DNA from: Leisingera sp. S132
GTDB lineage: Bacteria; Pseudomonadota; Alphaproteobacteria; Rhodobacterales; Rhodobacteraceae
Length of the DNA stretch: 64,000 nt
Reading direction: 5' to 3'
Assembly: GCF_025144465.1 (NCBI RefSeq)
Contig: NZ_CP083553.1
Span: 206,501-270,500 of the forward strand
Shown here in pieces: positions 1 to 64,000 of the stretch. The first letter of the stretch is position 1; each line of letters starts with the position of its first letter. A model generated the notes under the pieces. That model ran no database searches, was not told where the DNA came from, and saw only the letters and a list, made by a program, of their open reading frames with translations. The position numbers were made by a program, and so were the translations under genes.

Positions 1-1002
1 GACAAGGCCCGCGTCCGCCGCCTGCTGCAGATGCTCGCGGATGCGGCGGCTGATCCCGGGCGTGCAGTCCAGCGTCATCTTCAGCCCGTCGTCGAATTTG
101 CGGAAATCGGAATGCGCCCGCAGCATTGACAGGTAGTGCACGGGATCGAAGCCGCCCACCGGGCGCCGGGTCACAAAGATCAGCCCGGCCAGAGCGCTGT
201 GAAAGAACAGGTGCAACTGCCGCAGGAGGACCGGCAGCCGCCCGTGCGAGGCCTTGGCCTCAAGCGTCAGCCCGGCGGGCGGGAACTGCAGTTTGGGGCC
301 GGTTTCGGGAACCGGGTGGCCGTTGTCCTCCAGCTCGGCGGCCAGATCCAGCACCTCGGCGGCAAGGCGGGAAAAATCCTGCGGGCTGGCGCCGGGGGCG
401 GGCTGTGCGACCACCGACAGGATGACGCCGTGGCGGGCGGGGGTGTTGCTCCAGCGGCAGGAGAGGCCTGCGAGGTCGGGCGGATCTGCCTGCGGGTCAG
501 GGGCCACCGCAAAGGCGCCGGCCTTCATCTGCGCCTCCGCCCAGGCCAGGCCGCCGCCGTTGAACATGGCGAAATCGGCGTGGTCCGACACCGCGTAGCG
601 GGCAACCTGCACCTCCAGCCCCTCGTCCCGGATTGCAGAGACCGGCAGAACCGCAGCGCGCAGGGAGATGCCGTATTCATCTTCGGTCCAGCTGCGCAAG
701 GCGCCGAGCACGCGCTGCGCCGTGGCCTGGTGGCTGGGCGGCACCGCAAAGGAGGCGCCGTCGCCGCCGAAAACATAGGGAAAGGCCTCGCCTTCCAGCG
801 CGTTGCGCATTGCGGCGATCACCGCGGCGCCGACCATGTTCACGGTCTTGTAGCGGCCCGCCTTCACCAGGCCGGTGGAATTCACGATATCAGTGCAGCA
901 GAGCAGCCAGCCGCCGGGCAGCGGCGCAAAGACCGACGGGTCGGAGAGAGCATTGAAATCGCGGACCTTGGGAAGGCTGGCATAGAACGAATCCGGTGTC
1001 AT
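1..1002 (-). CDS. DUF3095 nucleotidyl-cyclase-like protein, C-terminal part beyond window edge
   Basis: This gene is open at the left window edge: 334 codons read in frame from ATG at 1002 and the stop lies outside. The protein begins MTPDSFYASLPKV and carries CTDIVNSTGLVKAG (about residues 36-49) and FGGDGASF (about 78-85). These resemble the metal-binding D-x-x-x-S-T and GGDG elements of class III nucleotidyl cyclases and identify the DUF3095 family, usually near 385 residues. No experimental function is known to me for the family, so cyclase activity is inference. It is divergent from the MFS gene with a 114-base gap, and has a GA-rich ribosome site just upstream of 1002. Confidence 0.8.
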   Translation of the reverse strand, partial: MTPDSFYASLPKVRDFNALSDPSVFAPLPGGWLLCCTDIVNSTGLVKAGRYKTVNMVGAAVIAAMRNALEGEAFPYVFGGDGASFAVPPSHQATAQRVLGALRSWTEDEYGISLRAAVLPVSAIRDEGLEVQVARYAVSDHADFAMFNGGGLAWAEAQMKAGAFAVAPDPQADPPDLAGLSCRWSNTPARHGVILSVVAQPAPGASPQDFSRLAAEVLDLAAELEDNGHPVPETGPKLQFPPAGLTLEAKASHGRLPVLLRQLHLFFHSALAGLIFVTRRPVGGFDPVHYLSMLRAHSDFRKFDDGLKMTLDCTPGISRRIREHLQQAADAGLV

Positions 1003-1116
1003 GTCTTTCAGCCCCCTGACGCGCTCCCGCGGCCTGCCGTCTCCTTCTAAACAAATTGTGCGGCGGCGCCAAACATGCAAGCTGTGCGTCAGTAACAAAA
1101 ATGCAGGGGGCAGAAC

Positions 1117-2289
1117 ATGCAGGCGGGATTGATCTTATTGTGCCTGGCCTATGTGCTGAGCCAGTTCTTCCGCGCCTTTCTGGCGGTATTGTCCGGGGTG
1201 CTGGGTCAGGATATCGGCGCGGCGCCGGATGATCTGGCCTTTGCCTCCAGCCTGTGGTTCCTGTCGTTTGCCGCCATGCAGCTGCCGGTGGGCTGGGCGC
1301 TGGACCATGTGGGTCCCCGCAGGACGGCGTCGCTGCTGCTGCTGTTGGGCGGCGGCGGCGGTGCAGCGCTGTTTGCGGCGGCCACGGTTCCCTGGCATGT
1401 GGGCGCGGCGATGTTCCTGATCGGGATCGGCTGCTCGCCGGTGCTGATGGCGTCCTACTACATCTTTGCCCGCCAGTATTCGCCCGCGCGCTTTGCAACG
1501 CTGGCGGCGGTGATGCTGGGGGTGGGGTCCGCGGGCAATCTGGTGGCGTCCTACCCGACGGCGCTGGCGGTGGATCTGCTCGGCTGGCGCGGCACGCTGG
1601 CCGGGCTGGCGGCGGTGTCGGTTGCGGTGGCGGCGGGGATTTTCCTGACCGTGAGCGATCCGGACAAGCCGGAAGGGGAACACAAGGGATCGGTGCTGGA
1701 CCTGCTGAAGATGCCGGTAATGTGGGCAATCTTTCCGTTGATGCTGGTGGCCTATGCGCCGTCCGGCGCGCTCAGGGGGCTGTGGATCGGGCCTTACTTA
1801 AGCGATGTTTACGGGCTCAGCACCCAGGCCGTCGGGCTGGCGACGCTGGTGATGGGGGCGGCGATGATCGCGGGCACCTTTGCCTACGGGCCGCTGGACC
1901 GGGTGCTGGGCACCCGCAAATGGCTGATCCTGGGCGGCAACCTGCTGGGCTGCGCGGCCCTGGGCGGGCTGATCCTGGCCACAGGCGGCCCTGTCTGGAT
2001 GCCGGTGGCGATGATGGCAGCCGTTGGCTTCTTCGGCGCGTCCTTCCCGGTGATCATGGCGCATGGCCGTGCCTTTGTGCCGCCGCATCTGGCCGGGCGG
2101 GGGGTGACGCTGCTCAACCTCTTTGGCATCGGCGGGGTGGGAATCATGCAGTTTGCCACCGGCCGCATTCACGCGGAAATGGCCGGTGCGGACCTTTCCT
2201 TGCCCTACACCGGCATTTTCAGCTTCTTTTTGGTGCTTCTGGGGCTCGGCTGCGCAATTTATCTGTTCAGCCGCGACAGCATGGACTGA
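1117..2289 (+). CDS. MFS transporter
   Basis: A 390-residue, strongly hydrophobic protein with about 12 predicted membrane segments, typical of the major facilitator superfamily. The loop after the second helix reads GWALDHVGPRRT, a recognisable version of the MFS signature between helices 2 and 3. An AGGGGG ribosome site lies 7 bases before the ATG. It stands alone between a divergent DUF3095 gene and asd, and nothing in the sequence indicates a substrate. Confidence 0.85.
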   Translation: MQAGLILLCLAYVLSQFFRAFLAVLSGVLGQDIGAAPDDLAFASSLWFLSFAAMQLPVGWALDHVGPRRTASLLLLLGGGGGAALFAAATVPWHVGAAMFLIGIGCSPVLMASYYIFARQYSPARFATLAAVMLGVGSAGNLVASYPTALAVDLLGWRGTLAGLAAVSVAVAAGIFLTVSDPDKPEGEHKGSVLDLLKMPVMWAIFPLMLVAYAPSGALRGLWIGPYLSDVYGLSTQAVGLATLVMGAAMIAGTFAYGPLDRVLGTRKWLILGGNLLGCAALGGLILATGGPVWMPVAMMAAVGFFGASFPVIMAHGRAFVPPHLAGRGVTLLNLFGIGGVGIMQFATGRIHAEMAGADLSLPYTGIFSFFLVLLGLGCAIYLFSRDSMD

Positions 2290-2371
2290 TCAGGGACTTT
2301 AAACTTGGCCGCGGAACCATTATCACTCCCGCGCCGGCCATGGGGCCGGGCAATACTGGAGAAACAGACAA

Positions 2372-3394
2372 ATGGGTTACCGCATCGTCGTCGTTGGCGC
2401 CACTGGCAACGTGGGCCGCGAAATGCTGAACATCCTGGCCGAGCGCCAGTTTCCTGTGGATGAGATCGCTGCACTGGCAAGCCGCCGGTCTCTCGGCACT
2501 GAAGTCAGCTTTGGCGATAAGACACTCACTACCAAGGACCTGGACACCTTCGATTTCACCGGCTGGGACATGGCGCTGTTTGCCGTCGGATCCGAGGCGA
2601 CCAAAGTCTATGCCCCCAAGGCTGCGGCCGCGGGCTGTGTGGTGATCGATAACTCCTCGCTCTACCGTTATGACCCGGAGATCCCGCTGATCGTGCCGGA
2701 GTGCAACCCGGAAGCGATCCACGGCTACAAGAACAAGAACATCATCGCCAACCCCAACTGCTCCACCGCGCAGATGGTGGTGGCGCTGAAGCCGCTGCAT
2801 AACCGTGCCAAGATCAAGCGCGTCGTGGTCTCCACCTACCAGTCGGTGTCCGGTGCGGGCAAGGACGGCATGGATGAGCTGTGGGAGCAGACCAAGGCGG
2901 TCTACAACCCCACCACCGATGTGCCGCCGAACAAGTTCCAGAAGCAGATCGCCTTCAACGTGATTCCGCAGATCGACGTCTTCATGGAAGACGGTTCGAC
3001 CAAGGAAGAATGGAAGATGGTCGTGGAAACCAAGAAGATCGTTGACCCGAAGATCAAGGTCACTGCCACCTGCGTCCGCGTGCCGGTTTTCGTCGGCCAT
3101 TCCGAGGCCGTGAACATCGAGTTCGAAGAGTTCCTGGACGAGGACGAGGCCCGTGACATCCTGCGCGAGGCACCGGGCATCATGGTGATCGACAAGCGTG
3201 AGCCGGGCGGCTACGTCTCGCCGGTGGAATGCGCGGGCGATTTTGCCACCTTCATCAGCCGCATCCGCCAGGATTCGACCATCGAGAACGGCCTGAACCT
3301 GTGGTGCGTCAGCGACAACCTGCGCAAGGGCGCGGCGTTGAACGCTGTGCAGATCGCCGAACTGCTGGGCCGTGAGGTCCTGAAAAAGGGCTGA
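2372..3394 (+). CDS. asd: aspartate-semialdehyde dehydrogenase
   Basis: This enzyme reduces aspartyl-4-phosphate to aspartate semialdehyde with NADPH, in the cytoplasm, on the route to lysine, threonine, methionine and diaminopimelate. The 340-residue protein has the N-terminal nucleotide motif GATGNVG (residues 9-15), the catalytic cysteine in NPNCSTAQM (Cys130) and the histidine in GHSEA (about residue 243). Length matches the family. GGAGAAAC precedes the ATG by about 9 bases. The gene is monocistronic and ends in a clear hairpin terminator at 3418. Confidence 0.96.
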   Translation: MGYRIVVVGATGNVGREMLNILAERQFPVDEIAALASRRSLGTEVSFGDKTLTTKDLDTFDFTGWDMALFAVGSEATKVYAPKAAAAGCVVIDNSSLYRYDPEIPLIVPECNPEAIHGYKNKNIIANPNCSTAQMVVALKPLHNRAKIKRVVVSTYQSVSGAGKDGMDELWEQTKAVYNPTTDVPPNKFQKQIAFNVIPQIDVFMEDGSTKEEWKMVVETKKIVDPKIKVTATCVRVPVFVGHSEAVNIEFEEFLDEDEARDILREAPGIMVIDKREPGGYVSPVECAGDFATFISRIRQDSTIENGLNLWCVSDNLRKGAALNAVQIAELLGREVLKKG

Positions 3395-3417
3395 GGTTTT
3401 TCGCTGCTTTGAGCAGG

Positions 3418-3450
3418 GGGCCGCTTCGCAAGGAGCGGCCCTTTTCTTTT
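3418..3450 (+). terminator. intrinsic terminator of asd
   Basis: Perfect 8-bp stem (GGGCCGCT at 3418-3425 with AGCGGCCC at 3434-3441), an 8-base loop, then TTTTCTTTT. It lies 24 bases after the asd stop. Confidence 0.9.
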
Positions 3451-3527
3451 GCGTGGCGTCCGGCCAGGGCCGGGGCTAGGCTTGGCGCCAGGCGGGCAGA
3501 TTTGCGCCGCGGATATTTGTTCGAGAG

Positions 3528-5186
3528 ATGCCAATGCGATTTTCCTTGATGGCTTTTGCTTTTTCTTCAATTGCCGCAGCGGCGGCTGCGGACACCATCC
3601 CTGTCAGCAGCACGGTGTCGGAAGTGACGCTGTACCCCGGTCTGGCGGAAGTCACCCGCAGCGCGGCGCTGACACTGCCGGAGGGGCGCCACCGGCTGAT
3701 CCTGCAGAACGTGCCAAGAACGGCTGCGCTGGAGACCCTGCAGGTGGAGATCGCCGGCGCCCGCCGGGTGGCCACCCTGCTGCGCGAGAATTACGTGCCG
3801 CCGCGCGATGCGGATGACCCCGAGGTGGAAGCCGCCGAAGCCCGCGTGCGCGAGGTTGAGGCGCGGATTGCCGCGGTCCGGGACGAGGCCGCGCGGGCGC
3901 GGTCCGGGGTGCGGGCGGCGGAGGCCTCAATCACGTTCCTGCAGCAGCTGGGTGCAAACGAAGGGCTGGCTCAGGCGGATGCGGCTGCGCTGAGCGAAAT
4001 TTCCCGGATGATCTCCGCCGAAGCCGCGGGCGCCAGCCAGTCGGCGGTGGCGGCAGAGGCTGAGGCGCGCCGGATCGAACTGCAGCTGGCGGACCTGGAG
4101 GAGGAGCTGGCAGCGGCGCAGGCAGCGCTGGCGGCACTCACGCTGGAGGATGACGACCGGCTGTACATCGCGGTGGACATCGAGGCGGAGCAGGCGGGCG
4201 AGGGTGCCATCAAGGTGAGCTACTACACCGCGGGCGCAGGCAATATCGGCTGGCAGCCGTCTTATGAGATGCACCTGAATACCGTGACGGAGCAGCAGGT
4301 GATCCTGAAGCGGGCGGTGACGCTGGTGCAGGACACTGGCGAGAACTGGCAGGATGTGGCGCTGACCCTGTCGACGGCGGTGCCCGGTGAGCAGGGCAGC
4401 CCTTCTGCGCTGCACCCCTGGCTGCGCCGGATCGAGGAGCCGCAGCCGCCGCGGGCGCTGAAATCCTACAGCCAGGATGTGGCGGAACTGTCCGCACTGG
4501 CGGAGCCGGTGCTCGAGCCGCCTGTGATCATTGAAGAAGCTCAGGGCGGCTGGGGTGCGGATCTGGGCGGTGCGGCTGCGACCTACCGCTTCGGGCTGCC
4601 GGTCTCGATTGCCTCCGGCGCCGATCTGCTGCGGTTGGAGATGGACAGCCTGACGGCGGAGGCAGAGGTGCAGGCGGTGGCGGTGCCGTCGCGGGATGAG
4701 ACTGCCTACCGTGTGGCGACGTTCACCAACAGCTTTGGCGAGCAGCTTCTGGCCTCGCACGAGGTGCCGCGGTTTGTTGATGGCAAGCTGGTGACGGTGG
4801 AGCCTTTCGCCGGGCTGGCGCCGGGGGCGGAGCTGGACGCCGGTTTCGGCCCTATCGAAGGGCTGCAGCTGCGCCGCGATGTGCTGGGGCAGAGCGAAGG
4901 GGAGCAGGGGCTTATCTCGCGCAGCAACGCGCAAGTGCAGAAGGTGGAGATCACGGTGGAGAACCTGACAGCGCAGGACTGGAATGTGCGGGTTCTGGAC
5001 CAGGTGCCTTATTCGCAGCAGGACGATCTGGAAATCGAGTGGAGTGCAAAGCCCCAGCCCGCGGAGGAAAACGTGGAGAAGCAGCGCGGCATTCTGGCCT
5101 GGGACCTGGAGCTGGATGCTGGCGGGAGTAAGACCATTCAGCTGGACACCACGCTCAGCTGGCCCGAAGGTATGGCGCTGCGCTGA
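3528..5186 (+). CDS. exported DUF4139 / MuiA-family protein
   Basis: A 552-residue protein with a Sec signal peptide (MPMRFSLMAFAFSS then an alanine-rich run, cleavage probably before ADT near residue 23). A DUF4140-type N-terminal domain starts with VTLYPGLAEVTR. Residues 100-205 are a charged alanine-rich coiled coil, and the rest is a DUF4139 beta-rich domain (for example SYYTAGAGNIGWQPSYEM). This is the arrangement of the 'mucoidy inhibitor MuiA' family. The name comes from a mucoid-phenotype observation, and the molecular role is not known to me. It is likely periplasmic and monocistronic, followed by a long palindrome at 5267. Confidence 0.85.
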   Translation: MPMRFSLMAFAFSSIAAAAAADTIPVSSTVSEVTLYPGLAEVTRSAALTLPEGRHRLILQNVPRTAALETLQVEIAGARRVATLLRENYVPPRDADDPEVEAAEARVREVEARIAAVRDEAARARSGVRAAEASITFLQQLGANEGLAQADAAALSEISRMISAEAAGASQSAVAAEAEARRIELQLADLEEELAAAQAALAALTLEDDDRLYIAVDIEAEQAGEGAIKVSYYTAGAGNIGWQPSYEMHLNTVTEQQVILKRAVTLVQDTGENWQDVALTLSTAVPGEQGSPSALHPWLRRIEEPQPPRALKSYSQDVAELSALAEPVLEPPVIIEEAQGGWGADLGGAAATYRFGLPVSIASGADLLRLEMDSLTAEAEVQAVAVPSRDETAYRVATFTNSFGEQLLASHEVPRFVDGKLVTVEPFAGLAPGAELDAGFGPIEGLQLRRDVLGQSEGEQGLISRSNAQVQKVEITVENLTAQDWNVRVLDQVPYSQQDDLEIEWSAKPQPAEENVEKQRGILAWDLELDAGGSKTIQLDTTLSWPEGMALR

Positions 5187-5266
5187 CGCTGGTTGAAACC
5201 GGGTGCGGTACTGGCGGCAGGGGGAGTTCCCGCCCGTCGTCAGGTATTGAAAATACCTTCCTCCCG

Positions 5267-5305
5267 TTGGGCATGGCACCGCGCCATGCGCGGTGCCATG
5301 CCCAA
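5267..5305. repeat. long perfect palindrome, REP-like intergenic element
   Basis: Two 18-base arms (5267-5284 and 5288-5305) are exact reverse complements around a 3-base centre (CAT). It sits between the converging 3' ends of the MuiA-family gene and hpaI. A related, less perfect element is at 24811-24908; both have TTGGGC at one edge and GCGGGAGGGCTT or a close variant downstream. It could act as a bidirectional terminator, though no T-tract follows. Confidence 0.75.
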
Positions 5306-5382
5306 GGCTGCTGCCGTTGTTCTGGCTTTGCCAGGACAGCGGGCAGGCGCGGGAGGGCTTCCTTCGCGAGTGGAAAGGCCGG

Positions 5383-6153
5383 CTATTCAGCCTTCCACCT
5401 GGCGGCCAGGTCGCGGGCATTGCGGGCCAGCACCATGACGTCGATGCCGACCGCCAGAAACTGCGCGCCCATATCCGCATAGGCCTGGGTGGCCTCATCC
5501 GTGGTGCCAAGGATGCCGGGGGCGATCCCTGCCGCCTTGATGCGGGTGATGGCATCAGCAATGGCTGCGCGCACTTCCGGGTGGGCGGAGTCGCCCTGAT
5601 GGCCCATGTCGGTGGACAGATCTGCCGGGCCGATGAAGACGCCGTCGATGCCCTCGACCTGCAGAATGTCGTCCAGCGCGGCCATGCCGGCGCGGTTTTC
5701 CACCTGCACCAGCAGGCAGATCTCCTGATCGGCGGTCTGGATGTATTCGCTGACAGAGCCGAACATGGTGGCGCGTGCCGCCGTGGCGCCGACGCCGCGC
5801 AGGCCCTTGGGCGGGTAGTGGCAGGCGCGGACCAGCTCGCGGGCCTGTTCGGCGCTTTCGACAATCGGCACCAGCACTGTCTGGGCGCCGGCATCCAGCA
5901 CCTGCTTGATCATCCAGGTTTCCCCCGCTGGCACCCGCACCACCGGGTGGCTGGGCGAGGCCGCCAGCGCGATCAGCTGGTCACGGATCGAGCGGATGTC
6001 GTTGGGCGCGTGTTCGCCGTCGATCACCAGCCAGTCGAAACCGCAGGAGCCCATGATCTCGGCAATCTGGCCGTCGGCAAAGCTCATCCAGCAGCCGATC
6101 TGGCGTTTGCCCTGTGTTAGAGCCTGTTTGAAGCTATTCTTGGGCGCGGGCAT
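5383..6153 (-). CDS. hpaI: 4-hydroxy-2-oxoheptanedioate aldolase (HpcH/HpaI family)
   Basis: This class II aldolase performs the last step of homoprotocatechuate meta-cleavage, splitting 4-hydroxy-2-oxoheptanedioate into pyruvate and succinate semialdehyde. The 256-residue protein has DGEHAPND near residue 46 and PAGETWMIKQVLDAGAQ. Glu in LVQVENRAG and Asp in GPADLS are the family's divalent-metal ligands. GGAGG lies about 9 bases before the ATG, and hpaH ends 15 bases upstream. It is the last gene of the hpa operon. Confidence 0.92.
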   Translation of the reverse strand: MPAPKNSFKQALTQGKRQIGCWMSFADGQIAEIMGSCGFDWLVIDGEHAPNDIRSIRDQLIALAASPSHPVVRVPAGETWMIKQVLDAGAQTVLVPIVESAEQARELVRACHYPPKGLRGVGATAARATMFGSVSEYIQTADQEICLLVQVENRAGMAALDDILQVEGIDGVFIGPADLSTDMGHQGDSAHPEVRAAIADAITRIKAAGIAPGILGTTDEATQAYADMGAQFLAVGIDVMVLARNARDLAARWKAE

Positions 6154-6168
6154 GGGCGGGGCCTCCTG

Positions 6169-6969
6169 TCAGGCGAAATTGATGGATACGGAACCGAAGG
6201 GGCCGAAATCTGCGGCGATCTCCGTGCCCGGCGGGCATTCGATGGGGCGGATGAAAGAGCCTGAGAGCACGATATCCCCGGCCTCGATCTGTTGTCCATA
6301 TTCGGCCATCCGCCGGGCCAGCCACAGGACCGAGGTGACGGGATCGTTCAGGACACCCGCGCCGAGGCCGGTTTCCTCGACTGTGCCGTTGCGGGCGGCG
6401 ATGGCACCAACCCAGCGCAGGTCATGGGCGTCCACGGCGTGGCGTTCCGCGCCCAGCACGACGCCTGCATTGGCGGCGTTATCGCTGATGGTGTCGGTGA
6501 TGGTGCGGGCCTGGCCGGTTGCCGGGTCTGCACGCAGGATGCGGGTGTCGAGGATCTCCAGCGAGGGCGTTACATAGTCCGTAGCGGCCAGCACATCCGC
6601 GCGGGTGCACGCGGCGCCGGCGAGGGGGGATTTCATGATAAAAGCGATCTCGGCCTCCACCCGCGGCTGGATGAAGCGCCCGGCGGGGGCGGTGCTGCCG
6701 TTCTCAAACACCATGTCGTCCAAGAGCACGCCGCTGTCGGGGGTGGTGATGTTCAGCGCCTGCTGCATGGCGCGGCTGGTGAGGCCGATCTTCCAGCCGA
6801 TTTTCTTGCGGCCGGAGGCCAGTTTTTGCCTGATTAGAGCCTGCTGCACCGCATAGGCATCATCCAGCGTCATGCCGGGGTAGGCCAAGGAAAGCAGGCC
6901 GCATTGCTGGCCGGTCTGCTCGGCTTTGAACAGCCGGTCAGCGGCGTCCCGGTGCTGTTCGGGAGTCAT
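6169..6969 (-). CDS. hpaH: 2-oxo-hept-3-ene-1,7-dioate hydratase
   Basis: It hydrates 2-oxohept-3-enedioate to the substrate of HpaI. The 266-residue protein belongs to the FAH-fold hydratase group (HpcG/HpaH, MhpD). It has the metal-binding E-x-E in RVEAEIAFIMKSPL and a further glutamate in SLEILDTRI. Length and operon position match the family. Its start overlaps the hpaG stop by 4 bases (6966-6969), indicating translational coupling. Confidence 0.9.
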   Translation of the reverse strand: MTPEQHRDAADRLFKAEQTGQQCGLLSLAYPGMTLDDAYAVQQALIRQKLASGRKKIGWKIGLTSRAMQQALNITTPDSGVLLDDMVFENGSTAPAGRFIQPRVEAEIAFIMKSPLAGAACTRADVLAATDYVTPSLEILDTRILRADPATGQARTITDTISDNAANAGVVLGAERHAVDAHDLRWVGAIAARNGTVEETGLGAGVLNDPVTSVLWLARRMAEYGQQIEAGDIVLSGSFIRPIECPPGTEIAADFGPFGSVSINFA

Positions 6970-7817
6970 GCCTCGTCCTCTACCGTGTTGCGCAGGGTGC
7001 CGATGCCTTCGACCTCAACCTCGACCACGTCACCGGGTTTCAGGTATTTCGGCGGGTCGAACCGGGCGCCTGCGCCGGTGGGCGTGCCGGTGATGATCAC
7101 GTCGCCGGGCTGCAGGGTGGTGAAGGTGGAGATATAGGCGATCTCGTCGCGGACCGGGAAGATCATTCGGTTGAGAGTGTCATTCTGGCGGATCTCTCCG
7201 TTCACGCGGGTAACGAGGCGGGCCTCATCCAGCTGGGCGGGATCGGTGAAGGGCACCAGCCAGGGGCCGATCGCGCCGGAATTGTCCCAGTTCTTGCCTT
7301 GGGTGACGTTGAATTTGGCGTGGCGCACCCAGTCGCGGATGGTGCCCTCATTTGCCAGTGTTAGAGCCGCAATATGGTCGTAGGCATCCTCCGGCTTGAT
7401 CCGGCGGCCCGGTTTGCCGATCACCACGGCGACCTCGCCCTCGTAATCCAGCGTGTGGTTTTCCGGCGGGCGGATCAGCGGGCGCCCGGCACCGGTGAAG
7501 GAGCGCGGGAAGCGGGGGAACAGGGACATATGCCTGGGCTGGGCGGAGCCGTCCTTGTATTCCGCGTTGCGGTCCGGGAAGTTGACGCCGACACAGATGA
7601 TCTTTTCCGGGTTGGGGATCGGGATCTCATAGCTGAAATCCGTGTGGGTCACAGGCATGCCCTCCGCGGCCTTTGCCAATGCGGGCAGGCCGTCTGCCGC
7701 GATCACCTCGCGCAATGTGGGCCAGTCCGGGAACTGTGGCGACAGGGCGATCATGCCGGCGTCTGTGACTGCGCCATAGAAGGTCTCGCCATTGGCAGTG
7801 CAGGTGGCAAAGCGCAT
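6966..7817 (-). CDS. hpaG: FAH-family isomerase/decarboxylase of homoprotocatechuate degradation
   Basis: This 283-residue protein of the fumarylacetoacetate hydrolase superfamily has the metal-site sequence LDYEGEVAVVIGKPGRR and the downstream TPTGAG loop. In this operon it should fill the HpaG role (decarboxylation of 5-oxopent-3-ene-1,2,5-tricarboxylate and isomerisation). It is one FAH unit, not the two-domain fusion of E. coli HpaG, so the CHM isomerase step probably relies on HpaF. GAGGAG lies 9 bases before the ATG, which overlaps the preceding stop by one base (TGATG). Confidence 0.85.
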   Translation of the reverse strand: MRFATCTANGETFYGAVTDAGMIALSPQFPDWPTLREVIAADGLPALAKAAEGMPVTHTDFSYEIPIPNPEKIICVGVNFPDRNAEYKDGSAQPRHMSLFPRFPRSFTGAGRPLIRPPENHTLDYEGEVAVVIGKPGRRIKPEDAYDHIAALTLANEGTIRDWVRHAKFNVTQGKNWDNSGAIGPWLVPFTDPAQLDEARLVTRVNGEIRQNDTLNRMIFPVRDEIAYISTFTTLQPGDVIITGTPTGAGARFDPPKYLKPGDVVEVEVEGIGTLRNTVEDEA

Positions 7818-9229
7818 CAGGTCAGGCTCCTCGCGATTCCGGTGATGACATCGAAGGCCATCATCACGTCTGCCTCAGTTGTTTCGAACTGGCCCGCTTG
7901 GAAGCGGATCACCAGCTGGCCGTCGAGGCGGGTCTGGGTCAGGTAGATGCGGCCGTCGCCGTTGATGGCATTGACCAGCCGCAGATTCAAATCGTCCAGA
8001 TCCGCGGCGCCCTCAGGCGCATAGCGGAACGACCAGAGCGACCACATCGGTGCGCTGGTGATCTCGAAATCAGGCTCTAACTTCAGTTTGTCGTGCAGCT
8101 GGTTTGACCAGTTGATGTGATTGCGCAGCCGCTGGCGCAGGCCCTCAAGCCCGTAGGTACGGATCAGGAACCAGATTTTCAGCGCCCGGAAACGGCGGCC
8201 CAGCGGCACCGACCATTCGGAATAGTTGATGATGCCGTCATGGCCGTGGGTCTTGAGGTATTCCGGGCTGATCGCCAGGGTCTGCACCAGATCATCCGGG
8301 TTCTTCAGGAAATGTGCAGAGCAGTCGAACTGCACGCCGAGCCATTTGTGCGGGTTGAAGACGATGCTGTCGGCGCGTTCGACGCCGGGCCAGTAGTGGC
8401 GGTATTCAGGGCAGATCATCGCGGAGCCGGCCCAAGCGGCGTCCACATGAGTGTAGAGGCCGTATTTTTCGGCGACGCCCAGCACCTGATCCACCGGGTC
8501 GGTGGCGCCGACGCCGGTGCCGCCGACGCACAGGATAACGCCCGCGGGCTGGTGGCCTGCGGCGAGGTCGGCCTGGATCGCCGCCTCCAGCGCGTCCGGG
8601 TCCATGCCGCGCCAATCGCCCTTGATGGGCACCCGGATCAGGTTCTGCTGGCCGATGCCCGCGACCCAGATGGCGCGGTCAATGGAGGTGTGGACCTCAG
8701 AAGAACAGTAGATGCGCAGCGCTTTCTGTCCGAACAGGCCTTGGCTGTTGCCCTGCCAATTCAGCGCCTTTTCCCGCATGGTCAGCACTGCGGCGAGGGT
8801 GGCGGAGGAGGCCGAGTCCTGGATGACCCCCTGGAACTGGCCGGGCAGGTCCAGCGCCTGGCGCAGCCAGTCCATCATCCGCGTCTCCATCTCCGTCGCC
8901 GCGGGTGAGGTCTGCCACAGCATGCACTGCGGTGCGATGGCGGAGGCGAGGAATTCCGCCAGCACCGAGGGCGCGGCGGCGTTGGAGGTGAAATAGGCAA
9001 AGAAGCGCGGGTGCTGCCAATGGGTGATGCCGGGCATCACAATGTCTTCGAAATCGCGGAAGATCGCCTCCATCCCCTCGCCGGCCTCAGGCGGGGTTTG
9101 GGGCAGGGCGTTCAGAACTTCGCCGGGTTTGCTCCTGGCGCGCACCGGGCGGTCGCCGACGGTCAGGTGATAGTCCTGCGTCCAGTCCGCGACCCGGCGG
9201 CCCCATTCGGAGAAGTCATCCCATTTCAT
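7817..9229 (-). CDS. PLP-dependent aromatic-L-amino-acid decarboxylase family protein
   Basis: A group II PLP decarboxylase of 470 residues, the usual length. The cofactor lysine is Lys295 in NPHKWLGV, preceded by HVDAAWAGSAMICPEYR, which supplies the PLP aspartate. Family members decarboxylate tyrosine, DOPA, tryptophan or phenylalanine. It sits inside the homoprotocatechuate operon between hpaD and hpaG, with a one-base stop/start overlap to hpaG. That position suggests DOPA or tyrosine feeding (via the amine) into 3,4-dihydroxyphenylacetate. The substrate is inference, and no amine oxidase is in the window. Confidence 0.88.
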   Translation of the reverse strand: MKWDDFSEWGRRVADWTQDYHLTVGDRPVRARSKPGEVLNALPQTPPEAGEGMEAIFRDFEDIVMPGITHWQHPRFFAYFTSNAAAPSVLAEFLASAIAPQCMLWQTSPAATEMETRMMDWLRQALDLPGQFQGVIQDSASSATLAAVLTMREKALNWQGNSQGLFGQKALRIYCSSEVHTSIDRAIWVAGIGQQNLIRVPIKGDWRGMDPDALEAAIQADLAAGHQPAGVILCVGGTGVGATDPVDQVLGVAEKYGLYTHVDAAWAGSAMICPEYRHYWPGVERADSIVFNPHKWLGVQFDCSAHFLKNPDDLVQTLAISPEYLKTHGHDGIINYSEWSVPLGRRFRALKIWFLIRTYGLEGLRQRLRNHINWSNQLHDKLKLEPDFEITSAPMWSLWSFRYAPEGAADLDDLNLRLVNAINGDGRIYLTQTRLDGQLVIRFQAGQFETTEADVMMAFDVITGIARSLT

Positions 9230-9289
9230 TCTTCTTACCTTGTTCTTTTGGGAGTGTGCCCGGCTAGGGGCCGGGCGCGATCCTTTTCA

Positions 9290-10270
9290 TCAGGGTGCAA
9301 TAATCGGCTGCGCGTTCAAGGCGCTGGGTTTCGGGGTGGCGCCTTCAAACACCGAGCCTTCCTCAAACCAGCTGCGCGGCGCAGGCGCACCCCAAAGGGT
9401 CTGGCGCTGCGGGTCGGTGAGCGACCATTTGATCGGCTCCAGGTCCGGGTCGACGGTCTGGTAATCGGAGCAATAGATCTCGATCCGGTGGCCGTCCGGG
9501 TCGCGCACATAGAGGAAGAAGGCGTTGGAGATACCGTGGCGGCCGGGGCCGCGCTCGATGTTATCGACATAGCCGGTGGTCGACATCAGATCGAGGAGGT
9601 CGATGATATTGAGCGGGTTCGGCACCCAGAAGGCAGTGTGGTGCAGGCGCGGGCCGAGGCCATTGGTGAAGGCCACGTCATGCACGCCGCCCTTGCGGTG
9701 CATCCAGGCGGCCCAGATCTTGCCGCTCTCGTCATCCTCGGTGTACTCCGTCACGCGAAAGCCCATCTCGCCATAGAAGGCCACCGAGGCATCCACATCC
9801 GCTGAAAACATGTTGAAATGGTCGATGCGGAGCGGTTTTACCCCGTTATAGAGCCTGTATTTCTGGTGAATCGGCTCCAGCCGGTCCATCTTCACATAGA
9901 ACTCCAGCGGGATGCCCCAGGGGTCGCGGGTGCGTAAGGTTTTGCCCATATGGGGGCGGTCTACCCACTCCACCGGCAGATCTTTGGAGGCGAAAAACTC
10001 GGCGGCCTTGTCCAGGTCCGGCGCGTCATAGAGTTTGAAACCCAGCACCCCGACGGAGGCCGCATCCGCCTGCACCAGAACGATGCAGTGGTGGCCGCGT
10101 TCCTCCATCGCGCGAAGGTAAATGCGTTCGCTGTCTTCATGCGTCACCTGCAGGCCGAGGGTCTCCACATAAAAGGCGCGGGAGGCGGCGAGGTCGGTCA
10201 CGGCGTATTCCACATGGGACAGCCGCACAATGTTGAAGGGGGGGTACAGGTTGTGTGCCGGTACGGGCAT
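9290..10270 (-). CDS. hpaD: 3,4-dihydroxyphenylacetate 2,3-dioxygenase (extradiol, VOC fold)
   Basis: This ring-cleaving dioxygenase has two tandem glyoxalase-like modules. The 2-His-1-carboxylate metal triad is visible as His in RIDHFNMF (about residue 151), His in LHHTAFWV (about 210) and Glu in HRIEIYCSD (about 264). Length (326) fits type I homoprotocatechuate dioxygenases. The ATG at 10270 is preferred because GGAGGA is 6 bases upstream; another ATG at 10276 directly abuts that ribosome site. Neighbouring hpaE and hpaF support the substrate. Confidence 0.9.
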   Translation of the reverse strand: MPVPAHNLYPPFNIVRLSHVEYAVTDLAASRAFYVETLGLQVTHEDSERIYLRAMEERGHHCIVLVQADAASVGVLGFKLYDAPDLDKAAEFFASKDLPVEWVDRPHMGKTLRTRDPWGIPLEFYVKMDRLEPIHQKYRLYNGVKPLRIDHFNMFSADVDASVAFYGEMGFRVTEYTEDDESGKIWAAWMHRKGGVHDVAFTNGLGPRLHHTAFWVPNPLNIIDLLDLMSTTGYVDNIERGPGRHGISNAFFLYVRDPDGHRIEIYCSDYQTVDPDLEPIKWSLTDPQRQTLWGAPAPRSWFEEGSVFEGATPKPSALNAQPIIAP

Positions 10271-10315
10271 GGTCATTCCTCCGATAGGCGCGCGTTTCCA
10301 CTAAACGGTCAGGGA

Positions 10316-11826
<1,511 letters not shown>

Positions 11827-11827
<1 letters not shown>

Positions 11828-12219
11828 CACTGCTCCGCCTTTTGCATGTGGTCGCGGATGGTGCCGCATTTCGGGGAAAGCTCCGGGTCGATGTCGCGCA
11901 TCTCCAGAGACAGCGCGATAGAGTGCTGCTGCAGGGCCGGTTCAAGGAAGGCTTGCGCCGCGTCGAACACGGCCTGAGCAGCGCGTTTTCGGGTATCGAG
12001 GTTGCGGCCTGCGCGCAGCCGGATGGAGATGTCGATATAGCCGTGCTGCGGATCGCCATCAGCAATGGAGGCGTGATTGGCCGCAAAGGCGCGCACCCGG
12101 ATGCCCGCCAGAGGAAAGGTGCCGGTCTCTGCTGCGGCCTGCCGCAGGTGGCGGCACAGCGCGGCGATGTCGGTGCGCGCTTCCATATTGGCTGAGTAGT
12201 CCAGCGTGATATGCGGCAT
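11827..12219 (-). CDS. hpaF: 5-carboxymethyl-2-hydroxymuconate delta-isomerase
   Basis: A 130-residue CHMI-family protein of the tautomerase superfamily. It begins MPHITLDYSAN, so removal of Met exposes the catalytic N-terminal proline typical of the family. First gene of the hpa operon, transcribed away from hpaR. The ATG at 12219 is chosen because Pro2 must follow it. The 115-base gap to hpaR holds a near-palindrome at 12242. Confidence 0.88.
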
Positions 12220-12241
12220 CTGCGTTACCTCTCCTGAATTA

Positions 12242-12255
12242 CTTAACATGTTTAG
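12242..12255. promoter_or_regulatory. near-palindrome in hpaF-hpaR divergent region, candidate HpaR operator
   Basis: CTTAACATGTTTAG pairs at 6 of 7 positions around its centre. It lies 23 bases before the hpaF start in an AT-rich island. MarR-family regulators such as HpaR bind short palindromes of this kind and repress the divergent operon. Assignment is by position only. Confidence 0.5.
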
Positions 12256-12334
12256 CAAAATGCACGGCGTTGAGTCAAGCAGAAGAAACCCAAGCGGCAA
12301 TTGCGTTTAGCCGGAAGCGGGGTGATAATCACGC

Positions 12335-12775
12335 ATGTCCAGGATGATGCCCTCCACCGACCGTTCACTGCCCATTGCCCTTCTGCGGGCGCGGGAGCGC
12401 GTGATGGGTCCGATCCGCGCCCTGCTGAGCGGCGCGGGCCTGACCGAGCAGCAATGGCGAGTCCTGCGGGTGGTGCAGGAGAGCGGGCCGATTGACCCGA
12501 CCCAGATCGCGGACAAGGCCTGTTTGCTGCTGCCGAGCCTGACGCGCATCCTGCAGAAGCTGGAGGAAAAGCAGCTGATCAGCCGGGAGCGCGACACCGA
12601 AGACCGCCGCCGCCAGGTGGTGCGGATTACGCCTGCAGGGGAGAAGATCATCACCGACAACCTGGAGGCCAGCCTGGAGCTGATGGAGCAGACCCGCCGG
12701 AAGATGGGGGTGGAGCGCTATGAGGCGCTGTTGGATCTGCTGAACGAACTGGACCAGATCGAGCTGCCTGAGTGA
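12335..12775 (+). CDS. hpaR: MarR-family regulator of homoprotocatechuate degradation (HpaR-like)
   Basis: A 146-residue winged-helix repressor. The recognition region reads SLTRILQKLEEKQLISRERD followed by the wing RRRQVVRITPAG. The N-terminal SLPIALLRARERVM is typical of HpaR/HpcR. It is divergent from hpaF and presumably represses the operon until a homoprotocatechuate-type aromatic binds. MarR members are hard to distinguish by sequence; the neighbouring operon carries much of the weight. Confidence 0.85.
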   Translation: MSRMMPSTDRSLPIALLRARERVMGPIRALLSGAGLTEQQWRVLRVVQESGPIDPTQIADKACLLLPSLTRILQKLEEKQLISRERDTEDRRRQVVRITPAGEKIITDNLEASLELMEQTRRKMGVERYEALLDLLNELDQIELPE

Positions 12776-13059
12776 GGCTGGAGTGAGTCGGTTTTGCCGC
12801 ATTTGGCGCGGATGGCCGGGTGCGTGACGCAAATGGGCCTGGCTGCCCATTCTGATGACATCACATGTTATTTAGATATTAAGTTCATTAAATCAATTAC
12901 TTATAACATATTCACGCTCGGCTCTCCGTAGGCTTTGGTGCTGCGTCTGTACAGGTGATTTCCCGCCTGTGACGCAAATGGCGCGGCTGATGTCCGAAAT
13001 CCCCCTGTGAAATGACGCATTTCTCAACGATTCTGCCGGAGACAGTTGATGAGGACATC
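12776..13059 (+). promoter_or_regulatory. upstream region of mgdABCD with direct repeats
   Basis: A 284-base gap with a markedly AT-rich core (about 12860-12915) likely to hold the mgd promoter. The 13-mer GTGACGCAAATGG occurs twice in direct orientation, at 12824-12836 and 12969-12981, one on each side of the core. A third TGACGCA lies near 13013. These could be activator sites; no factor can be named. The tmm/dmm-type operator is absent here. Confidence 0.4.
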
Positions 13060-14310
13060 ATGCGGTACTCCGGCCTGAAAGTGATCAAGGAGGCCCTGAC
13101 GGGCCACAAGGGATGGCGCCCGACCTGGCGCGATCCGGAACCCAAGAAAAGCTACGATGTGGTGATCATCGGCGGCGGCGGGCACGGGCTGGCAACAGCC
13201 TATTACCTGGCCAAGAACCACGGCATCACCAATGTCGCGGTGATCGAGAAAGGCTGGATCGGCGGCGGCAACGTGGGCCGCAACACAACCATCATCCGCT
13301 CCAACTATCTGCTGGACGGCAATGAGCCGTTTTACGAGCTGTCGCTGAAGCTGTGGGAAGGGCTGGAGCAAGACTTCAACTACAACGCCATGGTCAGCCA
13401 GCGCGGCATTCTGAACCTGGTGCACACGGACGCGCAGCGCGATGCGGCGCGGCGCCGGGGCAATGCGATGATCCTGAACGGGTCGGACGCGGAACTGCTG
13501 GACACCGACGGCGTGCGGGCGATGTACCCGTTCCTGAACTTCAACGATGCGCGTTTCCCGATCAAGGGCGGGCTGCTGCACCGCCGCGGCGGCACCGTGC
13601 GCCATGACGCGGTGGCCTGGGGCTATGCCCGCGGCGCGGACCTGCGCGGCGTGGACATCATCCAGAACTGCGAAGTCACCGGCTTCCGGATCGAGAACGG
13701 CAAATGCCTGGGTGTGGAGACCAGCAAAGGCTTCATCGGCGCCAATAAAGTGGCGAGCTGTGTTGCCGGGTCGTCGAGCCGGGTGATGGAGAAGGCGGGC
13801 ATGCGCCTGCCGATTGAAAGCCATGTGCTGCAGGCATTCGTGTCCGAGGGTCTGAAGCCTGTGCTGGACGGGGTCATCACCTTTGGTGCGGGCCACTTCT
13901 ATTGCAGCCAGTCGGACAAGGGCGGCCTGGTCTTTGGCGGTGACCTGGACATGTACAATTCCTATGCGCAGCGCGGCAACCTGCCGGTGGTCGAGGATGT
14001 GATGGAAGGCGGCATGGCGCTGATCCCGGCACTGGGCCGGGTACGGATGCTGCGCAGCTGGGGCGGCATCATGGACATGTCGATGGATGGCTCCCCCTTC
14101 ATCGACAAGACCCATATCGACGGGCTCTATTTCAACGGCGGCTGGTGCTACGGCGGGTTCAAGGCGACCCCGGCCTCGGGCTGGTGCTATGCGCATCTGC
14201 TGGCGACCGATACCCCGCACAAGGTGGCCACGGCCTACCGGCTCGACCGGTTCCGCCGTGGCTGCATGATCGACGAAAAGGGCCAGGGCGCCCAGCCGAA
14301 CCTGCACTGA
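13060..14310 (+). CDS. mgdA: N-methylglutamate dehydrogenase subunit A (SoxB-like)
   Basis: A 416-residue FAD flavoprotein of the sarcosine-oxidase beta family, with the dinucleotide fold at residues 33-47 (DVVIIGGGGHGLATA). GGTVRHDAVAWGYAR is the region where sarcosine oxidase carries covalent FMN on a histidine. It should oxidise the N-methyl group of N-methylglutamate. The inner ATG at 13060 is chosen: GAGG is 5 bases upstream and the length matches SoxB (about 417). An upstream ATG at 13012 lacks a good ribosome site. Sarcosine is the alternative substrate; the methylamine genes nearby and MgdB's lost zinc site favour N-methylglutamate. Confidence 0.82.
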   Translation: MRYSGLKVIKEALTGHKGWRPTWRDPEPKKSYDVVIIGGGGHGLATAYYLAKNHGITNVAVIEKGWIGGGNVGRNTTIIRSNYLLDGNEPFYELSLKLWEGLEQDFNYNAMVSQRGILNLVHTDAQRDAARRRGNAMILNGSDAELLDTDGVRAMYPFLNFNDARFPIKGGLLHRRGGTVRHDAVAWGYARGADLRGVDIIQNCEVTGFRIENGKCLGVETSKGFIGANKVASCVAGSSSRVMEKAGMRLPIESHVLQAFVSEGLKPVLDGVITFGAGHFYCSQSDKGGLVFGGDLDMYNSYAQRGNLPVVEDVMEGGMALIPALGRVRMLRSWGGIMDMSMDGSPFIDKTHIDGLYFNGGWCYGGFKATPASGWCYAHLLATDTPHKVATAYRLDRFRRGCMIDEKGQGAQPNLH

Positions 14311-14323
14311 GGAAGGAAAGCAG

Positions 14324-14611
14324 ATGATTATCAACCATCCGATCCTCGGACCGCGGGATAGCCAGGAGTTCACCTATCTGGGGGACGCCAGCCTGATCGA
14401 CCGGCCGGACTGGCAGGCGGCAGACGCGGCGGATCAGTTCCACGACTACCTGTATCTGCGCGACAACCCGGCGGGCGCGCACCGCGAGCTGTGGTTCCAT
14501 GAGCAGGGCGACCGGTCCTGGCTGGTGGTGACCCGCAACACCGTGACCCATGAAATCCTGAATGTCGAACTGGCCCGTGATGTGGCCCGGGCAAGGGGAC
14601 GCAGCAAATGA
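14324..14611 (+). CDS. mgdB: N-methylglutamate dehydrogenase subunit B (SoxD-like, zinc site absent)
   Basis: A 95-residue delta-type subunit. It keeps the SoxD frame (GPRDSQEFTY near the start, RELWFHEQGDRSW and RNTVTHEI later). Where sarcosine oxidase delta has its Cys-x2-Cys it has His5 and Leu8, and where SoxD has GC it has GD in HEQGDRSW. The structural zinc of sarcosine oxidase therefore probably cannot bind. The start is 13 bases after mgdA and the stop overlaps mgdC by 4 bases, so the four genes are one operon. Confidence 0.85.
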   Translation: MIINHPILGPRDSQEFTYLGDASLIDRPDWQAADAADQFHDYLYLRDNPAGAHRELWFHEQGDRSWLVVTRNTVTHEILNVELARDVARARGRSK

Positions 14612-17600
14612 GCGATGTAATGGTAAATGCCGGTTCGGTTGCCTTCCAGGCCGACGGCAGCACTGGCGCCCGCAAGGGTGTTCAGGTCAACCGCTTGGAC
14701 GGCGGGCTGATCAAGGGCGGCAAGCCGCTGAATTTCACCTTTGACGGCAAGCGCTTCAAAGGGTTTGAGGGCGACACGCTGGCCTCGGCCCTGCTGGCAA
14801 ACGGTGTGCGGCTGATGGGCCGGTCGTTCAAATACCACCGCCCGCGGGGCGTGCTGACCTCTGGGTCCGAAGAGCCGAACGCATTGGTCGAGCTGCGCAG
14901 CGGCGGGCGGCAGGAGCCGAACACACGCGCCACCGTGGCGGAGCTCTATGACGGGCTGGAGGCGAACTCGCAGAACCGCTGGCCGTCGCTGCAGCATGAC
15001 TTCATGGCGATCAACGACCGGTTCTCGAATTTTCTGACGGCCGGTTTCTACTACAAGACCTTCATGTGGCCTGCGGCGTTCTGGGAGAAGCTGTACGAGC
15101 CGATCATCCGCAAGGCGGCGGGTCTGGGCAGCATCAGTTTCGAAGCGGATCCGGATGCCTATGACAAGGGTTTCCTGCATTGTGACCTGCTGGTTATCGG
15201 GGCCGGTCCCACCGGCCTGATGGCGGCACTGACGGCTGGCCGGGCCGGGGCGCAGGTGATCATCGCCGACGAAGACTTCCTGCTGGGCGGGCGTCTGAAT
15301 GCGGAAACTTTTGGTATCGGCGATCTGACCGGCGCGGCCTGGGTTGAACAGGCGCAGGCCGAACTGGCGGCGATGCCGAATGTGCGGGTGATGCCGCGCA
15401 CCACCATCATCGGCGCCTTTGATCATGGGATCTATGGCGCGGTGGAGCGGGTTTCGGACCACGTGCTGGCGCCGGAGGCGGGCAAGCCGCGGCAGATCCT
15501 GTGGCGGATCTATTCCAAGCGGGCGATGCTGGCGGCGGGTGCAACAGAACGCCCCATCGCCTTTGAGAACAACGACCGTCCCGGCGTGATGCTGGCCGGT
15601 GCGGTGCGGGCCTATGCCAACCGCTGGGCAGTGACGCCGGATCAGACGGTTGCGGTCTTTACCAACAATGACGACGGCCACCGCACCGCAGCGGACCTGA
15701 TCGCCAAGGGGGTGAAGGTCACAGCCGTGATCGATACCCGTGCCGATGCGCCCAAGATCGAGGGCGCAGAGCTGTTTGCCGGTGCCCAGGTGATCGATAC
15801 CAAGGGCCGGCTGGGTCTGGAGTGGGCGCGGGTGCGCCTGGCAAACGGCACCACCCGCGACGTGCCCTGCGGCGCGCTGGCAGTGTCCGGCGGCTGGAAC
15901 CCGAACGTGCATCTGACCTGCCATCAGCGCGGCCGCCCGGCTTGGCGTGAGGATATTGCGGCCTTTGTGCCGGCAGGCGAGCTGCCGCAGCACATGTCGG
16001 TGGCGGGTGCTGCCAATGGCGATTTCTCCACCGCTGCCGCATTGCGGGCCGGTGCCGAGGGCGCCGTGGCCGCGCTGTCGCAACTGGGGATCGAGGCAAA
16101 AGTCGCCGATCTGCCCGAAGCTGAAGATGCGCCCGTCAACGTGACCCCCTTCTGGTACGTGAAGGAAGGCAAGGGCCGCGCCTGGCTGGACCAGCAGAAC
16201 GACGTCACCGTCAAGGACGTGAAACTGGCGCATCAGGAGAACTTCCGCTCTGTCGAGCACCTGAAGCGCTACACCACCCTGGGCATGGCGACCGATCAGG
16301 GCAAGACCTCCAACATGGGCGGCCTGGCGATCATGGCCGAACTGGCGGGCAAGCAGATCCCCGAGGTCGGCACCACCATGTTCCGCCCGCCCTACACGCC
16401 GGTGTCCTTTGGCGTGATGGCAGGCCGCTCTGTGGGTGAGGAATTCCGCCCCACCCGCAAGACGCCCAGCCACAAATGGGCTGAGGAGCAGGGCGCGGTG
16501 TTTGTCGAGGTCGGCCAATGGCTGCGCGCCCAGTGGTTCCCCCAGGCGGGCGAAACCCATTGGCGCCAGTCGGTTGACCGCGAGGTGCTGCAGACCCGCA
16601 ACTCTGTTGGTATCTGCGATGTGACCACGCTGGGCAAGATTGACGTGCAGGGCAAGGACGCAGCCGAGTTCCTGAACAAGATGTATGCCAATGCCTTTGC
16701 CAAGCTGCCGGTGGGCAAGGTCCGCTATGGCCTGATGCTGCGCGAGGATGGCATTGCCTATGACGACGGCACCGCCGCACGCTTTGCCGAGGATCATTTC
16801 GTGGTGACCACCACCACCGCCAACGCAGTTCTGGTCTACCGCAACATGGAATTTGCGCGCCAGTGCCTGTTCCCTGACATGGATGTGCAGCTGATCTCGA
16901 CCACCGAGGCCTGGGCACAGTTCGCGGTGGCGGGTCCGAATGCCCGCAAGCTGCTGCAAAAGGTCGTGGACCCCGAGTTCGACATCTCGAACGAGGCGTT
17001 CCCCTTCATGGGCTGCGGTGAAGTCACCGTGGCGGGCGGCTGCCGGGCGCGGCTGTTCCGGATCTCCTTCTCGGGCGAGCTGGCCTATGAGATTGCGGTG
17101 CCGACGCGGTACGGCGATGCGATGATCCGCAAGCTGATGGAGGCGGGCGAGGAGTTCGGCGCCGTGCCTTACGGCACCGAGGCGCTGGGCGTCATGCGGA
17201 TCGAGAAGGGCCATGCCGCCGGCAATGAGCTGAACGGCACCACCTCGGCGCTGAACCTGGGCATGGGCCGGATGGTCAGCAAAAAGAAGGACTGCATCGG
17301 CAATACCCTGAGCGAGCGCGAGGGGATGAACCAGGAGGATGCGCTGAAGCTGGTGGGCTTCAAGCCGGTGAATGCCGCCGATCCGGTGCAGGCCGGGGCG
17401 CATCTGATGAACGCCGATGGCGAGATCAGCGCGGCCACCGATCAGGGCTATATCACTTCTGCCGCCTATTCGCCGGTGCTGGGCTGTTCGATCGGGATCG
17501 GTTTCCTGAAGCGCGGCGACAGCCGCAAGGGTGAGGTGATCCGCGCGGTCAACCCGCTGGAAGGCCGCGAAACCCAGGTCGAAGTTGTCAGCGCGCATTT

Positions 17601-17634
17601 TGTGGATCCGGAAGGGGAGCGTCTCCGTGGGTAA
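14608..17634 (+). CDS. mgdC: N-methylglutamate dehydrogenase subunit C (SoxA-like)
   Basis: The 1008-residue large subunit. Residues about 40-100 form the SoxA N-terminal ferredoxin-like domain without cysteines (RSFKYHRPRGVLTSGSEEPN). A pyridine-nucleotide fold follows at about 194-215 (DLLVIGAGPTGLMAALTAG). From about 620 to the end there is an aminomethyltransferase (GcvT)-like THF domain, where the methyl-derived formaldehyde is expected to be captured as methylene-THF. It overlaps mgdB by 4 bases and mgdD by 8. Size and domain order match sarcosine oxidase alpha. Confidence 0.87.
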   Translation: MSDVMVNAGSVAFQADGSTGARKGVQVNRLDGGLIKGGKPLNFTFDGKRFKGFEGDTLASALLANGVRLMGRSFKYHRPRGVLTSGSEEPNALVELRSGGRQEPNTRATVAELYDGLEANSQNRWPSLQHDFMAINDRFSNFLTAGFYYKTFMWPAAFWEKLYEPIIRKAAGLGSISFEADPDAYDKGFLHCDLLVIGAGPTGLMAALTAGRAGAQVIIADEDFLLGGRLNAETFGIGDLTGAAWVEQAQAELAAMPNVRVMPRTTIIGAFDHGIYGAVERVSDHVLAPEAGKPRQILWRIYSKRAMLAAGATERPIAFENNDRPGVMLAGAVRAYANRWAVTPDQTVAVFTNNDDGHRTAADLIAKGVKVTAVIDTRADAPKIEGAELFAGAQVIDTKGRLGLEWARVRLANGTTRDVPCGALAVSGGWNPNVHLTCHQRGRPAWREDIAAFVPAGELPQHMSVAGAANGDFSTAAALRAGAEGAVAALSQLGIEAKVADLPEAEDAPVNVTPFWYVKEGKGRAWLDQQNDVTVKDVKLAHQENFRSVEHLKRYTTLGMATDQGKTSNMGGLAIMAELAGKQIPEVGTTMFRPPYTPVSFGVMAGRSVGEEFRPTRKTPSHKWAEEQGAVFVEVGQWLRAQWFPQAGETHWRQSVDREVLQTRNSVGICDVTTLGKIDVQGKDAAEFLNKMYANAFAKLPVGKVRYGLMLREDGIAYDDGTAARFAEDHFVVTTTTANAVLVYRNMEFARQCLFPDMDVQLISTTEAWAQFAVAGPNARKLLQKVVDPEFDISNEAFPFMGCGEVTVAGGCRARLFRISFSGELAYEIAVPTRYGDAMIRKLMEAGEEFGAVPYGTEALGVMRIEKGHAAGNELNGTTSALNLGMGRMVSKKKDCIGNTLSEREGMNQEDALKLVGFKPVNAADPVQAGAHLMNADGEISAATDQGYITSAAYSPVLGCSIGIGFLKRGDSRKGEVIRAVNPLEGRETQVEVVSAHFVDPEGERLRG

Positions 17635-18208
17635 GTTTGATAATCATGGGCTCAAAGCCATCTCTCCGCTGGGCGGGCATGAGCCGCGGGTGGATGTCTT
17701 CACCGGTCTCCAGATCCGGGAGGTCACCGACCGGGCGCTGGCTTCGCTATCTGCACGCCAAGGCAGCGAAGATGCGGTGAAATCTGCGGCTGCGTCCTAT
17801 TTGGGCGGGGCGTTGCCGGAACCTGCAGGCTGGACTGAGCGCGGTGTGTTCGCTGCTTGGTGGATGGGGCCGGACCTGTGGATGGTCTCTGCCCCGCATG
17901 ACAGCCACGAACTGATGGCGGCGGATCTGAAGCAGGCCGTGGGCGAGGCGGGTTCTGTTGTGGAGCAGACCGACGGCTGGTGCCGCTTCGACATGGAGGG
18001 CCCGCGCTGCTTTGATGTGCTGGAACGGCTGTGCAACGCCAATGTCCGTGCGGGCAAGGCGGGCGAGGCTACCCGGACCTCGATGGAGCATCTGGGTGTG
18101 TTCCTGCTGTGCCAGACCCCCGGGCAGGGCTATTCGATCATTGGCCCGCGGTCCTCTGCCAGCTCGCTGCATCACGCGCTGGTGGTGGCGGCGCAATCGG
18201 TGATCTGA
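17627..18208 (+). CDS. mgdD: N-methylglutamate dehydrogenase subunit D (SoxG-like)
   Basis: A gamma-type subunit of 193 residues, structurally a short GcvT-like fold (IREVTDRALASLSARQG, CRFDMEGPRCFDVLERLC). The GTG at 17627 is preferred: GGGGAG lies 8 bases upstream, the overlap with the mgdC stop is 8 bases, and the length matches SoxG. An ATG at 17585 would add 14 odd residues inside mgdC. It is the last gene of the operon, followed by a strong terminator. Confidence 0.82.
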   Translation: MGKFDNHGLKAISPLGGHEPRVDVFTGLQIREVTDRALASLSARQGSEDAVKSAAASYLGGALPEPAGWTERGVFAAWWMGPDLWMVSAPHDSHELMAADLKQAVGEAGSVVEQTDGWCRFDMEGPRCFDVLERLCNANVRAGKAGEATRTSMEHLGVFLLCQTPGQGYSIIGPRSSASSLHHALVVAAQSVI

Positions 18209-18216
18209 TCCGGGCA

Positions 18217-18253
18217 AAAAAGAAACGCCGCGCCTGTTCCGCGCGGCGTTTTC
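18217..18253. terminator. bidirectional terminator between mgdD and the CMD-family gene
   Basis: 10-bp perfect stem (18224-18233 with 18241-18250), 7-base loop, TTTTCC on one side and an A-run on the other. It can serve both converging genes. Confidence 0.85.
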
Positions 18254-18784
18254 CTAGTGGCTGGCCGAAAGGCGCCGCATCACCGACAGGTCGCAGGCTG
18301 TTGCATGGCCCATGGCGCGCTTGATCCCTGGCAGCAGTGCAGCGCCGTTCATGGCAAAGGACAGCTCAATCAGTCCGGCATCGCCGTAAGTGCCGGTTAC
18401 TGCGCTGCGGGCGTCGGCGTCATCCTCGCGCCGGGAAGTGACCGCATCCGCTAAGCGGACAACCGGGATCAGTTCCGGCGGCAGGATCTGGAAATCTGCC
18501 CGGAGAATGGCGCTGATCAGTTGCTCATCCAGGCCGCCGGCACGCGCCAGATTGATTTCCGCCTCTACGCAGGTTCCGCAATCCGCGGCCAGCGCCCCGC
18601 GCAGGCGGGCGGTGTGGTAGGCACTTGCCGGCACATGGCGGTTAGGGTCCAGAAAACCAAAAATCCTGTTGTAGCGCGACAGCAGGGAGAAATCTGTCCG
18701 CGCGATTTGCCGGACATAGTCCAAGCTTACACCAATCCGCCGTTCCGCGCGGCTTATGAAATGCGTGGCAATTGCAGTCAGCAT
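18254..18784 (-). CDS. carboxymuconolactone decarboxylase / AhpD-like family protein
   Basis: A 176-residue all-alpha protein with the AhpD-type C-x-x-C in CGTCVEAEINLARAGG, the redox pair of the CMD/AhpD fold, set within a typical CMD helix. Such proteins are often peroxidase partners, but the substrate is unknown here. GAGGA lies 7 bases before the ATG. It is monocistronic and convergent with mgdD; no functional link to methylamine use can be read from the sequence. Confidence 0.75.
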   Translation of the reverse strand: MLTAIATHFISRAERRIGVSLDYVRQIARTDFSLLSRYNRIFGFLDPNRHVPASAYHTARLRGALAADCGTCVEAEINLARAGGLDEQLISAILRADFQILPPELIPVVRLADAVTSRREDDADARSAVTGTYGDAGLIELSFAMNGAALLPGIKRAMGHATACDLSVMRRLSASH

Positions 18785-18882
18785 CGCCGTGTCCTCTCAA
18801 ATCGGGTTACACCAATAAGGAGAGTTTAGCAGCGGACAGTGGCCGCGGTACGGGGAATTGCGCCACAACTGCCCGGAATGCG

Positions 18883-19887
18883 TCAGGCGGAGGGGATCGG
18901 CCGGTTGTCCTGGACCCGGAACAGGTTCACCTTGCGGCGTTCCTCCTGCGGGGTGACGCCGAAGCTGTCGCGGTAGTGCTGCGACAGGGTGGAGGACGTG
19001 GCATAACCCACGGCATTGGCGATCGAGGTGATCGAGTCGCGCGAATACATCACCAGCTGGCGGGCGGCGTTCATCCGCAATGTGCGGTAATAGATCGCCG
19101 GGCTTTGGCCGGTGGCGGCCTTGAAGCTGCGTTCCAGCTGGCGCGGTGAGACGCCGATTTCGTTGGCGGCATCGCGGATCGAGACCGGGTGTTCCAGATT
19201 GTCGGCAAACAGTTCAACCGCCTTGGCAACCGGCGGCGGCAGGCTGTCGGCAGTGCTGTCGGTCTTGAAGGCGGGGATTTTCTGACGCACGCCCTCAGCC
19301 CGGACCATCGGGTGCTGGAACCAGCAGGCGACCTCTGTCATCACGGCGTCGCCCATGGCGCGCTCGATCAGTTTCAGCGACAGGTCGAACATCGCCGCGG
19401 CGCCGCTGGCAGTGAACCGGCGGCGGTCCAGCACGATCACGTCGTCGACAGTGGCGAGGGACGGGAATTCAGCGGTGAAGGCTGCCTTGTAGCACCAGTG
19501 CACTGAGCAGCTGTGCCCGTCGAGCAGGCCGGAGCGGGCCAGCGGAAACACCCCGCCGGAAACCGCGCCCATGGTGGTGCCGTGGCGGGCCAGATGGCGC
19601 AGCTTGCCGTTGGAGGCCTTGGGATCCTCGAATTTGCCTTGCGGGCTGGACAGGAGGAACAGCGTATCGACGCCGTCGGCCTCGTCCAGGGCGCAGTCGG
19701 GCTGGAACGCCACATTGGCGGAGGCGTTCACGCTGTCGCCGGTTTCGGACACCAGTTTCCATCGGAAGGTTTCAGAGCCGGCAATTTCATTTGCCGCGCG
19801 CAGGGGTTCGATGGCCGAGGTCAGGCAGGCCATTGGAAAGCCGGGAAAAATCAAAAAGCCGAGTGTCATGGTGTTATCGCGCTGCAT
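18883..19887 (-). CDS. GlxA-family AraC-type regulator with DJ-1/PfpI domain
   Basis: A 334-residue protein with an N-terminal class I glutamine-amidotransferase-like (DJ-1/PfpI) ligand domain (MTLGFLIFPGFPMACLTSAI) and a C-terminal AraC helix-turn-helix pair (SIRDAANEIGVSPRQLERSFKA, then ITSIANAVGYATSSTLSQHY). Members such as GbdR control glycine-betaine and dimethylglycine catabolism in Pseudomonas, so a role in methylated-amine control is plausible but inferred. Translation may start at 19887 or at ATG 19869; neither has a strong ribosome site. It lies upstream of mgdD's terminator, next to tmm. Confidence 0.85.
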   Translation of the reverse strand: MQRDNTMTLGFLIFPGFPMACLTSAIEPLRAANEIAGSETFRWKLVSETGDSVNASANVAFQPDCALDEADGVDTLFLLSSPQGKFEDPKASNGKLRHLARHGTTMGAVSGGVFPLARSGLLDGHSCSVHWCYKAAFTAEFPSLATVDDVIVLDRRRFTASGAAAMFDLSLKLIERAMGDAVMTEVACWFQHPMVRAEGVRQKIPAFKTDSTADSLPPPVAKAVELFADNLEHPVSIRDAANEIGVSPRQLERSFKAATGQSPAIYYRTLRMNAARQLVMYSRDSITSIANAVGYATSSTLSQHYRDSFGVTPQEERRKVNLFRVQDNRPIPSA

Positions 19888-19980
19888 GAGGTGAATTATA
19901 GCTTGCGAAGAAAGATTCGCACAGCGGCGAAGGGGTGCCTGCGCCGTACAGGAAGGGAAAAACGGCGCAGGCGTATCTGC

Positions 19981-21327
19981 CTAGTTTTGCAGATATGCGT
20001 CCAGCGAGTCGTCCAGGGCGTCCTTCCACGGGGTGTGGTGGACGGGGGCCATGGTGCCGGTGATCACTGATTTATAGGAGTTGTTGCGGAAGGCCATGAT
20101 ATCCTGGGCCTTGTGCCCCTTCCATTCATAGAAGGCCTGGCAGGCGCCAGCCACGTCGAAGGTCGGGTAGTCAGTCTCCTCGATCAGTTCCAGCACGTAG
20201 TCGCCCTGGTACTTGATCGCGTATTTGACGTCGGGCGAGGCTTCCTCGCGCGCTTCGCGCTCCTTCACGTCGGCCAGCAGCGCTGCCTTGTCCGAGGGGA
20301 TTTCGATCTTGCCCATGATCGCGTCGCGGACCCACCAGGCCTGGGCGTCGAACATGTTGAAGGTGAACCACTGGTCCTGCATGCCCAGGTAGAACATCTT
20401 GGGGTTATGGGCATATACGACGCCCTTGTAGAGGTCGGCGGTGGCGAGGCGGTTGGCGGTCTTCAGGCGCAGATCGTCCGGCAGGAAGTTAAAGAAGTGT
20501 TTGTAGCCGGTGCAAAGGATGATCGCGTCGACCTCTTTTTGGGTGCCGTTAACGAAGGTGGCGGTGTTGCCCTCGACGCTTTCCAGGGCCGGAACCTCGT
20601 CCCAGTTGTCCGGCCATTTAAAGCCCATCGGCTCATTCCGGTAGGAGGTCGTGATCGACTTGGCGCCGTATTTCCAGCACTGGGAGCCGATGTCTTCGGC
20701 GGAGTAGGAGGCGCCGAGGATCAGGATGTCCTTGCCGGCAAATTCGCGGGCATCGCGGAAGTCATGGGCGTGCAGAACGCGGCCGTTGAAGGTGTCGAAG
20801 CCGGGGTAAAACGGCACATTCGGGGTCGAGAAATGGCCCGAGGCGCAGATCACGTGGTCGAATTCTTCCTTGTAGGTGCTGTCCTTGGTGTGGTCATGCA
20901 CGGTGACGGTGAAGTTGCCCTTGTCCTCGTTGTATTCGACCCAGCGGATCGGGGAGCTGAAACGGACCCACTTGCGCACATCCGCCTTCTTCACCCGGCC
21001 TTCGATGTAATCGAACAGCACGGCGCGCGGCGGGTAGGAGGCGATCTGCTTGCCGAAATGCTCCTCAAACGAATAGTCGGCAAATTCCAGACCCTCCTTG
21101 GGGCCGTTGGACCACAGGTAGCGGTACATCGAGCAGTGCACCGGCTCGCCGTTCTCGTCCAGGCCGGTGCGCCAGGTGTAGTTCCACAGGCCGCCCCAGT
21201 CGTCCTGCTTCTCAAAGCAGACGATTTCCGGGATCTCCTCGCCCTTGTTGGCTGCGGATTGGAAGGCGCGCAGCTGGGCCAGGCCCGAGGGGCCGGCGCC
21301 GATAATGGCAATACGTTTCTTGGTCAT
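19981..21327 (-). CDS. tmm: trimethylamine monooxygenase
   Basis: A flavin monooxygenase that uses NADPH and O2 to make TMAO from trimethylamine in the cytoplasm. 448 residues from ATG 21327. FAD motif GAGPSG (residues 9-14), the FMO fingerprint F-x-G-x3-H-x3-F in [11 protein letters not shown], and the NADPH motif [10 protein letters not shown] are all present. Length and sequence match marine Tmm proteins (about 446-448). A longer reading upstream to 21465 would cross the promoter and operators. Two palindromic sites lie just upstream (21340-21385). It is divergent from the binding-protein gene at 21490. Confidence 0.93.
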
Positions 21328-21339
21328 CTGGTTCTCCCG

Positions 21340-21385
21340 TTGGTTCGGACCAATATTGTAATTTGGATCATTTGGTCTGGTCCAA
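21340..21385 (-). promoter_or_regulatory. two-site palindromic operator upstream of tmm
   Basis: Site 1 at 21340-21353 is TTGGTTCGGACCAA and site 2 at 21372-21385 is TTGGTCTGGTCCAA. Both are close to the perfect palindrome TTGGTCCGGACCAA, with centres 32 bases apart. The same pair stands before dmmD (28934-28980). The N-terminal GntR/FCD class often binds TGGT-Nx-ACCA sequences, and such a regulator is encoded at 22798. The sites lie 13-58 bases from the tmm ATG, so they overlap or flank the promoter. Confidence 0.8.
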
Positions 21386-21489
21386 TTAGGTCCAAACTTG
21401 CACCAATAAGTCAACATTTTTTCACATGCGGAATGTTTTGGGGTGCAATTGGACTGGAAACACATTGTTTTATTGGTAGGATTTCACAC

Positions 21490-22791
21490 ATGACGATGAC
21501 CAGTTTTGTGCACCAGCTGACCGCCCGCGCGGCGCTGCCGCGACTGTCCGTGGGGATGGCAGAATCAGTGAACATTGGATTCCTCGGCCCGCTTTCGGGG
21601 CCGGTGGAGAGCTGGGGGCTGCCCGGACTGAACGGCTGCCGGATCTGGGAGGATGGTCTGAACAAGGCTGGCGGAGTGCTGATCGGCGGCCGCCGTTATC
21701 CGATCCGGATCCACTCCTACGATTGCGGCTACGATCCCGAACGCGCGCTGGAAGGCGCGGTTGAACTGGTCCAGAACCACAACGTCAGGCTGATGCTGAT
21801 GCTGGGCGGCGATACCTTTGCGCCGGTGCGCGACTTCCTGATGCGCAACAAGGTGCTGACCTCCACGCTGCTGCCCAGCGATCTGTCACCCGACACGCCC
21901 TATCTGATTGCGCCAAGCGAGGCGCATCCGATCCAGAATGTGACCGGTGTGGCCTGGCTGGCGGAGAACCGGCCGGAGCTGAAGACGGTTGCGCTGTGCA
22001 GCCAGGCCGATCTGCTGGGGCTGCCGGCGCAGGCGGTCTACCGGGCGGCGTTCAAGGCCGAGGGCAAGCAGATCCTGCGGGAAGTGCAGTATGACCCGGG
22101 TGCCAGTGATCCGGCGCCGGTGGTGGATCCGATGCTGGAGAGCGGCGCCGATATCCTGTGCTGGTGCTCATCCTACGCGCCGATGGTGCATGCGATGACG
22201 GAATATGCCCATGCCAAGGGGTTCAAGGGGCAGATCATCAGCTGCACCATGGATGGCTATGACCGTTTGGTGGCGCGGACGTCGCCGGACTTCATGGAAG
22301 GTGTGGTGTTCCAGTTCCCGGATTTCGACGATCCGATGCTGCGGGAGAAGGCGTTTTTCTTCAACCGCCCGCATGAGTTCTACGAGGAGTACAACCGGCG
22401 TTTTCCCGGCAGCTGGTCAGCGGTGAGCTGGGAGTATGTGGCGATCCTGGATATCTGGCACAGCGCGGTGGAGAAGGCGGGATCGGTCGCGCCGCCGTCG
22501 GTGCTGGCAGCGATGAAGCAGCTGGGTCATGTCACCCATGCCTTTGGCCACGCGGAATGGTGGGGTGAGGAAATATTCGGTATTTCCAACGCCTTGGTTG
22601 GCGATTGGCCAGTGGTGACAATCCAGGACGGCAAGGCGCGTATTGCGGAGTTCAAGTCGATCCCCGCCTGGCTGGCGCAGCATTCCGCCTTGTTGAAAGC
22701 AGAGATGGAGGGGCTGGGGCAGCTGTGGCACCAGCGTCTGGAGAGTGATGCGCCGGGCAGCGAGGTCAGCTCGCGCGCGGTGGAGGTCTGA
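21490..22791 (+). CDS. AmiC/UrtA-like solute-binding-fold protein without visible signal peptide
   Basis: A 433-residue protein of the type I periplasmic-binding fold used by amide/urea ABC importers (Peripla_BP_5 type). It starts the fold with VNIGFLGPLSGPVESWG. The first 24 residues have no hydrophobic core and no lipobox, and no ABC permease or ATPase gene is nearby. That makes a cytoplasmic ligand sensor like AmiC a real alternative to an importer subunit. TAGGA is about 8 bases before ATG 21490; a second ATG is at 21496. It is divergent from tmm and convergent with the GntR gene, only 6 bases away. Confidence 0.72.
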   Translation: MTMTSFVHQLTARAALPRLSVGMAESVNIGFLGPLSGPVESWGLPGLNGCRIWEDGLNKAGGVLIGGRRYPIRIHSYDCGYDPERALEGAVELVQNHNVRLMLMLGGDTFAPVRDFLMRNKVLTSTLLPSDLSPDTPYLIAPSEAHPIQNVTGVAWLAENRPELKTVALCSQADLLGLPAQAVYRAAFKAEGKQILREVQYDPGASDPAPVVDPMLESGADILCWCSSYAPMVHAMTEYAHAKGFKGQIISCTMDGYDRLVARTSPDFMEGVVFQFPDFDDPMLREKAFFFNRPHEFYEEYNRRFPGSWSAVSWEYVAILDIWHSAVEKAGSVAPPSVLAAMKQLGHVTHAFGHAEWWGEEIFGISNALVGDWPVVTIQDGKARIAEFKSIPAWLAQHSALLKAEMEGLGQLWHQRLESDAPGSEVSSRAVEV

Positions 22792-22797
22792 GGCGGC

Positions 22798-23526
22798 TCA
22801 GACCTCCTGCAGCAGCAGCTTCTGCTCGTCGATCAGGTGCAGCTTGATGAACTCCACCGCCGATTCCACATCGCGTGAGGCGATGGCATTGAACAGCGTG
22901 TTATAGCGCTTCTGGTAGTCCTGGATCCGCTGCGGCGTCAGGTGGCGGCGGCGCAGCGCGGTGCGGTAAGACAGGCGGCAGGCCTCTATCGTCAGCTCAT
23001 AGCAGGAGTGCAGCAGAGGATTGCCGGTGCCCTCGGCGATCTTGCGGTAGAGGTCCTCCTCCGCATCAATGAAGTCGCCGGGATCGGTGCGCACGGCCTC
23101 CACCCGCGACAGGATCTGGTCCAGTTCCTCGATCTGGCGCGGGGTCATGTTGATCACGGCCAGCCGCACCATCTCCGGTTCCAGAATGCCGCGCACCACC
23201 AGGTGGTCGAGCGGCGAGACTTCGTTCGCCAGCGAGCTGTAGGAGGCCGCTTCGGGCTTGGGGTCGGAACGGAATTTCACAAAACTGCCGGAACCGGCGC
23301 GGCGGTGTATGACATTCTGGGCGGCCAGGACATCCAGGGCCTCCCGCACGGTGTTGCGGGCCACCCCCAGTTCGGATGCCAGCGTGCGTTCGGAGGGCAG
23401 CCGTGTATCCACCGGGTAAGTCCCGGATTTGATCCGGGCAAAGAGCGTGTCGATCACCACCTGCACGGTGGCGCCGACGGAGTGGGTGGTCAGGATCTGC
23501 GAGGTGGTGTCTTCCGCTGAGCTCAT
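22798..23526 (-). CDS. GntR-family (FCD/FadR subfamily) regulator
   Basis: A 242-residue regulator: N-terminal winged helix (RLPSERTLASELGVARNTVR, residues about 45-64) and a C-terminal FCD ligand domain (VRGILEPEMVRLAV, ending FIKLHLIDEQK). FCD regulators usually bind small organic acids or amines and recognise short palindromes. It is the best local candidate to bind the TTGGTCCGGACCAA sites before tmm and dmmD. The start at 23526 is chosen because the fold begins there; an extension to 23676 is low-complexity. No close copy of the operator is directly before it. Confidence 0.88.
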   Translation of the reverse strand: MSSAEDTTSQILTTHSVGATVQVVIDTLFARIKSGTYPVDTRLPSERTLASELGVARNTVREALDVLAAQNVIHRRAGSGSFVKFRSDPKPEAASYSSLANEVSPLDHLVVRGILEPEMVRLAVINMTPRQIEELDQILSRVEAVRTDPGDFIDAEEDLYRKIAEGTGNPLLHSCYELTIEACRLSYRTALRRRHLTPQRIQDYQKRYNTLFNAIASRDVESAVEFIKLHLIDEQKLLLQEV

Positions 23527-24099
23527 GATGTGTCGTGTTCCGGGCTGTATGAGCGGGAAACCCTGCTCCTGAGTGCTGTGCACACGCTGCACATGCCGGA
23601 GCGGGTGGCGGTGCTGCAGGTGTTTTTCACGGCGGTGATTGGGGCTCAGATTAGCGGTTCCGGTGCCGCTCAGCAAGGACGCTCAGGCGAATTGGTCCAG
23701 TTCGGCGGTGTTTTCTAGGGGGTGTCAAAACTGCCCTAGACCGCTGTTTTTATGCTGTTTTGGGTTCTTGCGGCGGCGCATTGCGACGGCAAACCGCAGA
23801 ATTGGTGCCTTTTTGGTTCCTGGGCGGCAGGTGTTGCACGGCGCGTGGCCTGCCTGGCGGGAGCAGTGTGTGTCCGCCAGCCTGAGTGGCGCAGCAAGGC
23901 GGCGCGGGCAATGCTGTGCCGCACGCCAGCGCGCGGGGAAGCGCGGAGGCAACAATTTTCTTTCCTGTGGCGGTTGGGGGTTGGGGAAAATGAGTAATGG
24001 CAGTAAAATAATATTCGCAGCATTCCTTGCGCCCGGGAAAGTTTTTACATATCGGCTGCTGCGCGCTTGTCAGACGCCATCCATAAGGAAGATAACACA
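23527..24099. other. 573-base intergenic region with no gene seen
   Basis: Divergent promoters of the GntR and XRE-cupin genes must lie here. Visible items are an inverted repeat CTAGGG/CCCTAG (23715-23720 and 23734-23739) and a lone half-site-like AATTGGTCCAG near 23690. No open frame with coding character or RNA gene was recognised. Confidence 0.5.
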
Positions 24100-24756
24100 G
24101 TGGCTAAACTCAAAGACGATAGTGACGCAGTGGCTCATAACCTTTCCCAAGACCCGCACCGGGTCCGCGATGGTGCAGAAAAAGTTCTGGAAGTGGCGAT
24201 TGGCCGCGAGGTGCGGTCGTTCCGGCGGCAGCAGGGGATCACGGTTGCGGATCTGGCCAATCTGACCGGGCTGTCGATCGGCATGCTGTCGAAGATCGAG
24301 AATGGCAACACCTCGCCGTCGCTGACCACTTTGCAGCTGCTCGCCAATGCGCTGAGCGTGCCGATCACGTCGTTCTTCCGCCGCTTCGAGGAGAGCCGCG
24401 AGGCGGTGCACACCAAATCCGGTGAAGGTGCGGAGACCGAGCGCGCGGGCACGCGGGCCGGGCATCAGTACCAGCTGCTGGGGCATCTGGGCGCCAATGC
24501 TTCCGGTGTGATGGTGGAGCCTTACATGATCACCCTGACCGAAGAGTCGGATGTGTTCCCGACTTTCCAGCATGACGGGGTGGAGATGCTCTATATGCTG
24601 GAGGGCGAGGTGGACTACCGTCACGGCGACAAGGTGTTTCCGCTGAAGCCGGGGGATACGCTGTTTTTCGACGCGGATGCGCCGCACGGGCCGGAGGAGC
24701 TGGTCAAACTGCCGGCGCGCTATCTGTCGGTTATTTCCTACCCGCAATCAAGCTGA
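24100..24756 (+). CDS. XRE-family regulator with C-terminal cupin domain
   Basis: 218 residues: a lambda-repressor-type HTH (VADLANLTGLSIGMLSKIEN, after RSFRRQQGIT) and a C-terminal cupin with VEMLYMLEGEVDYRHGD and PGDTLFFDADAPHGPEEL. This class controls amine, polyamine or amino-acid catabolism in many bacteria. GTG at 24100 is chosen because AAGGAA lies 9 bases upstream; a TTG at 24067 would add 11 residues. It is encoded directly before the dmm region but faces it, with its 3' end towards dmmC. Confidence 0.83.
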   Translation: MAKLKDDSDAVAHNLSQDPHRVRDGAEKVLEVAIGREVRSFRRQQGITVADLANLTGLSIGMLSKIENGNTSPSLTTLQLLANALSVPITSFFRRFEESREAVHTKSGEGAETERAGTRAGHQYQLLGHLGANASGVMVEPYMITLTEESDVFPTFQHDGVEMLYMLEGEVDYRHGDKVFPLKPGDTLFFDADAPHGPEELVKLPARYLSVISYPQSS

Positions 24757-24810
24757 CGCGCGGCGGCGGTGCTCCCGCCGGTACCGCGGCATCATAAGAT
24801 GCCCCTCTCC

Positions 24811-24908
24811 GTTGGGCCAGGCGCCGCGCGATGCGCGGCGCGGCTGCGTCCTGCAGCTGCCTTGCCGCCTGCCGCCCGCAGCGCGCAAGGCGCGCTGCCC
24901 GGCCCAAC
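24811..24908. repeat. GC-rich palindromic REP-like element
   Basis: Inner arms GCGCCGCGC (24821-24829) and GCGCGGCGC (24833-24841) flank GAT. Outer arms GTTGGGCC (24811-24818) and GGCCCAAC (24901-24908) also pair. It resembles the element at 5267-5305 and is likewise between converging genes, so it may act as a terminator or belong to a REP family. Confidence 0.6.
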
Positions 24909-25068
24909 GCTGCGCCGGGTGCAGGCGCAGCCTGCGGCCGGATGCGCGGGCGGGAGGGCTTGGTGCCCGTTTTCAGGCAAAAAGAAACTGCCGGAGCCAG
25001 GGGCTGCGGCAGTCAGTGACACGGGCCTGGGTGACAGGGGTAGGGACGGCCCGCACGTCCGCTCGGGA

Positions 25069-26115
25069 TCAGTCGTCGTCGGGCCAGATGCCGTCGGAGG
25101 TCGGCGTGCCGTCGTCAAACTGGGAGAGCCATTCCACCATCAGCGGGCGGTTGTCGATGAAGCCCTTGTAGGTCGCCAGTTCCTCCGGCAGGTCGCGGAT
25201 CACCCGGTGCAGGCGGCGCGCCCATTTCGGCACCTTTACCAGATCGTTGAAACTGATCAGGTAGCACCGGATCGGGAACACCAGCGCGTTGGAGCGCGGC
25301 AGGCGGAAGAAGGTCTGCAGCTCGACCCGCAGGTGCTGCTTCTCGCCGATGTTCTCCATCGTCAGCCCCTGCTTCATCACGCCCCATTTGTGGTAGTTCT
25401 CAGGGCTGGTGTCGAGCAGCGGGTTGACCGTCATGGTCCAGTTCAGCCGCCGGGCGGGCTGGCCCTGCTGGATGTTCAGGAGGAACTTCAGGGCACGGAC
25501 GAAAATGCCCATCTCATGCGCTTTCGGGACCGGTGCGTGCCATTCGAAGAAGTTCATGCCGATATCGAAATCCAGCGACCAGTCGGCCTGGGTGGTGACC
25601 ATGCCGGCATCCATCCACAGGTTGTCGTCGCGCTGGTCGAGCACCGCAAAGTCGCCCTGAGTCTGGCGGGTGATATATTCCATCGGCCCATAGGGCAATG
25701 TGCTTTCATCGAGGAAGGTGAAAGTGTCGTCGATGCCCAGCGGTTTGTTGATCCAGCGCCAGCGGTTGCCGTCCTTGTGCAGTTCGAACAGGTCCGGGTA
25801 TTCGGCTGCCTTGGCCTCCATGATCAGTTCGACCAGATCCCAGCCCGCCAGCGTCATATGCGGCAGTGACTGGCAGCGCAGCGGGTCGTTTGCCAGCACC
25901 CGGGCGCGGTCCTTCATTTCCGAGACATAGTGCTCGTCCACGTCGAAGGTGCGTTCAAACACCGAGCCGGGCCGGTAGGATTTATGCGGCTCCATGTTCA
26001 CCGAATACATGTAGCTGTCTTCGTGGAACGGGAAGGGGAAGCGTTTGATTGCCCAGTCCGAGTTCTTGAAGGTGAAGTCGCCGTAGAAGGTTTCGTCGTT
26101 GAATTGAATGGTCAT
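25069..26115 (-). CDS. dmmC: dimethylamine monooxygenase subunit C (DUF3445, haem-dependent oxidative N-demethylase family)
   Basis: A 348-residue DUF3445 protein (MTIQFNDETFYGDFTFKNSD). This family is annotated as haem-dependent oxidative N-demethylase and supplies the catalytic part of dimethylamine monooxygenase, which converts dimethylamine to methylamine plus formaldehyde. It is the last gene of a four-gene block whose order (GcvT-like, small zinc-ribbon, reductase, DUF3445) equals dmmDABC of marine roseobacters. It starts 11 bases after the dmmB stop. The letter assignment follows that gene order. Confidence 0.87.
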   Translation of the reverse strand: MTIQFNDETFYGDFTFKNSDWAIKRFPFPFHEDSYMYSVNMEPHKSYRPGSVFERTFDVDEHYVSEMKDRARVLANDPLRCQSLPHMTLAGWDLVELIMEAKAAEYPDLFELHKDGNRWRWINKPLGIDDTFTFLDESTLPYGPMEYITRQTQGDFAVLDQRDDNLWMDAGMVTTQADWSLDFDIGMNFFEWHAPVPKAHEMGIFVRALKFLLNIQQGQPARRLNWTMTVNPLLDTSPENYHKWGVMKQGLTMENIGEKQHLRVELQTFFRLPRSNALVFPIRCYLISFNDLVKVPKWARRLHRVIRDLPEELATYKGFIDNRPLMVEWLSQFDDGTPTSDGIWPDDD

Positions 26116-26126
26116 CTTTCTCTCCC

Positions 26127-27092
26127 TCAGCGGTCCAGAACCAGTGTCTTGCCTTCAAAGCGCGACACGCAGGGCATGATGTGTTTGCCGCCGGCCTTTT
26201 GCTCGTCGGTCAGCCAGTGGTCGTAGTGCAGGAACTTGCCGTCATAGCCGATGACATTGGTCTCGCACTGGCCGCAGGCGCCGCCGCGGCAGAGGTATGG
26301 GGCGTCGATGCCCGCCGCTTCCAGGGCTTCCAGCAGCGATTGATGCTCGCCGACCTGAACGATCTTGTTGGAGACCGCGCATTTCACCTCGAAAGGCTTG
26401 CCGGAGGCAGGCGCCAGGAATTCCTCGGAATGCACGGCTTCGCGCGGCCAGCCCATTTCCCCGGCAGTGCTGTGCACCCAATTGATCATGCCCTTGGGGC
26501 CGCAGACATAGACGTGCGTGCCCAGCGGCTGGTTGGCGAGCAGGGTCTTGAGGTCGATCGCCTCTTTCTGGTCGTCGTGATAGATGTGCACCTTGCCCGG
26601 GTAACGCTCCGACAGCTCCTTGGCGTAGGTGCCGAGCGAAGCAGTGCGGACCGAATAGTGCAGCTCGAAGTTGCCGTCCATCATCGACAGCTGATGCATC
26701 TGCGCCATGAAGGGAGTGATGCCGATGCCGCCGGCGAGCATCAGGTGCTTTTTGGCGCGCAAATCCAGCGAGAACAGGTTCACCGGATTGGAGATGACCA
26801 TCTCCATGCCTTCTTTCACCTGGGAATGCATGAACCTGGAACCGCCCCGGCCCTGATCGTCTCGCCGCACCGAGATAGTGTAGGCGCCGCGGTCGGCCGG
26901 GTTGGACATCAGCGAATAGGCGTTCAGGCGGGTGATACCGCCGTCCTGCATCTCGACCACGGTATGCGCCCCGCCCGAGAAGGTGGGCAGGTCGCCGCCG
27001 CCGGTGCGGACGAATTTGAAACGGGTGACCAGGTCGTTGATCGGTTTGACCTCGGCCACGGTGACATTCAGTTTTGCGGTGCCAGCACTCAT
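26127..27092 (-). CDS. dmmB: dimethylamine monooxygenase reductase subunit B (PDR/VanB family)
   Basis: A 321-residue phthalate-dioxygenase-reductase type protein. It has a flavin domain (RLNAYSLMSNP), an NAD(P)H domain (LAGGIGITPFMAQ, then YVCGPKGMI) and a C-terminal plant-type [2Fe-2S] ferredoxin with CRGGACGQC and a final Cys in HIMPCVSRF. It feeds electrons from NAD(P)H to the oxygenase. Its start overlaps the dmmA stop by 4 bases (27089-27092). Confidence 0.9.
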   Translation of the reverse strand: MSAGTAKLNVTVAEVKPINDLVTRFKFVRTGGGDLPTFSGGAHTVVEMQDGGITRLNAYSLMSNPADRGAYTISVRRDDQGRGGSRFMHSQVKEGMEMVISNPVNLFSLDLRAKKHLMLAGGIGITPFMAQMHQLSMMDGNFELHYSVRTASLGTYAKELSERYPGKVHIYHDDQKEAIDLKTLLANQPLGTHVYVCGPKGMINWVHSTAGEMGWPREAVHSEEFLAPASGKPFEVKCAVSNKIVQVGEHQSLLEALEAAGIDAPYLCRGGACGQCETNVIGYDGKFLHYDHWLTDEQKAGGKHIMPCVSRFEGKTLVLDR

Positions 27093-27700
27093 TTGAACAG
27101 CTCCACTTTCTCGGGGATGTTGCCCGGATCCTCAGCGTCGACCCGCACCCCCTGGAAGGCGGCGAGGCGGCGCGAGTAGTGATCGCGCACGAACAGGCTG
27201 AGGCCGCAGTGGCTGCACTCAAACGGATCGGTGGTGACGTCCTCGGTGATGCCCTTGCAGTGCACGCATTGCATGCGGCGCGCGGTGGAGCCGCGGTGTT
27301 CGGTCTGGATTGCGGTATGCGGAATGCCGGCGGCTGTGGCCTCGGCCATGGCTTGCCCCATCAGGCTTTCGGTGCCCGAGAGATACACCTGCGTGCCCAT
27401 GTGGCAATCCTGCAGGGCGCGGCGGATGCGGCTCTGCGCGGCTTCATAGGACGGCCCGGCGTAATACTGGCCCGCACCCAGTTCCTCCAGCTGGCTGCTG
27501 AATTTCGTGCCGGTCTTCTTGGGGATGTAGATGATATGGGCCTTGGCCCAAAATGCCGCGTCGGTGGATTTGGCCAGATCGAGGATTGCTTCGGCGCCTT
27601 CGGCGTCGGCAATCATCAGATGGCCACTGCCGGAGCGGGCCTCAAGCTCGCCGTAAACCGGGCGGCTGGTGATGGAAGGGGGGAATTCGGTCTTAGACAT
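27089..27700 (-). CDS. dmmA: dimethylamine monooxygenase subunit A (DmmA family, zinc ribbon)
   Basis: 203 residues from ATG 27700. Residues about 145-170 hold CVHC and CSHC, two C-x2-C pairs about 17 residues apart, a likely zinc ribbon or iron site. The N-terminal part is mixed alpha/beta (HIIYIPKKTGTKFSSQL). This matches the DmmA family and position two of dmmDABC. Its precise role in the complex is not clear from sequence. It lies 71 bases after dmmD and is coupled by overlap to dmmB. Confidence 0.83.
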   Translation of the reverse strand: MSKTEFPPSITSRPVYGELEARSGSGHLMIADAEGAEAILDLAKSTDAAFWAKAHIIYIPKKTGTKFSSQLEELGAGQYYAGPSYEAAQSRIRRALQDCHMGTQVYLSGTESLMGQAMAEATAAGIPHTAIQTEHRGSTARRMQCVHCKGITEDVTTDPFECSHCGLSLFVRDHYSRRLAAFQGVRVDAEDPGNIPEKVELFK

Positions 27701-27771
27701 GTGGGTCGCTTTTCCTGCAGTCCGGGTGAACGAAAGCGGGCGCCCCCGAACGGGAGCGCCCGGGATCCGGA

Positions 27772-28917
27772 TCAGCCCTTTGCGGTGCGGATCGATTTGT
27801 CCTTGTCGTAGAAGGGCATCTCTTCGGCGGTGGCGGCGATCTCGGTGCCGTCGCCGTTGCGGACGGTCAGCTTGGTGCCTGGCTTGGCGCAGGCGACCGG
27901 CATCCGGGCAATGCCCACGTTGTGGTTGTTCACCTCGGAGTACATGCCGTAGGTGACCACGCCGACCTTCTCGCCGTTCTGCAAGAGGTCCGCGCCTTCG
28001 TCCGCGGGGGTCTTGCCCTCCAGCATGACGCCATAGATCTTGAAGCGCTCCTTGCCTTCGGCGGCATAGTGGTTCTCGGCGCCGATGAAGCCGGTCTTGC
28101 CGGGGGAGACGGTGAACTCGAGGCCCAGTTCCCACAGGGTGTCGCCGCAGGGCTCATCGTCGAACGGGTAGGTCTCGGAGTTGTCGCCCGGGTAGAACAG
28201 CAGGTAGCTTTCGGTGCGCAGCAGGTCGAGGGTGGAGAACTGCACGGGAACAATGCCCAGGCCCTTGCCCTTGTCCAGAATGCTGTCCCAGAGGTGCACC
28301 GCGTCCTTGGCCTGGCAGAAGATCTCATAGCCGCGCTCACCGGTATATCCGGTGCGCGAGATCATCACCGGGCAGCCGAAAAGCTTGGTCTGGATGATAC
28401 CGAAATAGGCCAGGTCGCGGATGCCGGGCACATACTCGGCCAGAAAGTCCACGGCGACGGGGCCTTGCAGCGACATGTCGTGCAGGTTGTCGTCGAACAC
28501 AACCGAGCAATTCTTGCCGGCGGCGACGGTGCTGAGCTGCTCCATGCCGGTGCCGGTGCCGTGGACCACCATCCAGCTGTTCACCGACAGGCGGTAGATG
28601 ATGCAGTCGTCCACGAATTTGCCCTGTTCATTCAGGATCGAGGCATAGGTGGAGCGGCCCGGCATGATCTTTTCGACGTTGCGGGTGGTGACCCGGTCGA
28701 TGACCTGGGCGGCGTGCTCGCCCACGACGTGGACTTTCTTGAGGCCGGACACGTCCATGAGGCCTGCCTTGGTGCGGACCGCCTCATAGTCGGCCTTGGC
28801 GCGCTCGGGGGTGTGGTCATAGAACCAGGCGGTTCCCATGCCGTTCCAATCTTCCAGCTCGCCGCCGATTTCCTTGTGGCGCTGGGCCAGTGCTGAAGTC
28901 CGCCAGATGATGGCCAT
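27772..28917 (-). CDS. dmmD: GcvT-family aminomethyltransferase-like protein (DmmD)
   Basis: 381 residues from ATG 28917. It has the GcvT fold throughout: [44 protein letters not shown] and a C-terminal barrel. GcvT proteins bind tetrahydrofolate, so this one may trap the formaldehyde released by DmmABC as methylene-THF; that role is inference. It is first in the dmm operon and is preceded by two palindromic operator sites matching those before tmm. The start is chosen at MAIIWRTSA because an extension to 28947 would run into operator site 1. Confidence 0.85.
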
Positions 28918-28933
28918 TGTTTGCGTCTCCCTA

Positions 28934-28980
28934 TTGGTGCGGACCAAAACTCTTGATTTGGTTCCTTTGGTCCGGTCCAG
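28934..28980 (-). promoter_or_regulatory. two-site palindromic operator upstream of dmmDABC
   Basis: Site 1 at 28934-28947 is TTGGTGCGGACCAA and site 2 at 28967-28980 is TTGGTCCGGTCCAG. Centres are 33 bases apart and site 1 is 16 bases before the ATG. The tmm pair has the same order and nearly the same spacing. Both second sites share the same deviation, T for A at position 10. The sequence between sites (GATTTGG...CTTTGG) is also conserved with tmm. Confidence 0.8.
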
Positions 28981-29467
28981 TTAGCCAAGGGAGGGGGCTT
29001 CATGTCAACGATTATTCCTATCAGGAAAAAGTTTTCTCTTAAAAGGCGGTTTTTGAACGTGTTTGCGGCATGAATTGGCCTGAAAGGGTCTTTTTGGTCT
29101 TCGGCTTGGGGTTGCGGCAGGCCTGTGATGGTCCGCTGAGAGTGAGAATCGCTGTGCCTGCGCGCCGGAGATTCGCGTGATTCCGTCGCAAATTAGCAAT
29201 GTGCCCTTGTGCCGGGCGGCTCTTCCTTCCGAGGCCTCCTGGGTGAAACTGTTGCGCCGCGGCAAGTGTTTAGCCGTTGAAAGTCCAAGGCTTAGAGGTC
29301 GCATCGGGCGCGGAAAGTGCCGTTTCCGGGCTGCTGTAATTTCCCTAAAGGTAACAATTTTTCACATGATTATTGACAGCTCGCCCTCCGGAGACCCAAT
29401 AATATAGGAAAATAATTTTCCCAAGAGGCAAAAATGTCCGGGATGCTGCCAACAGGAGGGCAAAACA
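28981..29467 (+). promoter_or_regulatory. leader/promoter region of the Amt gene
   Basis: A 487-base gap, coding-free as far as I can see. TTGACA at 29373-29378 and an AT-rich stretch at 29396-29405 could be a promoter, though the spacing to the best -10 like sequence is long. AGGAGGG at 29454-29460 is a near-ideal ribosome site 7 bases before the TTG start. I looked for a sigma-54 consensus and did not find a convincing one. Confidence 0.4.
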
Positions 29468-30841
29468 TTGGATGGAAATCTGAACGCGTTAACGACGGTG
29501 TTCACCGAGTTCTATTACTGGGTGACCGTCGTCTTCATGTTCCTCATTCACGTGGGGTTCTGCATGTACGAGGTCGGCGCCAGCCGTCACCGCAACCACA
29601 TGCACACACTTATGAAAAACATCATGATCATTCCGCTGGTCACGGTGACATTCTTCTTTTTCGGCTGGTGGATCTACTGGTCCTTCCCGAACTTCCCGTT
29701 CTTCGGCGGGCTGAATCATGACGCAGGGGCCGCGAACCTGCCGTGGTCGGAAAACATGGGCACCAACTTGTCGGACCGGATCACCGGTGTGTTCTGGGCT
29801 GCGTTCCTGCTGTTCTCCTGGACTGCGGCCTCGATCGTGTCCGGTGCGGTCATTGAGCGGATCCGCTCCTCCGCGCTGTGGGTGCATGCGGTCATGATCG
29901 GTTCGGTGTTCTGGATCATCGACGCGGCCTGGGGCTGGCATGCCGAGGGCTGGATGGTCAAATACCTGGGCTATCACGATGCTTATGCGTCCGGCGTGAT
30001 CCATGCGATTGCAGGCGGTTACGCACTGGGTGTCATCATGGTGCTGGGCCCGCGGCTGGGCAAGTTCGCCGCCGACGGCACCCCGCGGGACATCCCGCCG
30101 CATAACCCATGGATGCTGACCATCGGGATCTTCCTGATCTACTCGGGTTTCTGGGGGTTCTACGCGGCCTGCAACATCCCGGCGATTTCGCCTGAGGGCA
30201 TTGGCGGCCTGCTGACCGGCGAGACCTGGACGGCGACCAATATCTATCTGGCACCAACCTCGCTGTCTGCGATCACCTTCAACTTCCTGATGTCGCTGTC
30301 CGGCGGCCTGATGGCGGCCTATGTGGTGTCCAAGGGTGATGCGTTCTGGACCTTCTCTGGCGGTCTGGCGGGCATCATCACCGCCTCTGCGGGCAACGAC
30401 CTGTACCACCCGATCCAGGCGATGCTGGTCGGCGCGGTTGGTGTCGTGATCGTCTACAAGCTGCACTACTGGGTCGAGCGTACCTTCAAAATCGACGATG
30501 CAGTGGGTGCGGTTGCGGTGCACGGCTATTCCGGCATCGTGGGCCTGATCATCGCAGGCTTCCTGCTGTGGGGCGCACCGAGCTCTCCGTATGAGGGCTA
30601 TGCCACCGTCAACCCGGTTGGCCAAACCATCGGCGCGGTGATCATGTTCTTCGTGCTCGGCTTCCTGCCTGCCTTTGTGATCTCCAAGATGCAGGCCGCC
30701 GCTGGCGTGCTGCGGATCCCGCTGGAGGTCGAGCTGCAAGGTCTCGATTACGCCGAACACCATGCCTACGAAGATGCCAAGGCCGAAATCATCGCCGCCG
30801 ACAAGGCGGCGCTGAATGGCGGCACTGTGCCAGCTGAATAA
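29468..30841 (+). CDS. divergent ammonium transporter (Amt family)
   Basis: A 457-residue Amt/Mep/Rh channel with about 11 membrane helices. The twin pore histidines are present: one in ASGVIHAIAGG and one in AVAVHGYSGIVG. The N-terminal half is divergent, with an aromatic-rich GWWIYWSFPNFPFFGG loop. It starts at TTG 29468, supported by AGGAGGG 7 bases upstream and the lack of a better in-frame start. No signal peptide and no glnK are adjacent. Downstream are a one-helix small protein and the methylamine-assimilation genes, so the cargo may be methylammonium as well as ammonium (inference). Confidence 0.87.
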   Translation: MDGNLNALTTVFTEFYYWVTVVFMFLIHVGFCMYEVGASRHRNHMHTLMKNIMIIPLVTVTFFFFGWWIYWSFPNFPFFGGLNHDAGAANLPWSENMGTNLSDRITGVFWAAFLLFSWTAASIVSGAVIERIRSSALWVHAVMIGSVFWIIDAAWGWHAEGWMVKYLGYHDAYASGVIHAIAGGYALGVIMVLGPRLGKFAADGTPRDIPPHNPWMLTIGIFLIYSGFWGFYAACNIPAISPEGIGGLLTGETWTATNIYLAPTSLSAITFNFLMSLSGGLMAAYVVSKGDAFWTFSGGLAGIITASAGNDLYHPIQAMLVGAVGVVIVYKLHYWVERTFKIDDAVGAVAVHGYSGIVGLIIAGFLLWGAPSSPYEGYATVNPVGQTIGAVIMFFVLGFLPAFVISKMQAAAGVLRIPLEVELQGLDYAEHHAYEDAKAEIIAADKAALNGGTVPAE

Positions 30842-30852
30842 GGAGAATTGAA

Positions 30853-31068
30853 ATGTCTACGATCGGATATGACAGCTGGGCCGTGGACCTGGCGGAGGTT
30901 GGGGCGGTCTACCCGTTCCAGGGATCAGAGGGCCTGATGGTGGTCCTGGGAGTGATCTTCTGGATCGGCTGGCACAGGATCCAGTTTGTCCGCGAAGGCG
31001 CCCACCTCGATAAGGCTAAGGAAATGGGTGACAAGGAGAAAATAAGCGCTCTGCTTGAAAAATACTGA
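30853..31068 (+). CDS. small single-helix membrane protein paired with Amt
   Basis: 71 residues with one membrane segment (GLMVVLGVIFWIGWHRI, about residues 27-43) and a charged C-terminal tail (AKEMGDKEKISALLEKY). GGAG lies in the 11-base gap after the Amt stop, so the two are almost certainly cotranscribed. I do not recognise a named family. It could be a stabilising or regulatory subunit of the Amt channel. A terminator follows at 31084. Confidence 0.75.
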   Translation: MSTIGYDSWAVDLAEVGAVYPFQGSEGLMVVLGVIFWIGWHRIQFVREGAHLDKAKEMGDKEKISALLEKY

Positions 31069-31083
31069 TGTGAAAACCCGCAG

Positions 31084-31115
31084 GGGCGCGCCGGACCGGC
31101 GCGCCCTTGTTTCCT
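31084..31115 (+). terminator. terminator of the Amt operon
   Basis: 9-bp GC stem (31084-31092 with 31098-31106) and 5-base loop, then TTGTTTCCTT. Confidence 0.85.
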
Positions 31116-31201
31116 TCTGGGGAAAATAAGTTTCATAAGAGTTGAATGAGTGAGCGCAAACTGCTAGCGTTGATTCGAGATGAAAAGCAGGAGGCACACC
31201 C

Positions 31202-32098
31202 ATGTGCGGGATTGTCGGTCTTTTTCTGAAAGACAAAACACTAGAGCCAAAACTGGGCGATATGCTCACCGATATGCTCATCACCATGACGGATCGCGGT
31301 CCCGACAGTGCGGGCATTGCAATCTACGGATCCGAAGCGGACGGGCGCACCAAGCTGACCGTTCAGTCGGATGCGCCGGACGCGGCCTTTGACGGGCTGG
31401 ACGGGGCCCTGGCCGAGGCGCTGAGCACCGATGTGTCGATCCGGGTGATCGATACCCACGCGGTGCTGGATGTGCCCGCGGGCAAGGGCGAAGAGGCCCG
31501 CGCTGCGCTGGCGGAACTGCGCCCCGGCATGCGTGTCATGAGCGCGGGCGACACCATCGAGATCTACAAGGAAGTGGGTCTGCCCGAGAAGGTTGCCGAG
31601 CGTTTCAACGTGCGCGGCATGAGCGGCACCCACGGCATCGGCCACACCCGTATGGCCACCGAGTCCGCCGTAACCACCGAGGGCGCACACCCGTTTTCCA
31701 CCGGGTCTGACCAGTGCCTGGTGCACAACGGCTCGCTGTCGAACCACAACTCCCTGCGCCGCAAGCTGCAGCGCGACGGGGTGCGGATCGAAAGCCAGAA
31801 CGACACCGAAGTGGGCGCGGCCTACCTGACCTGGAAGATGCAGCACGGCGCCACCCTGGGCGAAGCGCTGGAGGGCACGCTGGAGGACCTGGACGGTTTC
31901 TTCAACTTTGTCGTCGGCACCAAGGACGGCTTTGGCGTGGTCCGCGACCCGATCGCCTGCAAGCCGGCCGTAATGGCAGAGACCGACCAGTATGTGGCCT
32001 TCGGTTCCGAATACCGCGCGCTGGTGAACCTGCCGGGCATCGAAGACGCCCGCGTCTGGGAGCCCGAACCCGCAACCGTTTACTTCTGGAACCACTAA
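31202..32098 (+). CDS. mgsA: N-methylglutamate synthase subunit A (class II glutamine-amidotransferase domain)
   Basis: 298 residues beginning MCGIVGLF, with the N-terminal nucleophile cysteine of class II amidotransferases exposed after Met removal. RGPDSAG and HTRMATESAVTTEGAHPF complete the site. It corresponds to the amidotransferase domain of glutamate synthase split into its own gene. Together with MgsB and MgsC it transfers the methylamine group from gamma-glutamylmethylamide to form N-methylglutamate. GGAGG lies 7 bases before the ATG; mgsB begins one base after the stop. Confidence 0.9.
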   Translation: MCGIVGLFLKDKTLEPKLGDMLTDMLITMTDRGPDSAGIAIYGSEADGRTKLTVQSDAPDAAFDGLDGALAEALSTDVSIRVIDTHAVLDVPAGKGEEARAALAELRPGMRVMSAGDTIEIYKEVGLPEKVAERFNVRGMSGTHGIGHTRMATESAVTTEGAHPFSTGSDQCLVHNGSLSNHNSLRRKLQRDGVRIESQNDTEVGAAYLTWKMQHGATLGEALEGTLEDLDGFFNFVVGTKDGFGVVRDPIACKPAVMAETDQYVAFGSEYRALVNLPGIEDARVWEPEPATVYFWNH

Positions 32099-32099
32099 G

Positions 32100-32783
32100 A
32101 TGCAGACATATGATCTTGAAGCAAATGGCCTGCGCGGTCTGAACTCCGCCCTGCAGGAACTGAACGGCAGCTCCAACAAGACCGCCTGGGAAATCGTCAA
32201 TCCCAAAGGCAGCCATGCGATTGCCGTTGGCCTGAACTCACCCGTTGAGGTGACCGTCAAGGGCTCCACCGGCTATTACTGCGCGGGCATGAACCAGCAG
32301 GCGACAGTCCGGGTCGAGGGTTCGGTCGGGCCGGGTGTGGCGGAAAACATGATGTCCGGCACCGTGATCGTCGAGGGCGACGCCAGCCAGTATGCCGGGG
32401 CCACCGGCCATGGCGGCCTCCTGGTGATCAAGGGCAATGCCTCGTCGCGCTGCGGCATCTCGATGAAGGGCATCGACATCGTCGTGCACGGCAACATCGG
32501 CCATATGTGCGCTTTCATGGGGCAGGCCGGCAACCTGGTGGTGCTGGGTGATGCCGGCGATGCGCTGGGCGACAGCTGCTATGAGGCACGCTTCTTTGTG
32601 CGCGGCTCGGTCAAGAGCCTGGGTGCCGACTGCATCGAGAAGGAAATGCGCCCCGAGCACATCGAGATCCTGAAGGATCTGCTGGCCCGCGCCGGCGCCG
32701 ACGCCAAGCCGGAAGAGTTCAAGCGCTACGGCTCCGCCCGCAAGCTCTACAACTTCGACGTCGACAACGCGCAAGCGTACTAA
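32100..32783 (+). CDS. mgsB: N-methylglutamate synthase subunit B (GXGXG domain)
   Basis: 227 residues forming the beta-helix GXGXG domain of glutamate synthase. Repeated G-rich turns are seen in VRVEGSVGPGVAENMMSG, VIVEGDASQYAGATGHGG and VVHGNIGHMCAFMGQAG. It has no catalytic residues of its own and is structural in the synthase. It lies one base after mgsA and 18 bases before mgsC, within one operon. Confidence 0.9.
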   Translation: MQTYDLEANGLRGLNSALQELNGSSNKTAWEIVNPKGSHAIAVGLNSPVEVTVKGSTGYYCAGMNQQATVRVEGSVGPGVAENMMSGTVIVEGDASQYAGATGHGGLLVIKGNASSRCGISMKGIDIVVHGNIGHMCAFMGQAGNLVVLGDAGDALGDSCYEARFFVRGSVKSLGADCIEKEMRPEHIEILKDLLARAGADAKPEEFKRYGSARKLYNFDVDNAQAY

Positions 32784-32801
32784 GGACAGGGATCAAAAGA
32801 C

Positions 32802-34133
32802 ATGGATAACACGAACATCCCCCGTACGGTCCCGATCCAGTCGGCGACTTTTTCCAACCCCATCAACGCGGAAATCCGCCGCGCGGCGGCCACCGGGATC
32901 TATGACATCCGCGGCGGTGGCGCCAAGCGCAAGGTGCCGCATTTCGATGACCTGCTGTTCCTTGGCGCCTCGATCTCGCGCTACCCGCTGGAGGGGTACC
33001 GCGAGAAATGCGAGACCAAGGTGACGCTGGGCACCCGTTTCGCCAAGAAGCCGATTGAGCTGGATATCCCGATCACCATCGCCGGCATGAGCTTTGGCGC
33101 GCTGTCGGGTCCGGCCAAGGAGGCCCTGGGCCGCGGCGCCTCGGCTGCGGGCACCTCGACCACCACCGGCGACGGCGGCATGACCCCGGAAGAGCGCGGC
33201 CATTCCACCAAACTGGTCTATCAGTATCTGCCGTCCCGCTACGGCATGAACCCGGACGATCTGCGCAAAGCGGACGCGATCGAGGTCGTGGTCGGCCAGG
33301 GCGCCAAGCCCGGCGGCGGCGGCATGCTGCTGGGCCAGAAGATCTCCGACCGGGTTGCGGATATGCGCACCCTGCCGAAAGGCATCGACCAGCGCTCTGC
33401 CTGCCGCCACCCGGACTGGACCGGCCCGGATGACTTGGAAATCAAGATTCTGGAGCTGCGTGAGATCACCGATTGGCAGGTGCCGATCTATGTGAAGGTC
33501 GGCGGCACCCGCCCCTATTACGACACCGCGCTGGCGGTGAAGGCCGGCGCCGATGTGGTGGTGCTGGACGGCATGCAGGGCGGCACAGCTGCCACCCAGG
33601 ACGTGTTCATCGAACATGTCGGCCTGCCGACGCTCGCCTGTATCCGCCCTGCCGTGCAGGCTCTGCAGGATCTGGGCGTGCACCGTGAGGTGCAGCTGGT
33701 GGTCTCCGGCGGCATCCGCACCGGGGCTGATGTGGCCAAGGCGATGGCGCTGGGTGCGGATGCCGTAGCCATCGGCACTGCGGCATTGATTGCGCTGGGC
33801 GACAACGACCCGAAATGGGAAAGCGAGTACCAGAAGCTGGGCACCACCACCGGCGCCTATGACGACTGGCATGAGGGCAAGGACCCGGCAGGCATCACCA
33901 CCCAGGATCCTGAGCTGATGAAGCGCTTGGACCCGGTCGATGCGGGCCGCCGCCTGCGCAACTACCTCAAGGTGATGACGCTGGAAGCCCAGACCATCGC
34001 CCGGGCCTGCGGCCACAACCACCTGCACAACCTCGAGCCTGAGGATCTGTGCGCCCTGACCATGGAGGCCGCCGCGATGGCGCGGGTGCCGCTGGCAGGG
34101 ACTGACTGGTACCCGGGCAAAGCAGGGTTCTGA
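32802..34133 (+). CDS. mgsC: N-methylglutamate synthase subunit C (FMN-binding glutamate-synthase domain)
   Basis: 443 residues of the FMN-binding TIM-barrel domain of glutamate synthase: TTTGDGGMTPEE, KPGGGGMLLGQKISDR, VVLDGMQGGTAATQDVF and the phosphate site SGGIRTGADVAKAMALGAD. It catalyses the synthase half-reaction on 2-oxoglutarate or glutamate. Cysteines near residue 400 (RACGHN, EDLC) are the remains of, or a variant on, the GltS iron-sulfur region. GCxGGxG spacing and length match MgsC-type proteins. Confidence 0.9.
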   Translation: MDNTNIPRTVPIQSATFSNPINAEIRRAAATGIYDIRGGGAKRKVPHFDDLLFLGASISRYPLEGYREKCETKVTLGTRFAKKPIELDIPITIAGMSFGALSGPAKEALGRGASAAGTSTTTGDGGMTPEERGHSTKLVYQYLPSRYGMNPDDLRKADAIEVVVGQGAKPGGGGMLLGQKISDRVADMRTLPKGIDQRSACRHPDWTGPDDLEIKILELREITDWQVPIYVKVGGTRPYYDTALAVKAGADVVVLDGMQGGTAATQDVFIEHVGLPTLACIRPAVQALQDLGVHREVQLVVSGGIRTGADVAKAMALGADAVAIGTAALIALGDNDPKWESEYQKLGTTTGAYDDWHEGKDPAGITTQDPELMKRLDPVDAGRRLRNYLKVMTLEAQTIARACGHNHLHNLEPEDLCALTMEAAAMARVPLAGTDWYPGKAGF

Positions 34134-34141
34134 TGATTGGC

Positions 34142-34170
34142 GGGGCGCGGCCGGCAACGGTTCGCGCCCC
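34142..34170 (+). promoter_or_regulatory. hairpin between mgsC and gmaS
   Basis: GGGGCGCG (34142-34149) pairs with CGCGCCCC (34163-34170). No T-tract follows, so it is more likely an RNA-processing or attenuation element that separates gmaS levels from mgsABC than a full terminator. Confidence 0.5.
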
Positions 34171-34209
34171 ATGTTCGAAATACGTTCAACAGGGAAAGGA
34201 AGTAAGACC

Positions 34210-35541
34210 ATGACAACAGATCTGGCTGCTTTCGCAAAAGAAAAAGGCGTCAAATACTTCATGATCTCCTTCACCGACTTGTTCGGTGGGCAGCGCGCCA
34301 AACTGGTGCCGGCAGAGGCGATTGCGGATATGCAGGAAGACGGGGCCGGCTTTGCCGGTTTTGCCACCTGGCTTGACCTGACGCCCGCGCACCCGGACAT
34401 GCTGGCGGTGCCGGATCCGTCCTCGGTGATCCAGCTGCCGTGGAAACCGGAGGTCGCCTGGGTGGCGGCGGATTGCGTGATGGAGGGCGAAGACGTGGCC
34501 CAGGCGCCGCGCAACGTGCTGCGCCGCCTGATCAAGGAGGCCGCGGACGAGGGCCTGCATGTGAAGACCGGCATCGAGGCCGAGTTCTTCCTGCTGTCGC
34601 CGGACGGGGAGCAGATTTCCGACCCCTTCGATACGGCGGAGAAGCCCTGCTATGACCAGCAGGCGGTGATGCGCCGCTATGACGTGGTGCGCGAGATCTG
34701 CGACTACATGCTGGAGCTGGGCTGGGGCCCGTACCAGAACGACCACGAGGACGCCAACGGCCAGTTCGAGATGAACTGGGAGTTCGACGACGCGCTGTCG
34801 ACCGCCGACAAGCACAGCTTCTTCAAGTTCATGACCAAGTCGGTGGCGGAAAAGCACGGCTACCGGGCGACCTTCATGCCCAAGCCTGTCGAGGGTCTCA
34901 CCGGCAACGGCTGCCACGCCCATATTTCGGTCTGGGACGCGCCGGGCAAGGATTCCCGCACCAACGTCTTTGCCGGGGATAAAGGCACCGGCCAGATTGC
35001 CGAACTGGGCCTGTCGGAGCAGGGCGGCTGGTTCCTGGGCGGCATCATGAAGCACGCCTCGGCGCTGGCGGCGATCACCAACCCGACGGTGAACTCCTAC
35101 AAGCGCATCAATGCGCCGCGCACCATGTCGGGTGCGACCTGGGCGCCGAACACCGTGACCTGGACCGGCAACAACCGCACCCACATGGTGCGCGTTCCCG
35201 GCCCCGGCCGGTTCGAGCTGCGCCTGCCGGACGGGGCGGTAAACCCCTATCTGCTGCAGGCGGTGATCATTGCGGCGGGGCTTTCCGGTATCCGCTCCAA
35301 GGCCGACCCCGGCCCGCGCCATGACATCGACATGTACGCCGAAGGCCACACCATCACCGATGCGCCGAAGCTGCCGCTCAACATGCTGGATGCGTTGCGC
35401 TTCTACGATAAGGATGACGGGCTGAAGGCGATGATGGGCGAGGAATTCTCTGCCGCCTATCTGAAGATGAAGCAGCAGGAGTGGAACTCCTTCGTCAACC
35501 ATTTCTCCCGCTGGGAGAAGGACAACACGCTGGATATCTAG
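34210..35541 (+). CDS. gmaS: gamma-glutamylmethylamide synthetase
   Basis: A glutamine-synthetase-fold enzyme that condenses glutamate and methylamine with ATP. 443 residues from ATG 34210. GS active-site elements are visible: GIEAEFFLLS, GQFEMNW, GNGCHAHISVWD, and the arginine-rich NNRTHMVRVPGPGRFELRLPD. The first residues (FAKEKGVKYFMISFTDLFG) are typical of GmaS. The start at 34210 has AAGGAAG upstream. It closes the mgs-gmaS operon and is followed by a strong terminator. Ordinary glutamine synthetase is an unlikely alternative given the neighbours. Confidence 0.93.
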   Translation: MTTDLAAFAKEKGVKYFMISFTDLFGGQRAKLVPAEAIADMQEDGAGFAGFATWLDLTPAHPDMLAVPDPSSVIQLPWKPEVAWVAADCVMEGEDVAQAPRNVLRRLIKEAADEGLHVKTGIEAEFFLLSPDGEQISDPFDTAEKPCYDQQAVMRRYDVVREICDYMLELGWGPYQNDHEDANGQFEMNWEFDDALSTADKHSFFKFMTKSVAEKHGYRATFMPKPVEGLTGNGCHAHISVWDAPGKDSRTNVFAGDKGTGQIAELGLSEQGGWFLGGIMKHASALAAITNPTVNSYKRINAPRTMSGATWAPNTVTWTGNNRTHMVRVPGPGRFELRLPDGAVNPYLLQAVIIAAGLSGIRSKADPGPRHDIDMYAEGHTITDAPKLPLNMLDALRFYDKDDGLKAMMGEEFSAAYLKMKQQEWNSFVNHFSRWEKDNTLDI

Positions 35542-35582
35542 GCACTGATTCCCCTGTTCGGCCTTCGGGTTGAACCTTGCGC

Positions 35583-35612
35583 GGCCCGGGTCATGCCCGG
35601 GCCCTTTTTGTT
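35583..35612 (+). terminator. terminator after gmaS
   Basis: 8-bp stem GGCCCGGG/CCCGGGCC (35583-35590, 35596-35603) and 5-base loop, followed by CTTTTTGTTT. Confidence 0.9.
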
Positions 35613-35640
35613 TGCGGCAGCCTCTGCCGCATATGCGCCG

Positions 35641-35659
35641 TTTTCACCCCGGGTGAAAA
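35641..35659. promoter_or_regulatory. perfect inverted repeat upstream of fhs
   Basis: TTTTCACCC and GGGTGAAAA flank a single C. It lies about 172-190 bases before fhs, in the 290-base gap after gmaS. It is a strong operator candidate, but no binder can be named. Confidence 0.5.
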
Positions 35660-35830
35660 ACCGCCTGTTTCCTATCGGCGGCGAAAATGGGGAAAATGCC
35701 CGCTTTTACACGGAAAACCGGGCAGGAGGGTGTTGACGGTTAGGAAAATAAATTGAGTAATAGGAATATATCTTGCTTCGCACTCAACATGTGCCGCGGG
35801 GCGTGAACCGGAACGGATGGCAGCAGGGAG

Positions 35831-37513
35831 ATGGCCATGAGCTACAAGAGTGACATCGAGATTGCGCGTGAGGCGCAGAAGAAGCCGATCCAGGAGATTG
35901 GCGCGAAGATCGGGATTTCCAGCGATGACCTGCTGCCCTACGGCCATGACAAGGCGAAGGTGAGCCAAGCGTTCATCAACTCTGTGCAGTCGAAGGAAGA
36001 CGGCAAGCTGATCCTGGTGACCGCGATCAACCCGACGCCTGCGGGCGAAGGCAAGACCACCACCACCGTGGGCCTGGGCGACGGCCTGAACCGGATCGGC
36101 AAGAACGCGATGATCTGCATCCGCGAAGCGAGCCTCGGCCCGAACTTCGGCATGAAGGGCGGCGCGGCAGGCGGCGGTTATGCGCAAGTAGTGCCGATGG
36201 AGGAGATGAACCTCCATTTCACCGGCGACTTCCACGCCATCACCAGCGCCCACTCGCTGCTGTCGGCCATGATCGACAACCACATCTACTGGGGCAATGA
36301 GTGCGACATCGACACCCGCCGCGTCGCCTGGCGCCGGGTGGTCGACATGAACGACCGCGCCCTGCGCCAGATCACCGCGTCTCTGGGCGGCGTCTCCAAC
36401 GGCTTCCCGCGCGAAGCCGGCTTTGACATCACCGTGGCGTCGGAAGTGATGGCGATCCTCTGCCTCGCGAACGACCTCAAGGACCTGGAAAAGCGCCTGG
36501 GCGACATCATCGTGGCCTACCGCCGCGACAAGACCCCGGTCTACTGCCGCGACATCAAGGCCGAAGGCGCGATGACCGTTCTGCTGAAAGACGCGATGCA
36601 GCCGAACCTGGTGCAGACCCTGGAAAACAACCCGGCGTTTGTCCACGGCGGCCCGTTTGCCAACATCGCCCACGGCTGCAACTCGGTCATTGCCACCAAG
36701 ACCGCGCTGAAAGTCGCTGACTATGTGGTGACCGAGGCAGGCTTCGGCGCTGACCTCGGCGCCGAGAAGTTCATGAACATCAAGTGCCGTAAGGCAGGCA
36801 TCGCGCCGTCGGCGGTGGTGCTGGTGGCCACCGTGCGCGCGATGAAGATGAACGGCGGCGTTGCCAAGGCGGACCTCGGCGCGGAAAACGTTGCTGCGGT
36901 GAACTCCGGCTGCGCCAACCTCGGCCGCCACATCGAGAACGTCAAATCCTTCGGCGTGCCGGTTGTGGTTGCGATCAACCACTTCGTCACCGACACCGAT
37001 GCCGAAGTGGACGCGGTCAAGGCCTATTGCGCCACCCACGGCGTCGAGGCGGTGCTGTCGCGCCACTGGGAGCTGGGCTCCGAGGGTTCCGCGCCGCTGG
37101 CCGAGAAGGTTGTCGAGATCGTCGACGCCGGTTCCGCCAACTTCTCGCCGATCTACCCGGACGACATGCCGCTGTTCGAGAAGATCGAGACCATCGCCAA
37201 GCGCATCTACCGCGCCGACGAGGTGCTGGCGGACAACAAGATCCGCACCCAGCTGAAGGAATGGGAAGCCGCGGGCTACGGCAACCTGCCGGTCTGCATG
37301 GCCAAGACCCAGTACTCCTTCTCGACCGACCCGAGCTTGCGCGGTGCGCCGGTGGGCCATTCGGTGCCGGTGCGCGAAGTGCGCCTGTCGGCCGGTGCGG
37401 GCTTCATCGTGGCGGTCTGCGGCGAGATCATGACCATGCCGGGCCTGCCGCGCACCCCGGCGGCGGAAACCATCCGCCTGAATGCGGACGGCCAGATCGA
37501 AGGCTTGTTCTAA
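35831..37513 (+). CDS. fhs: formate-tetrahydrofolate ligase
   Basis: A 560-residue enzyme (558 from the second ATG) that interconverts formate, ATP and THF with 10-formyl-THF and ADP. The P-loop is [17 protein letters not shown] (about residue 73). The family features [17 protein letters not shown]-type loops and C-terminal GLPRTPAAE are all present. ATG 35831 directly abuts GGGAG, so ATG 35837, six bases from it, may be the real start. In this cluster it can oxidise formyl-THF from demethylation to formate with ATP gain. Confidence 0.96.
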
Positions 37514-37532
37514 GACAGGATATGCGACATTC

Positions 37533-37560
37533 AGCGGCCCGGGGGCATCCCCGGGCCGCT
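37533..37560. repeat. perfect GC hairpin after fhs
   Basis: Twelve-base arms (37533-37544 and 37549-37560) with a 4-base loop. No T-tract follows, so termination is uncertain; it may limit read-through from fhs into the chorismate-mutase-like gene. Confidence 0.7.
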
Positions 37561-37570
37561 GGAGTTTCAA

Positions 37571-37614
37571 GCGCAATCCGAAAAGTGGGAACCGGTTTTC
37601 GGAAACAATTGCGC
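37571..37614. repeat. 44-bp alphaproteobacterial palindromic repeat
   Basis: Outer arms GCGCAAT/ATTGCGC and inner arms CCGAAAA/TTTTCGG enclose GTGGGAACCGG. I recognise this as a dispersed repeat common in alphaproteobacterial intergenic DNA. A decayed relative is at about 51484-51556. Confidence 0.75.
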
Positions 37615-37676
37615 GACCACAAAAAATGGTCAGAACCTCACATGGCCCAAAGCAATGAACGCCGAGGTTCTGACGC

Positions 37677-37982
37677 ATGAGCACAGAGACACCGCCGCAG
37701 GACTGTTCCTCGATGGAGGCGCTGCGCGCGGAAATTGACAGGCTCGATATTGAGCTGGTGCAACGCCTGGCCGCCCGGGCGGGCTATATCGACCGGGCGA
37801 TCCAGCTCAAGCAGCTCAACGGCTGGCCGGCGCGGATCCCGGAGCGGGTTGAGGAAGTGGTCATGAATGCCCGCGCCGCCGCGCAAAGGGAGGGGCTGGA
37901 CCCCGATCTGATCGAAAGCCTGTGGCGGCAGCTGGTGGACTGGTCGATTGCCCGCGAGGCGCGGGTGATCCGGGAGGAGTGA
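37677..37982 (+). CDS. AroQ-type chorismate-mutase family protein
   Basis: 101 residues, all helical: MEALRAEIDRLDIELVQRLAARAGYIDRAIQLK then PARIPERVEEVV and DPDLIESLWRQLVDWSIAREARVI. This is the AroQ/PchB fold with the helix-1 arginine and the helix-2 lysine in place. It could be a chorismate mutase or a related lyase. It lies between fhs and folD, genes of folate C1 metabolism, and the reason for the linkage is unclear; chorismate is a folate precursor through p-aminobenzoate. Confidence 0.8.
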   Translation: MSTETPPQDCSSMEALRAEIDRLDIELVQRLAARAGYIDRAIQLKQLNGWPARIPERVEEVVMNARAAAQREGLDPDLIESLWRQLVDWSIAREARVIREE

Positions 37983-38072
37983 TGCTGAGCAGGGCCACCT
38001 GCGGCTCGGGCATCGCGACCAACTGAAGTGAATAGGCGGGCCGAATGCCTGCGCAGGAAAGGAAGAGAGCAA

Positions 38073-38963
38073 ATGGCAGCAACTCTGATTGACGGCAAGG
38101 CCTTTGCGGCCAAGGTGCGCGGCCAGGTGGCCGAACATGTGGCGCGGCTGAAGGAAGAAAACGGCATCACCCCCGGCCTGGCGGTGGTGCTGGTCGGCGA
38201 GGACCCGGCCTCCCAGGTCTATGTGCGCTCTAAGGGCAAGCAGACCGTCGAGGCCGGCATGAACTCCTATGAGCACAAGCTGGACGCGGACACCTCGGAA
38301 GGAGATCTGCTGGCGGTGGTTGAGCAGCTGAACAATGATCCGTCGGTGCATGGCATCCTGGTGCAGCTGCCGCTGCCGAAACACCTGGACGAGGATCTGA
38401 TCATCAACTCGATCGCGCCGGAGAAGGACGTCGATGGCTTCCACATCTCCAACGTGGGCCTCTTGGGCACCGGCCAGAAATCGATGGTGCCCTGCACGCC
38501 CTTGGGCTGCCTGATGATGCTGCGCGAGCACCACGGCAGCCTGTCGGGCATGGACGCGGTTGTCATTGGCCGCTCCAACATCGTCGGCAAGCCGATGGCG
38601 CAGCTCTTGCTGGGCGACAGCTGCACCGTGACCATCGCGCATTCGCGCACCAAGGACCTTCCGGAGGTGGTGCGCCGCGCCGACATCGTGGTTGCCGCGG
38701 TGGGCCGCCCGGAAATGGTGCCGGGCGACTGGATCAAGGACGGCGCCACGGTGATCGACGTGGGCATCAACCGGATCGAGCGCGATGGCAAGAACGTGCT
38801 GGTGGGCGACGTCGACTTCGCCTCCGCCGCGGAACGCGCCGGCGCCATCACGCCTGTTCCCGGCGGCGTCGGCCCGATGACGATTGCGTGCCTGCTGGCC
38901 AACACCGTCACCGCCTGCTGCCGCGCAAACAACCTCCCGGAACCAGAAGGCCTCACCGCCTGA
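38073..38963 (+). CDS. folD: bifunctional methylene-THF dehydrogenase / methenyl-THF cyclohydrolase
   Basis: 296 residues. YVRSKGKQ carries the active-site tyrosine and lysine (Y-x3-K), followed by the signature region [27 protein letters not shown] and PGGVGPMT. It converts methylene-THF to formyl-THF, linking Mgd, Tdm and Dmm demethylation to fhs. The start at 38073 has GGAAGAG upstream; a longer reading to 38028 is unsupported. Confidence 0.96.
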
Positions 38964-38990
38964 CGCGCAGACCATTGAGCGTTGAATGAA

Positions 38991-39029
38991 AAAACACCCG
39001 CCGGAACCACTCCGGCGGGTGTTTTTTTG
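38991..39029. terminator. bidirectional terminator between folD and the DMT transporter
   Basis: 15-bp stem (38991-39005 with 39011-39025) and 5-base loop. A-run on the left and T-run on the right, so it can terminate both converging genes. Confidence 0.93.
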
Positions 39030-39051
39030 TTCGAAGAAGAAGGTGGGGGCG

Positions 39052-39894
39052 TCAGAAGCCGAGGTAGGCGATGCCGCCGAAGGTGACGGCGACGCTGATC
39101 CATTGGGCGCGGGTCATGCTTTCGCGCAGAACCAGCCAGGCCAGGACCACGGTGACAAGGCCGAAAAGCGAGGCGCTGACGGAGGCGAACTCGGGCCGGG
39201 GAAGCGTGCCGGAATAGATCACCAGGCCAAGCGCCGCGGCATCCAGCGCGCCCATCACGCAGAGCAGCGGCAGGACCTGGCGGGGCGGCAGCTGCAGCGC
39301 GCGCAACAGGACCGCGAGGGCCGCTGCCAGCAGGATTGCAGCCGCGCGGGTCAGGATCAGCACCGGCAGCTCCGCGCCGGCTTGGGCTGCGGCCTGGCCG
39401 GTTGCAAAGGTCAGCGCAAAGCCGATTGCCGCCATCAGGCCCCATCCTGCGGTCCGCGGGTTGAACGCGCCGCCGTCGGCGTCTGCTGAGAACACCGCGA
39501 TGCAGCCCACGCCGCCAACCACGGCGGCAACCGCCAGCCAGTGACCGGGCCCGACCGGCTGACCCTGCAGCATCGCCAAGCCCAGCGACAGCACCGGATA
39601 GGCGCCGATCAGCGGCGCCGCCAGCCGGACCGGCCCCAGCGCAAAGGCGCGGTACAGCGCGTAGGACGCAAGAGCGTAGATGGCGCCGGAGAACACGGCG
39701 AGCTTGGCTGCTGGCAGGGTCATCGCCGGCCAGTCCGCCAGGGCAAGGCCTGCCGCAGCCATCAGAATCGCACCCGTTGCAAACACCGTCAGCATGGCGG
39801 GCAGAATGCCGGTTTTCCTGGAGACAACCCGCACGCAGAGGTCATGTATGCCCCAGGCGAGCGCTGCGATCAGTCCCAGTACCAGCGAATGCAT
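39052..39894 (-). CDS. EamA/DMT-family transporter
   Basis: A 280-residue integral membrane protein with ten predicted helices in two repeats (ALAWGIHDLCVRVVS at the start of repeat one, TLPRPEFASVSASLFGLVTVVLAWLVLRE near the end of repeat two). ATG 39894 is chosen because it starts directly in the first helix; an extension would enter the tdm regulatory region. It is divergent from tdm. Cargo is unknown; DMT members export amino acids, nucleosides or amines. Confidence 0.85.
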   Translation of the reverse strand: MHSLVLGLIAALAWGIHDLCVRVVSRKTGILPAMLTVFATGAILMAAAGLALADWPAMTLPAAKLAVFSGAIYALASYALYRAFALGPVRLAAPLIGAYPVLSLGLAMLQGQPVGPGHWLAVAAVVGGVGCIAVFSADADGGAFNPRTAGWGLMAAIGFALTFATGQAAAQAGAELPVLILTRAAAILLAAALAVLLRALQLPPRQVLPLLCVMGALDAAALGLVIYSGTLPRPEFASVSASLFGLVTVVLAWLVLRESMTRAQWISVAVTFGGIAYLGF

Positions 39895-39972
39895 GGCGGA
39901 TATCCTTTTGTTTGCGGCATTCACCCCCAGGAAAATGCCGCATCCCGGGCAATCGCCATTTTTCCGCAGAAA

Positions 39973-40035
39973 ATCAACATGTTTGTTGATCAGAGTGCCG
40001 GATCGGAATATTCTTTTCAATAAATAAATATTCCG
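39973..40035. promoter_or_regulatory. two inverted repeats upstream of tdm
   Basis: First: ATCAACA at 39973-39979 with TGTTGAT at 39984-39990 (4-base spacer). Second: CGGAATATT at 40004-40012 with AATATTCCG at 40027-40035. Both are perfect. They lie 41-103 bases from the tdm ATG in AT-rich DNA. They do not match the tmm/dmm operator, so tdm may answer to another factor. Confidence 0.55.
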
Positions 40036-40075
40036 GCTGTGCAAGAATTGGCCGGAGTCCAGCGGGAGATGCGCG

Positions 40076-42445
40076 ATGAATGACATGAGCTTCCCTGAGG
40101 TTGTCAAAGGGCCGCCCAAGCCGTCCGGACTGTATCAGCCGTCGGTGTTCTCATTGCCCAAGGGAACCGAACGCTATGCGGTTGAAGGCTGCGGCGCGAT
40201 CCTGATCCGGGTGGAGACCGGCGACCGGGTGACAGTGATCAATGACGAGGGCGGCCAGCCCTGCGAGATCATCGCGGCTGAGGACAAGGGGCGCATCGAC
40301 GCCGGCATCATCGGTGCAGCAGCAAACTGCGATGCCGGCGGGCTGAAGGCGCTGCTGACGTCCTCGGATCAGTCCCTGCGCGGCCTGCGCATGGGGATGG
40401 AGGCGCGCGGCATCGACCTTGCGCAGGGCGGCGCGGTGCGGGTCTTTGACAGCGCGACACCAGCCAAGACCGAAGAGAGCTTCGCCGTGCAGCGCGACGG
40501 GGTGGTGATCATCGCAGCGCCCGGCGGGATCATGGACTTCGAGAAGCAGGACACGGCGACCTCATTGACCGTGATGGTCAAGCGCGCGGTGATCAAGCAG
40601 GTGGCGCGGTTCGAACTGCCCGATCCGCTGGCGGAGCCGGTCAATGAGGTTCGGGTGCATAGCGCCACTGCCGAAAGCTATTTCGTGAAGGCGGGCGATT
40701 ATATCCAGATCATTGATGTGGACGGTCGCCAGTGCACCGACTTCCAGTGTTTTGCCGCCCGCAAGCTGGACAAGGGGATTGAACATGCGCTGGACGTGAC
40801 CACCACGCGCACGCTGATGGGCCATGCCTATCCGATGCCGGGGCTGCACGCGAAATACTATGATCAGGACATGCTGCCGCTGGTCGAGGTGGTGCAGGAC
40901 ACCGTGGGCCGGCATGATGCCTTTGCCCTGGCCTGCGCCGCGAAATACTATGACGACATCGGCTATCCCGGCCATGTGAACTGTTCGGACAATTTCAATG
41001 CGACGCTGGCCCAGCACGGGGTGACCCCGCGGGCGGGCTGGATGGCGATCAACTTCTTCTTCAACACCGGGCTGGACGATCATGGCGTGATGTATGCCGA
41101 CGAGCCCTGGACCCGGCCCGGCGATTATGTGCTGCTGCGGGCGCTGACCGATCTGGTCTGTGTCAGCTCGGCCTGCCCGGATGACACCAGCGCTGCCAAT
41201 GGCTGGAACCCCACCGACATTCACGTCCGCACCTACAGCGGCCAAGAGAGTTTCAAGCGCGCGATCGCGTTCCGCGCGACCCCTGAATCGGAGCCCAAGA
41301 TGACCAAGGAAACCGGTTTCCACGACCGCCTCAGCAAGATGACCCGCAATTTCATCGAGTATAACGGCTATTGGCTGGCCAATTGCTATGCTGAATCCGG
41401 ACCGCTGGAGGAATACTGGGCCTGCCGCGAGAAATGCGTGGTGCTGGACCTGTCCGCCCTGCGCAAGTTCGAGATCACCGGGCCGGATGCCGAGGCGCTG
41501 TGCCAGTATATCTTTACCCGCAATATCAAGAAGCTGGCGGTGGGGCAGGTGGTCTATACCGCGATGTGCTACCCGCATGGCGGAATGATTGACGACGGCA
41601 CCGTGTTCCGCCTGGGCAAGGACAACTTCCGCTGGATCGGCGGCTCTGACTATGGCGGGGAATGGATCCGCGAGCAGGCGGAGAAGCTGGGCCTGAACGT
41701 GCTGATCCGCTCCTCGACCGACATGCAGCACAATATTGCCGTGCAAGGCCCTGAAAGCCGCGATCTGCTGAAGAAAATCATCTGGACCATGCCGCATAAC
41801 CCGACGCTGGAGGAACTGGGCTGGTTCCGCTTCACCCCCGCACGCATCGGCGATGACCAGGGCGTGCCGGTGGTGGTCTCGCGGACCGGCTACACCGGCG
41901 AGCTCGGATATGAGATTTTCTGCCATCCGAAACACGCGAGCGAGGTCTTTGATGCGGTCTGGGGAGCCGGAAAGGCCCATGGCATCCGCCCGATGGGGCT
42001 GGAGGCGCTGGACATGGTGCGGATCGAGGCCGGGCTGATCTTTGCCGGCTATGACTTCTCCGACCAGACCGACCCGTTTGAGGCGGGTATTGGCTTCACC
42101 GTGCCGCTGAAGTCGAAAGAGGATGACTTCATTGGCCGCGATGCGCTGATCCGGCGCAAGACCACGCCTGCGCGCAAGCTGGTCGGGCTGGATATCGACT
42201 CGGCCATCGACGTCGGCCATGGTGATTGTGTCCACATCGGCCGCGCGCAGATCGGCGAGGTGACTTCCTCCATGCGTTCGCCGCTTCTGGGCAAGAACAT
42301 CGCGCTGGCGCGGGTGGATGTGTCCTGTTCGGAGGCCGGAACCGAGGTGGAAATCGGCAAACTTGACGGGCATCAAAAACGCCTGCCCGCCAAAATCGTA
42401 CCCTTTGCGCATTATGACCCCAAGAAGACCCGGCCTCAGTCCTGA
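40076..42445 (+). CDS. tdm: trimethylamine-N-oxide demethylase
   Basis: 789 residues with an N-terminal DUF1989 domain (about 20-385), which carries the TMAO-cleaving site, and a C-terminal GcvT domain (about 420-780) that takes the formaldehyde onto THF. Cysteines near RQCTDFQCF, HVNCSDN and VCVSSACPDD are candidate zinc ligands. [15 protein letters not shown] marks the GcvT fold. GGGAG lies 7 bases before the ATG. Domain order and length match Tdm of Methylocella and Ruegeria. A haemoglobin gene follows after 30 bases. Confidence 0.93.
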   Translation: MNDMSFPEVVKGPPKPSGLYQPSVFSLPKGTERYAVEGCGAILIRVETGDRVTVINDEGGQPCEIIAAEDKGRIDAGIIGAAANCDAGGLKALLTSSDQSLRGLRMGMEARGIDLAQGGAVRVFDSATPAKTEESFAVQRDGVVIIAAPGGIMDFEKQDTATSLTVMVKRAVIKQVARFELPDPLAEPVNEVRVHSATAESYFVKAGDYIQIIDVDGRQCTDFQCFAARKLDKGIEHALDVTTTRTLMGHAYPMPGLHAKYYDQDMLPLVEVVQDTVGRHDAFALACAAKYYDDIGYPGHVNCSDNFNATLAQHGVTPRAGWMAINFFFNTGLDDHGVMYADEPWTRPGDYVLLRALTDLVCVSSACPDDTSAANGWNPTDIHVRTYSGQESFKRAIAFRATPESEPKMTKETGFHDRLSKMTRNFIEYNGYWLANCYAESGPLEEYWACREKCVVLDLSALRKFEITGPDAEALCQYIFTRNIKKLAVGQVVYTAMCYPHGGMIDDGTVFRLGKDNFRWIGGSDYGGEWIREQAEKLGLNVLIRSSTDMQHNIAVQGPESRDLLKKIIWTMPHNPTLEELGWFRFTPARIGDDQGVPVVVSRTGYTGELGYEIFCHPKHASEVFDAVWGAGKAHGIRPMGLEALDMVRIEAGLIFAGYDFSDQTDPFEAGIGFTVPLKSKEDDFIGRDALIRRKTTPARKLVGLDIDSAIDVGHGDCVHIGRAQIGEVTSSMRSPLLGKNIALARVDVSCSEAGTEVEIGKLDGHQKRLPAKIVPFAHYDPKKTRPQS

Positions 42446-42475
42446 GGCCGCCCGTTGGCGGGGCAGGGAGGTTAA

Positions 42476-42892
42476 ATGGTTCAGAAGCTGATAGAGCAGA
42501 TCGGCGGCGAAGAGGTGCTGCGGGCGCTGGTCGAGCGCTTCTATGACATTGTCGAGGAAACGGAGACCGGCGCGCAGATCGTCAAGCTGCACAAGCGGGG
42601 GCATGGCATGGACCATGCCCGGATCGAGCAGTTCAATTTTCTGTCCGGTTTCATGGGCGGGCGCCGCTACTATGAGGAAAAGCACGGCCACATGGATGTA
42701 AAGCTGATGCATGCCCATGTGCCGATCACCGAAGAAGACGCCGAGAACTGGCTGAAGTGCATGGACCAGGCACTGGCGGATCTGACGCTGGATGGTCCGC
42801 ATGTGGAGCGGCTGCGCCAGGTGTTCCGCCGGGTGGCCCTGATGCTGGTGAATGATCTGGTTGAATGGGGCGAAAAGCGCGCCACAGCCTGA
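42476..42892 (+). CDS. truncated haemoglobin (group II)
   Basis: 138 residues. The proximal histidine is in LMHAHVPIT and the conserved tryptophan (G8 position of group II truncated globins) in AENWLKCMDQAL; YYEEKHGHMDVKLMHAH covers the E-F region. Group II truncated globins bind O2 or NO and protect or supply oxygen. It lies 30 bases after tdm, with AGGGAGG in the gap, so it is probably cotranscribed. Why a globin travels with TMAO demethylase is not clear. Confidence 0.85.
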   Translation: MVQKLIEQIGGEEVLRALVERFYDIVEETETGAQIVKLHKRGHGMDHARIEQFNFLSGFMGGRRYYEEKHGHMDVKLMHAHVPITEEDAENWLKCMDQALADLTLDGPHVERLRQVFRRVALMLVNDLVEWGEKRATA

Positions 42893-43393
42893 GCGCGGCG
42901 CTTGCGGCGGCTGGGGCATCATCCAAAGAGGCCGCGCAGCTATGATGAGACGTGCCTGAGCCTTCCGCCGCGGTTCAGTTGCTGCGCAGCGGCCGGCCCC
43001 AAGGTGTTGCGCCGCCTGCGTACGGTGGCCTCACGTGATCTTAAGCGGCCTGCGGCATAGTTCCAATTGATCGCGGTCACCGCCGGGCCTGACACCCCCG
43101 GCACTATGGAACAGGGCCCTTTGGCACGGGCACGCACAGACGACGTTTCGCGTGCGGGAGGCAACTCCCGTCCCGCCTCCGCCCCTTGGCGGCGCCGCCA
43201 ATCCTAACTGCTGGCAGATGCAAACGATGCAGCTCAGAAGGACAGGCCAGACAGAAACAGCAAAACCAGACCCGTCCCGGCAGATTCAATCTGTGCGGGC
43301 GTGAACCTGCTTCTTTTCGTGCTGCTGCCGCATTCCCGCCCCAAACTCCCGTTAGCCGGATCGAAAGATTTGAGGCATTTCCACGGGGACATT
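42893..43393. other. 501-base gap with no gene seen
   Basis: Between the globin and the first exported paralogue. It contains GC-rich inverted stretches near 43100-43200 but no convincing open frame, RNA gene or named repeat. The promoter of the 43394 gene is probably in its right half. Confidence 0.4.
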
Positions 43394-44668
43394 ATGAGCA
43401 TCAAGCATCTGGCAGGCTTTGCAGCCGTGTGCGGGCTGGTATTTCTGGGCGTCGACTATGAACAGCAAACCCGCCGGGCGGGGCTGGACCTTGGCGGTCT
43501 GAGCCTTTCTGCTTATGCCGGAACTATTGAAAGCCGCTATCTCAGCAGCAAGGCGGAACGCCGTCTGGCTGAGCAGGAGCAGGAGCGCCGCCGCCGCTGG
43601 CAGCAGGGCGGCAAGGCGTATCTGCCCGAGGCGCCTGCAGGAATGGAGCGGTTCAGCCTGCTTGAGCGGCCGGGAGTGCTGGCGGCCGGGGCGGAGAGCG
43701 CGGAGCCCGGAGAGGATGCGCTGTCGGAACTGGATCAGGCGCTGGATGGCGCCCGCGAGCGGAAACGGGCCGCCAAGATGGACCCGCACAGCTGGGGCTA
43801 CAGCAAGGACGGCGAAGCGGTTGTGCTCAGTGTCTATCTGCGCGGCCAGGAGAACCCGAACACCCTGGGGGGAATGGTTGTTTCCTCGATGCGCGGCATG
43901 GGGCTGCCTGAGGAGCCTTATGCGGTCATCGGCGGCGTCGCCTTTGGCCGCGATCAGGGCATTTACGATCGCAGCAGCAGCAAGATGCGCAAGTTCAATG
44001 GGGTCGTGGGCTTTGGCGAGCGTGCCACGATCCTGGTCCATGCGGATGCTTCGGATGAGACCATCCGGCAGCTGCTGTCGGCCATCGACTATGATGGGCT
44101 GAACAGTCTGCTGGCGCAGCCCGTTCCCACTGTCGGCAATGATGTGACGGTGCCCTTGGCCGCCGAAGAGCAACTGGCAGAGGACATCGCCCGGCTGCGC
44201 AGCGAGTTGGAGGGTATTGAGGCCAAGGCGGCGCGGCTGAAGATGGAAAATATTGATCACGGCAAGCTGCTGGCCGGCGCTGTGACCGGCACCTCAGCCG
44301 TGATCGATGTCACCAGCGGTGATGTGCCCGACCCCGCTGTGGTGCTGGAGGCCGCCTACCGTGAGCGCCTGATCCGGCTGATGGCAGAGGCCGGTGCGGT
44401 GCGCGGCGGCCTCGCGATCAAGGCGGAAGATCATGCCGCGGTGCAGGACGCCGCAGAAGACAGCCAGAGCAGCGGGGCCGGTGCAGGCAAGATTTCAGGG
44501 CTGGCCGGCACGCTGCTCGGCGTGTTCACGGGCGGGTCCGGTGAGGCGGACGGCGCGGCGCCGCAGGACGGCGGCGTGCCGCAGGTCAAGGTCAGCAGGG
44601 GATTGGCAGGGGACAGCGGCGACGGCAGCAGCTGTATCCGCCGCGGCACCACACGGACCTGCGACTGA
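43394..44668 (+). CDS. exported protein of unknown function with Cys-tail, member 1
   Basis: 424 residues from ATG 43394 (MSIKHLAGFAAVCGLVFLG: an N-terminal membrane/signal segment). Directly after it comes DYEQQTRRAGLDLGGLS, then a charged coiled stretch, a beta-rich middle (SWGYSKDGEAVVLSVYLRGQ), a second coiled coil (residues about 255-290), and the ending SSCIRRGTTRTCD. Start and end modules match the next gene, so they are paralogues. No family name is recognised. Likely periplasmic or membrane-anchored. Confidence 0.8.
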   Translation: MSIKHLAGFAAVCGLVFLGVDYEQQTRRAGLDLGGLSLSAYAGTIESRYLSSKAERRLAEQEQERRRRWQQGGKAYLPEAPAGMERFSLLERPGVLAAGAESAEPGEDALSELDQALDGARERKRAAKMDPHSWGYSKDGEAVVLSVYLRGQENPNTLGGMVVSSMRGMGLPEEPYAVIGGVAFGRDQGIYDRSSSKMRKFNGVVGFGERATILVHADASDETIRQLLSAIDYDGLNSLLAQPVPTVGNDVTVPLAAEEQLAEDIARLRSELEGIEAKAARLKMENIDHGKLLAGAVTGTSAVIDVTSGDVPDPAVVLEAAYRERLIRLMAEAGAVRGGLAIKAEDHAAVQDAAEDSQSSGAGAGKISGLAGTLLGVFTGGSGEADGAAPQDGGVPQVKVSRGLAGDSGDGSSCIRRGTTRTCD

Positions 44669-44790
44669 TCCTGACGAGACCAGTGCAATTGCACCGGCTT
44701 TTCCCCGAAATGCCGGATTGCCGCCGCATTTCTGCGCCAGGTTTGCGGGTGTTGTTAACAGCACGGCAGGTGCGGACCCGGAGGGCAGAG

Positions 44791-45132
44791 ATGGCACTGA
44801 AGAAAGCGATAGGCATTCTGGTGTTCAGCATCCAGGGGGTGGTCGGCTACGACTATTACATCCAGACCCGTGACGCAGGGCTGAACTGGGGCGATCTCAG
44901 CGCCACCGACTATGGCACCATCGTGCAGGACCGGGTTGCCCGCTCCCGCGCGGCCCGGGACAGCGCGGCTCTGGACGCGCCGCAGGACAGCCAATCACTC
45001 TGGCAGACAGCCTCCAGCTACGGCAAGAGCCTGCTTGGCGGCGGCGCACAGGTGGCCCAGGCAGACACCGCCGGGGACGCCGGAGAGGCGCAGTCCGTTT
45101 GCATCCGCCGCGGCAACGTGGCCGACTGCTGA
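44791..45132 (+). CDS. exported protein of unknown function with Cys-tail, member 2
   Basis: 113 residues from ATG 44791; GGAGGG is 5 bases upstream. MALKKAIGILVFSIQGVVG is a membrane/signal segment, followed by DYYIQTRDAGLNWGDLS and the ending SVCIRRGNVADC. It lacks the large middle of member 1. The N-terminal D-Y-x-x-Q-T-R-x-A-G-L-x-x-G-x-L-S block and the C-terminal C-I-R-R-G-x4-C block are shared. The two cysteines could form a disulfide. The gene lies 122 bases after member 1 on the same strand and ends at a terminator. Confidence 0.8.
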   Translation: MALKKAIGILVFSIQGVVGYDYYIQTRDAGLNWGDLSATDYGTIVQDRVARSRAARDSAALDAPQDSQSLWQTASSYGKSLLGGGAQVAQADTAGDAGEAQSVCIRRGNVADC

Positions 45133-45162
45133 GCAAGCCGGCACTTCACGAAACAGACGACA

Positions 45163-45182
45163 GGGGGCCGCGGCCCCCTTTT
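45163..45182 (+). terminator. terminator of the exported-paralogue pair
   Basis: Palindromic GGGGGCCGCGGCCCCC (45163-45178) followed by TTTT. Confidence 0.8.
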
Positions 45183-45348
45183 GCTTGTGCAGAAAAACGC
45201 CATTTCCGGCACTGCGGCCCGCAGAATCCGGTATGCTGTGGCGCGCAAGGTCGGTTTTGGATGTTTTTGCGTCGGCCTGATTTTGCGCGGATTTCAATGC
45301 GCGGGCATAACCGTCGCCAAGAATCTCATTAAGCTGGAGAGCGGGAGA

Positions 45349-47856
45349 ATGAAAACCCAAGTCAAAGCACTTGTTGTTGGCGGCGGCGCCGTCGGCACCT
45401 CGATTGCCTATCACCTGGCCAAAGCCGGCTGGGAAGACGTCATGCTGATCGAGCGTGACGAGCTGACCTCCGGCTCCACCTGGCACGCAGCCGGCCTGCT
45501 GCCGCTGTTCAACATGTCCTATGCGACCACCCACATCCACAAATACTCGGTCGATTTCTACAAGACCCTGGAAGAGGAAACCGGCCTGAACGCAGGTTTC
45601 GCCGTGGTGGGCAACCTGCGCATGGCGCAGACCCAGGAGCGCATGGACGAGTACATGCTCTACGCCTCCACCGCAGAGACCTGCGACGTGGACTATGAGT
45701 GGCTGACCCCGGATCAGATCAAGGAGCGCTGGCCGCTGATCGAGACCGGCGACCTGAAAGGCGCGATCTACCACACCGAAGACGGCTATATTAACCCGGC
45801 CGACGTGACCCAGGCGATGGCAAAGGGCGCCCGTCAGCGCGGTGTCGATATCGTCCGCAAGATGCAGGCCGATGCCTTCCACTGGAACGGCACCCACTGG
45901 GAAGTCACCTGCACCAAGATGGTCGAGAAGGGCGGCAACCTGGTTCCTTCCGACGAGCAGGTGGTGATCACCGCAGAGCACGTCGTGACCGCGTCGGGCA
46001 ACCACGCGCAGCGCACCGCCAAGATGCTGGGCATCAAGATGCCGGCAATCCCGGTCGAGCACACCTTCATCGTCATGGACAAGGACCCGGAGCTGGTCAA
46101 ATGGCGTGAAGCGGGCAACCCCGAGCACCCCGTAGTGCGCGACGCCGACAATGAATCCTATGCCCGCGAAGAGCGCGGCGGCTGGATCCTGGGCATCTAC
46201 GAGCGCGGCGCCCCCGCGCAGTTCGAGCACGGCGTGCCGGACAGCTTCCGCGCTGACTTGTTCCCGCTGGATCTGGACCGGATCGCCGAGCAGTACATGG
46301 CGATGGCAGAGCGCGTTCCGTCCTGCGCCGAGAGCGGCCTGAAAGACGATTTCAACGGCCCGATCTGCTACACCCCCGACGGCAACCCGCTGGTCGGCCC
46401 GGCCCCGGGCCTGCGCAACATGTGGCTGGCGGAAGGCTTCTCCTTCGGCATCACCGCCGCTGGCGGCACCGGCTACTACCTGGCGCAGATGATGGTGGAC
46501 GGCGAGGCCGAGATCGACATGGCGTCGCTCGACCCGAAGCGCTATTCCTCCAACTGGATGACCACCGAGTTCGCGGCCCGCAAGAACGAAGAGTGCTATG
46601 AGCACGTCTACATCCTGCACCACCCGGACGAAGAGCGCGAAGCCTGCCGTCCGCTGCGCACCGCACCGGCCTACGAGCGCCAGAAGGCCCGCGGCGCACA
46701 GTTCGGCTGGGTTAACGGCTGGGAACGCCCGAACTACTACGGCCCCGTCGATGCGCCGGCAAACTTCGACCACGACGCCCGCTCCTTCCGCCGCGGCGGC
46801 TGGTGGCAGTATGCCGTGGAAGAGGCGAAAGCCGTGCGTGAAGGTGTTGGCCTGGTCGACGCGACCGCGTTCACCAAACATGTCGTCAAAGGGCCCGGTG
46901 CGACCCAGTTCCTGGACTGGTTCACCTGCAACAAGCTGCCGAAGATCGGCCGCATCAACCTGACCTACGCGCTGACCGCATTCGGCACCACCCGGACCGA
47001 ATACACCATCGTGCGCAACGGCGAGAACAACTACTACTTGGTCTCCGCCGGTGCCTGGTCCGAGTATGACGCCGACTTCCTGCGCAAGGCGGCCGAGGAC
47101 AAGATGGAGGAGTTCGGCTATATCGAGATCCAGGACGTGACCACCCAGTGGGGCGTTTTCGCCATCGCAGGCCCCAAGTCCCGCGATGTGCTGAAAGAGG
47201 TGATCGTCGACGCAGATCCGGAAACCGCGCTCTCCAACAAGCGCTTCCCCTGGCTGTCGGCCAAGCAGATCGAACTGGGCATGTGCCCGGTCAATGCGAT
47301 CCGCGTGGCCTACACCGGTGAGCTGGGCTGGGAACTGCATCATCCGATCGAGATGCAGAACTACCTGTTCGACCTGCTGGAGAAGGCGGGCGAGAAGCAC
47401 GGCATGAAGCTGGTCGGTGCCCGCGCCCAGAACTGGCTGCGGCAGGAGAAATCCTACCGCGCCTTCGGCAACGAACTGGGCCGCGACGCGACCCCGCTGG
47501 AAGCCGACCTGCCGCGCTTTGTCGACCTGGAGAAGGACTTCCACGGCAAGGACAAGCTGGTTGAGACCGGCGTCCGCGTGAAGTGCTGCACCCTGCTGAT
47601 CGATGGCCCTGCCGATGCCGATCCCTGGGGCCGTGAGGCGCTCTATGCCGAAGATGGCACCCGTGTGGGCCGCCTGACCTCCGGTGGCTACTCGGTGGCC
47701 TTCGAGAAATCCATCGGCATGGGCTATGTGAAGCCCGAGTACGCGGTGGAAGGCACCAAGCTGCAGGTCAAGATCCAGGACAAGCTGTGGGATGCGGTCG
47801 TCACCTGCGACAGCCCCTACGATCCGAAGAACGAGACCATCCGCCAGAACGGCTAA
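45349..47856 (+). CDS. dimethylglycine-dehydrogenase-type FAD/GcvT fusion protein
   Basis: 835 residues. The FAD fold is VGGGAVGTSIAYHLAKAGW near the start, and STWHAAGLLPLF holds His46, which aligns with the covalent FAD histidine of mammalian dimethylglycine dehydrogenase. The C-terminal half is GcvT-like (GPGATQFLDWF, AYTGELGWELHHP). It oxidatively demethylates dimethylglycine or sarcosine, giving methylene-THF. ATG 45349 has GGGAG upstream; a longer reading to 45181 is unsupported. Choline/glycine-betaine breakdown is the likely source of substrate. Sarcosine dehydrogenase is the alternative. Confidence 0.85.
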   Translation: MKTQVKALVVGGGAVGTSIAYHLAKAGWEDVMLIERDELTSGSTWHAAGLLPLFNMSYATTHIHKYSVDFYKTLEEETGLNAGFAVVGNLRMAQTQERMDEYMLYASTAETCDVDYEWLTPDQIKERWPLIETGDLKGAIYHTEDGYINPADVTQAMAKGARQRGVDIVRKMQADAFHWNGTHWEVTCTKMVEKGGNLVPSDEQVVITAEHVVTASGNHAQRTAKMLGIKMPAIPVEHTFIVMDKDPELVKWREAGNPEHPVVRDADNESYAREERGGWILGIYERGAPAQFEHGVPDSFRADLFPLDLDRIAEQYMAMAERVPSCAESGLKDDFNGPICYTPDGNPLVGPAPGLRNMWLAEGFSFGITAAGGTGYYLAQMMVDGEAEIDMASLDPKRYSSNWMTTEFAARKNEECYEHVYILHHPDEEREACRPLRTAPAYERQKARGAQFGWVNGWERPNYYGPVDAPANFDHDARSFRRGGWWQYAVEEAKAVREGVGLVDATAFTKHVVKGPGATQFLDWFTCNKLPKIGRINLTYALTAFGTTRTEYTIVRNGENNYYLVSAGAWSEYDADFLRKAAEDKMEEFGYIEIQDVTTQWGVFAIAGPKSRDVLKEVIVDADPETALSNKRFPWLSAKQIELGMCPVNAIRVAYTGELGWELHHPIEMQNYLFDLLEKAGEKHGMKLVGARAQNWLRQEKSYRAFGNELGRDATPLEADLPRFVDLEKDFHGKDKLVETGVRVKCCTLLIDGPADADPWGREALYAEDGTRVGRLTSGGYSVAFEKSIGMGYVKPEYAVEGTKLQVKIQDKLWDAVVTCDSPYDPKNETIRQNG

Positions 47857-47876
47857 GCCCTGACGGAAGAGATGAG

Positions 47877-47908
47877 AAAGCCCCGGCCAATGTGCCGGGG
47901 CTTTTTTT
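47877..47908 (+). terminator. terminator after the DMGDH-type gene
   Basis: 11-bp stem AAAGCCCCGGC/GCCGGGGCTTT with 6-base loop, then a run of T. Confidence 0.93.
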
Positions 47909-48105
47909 GTTGCACCGCGGGTGTTGCCGGTACTGTGGAGGCAGGGGGCAAGTGGCTGTTCGCCGCCTCGGAACACGGTCTGGGCGGCCGAAAGGTGTGT
48001 GCCGAAGTATACCCAAAAAACTGTAGAAGTCGTTATACGAACACTTTATGCGTGCGTTTCATGACGTGAATATGGTTGCGGTGCTGGCCGTAATGATATG
48101 GGGGA

Positions 48106-49158
48106 ATGATCGTGAAAAACCGTGGTTGCATGCCAATTGCAGCATTCGCAATGCTCTGTGGGGGCCAGGCATCCGGACATGAAGCATGGCTGTTGACTCC
48201 TGCGGAGCTGGAGACACTGGCGCATGCATCTTTGCCGCCGCTTTTTCAGAATTTCGAACTTTTACAGGCGGCCTCTATCATTGCGGGCATTGTCTTGTTC
48301 GCGGCGGTTCTGGCAGAGGAAAAATTCCAGAACCTCGGCCAGGGACTACTGCGAAGTATCACTTTGCACACCCGGGACATCGGCCCGGCGGTTCTGCGCC
48401 TTGGGCTTGCAGCGACGCTGGGACTCAGCGCTCTTGGCGGGCTGCCGCGGCATGGAACGGCCCTTTGGACCCAGCCGACCCTGTTTGTACCGGACATGGT
48501 CCTAAGCACCCAGCCGGGCTGGGGCTGGCTTGCTATTGTGTCGCTTGCAACGGCAGCGCTGCTGCTGGCGGGGGCGGCAACCCAGCTGGCCGCCGGGGCG
48601 GTTATTGTGCTTTCTCTTGTGGGATGCGCTGTGTTCGGGAAAGTCTTCATTCTACACTACGCCGGGCATTTCATTGCCCCTAGTTTGCTGCTGATGTGCT
48701 GCGGCGGCGGGAAGTACAGCATTGACGCGCTTTTGCCCGCCAAGATTACATTGCCCGGCATGAAGACCCATTGCGAAATGCACTGGGGCATGGCTCAGCT
48801 GCTTGCGGGCCTTACCTTTGTCAGCTTGGCAATCACCGTCAAGTTCATGCAGCCGAACCTGCTTGTCGCGATTCTGGAACATTCCTGGTTCGGTTTCTTC
48901 GGTATCCCCCTTCCGGTTGTGGCGCTGATCATGATGTATGTCGAAGTGCTTGCCGGGGTGCTGTTGATCTTTGGCAGGCTGGTGCGGCCGATTGCTCTTT
49001 TCCTGCTGGGCGCTTTCACGTTCTTTGTGATTATCCTTGGGGAATCCCCGGCGCTGCACGGCAACCTGTACGGGCTGATGTTCATGTTCCTGCTGCGCGG
49101 CGGCACGCCGGTCGTTCTGAGTGTGAGCTGGCGCCGCAGCGCTGATGCCAGCGTATAA
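48106..49158 (+). CDS. multi-spanning membrane protein with DoxX-like C-terminal part
   Basis: 350 residues. A signal-like N-terminus is followed by GHEAWLLTPAELE and about eight membrane segments. The last four (from HWGMAQLLAGLTFVSLAITVK on) resemble DoxX-type quartets. Start may be ATG 48106 or GTG 48112, the latter six bases from GGGGGA. The substrate is unknown. The next gene starts 17 bases on, so they probably form an operon. Confidence 0.65.
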   Translation: MIVKNRGCMPIAAFAMLCGGQASGHEAWLLTPAELETLAHASLPPLFQNFELLQAASIIAGIVLFAAVLAEEKFQNLGQGLLRSITLHTRDIGPAVLRLGLAATLGLSALGGLPRHGTALWTQPTLFVPDMVLSTQPGWGWLAIVSLATAALLLAGAATQLAAGAVIVLSLVGCAVFGKVFILHYAGHFIAPSLLLMCCGGGKYSIDALLPAKITLPGMKTHCEMHWGMAQLLAGLTFVSLAITVKFMQPNLLVAILEHSWFGFFGIPLPVVALIMMYVEVLAGVLLIFGRLVRPIALFLLGAFTFFVIILGESPALHGNLYGLMFMFLLRGGTPVVLSVSWRRSADASV

Positions 49159-49174
49159 GAGGCCGTGAAGACCG

Positions 49175-49645
49175 GTGGCCGAGAGCAGTCTCAAAACCGC
49201 ATTGTTCATTGGGTCCGCTGCGGCGCTTGTCATCGGGCTGGTGAACTATTGCGTGGCGGAAACCGGGGTCTCTGAACAGGTGCCGCGCGCAGTCTTTCTC
49301 GAAGTCGGGCAGCATGAACCGCTGCCTGGCCTACAGCTTAGAACAGAACAGGCGGCAGGCGGCGAATGGCTGCTGCACATTGATGCCATCCATTTCACCT
49401 TCAGCGATGTTTGCCTGGTGCAGGCCAGTGGAACGCATACCGGCCACGCCCATGTGTACCAGGGCGGAGAAAAGGTGGGGACCGCCTTTACGCCGGTGTT
49501 TTCGCTAGGCAGGCTTGAGCCGGGGCAGCATGAATTCTCCGTTATGCTGCGGGCGCAGGATCACCGGGCGCTGATTGGTCCCTATGGCCTGATAGCCGCG
49601 CGTGTCAAAGTGACTGTGCCTGGGCCGCCAAAGAATATGATCTGA
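49175..49645 (+). CDS. membrane-anchored protein with His-rich motif, unknown function
   Basis: 156 residues, GTG start at 49175. One N-terminal helix (TALFIGSAAALVIGLVNY) is followed by an extracytoplasmic beta-rich domain. THTGHAHVYQGGEKVG contains three histidines in six residues and could bind copper or another metal. A second conserved-looking element is LGRLEPGQHEFSVMLRAQDHR. No family name is recognised. It is the partner of the upstream membrane protein and is followed by a 14-bp hairpin. Confidence 0.65.
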   Translation: MAESSLKTALFIGSAAALVIGLVNYCVAETGVSEQVPRAVFLEVGQHEPLPGLQLRTEQAAGGEWLLHIDAIHFTFSDVCLVQASGTHTGHAHVYQGGEKVGTAFTPVFSLGRLEPGQHEFSVMLRAQDHRALIGPYGLIAARVKVTVPGPPKNMI

Positions 49646-49651
49646 CGGCTT

Positions 49652-49687
49652 TCTGTCTGACCGGCCTCTTCCCGCCGGTCAGACAGA
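49652..49687. terminator. hairpin after the 49175 gene
   Basis: 14-bp perfect stem (49652-49665 with 49674-49687) and 8-base loop. No T-tract. Confidence 0.7.
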
Positions 49688-49746
49688 CACGCGGATCTGG
49701 TATTCGCCAATTCGCGGCATCCCCGCCGCCGCGGTCTTTTGCGCAA

Positions 49747-49809
49747 TCAACCCTCAGCGGTTTCAGCCAGCTCCATGTGGCCCCAGCCGCGCGACAGCGC
49801 GCGGCGCAA
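49747..49809 (-). pseudogene. remnant of the 3' end of an HD-domain gene
   Basis: Read on the minus strand it encodes LRRALSRGWGHMELAETAEG then stop. This matches the last residues of the HD-domain protein at 52914 (LRRVLSRGWGHMELAETAEE). Nucleotide identity is evident across CCATGTGGCCCCAGCCGCGC and beyond. Only these 20 codons are left; upstream the azoreductase gene takes over 4 bases away. It looks like the scar of a duplication or gene replacement. Confidence 0.8.
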
Positions 49810-49812
49810 CCC

Positions 49813-50436
49813 TCAGGAGGCCAGCTTTTCCGCTTCGGCGGCGGCGGCCTGGAAACCGGCCTCCGGGTCGGCCGTGAGCAGCGTCGGCTGGAAGCGGAGT
49901 TCCGCGATGTCCTCCACTCCGGCCTGATTCAGCCAGAACTTCAGATAGGCCGACTGGTGATCCACCCCGAAGGCAGGCGATGGCATACCCGGCCCGTAGG
50001 CGCCGCTGGTCAAGGCCAGCACGGCCCGCTTGCCTTCCAGCAGGCCAAAATACCCGGTTTCGGGATCCAGCCCCCACAGCAGGCCGGGTTGATGAATCAG
50101 ATCGATGTACTGCTTGAATTTATAGGGGATGCTGCCGTTCCACATCGGTGTGGCGATCAGGTAGATGTCGGCGCTGATGAAGCGCTGGGCCATGCTGGTG
50201 ATTTCGTCCCAGGCGGTGCGCTGGGCGGCATCGTGGTCCTGGCCGGTGATCACGCTCATCTTGGCGGCAACCTTGTTGCCGTCGAAGTCCGGCAGGGGGG
50301 CAGCCGACAGGTCCAGCACATCCACTTCAAGGTCTGGTGTCCGGTCCTGAAGCCTGGCCAGATAGGCATTGGCGAGCGCAGCGGATTTCGACTCGCCGCC
50401 GCGGGGCGAGGCTTTGATAAACAGCAGTTTGGTCAT
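49813..50436 (-). CDS. FMN-dependent NADH-azoreductase-like flavodoxin-fold protein
   Basis: 207 residues. FMN-phosphate loop KASPRGGESKS near residue 8, TPMWNGSIPYKFKQYIDLIH (about 98-117) and LTSGAYGPGMPS are typical of the AzoR family, which reduces quinones and azo compounds with NAD(P)H. ATG 50436 is chosen for the fold start. It is divergent from a LysR gene, with a LysR-type site between them, so regulation by that LysR is likely. Confidence 0.87.
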   Translation of the reverse strand: MTKLLFIKASPRGGESKSAALANAYLARLQDRTPDLEVDVLDLSAAPLPDFDGNKVAAKMSVITGQDHDAAQRTAWDEITSMAQRFISADIYLIATPMWNGSIPYKFKQYIDLIHQPGLLWGLDPETGYFGLLEGKRAVLALTSGAYGPGMPSPAFGVDHQSAYLKFWLNQAGVEDIAELRFQPTLLTADPEAGFQAAAAEAEKLAS

Positions 50437-50528
50437 TCCGGGTCTCCTGTCTGAGGGAATGGGTGGTTTCGACAGAAGCAATATGAGGGCGCCACGGCCG
50501 CGCAAAAACGCATTGAATTGCAAAGGAT

Positions 50529-50547
50529 TTGTGCACAAAATGCACAA
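50529..50547. promoter_or_regulatory. LysR-type T-N11-A site between the azoreductase and LysR genes
   Basis: TTGTGC-N7-GCACAA, a perfect interrupted palindrome. It abuts the LysR ATG at 50548, so it would cover the LysR ribosome site and suggests autorepression; the azoreductase start is about 90 bases away. Confidence 0.65.
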
Positions 50548-51441
50548 ATGAGCGACTCTGGAAGCATCAATATGTTTGTCTGTGTGGTGGAGGAGGGCAG
50601 TTTCTCCGCCGCCGCGCGTGTGCTTGGGGTCGCGCCGTCATCAGTGGCGCGCCAGATTCAGCAGCTCGAGCAGGTGCTGGGCGCCCGGCTGTTCCAGCGC
50701 ACCACCCGCAAGCAGAGCCTGACAGAGGCGGGCGAGCTGTATTACCGCCATGCGCTGCGGGCCGCCGAAGAACTGGAGGCGGCCCGCAGCGGCATTGCCC
50801 GCATGACCGGCGCGCCTGCCGGTGTGCTGACAGTGACCGCAGAGCCGGATCTGGCCGTGGCGCTGATTTCACCGCTTTTGCCTGCGTTTCTGCGAGCGTA
50901 CCCGGAGGTGACGGTGCGGCTGCTGTTTTCCTCTGCTCTCAGCGACTTGGTGGATGGCCGGATTGACCTTGCGGTCCGCATGGGGCAGCTGAAGGATTCC
51001 AGCCTGGTCGCCCGCAAGCTGTTCGTCAGCCGGTCGCAGCTCTGCGCCAGCCCGGCCTATATTGCGGCTCACGGACGGCCGGAGCATCCACTGGACTTGC
51101 CGGGGCACCAGTGCCTGTCTTTCCGCACCTCTGCCGGTCAGACGCTTTGGCGGTTTGCCACACCGGACGGTCCTTGCGAGGTGCCTGTCAGCGGGCCGGT
51201 GCAAGCGAACGGGCTGGAGTTTCTGAAGTCGCTGGCCCTGTCCGGATGCGGGATCGCCTTGCTGCCGGATTGGACGGCCCGTAAGGAGCTCGAACGCGGT
51301 GATCTTGTTGCCGTGCTCAGCGGGTTTTCCTCACTGCCGGCAGGCACGCCCGTCAGTGCGGTCTATGCCGAGCGGCGCCAGCTGGAGCCGAAAACGCGCG
51401 CTTTCGTGGATTTCCTTGCCGCGCGGCTGCCGGGGCGGTGA
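50548..51441 (+). CDS. LysR-family regulator
   Basis: 297 residues. N-terminal winged HTH (GSFSAAARVLGVAPSSVARQ, residues about 16-35) and a substrate-binding effector domain (VTAEPDLAVALISPLLPAF onward). Starts at ATG 50548, directly after the palindrome. It most likely regulates the divergent azoreductase gene; such pairs usually respond to quinones or electrophiles. Confidence 0.9.
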   Translation: MSDSGSINMFVCVVEEGSFSAAARVLGVAPSSVARQIQQLEQVLGARLFQRTTRKQSLTEAGELYYRHALRAAEELEAARSGIARMTGAPAGVLTVTAEPDLAVALISPLLPAFLRAYPEVTVRLLFSSALSDLVDGRIDLAVRMGQLKDSSLVARKLFVSRSQLCASPAYIAAHGRPEHPLDLPGHQCLSFRTSAGQTLWRFATPDGPCEVPVSGPVQANGLEFLKSLALSGCGIALLPDWTARKELERGDLVAVLSGFSSLPAGTPVSAVYAERRQLEPKTRAFVDFLAARLPGR

Positions 51442-52115
51442 ACGGGACTGCATGCGGCGGGGGCGGCCAGCACCCGGGGGTGCTGTGAAGCGCACTGGTT
51501 CTAAAGTGGGAACCGCTGCATCCGGGTGCGCTGTTGTGCTCCGCAATTGTTGCGCGGACAAGAGCAATGATGCTTCTCGGCTGGTAACTGGGGCGGATAT
51601 TACCATAATTCAGGAAATCCGCCAGAGGGATAAATGTTCGATTTTCCCTTCAAAAACATGCATTTACCAATTCACATTCCGGAATGCCTCTGGCTAAGAT
51701 CAAGGAATGGACAGGAATGGCCTCAGACATCAGAAGCAGAGCTTTGCCGCGGCAGGGCTGCTGCCTTTCGGGTGGCGGCAGGGCTCAGCCGCGACGCAGG
51801 CAGGCGGTTCAGTTCCGGGGCGTTCCCAGCGGCGGGTAGCTGTCCAGTGCAATGCCGATTCAGCGCATGGCTGCTGCCGGGGCCGCTTCGGCGGTGTCGC
51901 GCGCAGCCGGGTCAGCGCCGGCTGCGAAATAGGCCTCCTTGCCGAAATCTGCAGGGACAAACTGGCGCATTCTGGATCTGCCATTGACGGGGAAGGGAAT
52001 AGACGAAGGTGAACGGGTGAGCGCGGAGACAGCTTCCTTTGTGCGGCAATACAAGGAAAGAAGCCGTCTCCGGCCACTCATCAACAGGTAACCTGATAAC
52101 GGGGGGCTGATAGGT
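51442..52115. other. 674-base gap with no intact gene seen
   Basis: Between the LysR gene and the frameshifted LytTR gene. A decayed copy of the 44-bp repeat of 37571 lies at about 51484-51556 (AAAGTGGGAACCG core is intact, ATTGTTGCGC edge partly). No coding frame with convincing features. Confidence 0.45.
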
Positions 52116-52849
52116 TTGGGGACGATCAAGGACAATCTCCAAAGCCGCAAAATGCAGCTTTTTGACATGTTCGGTGAACCGCCGCAGTTCACGGTGCATG
52201 AAATGATGATGGTTTTACGCAGCGGAGTGTTTCTGAAATACGCAGCAGCGGTGGTCTTGCTGCTGGTCGCGTTCGACACGCATGGATACCGCGAAGCCGG
52301 GATGCCGTTGCAGGCGAATATCCTTATCTGGATGGTTTGCGTGGCGGCGTTTGTCTTGGTCTATGCGGCGGTGCTGCTGGGCTGGCCGGCGCGGCGCTGG
52401 GGCTGTATCTGTACCGGCGCAAGCAGCCAGGCAGTGGACAGCCGCCCGAACTGCCGCCCGCGCCGGTTGTGCCGCAGCAGCCGGTTCAGCCGCTGAACGG
52501 CTCTGCCGATGGATACAGCGGGATTGCTGTTGTCGTGGGCGGGCAGAAATTCGCCCTGGACCAGCTGGGCTATGTGAAATCAGAGGAGCACTATTTGCGG
52601 ATATCAGCCGGTGCAGGAGAGCTGACCCTGCGTGGCCGGCTGGCTGACCTGCTGGCCCAGGTGCCGCTGGACGCGGGCCTGCAGCCGCACCGGTCCTGGT
52701 GGGTGGCCCGTGACGAAGTTGCAGGACTGAAACGCGGCGGTCAGAGCGACGTGCCGCTGCTGGCAGATGGCACGGAAGTGCCGGTCGCCCGCGGGCGCCG
52801 AGCGCATGTGCGGGATGTCTTGCAGGCCTGGCAGGCTGGGGCAGATTGA
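52116..52849 (+). pseudogene. LytTR-domain regulator with membrane N-terminus, frameshifted
   Basis: The first frame (TTG 52116) gives two hydrophobic segments ending VLVYAAVLLG. The coding signal then moves to another frame, reading LAGAALGLYLYRRKQ and, at its end, a LytTR DNA-binding domain (YLRISAGAGELTLRGRL, HRSWWVARDEVAGLKRG, LADGTEVPVARGRR). Adding one base near 52382 (GGC to GGCC) would fuse them into a normal membrane-LytTR protein of about 245 residues. No slippery heptamer is present. It is a pseudogene or a sequencing error. Confidence 0.75.
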
Positions 52850-52859
52850 AGGGCCGCTG

Positions 52860-52897
52860 ACAGCCCTCCGCCCGGACCACGCCGGGCGGAGGGCTGT
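52860..52897. terminator. long hairpin between the LytTR and HD-domain genes
   Basis: 16-bp perfect stem (52860-52875 with 52882-52897) and 6-base loop, placed between two converging 3' ends. No T-tract. Confidence 0.8.
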
Positions 52898-52913
52898 CCT
52901 GATCAGAATGGGC

Positions 52914-53516
52914 TTAGTCCGCCGGGGCCTCCTCAGCGGTCTCCGCCAGTTCCATATGGCCCCAGCCGCGCGACAGCACGCGGCGCAGGATCGGTTCGAA
53001 GAACGCCAAGGGCTTCGTCGGATAGTCCGGATCAAAGGCGCATTGGTCGTATTTCTCGCAGAAGTACCGGCAGTCCTCCCAATAGGGGCTGTCGCGGTAT
53101 TTGTCCCGGGCGTTGCGGTCGCCGCCAAAGTGGTGATTGTAGTAGAAGCCCTGGAACACGCAGTGATGCTTGAGAATCCAGTAGGTCTTCTCGCTGACAT
53201 AGGGCTTCATCATCGCCGCCGACAGCTCACCGTGGTTGTAGGGGGACAGGATGTCGCCGGTGTCATGCACCAGGGCGGCCACGATGATCTCGTCATCCGC
53301 CCCGTCCTCATAGGCGCGGGTCGCGGCCTGCAGGCTGTGCTGGTAACGGTTCACTGGGTAGGGCGTCCAGTCCTCGTCTAGCGAGCGGATCGCATCGAGG
53401 ATACGGTCCGGCAGGGCGGCGTTGTATTCCTCTTCGTATTTCTCCACAGCGGCCCAGTCGGCGGCGGTGGCTTCTTCGAAACTGGTCCAGGTTGGCTTGT
53501 GGCTTTTGTCCAGCAT
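52914..53516 (-). CDS. HD-domain metalloprotein
   Basis: 200 residues. The HD signature is HSLQAATRA, ALVHDTGD and YNHGELSAAMM, then LKHHCVFQG and a late aspartate in DQCAFDPDY. Such sites bind one or two metals, either for phosphohydrolase or, in PhnZ/TmpB/MIOX-like proteins, for di-iron oxygenase chemistry. The PhnZ/TmpB Tyr-Gly-Glu element is not visible, so substrate and reaction stay open. ATG 53516 is chosen by fold start. It is divergent from a LysR gene. A remnant of a second copy lies at 49747. Confidence 0.75.
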   Translation of the reverse strand: MLDKSHKPTWTSFEEATAADWAAVEKYEEEYNAALPDRILDAIRSLDEDWTPYPVNRYQHSLQAATRAYEDGADDEIIVAALVHDTGDILSPYNHGELSAAMMKPYVSEKTYWILKHHCVFQGFYYNHHFGGDRNARDKYRDSPYWEDCRYFCEKYDQCAFDPDYPTKPLAFFEPILRRVLSRGWGHMELAETAEEAPAD

Positions 53517-53607
53517 TGGCGCGGGTCCTTTGGTTGATCTGCTGGCAGGGTAGCGGCTCCTGGCTGAGCAGGAAAACGAATTGATTTGCTCAAAGTGAAA
53601 GGAAATA

Positions 53608-54468
53608 GTGATCACCATGCAGATCAGCGCGTTCAAGACCTTTCTGGCCATCGAGGCCGCGGGCAGCTTTCACGGTGCCGCGCGGGCGTTGAATGTGACG
53701 CAGACCGCTGTCAGCGCCCGGATCAAGGCGCTGGAAGAGGCGCTGGGCACTCCGCTGTTCGACCGCGGTCCCGGCGGCACACGGCTGAGCGCGGCAGGTC
53801 GGCAGTTCCTGCCCTATGCCGAGCAGATGATGCGGACCTGGGAGTTTGTCGCGGGTGATCTGAAGGCAAGCCTGGCGGGCCAGGTGCCGCTGCGGCTGGG
53901 GGCGCAGCTGTCGGTCTGGGATCCCTTGCTGGTGGATGTGGCGGTCTGGCTGGAGGAGGTGCAGGGCACGGTGCCCTTCACGCTGAACTATGACCACGCG
54001 ATGAACATGGGCGAAGCGGTGGCGCGCCGCCTGCTGGACGTGGCGATCGTGAACGAGGTCCCCGCGGGCACCCGGCTGACGGTTGAGGAACTGCCGCCCG
54101 AGCGGCTGCTGTTGCTGGCGGACCAGCCCCTGCGGCTGGGGCGGGATGCGCTGCCTTTGTTCATCAACTTGGAATTCGGTGCGGAATATGACGCGCAGCT
54201 GCAAGAGATGCTGCCTGCCCGCAGCCGCCAGCATATCGTGCTGGGTAATGCGCTGATGGGGCTTCGCTATCTGCAGAAACGCGGCGGCATGGGCTATTTC
54301 CCGGCCTATATGGCGGCAGAGGCGCTGGCCGCAGGGGCGCTGCACGCAGTCGAGGGCGCGCCGGAGATCAGCCTCGGCTGCCGCGCGCTGTACTTACCCG
54401 ACAATCCGGCGCGGGAGCATATTCGGCAAGTCATCCGGGGGCTGCAGGAGGTGCGGGGCGGCGGCTAG
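53608..54468 (+). CDS. LysR-family regulator
   Basis: 286 residues. HTH at residues about 17-43 (AAGSFHGAARALNVTQTAVSARIKALEE), effector domain after residue 90. Start may be GTG 53608 (4 bases from AAGGA) or ATG 53617. It is divergent from the HD-domain gene and probably controls it. Unrelated in effector domain to the LysR at 50548. Confidence 0.88.
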   Translation: MITMQISAFKTFLAIEAAGSFHGAARALNVTQTAVSARIKALEEALGTPLFDRGPGGTRLSAAGRQFLPYAEQMMRTWEFVAGDLKASLAGQVPLRLGAQLSVWDPLLVDVAVWLEEVQGTVPFTLNYDHAMNMGEAVARRLLDVAIVNEVPAGTRLTVEELPPERLLLLADQPLRLGRDALPLFINLEFGAEYDAQLQEMLPARSRQHIVLGNALMGLRYLQKRGGMGYFPAYMAAEALAAGALHAVEGAPEISLGCRALYLPDNPAREHIRQVIRGLQEVRGGG

Positions 54469-54475
54469 GGAGAAA

Positions 54476-54539
54476 AATTCCGGCACGGAATTTTCCTCGG
54501 AAAACACATGTTTTCCGGGCTGAATTCCGTGCCGGAATT
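54476..54539. repeat. long nested hairpin between converging genes
   Basis: Outer arms are 17 bases and perfect (54476-54492 with 54523-54539). Inner arms CGGAAAA/TTTTCCG (54498-54504, 54511-54517). The second arm reaches the last codons of the DUF938 gene. It probably acts as a bidirectional terminator. Confidence 0.8.
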
Positions 54540-55195
54540 CAGCTTGCGGGTTTTTGCGCCACCAGCGCCAGGTTGCTGGCGGGCATCTCTACCGCCTGAA
54601 CCAGCTCCAGTCCGGCTGCCTGCAGCCAGCGGATGACCTCAGTGTCATCCTTGTAGCCGGTCTCCGGATCATGGGCGGTGATGGCGGTGTGGAAGGCGCG
54701 GTCGCCTTCGCTGATGAGGTTGCCGCCGCGCATGAAGGGGCCATAGATCACGAAGCGCCCGCTAGGGGCGAGGGCAGCAGCGGCTTCGCGGATCAGCGTG
54801 CGGGCCTCGCCCTCGCTGATCAGGTGCAGGAGATTCACCAGCACAATCAGGTCCTGGCCCGCATGCTCCGTGCCCCAGTCGGCGGCGGTGGCGTCCAGCT
54901 CGTTTGGCGGTGCGATATTGGGCAGGCCTGCCTCATCGGCATAGGCCCGGATGCTGGTGCGGCGGATGGCGTCCACTTCTGTTGGCTGCCAGATCAAGCC
55001 GGGCAGGCGGGCGGCATAGGCAACCGCGTGCTGGCCGGTGCCGCTGGCAAGCTCCAGGGCGCGGCCCTGCGGCGGGGCCACTTGCGCAAGCAGATCGCAG
55101 ATTGCGGCGGCATTGCGTGCAGCGGAGGGGGCAAACAGCTTGCCGCCTTGCGGTTCCGCGACAGAGGCCGCGCCGGGAACGGAGCGCACCGGCAT
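54539..55195 (-). CDS. DUF938 SAM-dependent methyltransferase-like protein
   Basis: 218 residues. SAM motif I is ALELASGTGQHAVAYA, then WQPTEVD and LIVLVNLLHLISEG, typical of DUF938. The substrate is unknown. It starts with a one-base overlap with the preceding gene (TGATG at 55195), so it is coupled to the FAD oxidoreductase. Confidence 0.85.
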   Translation of the reverse strand: MPVRSVPGAASVAEPQGGKLFAPSAARNAAAICDLLAQVAPPQGRALELASGTGQHAVAYAARLPGLIWQPTEVDAIRRTSIRAYADEAGLPNIAPPNELDATAADWGTEHAGQDLIVLVNLLHLISEGEARTLIREAAAALAPSGRFVIYGPFMRGGNLISEGDRAFHTAITAHDPETGYKDDTEVIRWLQAAGLELVQAVEMPASNLALVAQKPAS

Positions 55196-56265
55196 CAGCG
55201 CAGCCGCGCGGGCGACAGCGCGGCGACGGTGGCGGCATCCAGCACCGGCGCACGGCCTGCCACCAGATCGGCCATCAATTGCGAGGCGGCGGGGGCGGTC
55301 ATGATGCCGTAGCCGCCCTGACCGGCGCACCAGATGAAATCCGGCTGGTCCGGGTCCGGCCCCAGTACCAGGGTTCCGTCAGCGACAAAGCTGCGCAGCC
55401 CGGCAAAATTGCTTTCGACCCGTGTCACCGGCTCCGTCACCATTTCCTCATAGCGCGCCAGTCCCTCGGCCAGCACCATGTCGTCGGCATAGGCGTCATG
55501 CGGCTCCACCGGGTCGGCATCGGCGGGGGAGACCAGGAGCTTGCCGGCATCGGGTTTGGCGTACCAGGTCTCGCCCGCACCAATCAGCATTGGCCAGCCG
55601 CTGACATCGTGGCCGCCTGGGGCAGGCAGCCGCGCCATCGACCGGCGCTTGGGCTGTAGGCCGATGATGGCGACCCCGGACAAAGCAGCGATCTGATCGG
55701 CCCAGGCGCCGGCCGCGTTGACCAGAGTGCGTGCCTCATAAACGGTGCCGCCCGCGGTGACCTGCCAGCCGCCGCTGATGCGGCTGATTGCGGTCACCGG
55801 CGCCCTGGTCACGATCCGGCCGCCCGCGGCGCGCAAGGCTTTGGCAAAGTCCTGCAGCATCCGGTCGGTGTCGATATCCTCAGCCGCGCCACTGATGGCA
55901 GTGTACCCGACCGTTTCAGGGTTGAGGATCGGCACCATGGCACGGGCCTCGTCCAGCTCCAGCGTGGCCATGCCCAGTTCATCCACGTCGCGGGCAAAGA
56001 GGTCGCCGTCGTCCTTGGCCCCGACCAGCATCAGCCCGCGCGGCGACAGATACCCGTTTTCGCGCAGGTGTGCGGCGCTGGCGCGGTTCAGTTCCACCGT
56101 GGGGCCGTGGCCGTAGTTTTCCTCGAACAGTGCGGCGGAACGGCCGGAGGAGTGATAGCCAAGCGCATCCTCCATCTCGAGCAGGGTGACGCTGCCGAGG
56201 CTGGCCAGCCGGGCGGCGGCGCTGGTGCCGGCCATGCCGCCGCCGATGACGATGAAATCCTGCAT
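55195..56265 (-). CDS. FAD-dependent oxidoreductase of the DAO family
   Basis: 356 residues from ATG 56265. FAD fold IVIGGGMAGTSAAARLASLG at residue 5 on, and GYHSSGRSAALFEENYGHG. The end has WCAGQGGYGIMTAPAASQL. Members oxidise amino acids or secondary amines (DadA, glycine oxidase). Substrate is unknown; sarcosine or D-amino acids are possible. It is in an operon with DUF938 downstream and an aldo/keto reductase upstream, 4 bases away. Confidence 0.87.
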   Translation of the reverse strand: MQDFIVIGGGMAGTSAAARLASLGSVTLLEMEDALGYHSSGRSAALFEENYGHGPTVELNRASAAHLRENGYLSPRGLMLVGAKDDGDLFARDVDELGMATLELDEARAMVPILNPETVGYTAISGAAEDIDTDRMLQDFAKALRAAGGRIVTRAPVTAISRISGGWQVTAGGTVYEARTLVNAAGAWADQIAALSGVAIIGLQPKRRSMARLPAPGGHDVSGWPMLIGAGETWYAKPDAGKLLVSPADADPVEPHDAYADDMVLAEGLARYEEMVTEPVTRVESNFAGLRSFVADGTLVLGPDPDQPDFIWCAGQGGYGIMTAPAASQLMADLVAGRAPVLDAATVAALSPARLR

Positions 56266-56269
56266 GGGT

Positions 56270-57226
56270 CTAGTCCTTGTGGTCTTCTTGTTCTTCCAGC
56301 CGGTCGGTGGCGGGGGCGGGCCGAGGGCTGAGCGCTTCGATCGCGCTGTAGAGGTCTGCATCCATCGCGCAGTCCAGCGCTGCCAGCGAGGGCTGAAGCT
56401 GCTGGGCGTTGCGGGCAGAGATGATCGGCACCGGCGCGGATGCGTGGGCCGCGGCCCAGGCCACGGCGAGGGTTGCGGGATGGGTGCTGCGCTGGGCGGC
56501 AAGCTCAGCCAGGGCGGCGGCGGTCTGGTGCATGGCCGCGGGGCTGTAGCGGATGCTGTAGCCTGCGTCCTCGGTGATGCGGCCGGTGCCGCCGGCGGTG
56601 TATTTGCCGGTCAGCAGGCCGCCGCCGAGGGGCGAGTAGGGCACCGCGGTTATGCCCTGATCCGCGCACATCGGCAGGATCTCCACCTCAGCCTGGCGTT
56701 TCACCAGTGAATACATCGGCTGCAGGATGTCGACGGAAACACCGGAGTCGAGGCCCGCCATTTGCGCTTTCATCACCTGCCAGGCGGCGAAGTTCGACAG
56801 CGCCGCATAGCGGATCACGCCTTCGTCCTTGAGGGCGGCAAAGCAGTCCATGGTTTCGCGCAGGTCGGTGTGCGGGTCGAAGCGGTGCAGGTAGAAGACA
56901 TCGACCATGTCCAGATCCAGCCGGCGGCGGCTTTGATCCAGCTGGGCGCGCAGGTTGGCGGCCCCGGCGCCGCCCTCATAGCCTGCTTTGGTGGCAATCA
57001 TCAGCTGATCCCGCTCTGCCTTGATGAGGCGGCCGAGGATCTGTTCCGAGTTGCCATCGGTATAGACCCAGGCGGTGTCGAAATGTGTGATGCCGGCGGC
57101 GCGGCAGGCGGCGTACATCTCAGCCGACTGCGCCTCAGTGGCGCGGCCGCCGAACTGCATGCAGCCGAAGGCAAAGCGGCTGGCTGGGGTGCCATCAGGG
57201 CTGGTGAGGGGCGCGGTCTGTGTCAT
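56270..57226 (-). CDS. aldo/keto reductase
   Basis: 318 residues. It has the AKR fold with catalytic Asp in HFDTAWVYTDG, Lys in MIATKAGYE and His in VDVFYLHRFDP. The NADPH-binding end is PVPIISARNAQQLQPSLAALD. The reaction is reduction of an aldehyde or ketone, with no substrate assignable. It is first of a three-gene minus-strand operon. Confidence 0.9.
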   Translation of the reverse strand: MTQTAPLTSPDGTPASRFAFGCMQFGGRATEAQSAEMYAACRAAGITHFDTAWVYTDGNSEQILGRLIKAERDQLMIATKAGYEGGAGAANLRAQLDQSRRRLDLDMVDVFYLHRFDPHTDLRETMDCFAALKDEGVIRYAALSNFAAWQVMKAQMAGLDSGVSVDILQPMYSLVKRQAEVEILPMCADQGITAVPYSPLGGGLLTGKYTAGGTGRITEDAGYSIRYSPAAMHQTAAALAELAAQRSTHPATLAVAWAAAHASAPVPIISARNAQQLQPSLAALDCAMDADLYSAIEALSPRPAPATDRLEEQEDHKD

Positions 57227-57363
57227 GGCGGGAGAGTGGCACGCAAGGCCGGGCAGGCAAAGGGCAATTCCGGCGCCGGCCAGACAAAATGCTTGGTCAA
57301 CGCGCCGGGCAGTGCAACTATTGGCTGCAGTTCAAGAAAATAAATTGAAACGGGGGACGGACA

Positions 57364-57807
57364 ATGACGACGCCCAATGCACATCCGATGGCTGCGGGGC
57401 ATATCCCTTCTTATGTCACTGCGGCGGACGGAAGCGATTTCCTTTTCACCTTCATGGCGGTGTTCACCATTGTGCTGATCCTGCTGATCGGGGTCGCCTA
57501 CTTCACTCTGCACGCGCTGCCGGAGAAGATGGCGCACAAGAGCAATCACCCGCAATTCCAGCTGGTCGGCATTCTGGCCCTGCTGGCGCTGTTCACCCAT
57601 AACAACGTGTTCTGGGTTGCCGCGATCCTGATGGCGGGCTTCCAGATCCCGGATCTGGCGGCGCCGCTGCGGTCAATTGCAGATGCAGTGCGCGGCCTGG
57701 GGCGGGAGCCTGAGGCGCCGGCGGCCCGGGACGTCAGACCCTCACAGCCGGAAGAGCCGGACACGCCTGCGCCTGTGCAGGCGGAACCCGTGGCAGAGGG
57801 GCACTGA
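57364..57807 (+). CDS. small two-helix membrane protein, partner of the HlyD-type gene
   Basis: 147 residues with two membrane helices (FTFMAVFTIVLILLIGVAYF and the stretch LVGILALLALFTHNNVFWVAAILM) and a proline-rich acidic tail. It resembles the YibI/YiaW (DUF3302) proteins that precede HlyD-like YibH/YiaV. It is 3 bases before the HlyD gene, so translation is coupled. Confidence 0.75.
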   Translation: MTTPNAHPMAAGHIPSYVTAADGSDFLFTFMAVFTIVLILLIGVAYFTLHALPEKMAHKSNHPQFQLVGILALLALFTHNNVFWVAAILMAGFQIPDLAAPLRSIADAVRGLGREPEAPAARDVRPSQPEEPDTPAPVQAEPVAEGH

Positions 57808-57810
57808 GCG

Positions 57811-59046
57811 ATGATTGAGACACTGCTGTGCGCGCTGGTCACCATCCTGCCCGACTTCCTGTTCCGCCGCTTCGTTCAGGGCAAGCGGGTCGGCCGGGAA
57901 CTGACGCTGTTCTCCGTCTGGTATGAGCTTCGCTGGGGCCTGACGGCCTGTGTGATGCTGACCCTGATGGTGCTGACCACGCTGTTCTACTTCCATCCGG
58001 CGACCAATACGGTCGCATCCTATTTCCGCACAGTCACCATCCTGCCGCAGGTCGGCGGGCGGGTGGCCGAGGTCTATGTCGTCAACAATCAGGAGGTGAA
58101 GGCGGGTGATCCGATCCTGCGGCTGGAAGGGCTGTCGCAGAAGGCAGCGCTGGAATCCGCACGGGCGGCGATTGCCCAGGTGGAGGCCTCGCGCAAGCTG
58201 GCCGATACCGATCTGGCCCAGGCGGATGCAGGCATTGCCCAGGCGCAGGCGGCGCTGGCCCAGGCGCGGGATGATCTGGAACGGAACCAGACGCTGCGGG
58301 ATCAGGGCTCCAGCGCGGTGCGTCCGGCTGAGATCGAGCGGCTGGAAAATCTGGTGGACCAGCGTGCGGCCTCGGTTGAGGCGGCGCAAGCGCAGAAGGC
58401 GGCAGTGGAACAGCAGATCGAGGTGCTGATCCCGGCCCAGATGGCCAGTGCCGAGGCGCAGCTGCAGCTGGCGCAGGCGGAGCTGGACAAGACGCTGATC
58501 AGTGCCGGTGTCGACGGCCGTGTGGAGCAGTTCGCCCTGCAGGTTGGCGACTATGTCAGCCCGGTCTTGCGCCCGGCGGGCATTCTGGTGCCGCTGGCCT
58601 CTGGCAGGAACCGTTTCCAGGCGGGGTTCAACCAGATGGCGGCGCAGGTGATCAAGCCCGGCATGATCGGTGAAATCGGCTGCATGACCAAACCCTTCAC
58701 GGTGATCCCGATGGTGGTGACCGAGGTGCAGGATGTGATCGCCACCGGCCAGATCCGCCCCACGGATGAACTGCGCGACCTGGGCAACATGCGCAAGCCC
58801 GGCACCATCACCGTGTTCATGGAACCGCTTTACGAGGGCACTGCCGAGGCGCTGCCGCCGGGCAGCAACTGCCTGGCCAATGTCTATACCAGCAACCATG
58901 AGCGGCTGGAGCATGACGACAGCATCGGCACCGCCGAGTGGGCGTTCCTGCATGTGGTGGACACCATCGGGGTGGTCCATGCGGCGGGGCTGCGGCTGCG
59001 GCTTTTGCTGATGCCGGTGCAGACGCTTGTACTGTCCGGCCACTGA
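57811..59046 (+). CDS. HlyD-family membrane-fusion protein
   Basis: 411 residues. One N-terminal helix (LTACVMLTLMVLTTLFYF), then a lipoyl half-motif (VGGRVAEVYVVNNQEVKAG), a long alanine/glutamine-rich coiled coil (about 100-225) and the returning lipoyl half (ISAGVDGRVEQFALQVGDYV). This is the periplasmic adaptor of an efflux system. No outer-membrane or inner pump gene is alongside, as is usual for YibH/YiaV-type pairs. It ends at a bidirectional terminator. Confidence 0.87.
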   Translation: MIETLLCALVTILPDFLFRRFVQGKRVGRELTLFSVWYELRWGLTACVMLTLMVLTTLFYFHPATNTVASYFRTVTILPQVGGRVAEVYVVNNQEVKAGDPILRLEGLSQKAALESARAAIAQVEASRKLADTDLAQADAGIAQAQAALAQARDDLERNQTLRDQGSSAVRPAEIERLENLVDQRAASVEAAQAQKAAVEQQIEVLIPAQMASAEAQLQLAQAELDKTLISAGVDGRVEQFALQVGDYVSPVLRPAGILVPLASGRNRFQAGFNQMAAQVIKPGMIGEIGCMTKPFTVIPMVVTEVQDVIATGQIRPTDELRDLGNMRKPGTITVFMEPLYEGTAEALPPGSNCLANVYTSNHERLEHDDSIGTAEWAFLHVVDTIGVVHAAGLRLRLLLMPVQTLVLSGH

Positions 59047-59071
59047 GGCGGGGTTTGCCGAAAAGGATAGG

Positions 59072-59098
59072 AAAGGCGGGCCTTTGGGTCCGCCTTTT
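59072..59098. terminator. bidirectional terminator between the HlyD and VOC genes
   Basis: AAAGGCGG (59072-59079) pairs with CCGCCTTT (59090-59097), followed by T. Confidence 0.75.
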
Positions 59099-59113
59099 GC
59101 CATTGTGGCTTGC

Positions 59114-59470
59114 TCAGTCGGCGAAACACAGCTTGTTGCCGTCCAGGTCCCGCACATAGGCCGAGAACCGCGGCCCGCGCTGTCCCGGTGCGCCTTCGCA
59201 GGTGCCGCCCAGTTCGATTGCCTTCTGGTGCAGCCGGGCGGCCTCATCTGCGGAGCCGAGGCTGAAGCCCGCCATGGTGCCGTTGCCATTTGTGGCCGGT
59301 GCGCCGTCAAAGGGGAGGGCGGCGGCAAAGGCGAAGTCGTCCTTCAGCCAGTAGGTCATCCGGTCACTGGGCCGGACCTGGGTAAATCCCTGGTTTTCAA
59401 AAAGCGCGTCATAGAATTTGACGGCAGCATCCATGTTGTTGGTGCCGACAACGAAGTAATTGAGTTTCAA
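59114..59470 (-). CDS. VOC-family (glyoxalase-fold) protein
   Basis: 118 residues from TTG 59470. GGAGAA lies 5 bases before this TTG, and the fold starts there (LKLNYFVVGTNNMDAAVKFYDALF). The end is PRFSAYVRDLDGNKLCF. An in-frame ATG further upstream would cross a terminator. Small VOC proteins of this sort are resistance or isomerase-like proteins; no substrate is evident. Confidence 0.78.
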   Translation of the reverse strand: MKLNYFVVGTNNMDAAVKFYDALFENQGFTQVRPSDRMTYWLKDDFAFAAALPFDGAPATNGNGTMAGFSLGSADEAARLHQKAIELGGTCEGAPGQRGPRFSAYVRDLDGNKLCFAD

Positions 59471-59593
59471 GAGTGTTCTCCAAAGTGTTTGAGCGCGCCG
59501 CGGGCAGATCTGCGCGGGCTGGTGGAGGGGGAGTACACCAGGACTGTGACAAGGTATGTCAGCAGGCTTTGCGAAACCGGGAGCGTGCCGGAA

Positions 59594-59623
59594 ATGAAAA
59601 GGCCCGCCAAGTGGCGGGCCTTT
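59594..59623 (-). terminator. terminator of the BMP/ABC operon
   Basis: 11-bp stem (59598-59608 with 59613-59623), loop of 4; on the minus strand it is followed by a T-run. It closes the ABC operon after the binding-protein gene. Confidence 0.85.
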
Positions 59624-59644
59624 GGGCGTCATAGGAGGGGCCGC

Positions 59645-60718
59645 TTACTGCGGGATGTCGCCTTCGATGCCTTCGACATAGAAGTTCATGCCGGCCAGGG
59701 TGCCGTCATCGGCGACCTCACCCTCTGCCAGCCAGGCGGAGCCGTCCTGTTTGTTAATCGGGCCGGTGAAGGCGTGGTAGGAGCCGTCAGCCTGTGCGTC
59801 CTTGATTGCCAGTGCGGCGGCCTTGACGTCCGCCGGAACCGCATCCGAGATTTCGCCGATGCCAACCATGCCGGCACCGATGCCGTCCCAGGTGTCTGCG
59901 CTCTCCCAGGTGCCGTCCATCACGGCGCGGGTGCGGGCGATGTAGTAGGGCGCCCAATCATCGATGATGGAGGAAACACGCGGTTTCGGCGCATACTCCG
60001 CCATGTCGGAGGCCTGGCCGAAGGTGATCACATTGCCTGCGGCCTGTGCGGCAGCCTGCGGCGCGGTGGAGTCTGTGTGCTGCAGGATCACGTCGGCGCC
60101 CTGTTCAATCAGCACCTTGGCGGCGTCAGCCTCTTTTGCCGGGTCGAACCAGGTGAAGGCCCAGACGATCTTGAACTGGACGTCGGGGTTCACCTTCTTG
60201 GCGTGAATGTAGGCAGAGTTGATGCCGCGGATCACTTCCGGGATCGGGTAAGAGCCGATGTAACCGATGATGTTGCTCTCGGTCATGTGGCCCGCGATGG
60301 TGCCCTGCACCGCGCGGCCCTCATAGAAACGGGCGGAATAGGTCGAGACGTTCTCGGCGCGCTTGTAGCCGGTGGCGTGTTCGAACTTCACGTTCGGGAA
60401 TTTCTTGGCGACGTTGATGGTCGGGTCCATGTAGCCAAAGGAGGTGGTGAAGATCAGGTCGGCGCCTTCCAGCGCCATCTGGGTCATCACCCGCTCGGCG
60501 TCGGGGCCTTCGGCGACGTTTTCGACATAGACGGTTTCGACTTGGTCGCCGAACTCGGCCTCAACCGCTTTGCGGCCCTGGTCGTGCTCGTAGGTCCAGC
60601 CGCCGTCGCCGACGGGGCCGACATAGACAAAGCCTACCTTGGTGGTATCGGCCATCGCCGCGCCTGCGGCCAGGCCAAGCGCCACGGCGGCGCTGGTCAG
60701 AAGATTGGTCAGTTTCAT
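59645..60718 (-). CDS. BMP-family nucleoside-type substrate-binding protein
   Basis: 357 residues with a Sec signal peptide (LLTSAAVALGLAAGAAMA, cleavage near residue 23). The fold starts TTKVGFVYVGPVGDGGWTYEHDQG, and KKFPNVKFEHATGY and IGYIGSYPIPEVIRGIN are typical BMP (PnrA/Med) motifs. These proteins bring purine nucleosides or bases to an ABC importer. It is the last gene of the operon, 60 bases after the permease. Confidence 0.9.
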   Translation of the reverse strand: MKLTNLLTSAAVALGLAAGAAMADTTKVGFVYVGPVGDGGWTYEHDQGRKAVEAEFGDQVETVYVENVAEGPDAERVMTQMALEGADLIFTTSFGYMDPTINVAKKFPNVKFEHATGYKRAENVSTYSARFYEGRAVQGTIAGHMTESNIIGYIGSYPIPEVIRGINSAYIHAKKVNPDVQFKIVWAFTWFDPAKEADAAKVLIEQGADVILQHTDSTAPQAAAQAAGNVITFGQASDMAEYAPKPRVSSIIDDWAPYYIARTRAVMDGTWESADTWDGIGAGMVGIGEISDAVPADVKAAALAIKDAQADGSYHAFTGPINKQDGSAWLAEGEVADDGTLAGMNFYVEGIEGDIPQ

Positions 60719-60778
60719 CAGGTTCTCCCCAGTTTGATCTTTTGGCCCCGGCAGATGGGGCAGTGAAAAGCCCCCCGC

Positions 60779-61699
60779 CTAGCGGGAGGCATGGAAGTTG
60801 CGGCCAAGCGAGGCAGGTGCGCTGCTTTTGTCCGCCGAAAGGATAACAAGCACAATGATTGTAATCAGATAGGGCGACATTGCCAGATACTCGACCGGAA
60901 TGGCAACGCCCGCTGCCTGCAGATTGAGCTGCACAACGGTGACGCCGCCAAAGAGATAGGCACCCAGCAGTGCGCGCCAGGGCTTCCAGCTGGCAAACAC
61001 CACCAGCGCCAATGCAATCCAGCCGATGCCGGCGGTCATGCCTTCGGTCCATTGCGGCACGCGGATGAGGCTGATGTAGGCCCCGCCAAGGCCCGCACAG
61101 GCGCCGCCGAACATGATCGCCAGCAAGCGGATCTTCAGCACCTTGTAGCCGAGCGCATGGGCGGCGTCGTGGTTTTCCCCCACCGCGCGCAGCACCAGGC
61201 CGAGGCGGGAGTATTTCAGCACCCACCAGACCGCGGCGGTGAGCGCGATACCGAAGTAGAGGATGATGTCATGGCCGAACAGGATCGGGCCCACCACCGG
61301 CAAGTCGCTGAGCACGGGGATATGGATATCGCCCATCTGCGGCGGCTTGATGCCGACATAGGACTGCCCCATCAGCGCCGACAGCCCCAACCCAAAGAGT
61401 GTCAGCGACAGGCCGGAGGCGACTTGGTTTGCCTGGGCAAACTGGGTGAGGATGGCAAAGAGGATCGACAGCGCCGCGCCTGCGATGGCGGCCGCAATGA
61501 AGCCGAGGAACGGCGAGCCGCTTTCCACCGCGGTGGCAAAGCCTGCGATGGCGCCGGTGATCATCATCCCCTCGACGCCGAGGTTCAGAACGCCGGCCTT
61601 TTCGACCACCAGTTCGCCGATCGCGGCCAGCAGGAGCGGGGTTGCAGCCACCATCAGCGAGGCGATGAGCAGGACCGGGTTGATTGCAGAAAGATCCAT
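60779..61699 (-). CDS. ABC importer permease (NupQ/RbsC family)
   Basis: 306 residues with about nine helices, starting MDLSAINPVLLIASLMVAATPLL. LGVEGMMITGAIAGFATA is the conserved region of BPD_transp_2 permeases. It pairs with the second permease just upstream (a one-base gap) to form the nucleoside importer channel. Confidence 0.9.
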   Translation of the reverse strand: MDLSAINPVLLIASLMVAATPLLLAAIGELVVEKAGVLNLGVEGMMITGAIAGFATAVESGSPFLGFIAAAIAGAALSILFAILTQFAQANQVASGLSLTLFGLGLSALMGQSYVGIKPPQMGDIHIPVLSDLPVVGPILFGHDIILYFGIALTAAVWWVLKYSRLGLVLRAVGENHDAAHALGYKVLKIRLLAIMFGGACAGLGGAYISLIRVPQWTEGMTAGIGWIALALVVFASWKPWRALLGAYLFGGVTVVQLNLQAAGVAIPVEYLAMSPYLITIIVLVILSADKSSAPASLGRNFHASR

Positions 61700-61700
61700 G

Positions 61701-62783
61701 TTACGCCACCTCCGGCTTGCCGATTGCGATGCGGAAATTGGTCAAGAGGTCAAACGCCAGCAGGAAGAACAGCAGCATCCCCTGGAAGACCTGGATGGCC
61801 GCGGCCGGCAGCTGCAGGTTCGACTGCGCGATATCGCCGCCAATATAGGTCAGCGCCATCAGCCCGCCTGCCAGCAGGATGCCGACGGGTTGCAGGCGGC
61901 CCAGGAAGGCGACGATGATGGCGGTGAAGCCATAGCCCACGTTGAAGTCGATAGAGATCTGGCCCGACGGCCCGGAGACCTCAAACAGCCCGGCAAGGCC
62001 CGCCAGCGCGCCGGAGGTGCCAAGGCAGAACAGCACAAGGCGGGTGGGATTCACGCCGGCAAACTTGGCCGCGCGCGGCGCTTCTCCACTGAGGCGGATG
62101 TGGTAGCCGGTCATGTGGCGGTTCAGCAGAACATAGGCAAAGATCACCGCAATCAGCGCCGCAACCACGCCCCAGTGCATGCCGGAGCCTGCGATCAGCT
62201 CGGCGTTATGGGCGCTGTCCCAGGATTGCAGGTTGCGGGAGCCGGGGAAGCCGAAGCCCTCCGGGTTCTTCAAGAGGCCCAGCGAGACAGATGCGAGTAA
62301 CTGCTCGGCCACATAGACCAGCATCAGCGAGACCAGGATTTCATTGGTGCCAAAGCGGGTTTTCAGCACTGCCGGGATCATCGCCCAGATCCAGCCGCCG
62401 AAGGCGCCGGCGATTACCATGAACGGGAAGATGAGGAACGACTCGGAGGGGTAGAAAGCAAGGCCCGCCCCGGCGCCGAAGATGGCGCCCATGATGTACT
62501 GGCCCTCGGCGCCGATGTTCCAGATGCCTGCCCTAAAGCCTAGCGACAGGCCGATGGCAATCAGCACCAGCGGCGCGCCTTTCACCAGCAGCTGCGGGCG
62601 GTAGTAGAAGGAGAACTCGCCGAACAGCGGCTCCCAGAAGATGGTGCGGATCGCCTCGACCGGCGGTTTGCCAAGCGCGGCAAACAGCAGCCCGCCAAAA
62701 AGCATCGTCGCCAGCACTGCCACCAGCGGCGTTGCCATCGACCAGGCGCGTGACGGCTGCGGCCGTTTCTCAAGCCGGATCAT
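61701..62783 (-). CDS. ABC importer permease (NupP family)
   Basis: 360 residues with about ten helices. FRAGIWNIGAEGQYIMGAIFGAG is the family motif. It ends one base before the next permease start. With the ATPase and BMP protein it forms a complete importer. Confidence 0.9.
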   Translation of the reverse strand: MIRLEKRPQPSRAWSMATPLVAVLATMLFGGLLFAALGKPPVEAIRTIFWEPLFGEFSFYYRPQLLVKGAPLVLIAIGLSLGFRAGIWNIGAEGQYIMGAIFGAGAGLAFYPSESFLIFPFMVIAGAFGGWIWAMIPAVLKTRFGTNEILVSLMLVYVAEQLLASVSLGLLKNPEGFGFPGSRNLQSWDSAHNAELIAGSGMHWGVVAALIAVIFAYVLLNRHMTGYHIRLSGEAPRAAKFAGVNPTRLVLFCLGTSGALAGLAGLFEVSGPSGQISIDFNVGYGFTAIIVAFLGRLQPVGILLAGGLMALTYIGGDIAQSNLQLPAAAIQVFQGMLLFFLLAFDLLTNFRIAIGKPEVA

Positions 62784-62840
62784 GAAGCGGCTCCCTTTTC
62801 ATCTTTCCAAAAATACTCCCGCCGGAGGCGTCCCGAATTC

Positions 62841-64000
62841 TCATACATGCGCCACCTCCATGCCGTGGGCGCCGCCCATCATCAGGCCGATCTCGTCCAC
62901 CGTCAGTCCTGCCGCTTCGCGCGGGGCGCTGAGGCGGCCTTCGTTCAGGGCGGCAAAGCTGTCGGAGATTTCCATCAGCTCATCCAGATCCTGGCTGATG
63001 CAGATCACCGCCGCGCCCTTGGCGGCGAGGTCCAGCAGCGACTGGCGGATGGCGGCGGCGGCGGCGGCATCGACGCCCCAGGTCGGCTGGTTCACCACCA
63101 GCACATCCGGGTCCTGCAGCACCTCGCGCCCGATCACGAATTTCTGCAGGTTGCCGCCGGACAATGAACGCGCTGCATTACCGGGACCGGGCGTGCGCAC
63201 GTCAAATGCCTTGATGATGCGCTCGGCAAAGTCCTTGGTCTTGCCCCAGTCGAGGAAGCCGTTCTTTTCCAGCCTCTCGCGCACAGATCCGGTGAGCATG
63301 GCGTTTTCGGTCAGGCTCATGTCCGGGGCGGCGGCGTGGCCGAGGCGTTCCTCCGGCGCGGCCAGCACACCAAGCTTGCGCCGGGCGGTGGGGCCCAGCT
63401 TGCCGATCGGCTGACCGTGCAGCTTCACCGCGTCGGGTTCGGTCAGGGTTTCGCCGGACAGCACGCCCAGCAGTTCATCCTGGCCGTTGCCGGCAACACC
63501 GCCGATGCCGAGGATCTCACCCTTGCGCACGGTCAGATGCACGTTCTTGAGCGCAGTGCCAAAGGCGGAGGGGGCAGGCACCGACAGGCCGGAGATGTCC
63601 ATTGCCACGGCGCCGAACTCGCGGCTGCCGCGTTCGGGGGTCTGCAGGGTGCTGCCGACCATCATTTCCGCCATGTCGCGGGCAGAGGTTTCAGAGGGAA
63701 TGCATTCGCCCACATTCTTGCCCAGCCGCAGGATGGAGGCGTGGTCGCAGAGGGTGCGGATTTCTTCCAGCTTGTGGGAAATATAGAGGATCGAGGTGCC
63801 CTCTGACTGCAGCTTCTGCAGGGTCTTGAACAGGATCTCCACTTCCTGCGGCGTCAGCACCGAGGTCGGCTCATCCATGATCAGGAGCTTGGGGTCCTGC
63901 AGCAGGCAGCGGATGATCTCAACCCGCTGTCGCTCCCCTGCCGACAGGTCGCCGACAGTGCGGTAGGGATCGAGCGGCAGGCCGTAGGTTTCCGACACCT
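62841..64000 (-). CDS. ABC importer ATPase (NupO family), 5' end beyond window
   Basis: 386 complete codons are visible and the gene continues past the right edge. The visible part has the end of nucleotide domain 1 (LSAGERQRVEIIR signature, LLIMDEPTSVLTP Walker B) and the whole domain 2 (GGVAGNGQDELL as a degenerate Walker A, LSGGNLQKFVIGRE signature). Two-domain layout as in RbsA/NupO. It lies 57 bases upstream of the first permease. Confidence 0.92.
   Translation of the reverse strand, partial: VSETYGLPLDPYRTVGDLSAGERQRVEIIRCLLQDPKLLIMDEPTSVLTPQEVEILFKTLQKLQSEGTSILYISHKLEEIRTLCDHASILRLGKNVGECIPSETSARDMAEMMVGSTLQTPERGSREFGAVAMDISGLSVPAPSAFGTALKNVHLTVRKGEILGIGGVAGNGQDELLGVLSGETLTEPDAVKLHGQPIGKLGPTARRKLGVLAAPEERLGHAAAPDMSLTENAMLTGSVRERLEKNGFLDWGKTKDFAERIIKAFDVRTPGPGNAARSLSGGNLQKFVIGREVLQDPDVLVVNQPTWGVDAAAAAAIRQSLLDLAAKGAAVICISQDLDELMEISDSFAALNEGRLSAPREAAGLTVDEIGLMMGGAHGMEVAHV

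Follow-up and report, generated by a model that had tools for sequence, protein, structure and literature searches.

Putative TmoR operator pairs before tmm and dmmDABC in Leisingera, and lineage-specific use of this operator type at dmm

A cluster of methylamine genes lies in the window, as the whole stretch of 64,000 nucleotides from Leisingera sp. S132 analysed here (contig NZ_CP083553.1, positions 206,501 to 270,500) is called below. It comprises tmm, the dmmDABC genes, a periplasmic binding protein gene and three regulator genes (Table 1). The breakdown of DMA has been described as a bottleneck when methylamines are degraded in the sea, and DMA contributes to the formation of aerosols (PMC5520151). 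No pertinent paper on Leisingera and methylamines was found among the literature matches listed. The order tmm, one gene, tmoR seen in the window is the one described in PMC13390433, and a legend in PMC4744692 names tmoR and a periplasmic-binding protein among the neighbours. Among 80 tmoR loci, tmm was present in 69 and a homologue of the binding protein gene in 73.

Table 1. Genes, operator sites and proposed promoter boxes of the cluster (window positions)
Feature	Position	Strand	Basis or remark
AraC protein gene	18883-19887		in cluster
tmm, trimethylamine monooxygenase	19981..21327	-	NF058570, 832 bits vs cut-off 675
tmm operator site 1 (proximal), TTGGTCCGAACCAA	21340..21353	-	perfect TTGGT-N4-ACCAA
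extra half-site between tmm sites, GATCCAAA	21362..21369	-	window's own copy is TCCA
tmm operator site 2 (distal), TTGGACCAGACCAA	21372..21385	-	14-bp site
proposed -10 of tmm, CCTAAT	21385..21390	-	abuts site 2; 18 nt from -35; putative
proposed -35 of tmm, TTGACT	21409..21414	-	TTGAC at fixed distance in relatives
Peripla_BP_6 gene	21490..22791	+	Pfam; divergent from tmm, own promoter facing operators
tmoR, GntR-HTH and FCD repressor	22798..23526	-	Pfam GntR 1.2e-17, FCD 3.2e-23; co-occurrence; proposed binder of all four sites
XRE-cupin protein gene	24100-24756		in cluster
dmmC, HODM alpha-like subunit	25069..26115	-	Pfam HODM_asu-like
dmmB, reductase subunit	26127..27092	-	Pfam Fer2, NAD_binding_1
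dmmA	27089..27700	-	Pfam DmmA-like
dmmD, GcvT-like, first gene of dmmDABC	27772..28917	-	Pfam GCV_T
dmmD operator site 1 (proximal), TTGGTCCGCACCAA	28934..28947	-	perfect TTGGT-N4-ACCAA
extra half-site between dmmD sites, GAACCAAA	28957..28964	-	sequence; tmm/dmmD promoter alignment
dmmD operator site 2 (distal), CTGGACCGGACCAA	28967..28980	-	kept at 8/10 in 20/20 congeners with dmmD
proposed -10 of dmmD, CTAACT	28979..28984	-	abuts site 2; 18 nt from -35; putative
proposed -35 of dmmD, TTGACA	29003..29008	-	constant TTGAC spacing in relatives

Two palindromic sites precede each of the two genes, as a sequence-only reading of this DNA had described; their coordinates and their centre-to-centre spacings, 32 bp at tmm and 33 bp at dmmD, were reproduced exactly. 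Site 1 lies 12 bp from the tmm ATG (start 21327, minus strand) and 16 bp from that of dmmD (start 28917). That reading was also right about the T at position 10, which both second sites carry, and about the likeness of the DNA between the sites: aligned over 59 columns, the two promoters score 50, against 23 for the best of 2000 single-base shuffles. A third conserved element, absent from that reading, is an ACCA half-site between the two palindromes. Of the 37 scorable tmm promoters, 35 have it 14-15 bp ahead of site 1; its start is roughly 11 nt away from the site 2 centre.

The architecture is well defined across relatives. A gap of 4 nt gave a palindrome score of at least 9/10 in 37 of 53 tmm promoters; the other gaps from 1 to 8 nt reached this score in at most 3 of 53 (one promoter for gap 2, three for gap 3) and were rejected. 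Site pairs 31-33 bp apart occur in 33 of the 53 non-redundant tmm promoters, compared with a mean of 0.5 and a maximum of 3 in shuffles. This spacing is far beyond chance and fits binding on one face of the helix. A TTGAC is found at -59 to -61 relative to site 1 in all 37 scored tmm promoters, and in all 23 dmmD promoters of the window's genus and its sister genus it starts 25 nt ahead of TAACTGG. It is this fixed distance in relatives, and not a consensus scan, that supports the -35 assignments. The sigma-70 consensus scan found no useful promoter because the proposed -10 boxes are poor: it gave nothing at dmmD and, at tmm, a single match at another place (0.4 expected). New here is a predicted operator definition, consisting of a 4-nt gap, pairs at 31-33 bp and a -35 box at fixed distance.

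The exact palindrome TTGGT-N4-ACCAA is found four times in the 4.69-Mb genome. Two of these are the proximal sites of tmm and dmmD, and the other two lie inside ORFs. The genome scan proposed in the sequence-only reading, with its own pattern, returned five exact matches, namely the four tmm and dmmD sites and a fifth, on contig C5, within an ORF. Judged by exact matches, a wider regulon in this genome was rejected, since neither the two extra palindromes nor the fifth match to the pattern lies outside an ORF. With one mismatch, 63 further matches to the pattern were found genome-wide, mostly distant from any gene examined. With up to two mismatches, the window holds 21 matches on both strands, against 7.0 expected (maximum of 100 shuffles, 14).

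The regulator that recognizes these sites was sought by co-occurrence, taking one genome per genus and counting palindromes of at least 8/10 within 130 bp of tmm. The palindrome was present in 14 of 15 genomes with the GntR/FCD gene and in 2 of 39 without it (p=5e-10); at 300 bp the contrast was 14/15 to 4/39. The other regulators of the cluster, the XRE-cupin and AraC proteins, might instead bind the palindromes, as both are encoded in the cluster and, in Ruegeria pomeroyi, the two promoters are bound by an AraC-type protein, TmaR (PMC13390433). Neither tracks the tmm palindrome, which occurs in 14 of 44 genomes with the XRE-cupin gene and 2 of 10 without (p=0.70), and in 8 of 24 with the AraC gene and 8 of 30 without (p=0.77). 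Co-occurrence lends these two proteins no support as binders, and this explanation is considered very unlikely. The binder of the tmm and dmmD sites is very probably the GntR protein encoded at 22798, which by synteny is TmoR. Its GntR HTH and FCD domains both score above the Pfam cut-offs, and within its DNA-binding domain residues 54-65 show a single difference among 13 aligned TmoR proteins, at position 62 of one of them. The predicted fold (13-row alignment, mean pLDDT 81, pTM 0.56) gave GntR-type matches with query TM-scores of 0.40-0.51 among the matches listed, a result that confirms the family only.

TmoR has been characterized in R. pomeroyi DSS-3 (SPO1553) as a GntR regulator near tmm, usually with one gene between them (PMC13390433). 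According to that paper, it binds Ptmm in MST and EMSA and represses tmm, whose expression rises 4.4-fold in a tmoR deletion under TMA; DMA is its main effector, and its DNA-binding domain, published as a dimer, binds Ptmm weakly, with a Kd of 5.1 uM. The main text of the paper describes no operator and names tmm as the only pathway target; in the window, an operator of the same type is also found before dmmDABC. The half-sites TTGGT/ACCAA agree with the TKGT/ACMA half-sites (TGGT/ACCA) of FadR-subfamily (GntR/FCD) operators, which also form double sites at constant distance in some groups, and carry extra half-site boxes 7-12 nt from the palindrome centre (PMC4494728). They differ in the GT-AC gap, which is 3 nt in that subfamily, or 2 nt in several groups, and 4 nt here; a 4-nt gap is given in the same source for the HutC type. 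Other GntR-type repressors offer partial parallels. NanR of Escherichia coli binds as three cooperative dimers, but to the direct repeats (GGTATA)3 (PMC8012715), whereas the TmoR sites are palindromes with one half-site. Atu1419, a VanR-type FCD repressor, uses two palindromes, one of them overlapping the -10 box, but it is a tetramer whose sites lie 109-190 bp apart with looping (PMC7797058), as against 32-33 bp here.

The inverted repeats might also act as RNA hairpins, with a 5-bp stem and a 4-base loop, controlling translation near the ribosome-binding site. The short distance of site 1 from the ATG, 12-16 bases, and the loop size would suit a hairpin. In a few relatives (L108, L112 and L114) both sides carry C-G as the outer pair, a change compatible with a stem and also with a palindromic protein site; elsewhere the TTGGT/ACCAA letters, read by eye, are constant without compensating pairs. 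As site 2 lies at the promoter and the presence of the palindrome depends on tmoR, hairpins are regarded as an extremely improbable explanation.

As a whole, the four sites are probably, with good confidence, TmoR operators through which tmm and dmmDABC are jointly repressed and then released by DMA. In the mechanism proposed, a TmoR dimer would recognize TTGGT-N4-ACCAA. Site 2 would touch the -10 box and cover the likely transcription start, and site 1 would follow three helical turns further downstream, immediately ahead of the ribosome-binding site, with the half-site in between. In the uninduced state, a pair of dimers on the same helix face would block RNA polymerase at both promoters. 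DMA, and TMAO, would release them, and therefore the enzymes of the first step and of DMA consumption would be derepressed together. Observed are the sites and their conservation, the co-occurrence that links them to TmoR, and the difference between promoters; binding at dmmD, cooperativity and the roadblock are inferred.

The promoter of dmm differs between lineages. A tmm-like promoter is found at dmmD in each of the 20 genomes of the window's genus that have this gene, the window's own included, and in 3 of 3 of the sister genus. An unrelated element precedes dmmD in 18 of 31 other genera and is absent from all 23 of these genomes. That site 1 is the better palindrome, as had been noted, is true of the window and fails at dmmD of some relatives: it is perfect in 15 of 20 congeners and degraded in the remaining 5 and in all three sister-genus genomes. 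Site 2 is kept at 8/10 in all 23.

These data bear on the possibility that TmoR controls tmm only, with dmmD sites that are weakly bound or relics, and with dmm driven solely by the AraC activator TmaR. A paper of June 2026 on one strain reports that within the pathway TmoR acts on tmm alone. In PMC13390433, deletion of tmoR in R. pomeroyi is reported to leave dmm, tdm and downstream genes unchanged under TMA, a condition that partly releases the repressor, the DNA-binding domain of TmaR binds Pdmm, and TmaR activates tdm, dmm, gmaS-mgs and mgd jointly. The degraded site 1 in some congeners would agree with this. Such an arrangement is nevertheless unlikely for Leisingera, given that all 23 genomes of the two genera retain both site 2 and the spacing of the -35 box, that the element of the other genera is missing from the same genomes, and that other lineages tie dmm to a TmoR operator in different ways. 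The joint activation by TmaR also means that a regulon split at the level of methylamine, as the sequence-only reading proposed, is only part of the picture. Its suggestion that steps 1 and 3 share a regulator gains from the common operator type and the co-occurrence with TmoR, and applies to some lineages only: in 7 of 16 TmoR-bearing genera, dmmD has no site of at least 9/10 within 300 bp and no other link to TmoR was seen.

Among the links in other lineages, a perfect palindrome lies 232 bp ahead of dmmD in one TmoR-bearing genus (G222). All five tmoR-amt-dmmDABC loci of Celeribacter and Pseudodonghicola carry one 88-99 bp ahead of amt, and tmm gave no match in these loci. The gene order is tmm-dmmDABC in Ensifer and dmmDABC-tmm in Sinorhizobium, and tmm-tdm-amt-dmmD occurs in four genomes. 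The TmoR-type operator at dmm is thus, judging from these promoters, of lineage-specific use, which is a second new point. In Leisingera and the sister genus, a tmm-type promoter stands at dmm where many relatives have an unrelated one, and therefore dmm would have been added to a regulon that elsewhere is maybe tmm alone. A broader interpretation, to which we give slightly less than even chances, is that TmoR is at root a DMA-sensing repressor with the DMA monooxygenase as a natural second target, and that dmm was brought under it repeatedly by different routes, R. pomeroyi showing one state among several. In Leisingera and the sister genus, a tmm-type promoter would have replaced an activator-type one; in the Celeribacter type, an operator would have come to stand ahead of an amt-dmm operon linked to tmoR; and in Ensifer and Sinorhizobium, and separately in the Sinirhodobacter type, dmmDABC would have been put downstream of the tmm operator.

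The operator definition makes the claim that TmoR acts on tmm only testable in any genome, and the operator predicts in which strains the DMA-consuming step is under a DMA sensor. The window is moreover a clear natural example in which one pathway step bears the promoter type of another. With regard to the sensor, an alignment to 2di3 indicates that TmoR does not have the full set of three metal histidines of metal-dependent FCD sensors, two of the positions being Tyr160 and Tyr208. Among 80 orthologues, Tyr208 is kept in 79, position 160 holds 68 Tyr and 10 His, and position 230 is His in 70. Within the broader interpretation above, the replacement of metal histidines by aromatic residues suggests an FCD pocket for a methylammonium ion and not for a carboxylate. 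As for the origin of the dmmD promoter, its likeness to that of tmm lies mostly at likely contact bases, and the best match of the three sister-genus dmmD promoters is not their own tmm promoter; it may have arisen by duplication of a tmm promoter or by convergence.

The tmm operator of Leisingera sp. S132 is of an ordinary kind and very probably belongs to an already known repressor, with an atypical gap of 4 nt. The sequence-only reading had proposed two palindromic sites before both tmm and dmmD, with centres 32 and 33 bp apart, respectively, and all four sites and both distances were recovered in the window. Site 1 (proximal) lies 12 bp from the ATG of tmm and 16 bp from that of dmmD. The exact pattern proposed for scanning occurs five times in the 4.69 Mb genome, four of these being the present sites. 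The symmetric TTGGT-N4-ACCAA, against which sites are scored below out of 10, is found in four places, the two proximal sites and two positions within ORFs. The likeness of the two promoters also held: their 59-column alignment scored 50, and none of 2000 single-base shuffles scored above 23.

Coordinates of the features discussed, in the window unless another source is named
Feature	Position	Strand
tmm, site 1 (proximal)	21340-21353	-
tmm, site 2 (distal)	21372-21385	-
dmmD, site 1 (proximal)	28934-28947	-
dmmD, site 2 (distal)	28967-28980	-
tmoR	22798-23526	-
Peripla_BP_6 protein gene	21490-22791	
dmmD	27772-28917	
TTTTTCACATG, before the binding-protein gene	21418-21428	
TTTTTCACATG, before amt	29358-29368	
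AraC-type gene	18883-19887	
Second AraC-type protein	G000:C1:3498581-3499513	
tmm 5'-end remnant, Sinorhizobium shofinae locus L097	about 3180-3500	
Lone palindrome of G222, locus L206	about 1255-1268	

The GntR protein proposed as regulator has GntR and FCD domains, and its gene is separated from tmm by one gene, an arrangement described for Ruegeria pomeroyi tmoR in the available text of PMC13390433. There, TmoR is reported to be a repressor of tmm that binds at its promoter, with two effectors, DMA (main) and TMAO (minor). None of the terms motif, palindrom-, operator and binding site appears in the main text as available, and no description of a TmoR operator was found in the literature searched. 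Tyr160 and Tyr208 of the window TmoR occupy two of the three metal-histidine positions of the sensor domain, where FCD proteins usually carry histidines with the metal-binding role given in PMC7674646. The substitutions are consistent with a putative amine ligand.

Co-occurrence favours the proposed regulator. In a family sample of 248 genomes, one per genus, a TmoR orthologue was present in 16 (57-100% identity; next match 41%) and tmm in 56 at E 1e-120 or better, of which 54 promoters remained after leaving out G246 (start not aligned) and G102 (contig edge). A palindrome of at least 8/10, at most 130 bp from the tmm start, was detected in 14/15 genomes with TmoR vs 2/39 without it (Fisher p=5e-10); with the limit widened to 300 bp, the counts were 14/15 and 4/39. 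The sole TmoR-bearing genome without a good tmm palindrome was G078. The same 130-bp test gave no support to the products of the XRE-cupin gene (p=0.70) and the AraC gene (p=0.77) of the cluster as palindrome binders.

The architecture of tmm promoters was compared in a set of 83, comprising 15 from the family sample and the 68 with a usable tmm start among the tmoR loci of relatives (best 80 of 100); 53 were left once those about 80% or more alike were removed. Conservation of paired sites was evident: a pair 31-33 bp apart, each site at least 7/10, occurred in 33/53 promoters (mean 0.5 and maximum 3 in 200 dinucleotide-shuffled sets), and with each site at 8/10 in 22/53 (shuffled maximum 1). 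The 4-nt operator gap was preferred, in 37/53 promoters, each of the gaps 1-3 and 5-8 being found in at most 3. Where the proximal site reaches at least 8/10 (37 promoters), TTGAC begins 59-61 bp before site 1 in all 37, and 35 carry an extra ACCA 14-15 bp before it. With TTGAC as the -35 and the -10 18 nt on, site 2 would touch the -10 and span the start point. Site 1 would fall at roughly bases 26-39 of the transcript, and sites so placed suggest repression by a block of initiation and early elongation.

Extension of the TmoR operator to dmmDABC is a well-supported prediction, and a lineage-specific one. dmmD is present in 20/21 genomes of the window's genus, and the distal site (8/10) is conserved in all 20 and in 3/3 of the sister genus, as is TTGAC 25 nt before TAACTGG. 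The perfect proximal site occurs in 15/20 and 0/3, respectively. In 5 of the 20 congeners (L276-L280), dmmD is only 66-67% identical to that of the window, with the same operator promoter upstream, and in two genomes with a divergent dmmD (loci L064 and L065) dmmABC are 92-98% identical; dmmD was thus exchanged under a retained promoter.

Against the dmm reading, dmm was unaffected by TmoR in the Ruegeria pomeroyi data of PMC13390433, as far as its text is available.

Of 34 dmmD promoters in the family sample, 33 were readable (G030 lies at a contig edge), and a palindrome within 130 bp was found in 2/16 genomes with TmoR and 0/17 without (p=0.23), or 4/16 and 0/17 within 300 bp. The element YTGHAY-N4-9-TTGHTTY, defined only after inspecting these same promoters, occurs in 18/33 of them, or 18/31 without the two operator-pair genera; it was found in 0/54 tmm promoters and in 0/23 dmmD promoters of the window's genus and its sister. 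It is a candidate TmaR-activated promoter, a label of this analysis.

Other arrangements also couple dmm to the operator. In 5/5 Celeribacter/Pseudodonghicola loci, amt-dmmDABC stands behind tmoR, with a perfect palindrome 88-99 bp ahead of the aligned amt start; tmm had no match within these loci. The family sample contains the same arrangement in G246 and G138 (10/10 palindrome; G138 and locus L134, on contigs of equal length, are probably one genome) and, with a weaker site (8/10), in G039. By gene order only, tmm, tdm, amt and dmmD follow one another on one strand in G134, G078, G046 and locus L132. The Ensifer locus L119 has dmmDABC immediately behind tmm. The Sinorhizobium shofinae locus instead has it between a tmm-type operator and tmm, apparently inserted downstream of the tmm promoter, since a tmm remnant sits between operator and dmmD. 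A lone perfect palindrome in G222, 232 bp before dmmD, is intergenic: the preceding ORF ends upstream of it, and a stretch resembling an activator-type promoter follows it. It is perhaps another link. The 16 TmoR-bearing genera thus comprise two with the operator pair, three with the amt arrangement, three with the tmm-tdm-amt-dmm order and one with the distant single site; the remaining seven (G002, G010, G053, G086, G089, G153, G174), with no site of at least 9/10 within 300 bp of dmmD, also weigh against the dmm reading.

A quick tree of TmoR from the 80 loci has long branches. Its amt group is a single clade (SH-aLRT 99) that is distant from the operator-pair group, and the operon group falls in two places. 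Of the rows, 38 carry no label and 21 are labelled separate, two of which (L080, L112) were read only after labelling and agreed; the pair label also covers genomes with a degraded site 1. Because L072 and L074, which have no pair, sit inside the pair group's clade, this tree points to a loss or second gain of the pair there.

Between tmm and tmoR, and divergent from tmm, lies the gene of a Peripla_BP_6 protein, with a homologue in 73/80 tmoR loci and none in the five Celeribacter/Pseudodonghicola loci. A legend in PMC4744692, as available, places tmoR and a periplasmic-binding protein in the same neighbourhood. The window protein may be a cytosolic sensor, because no signal peptide is apparent by eye at its N-terminus. 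TTTTTCACATG, present twice in the window, is possibly a site for another regulator. A further AraC-type protein, at G000:C1, shares 56% identity with that of the window.
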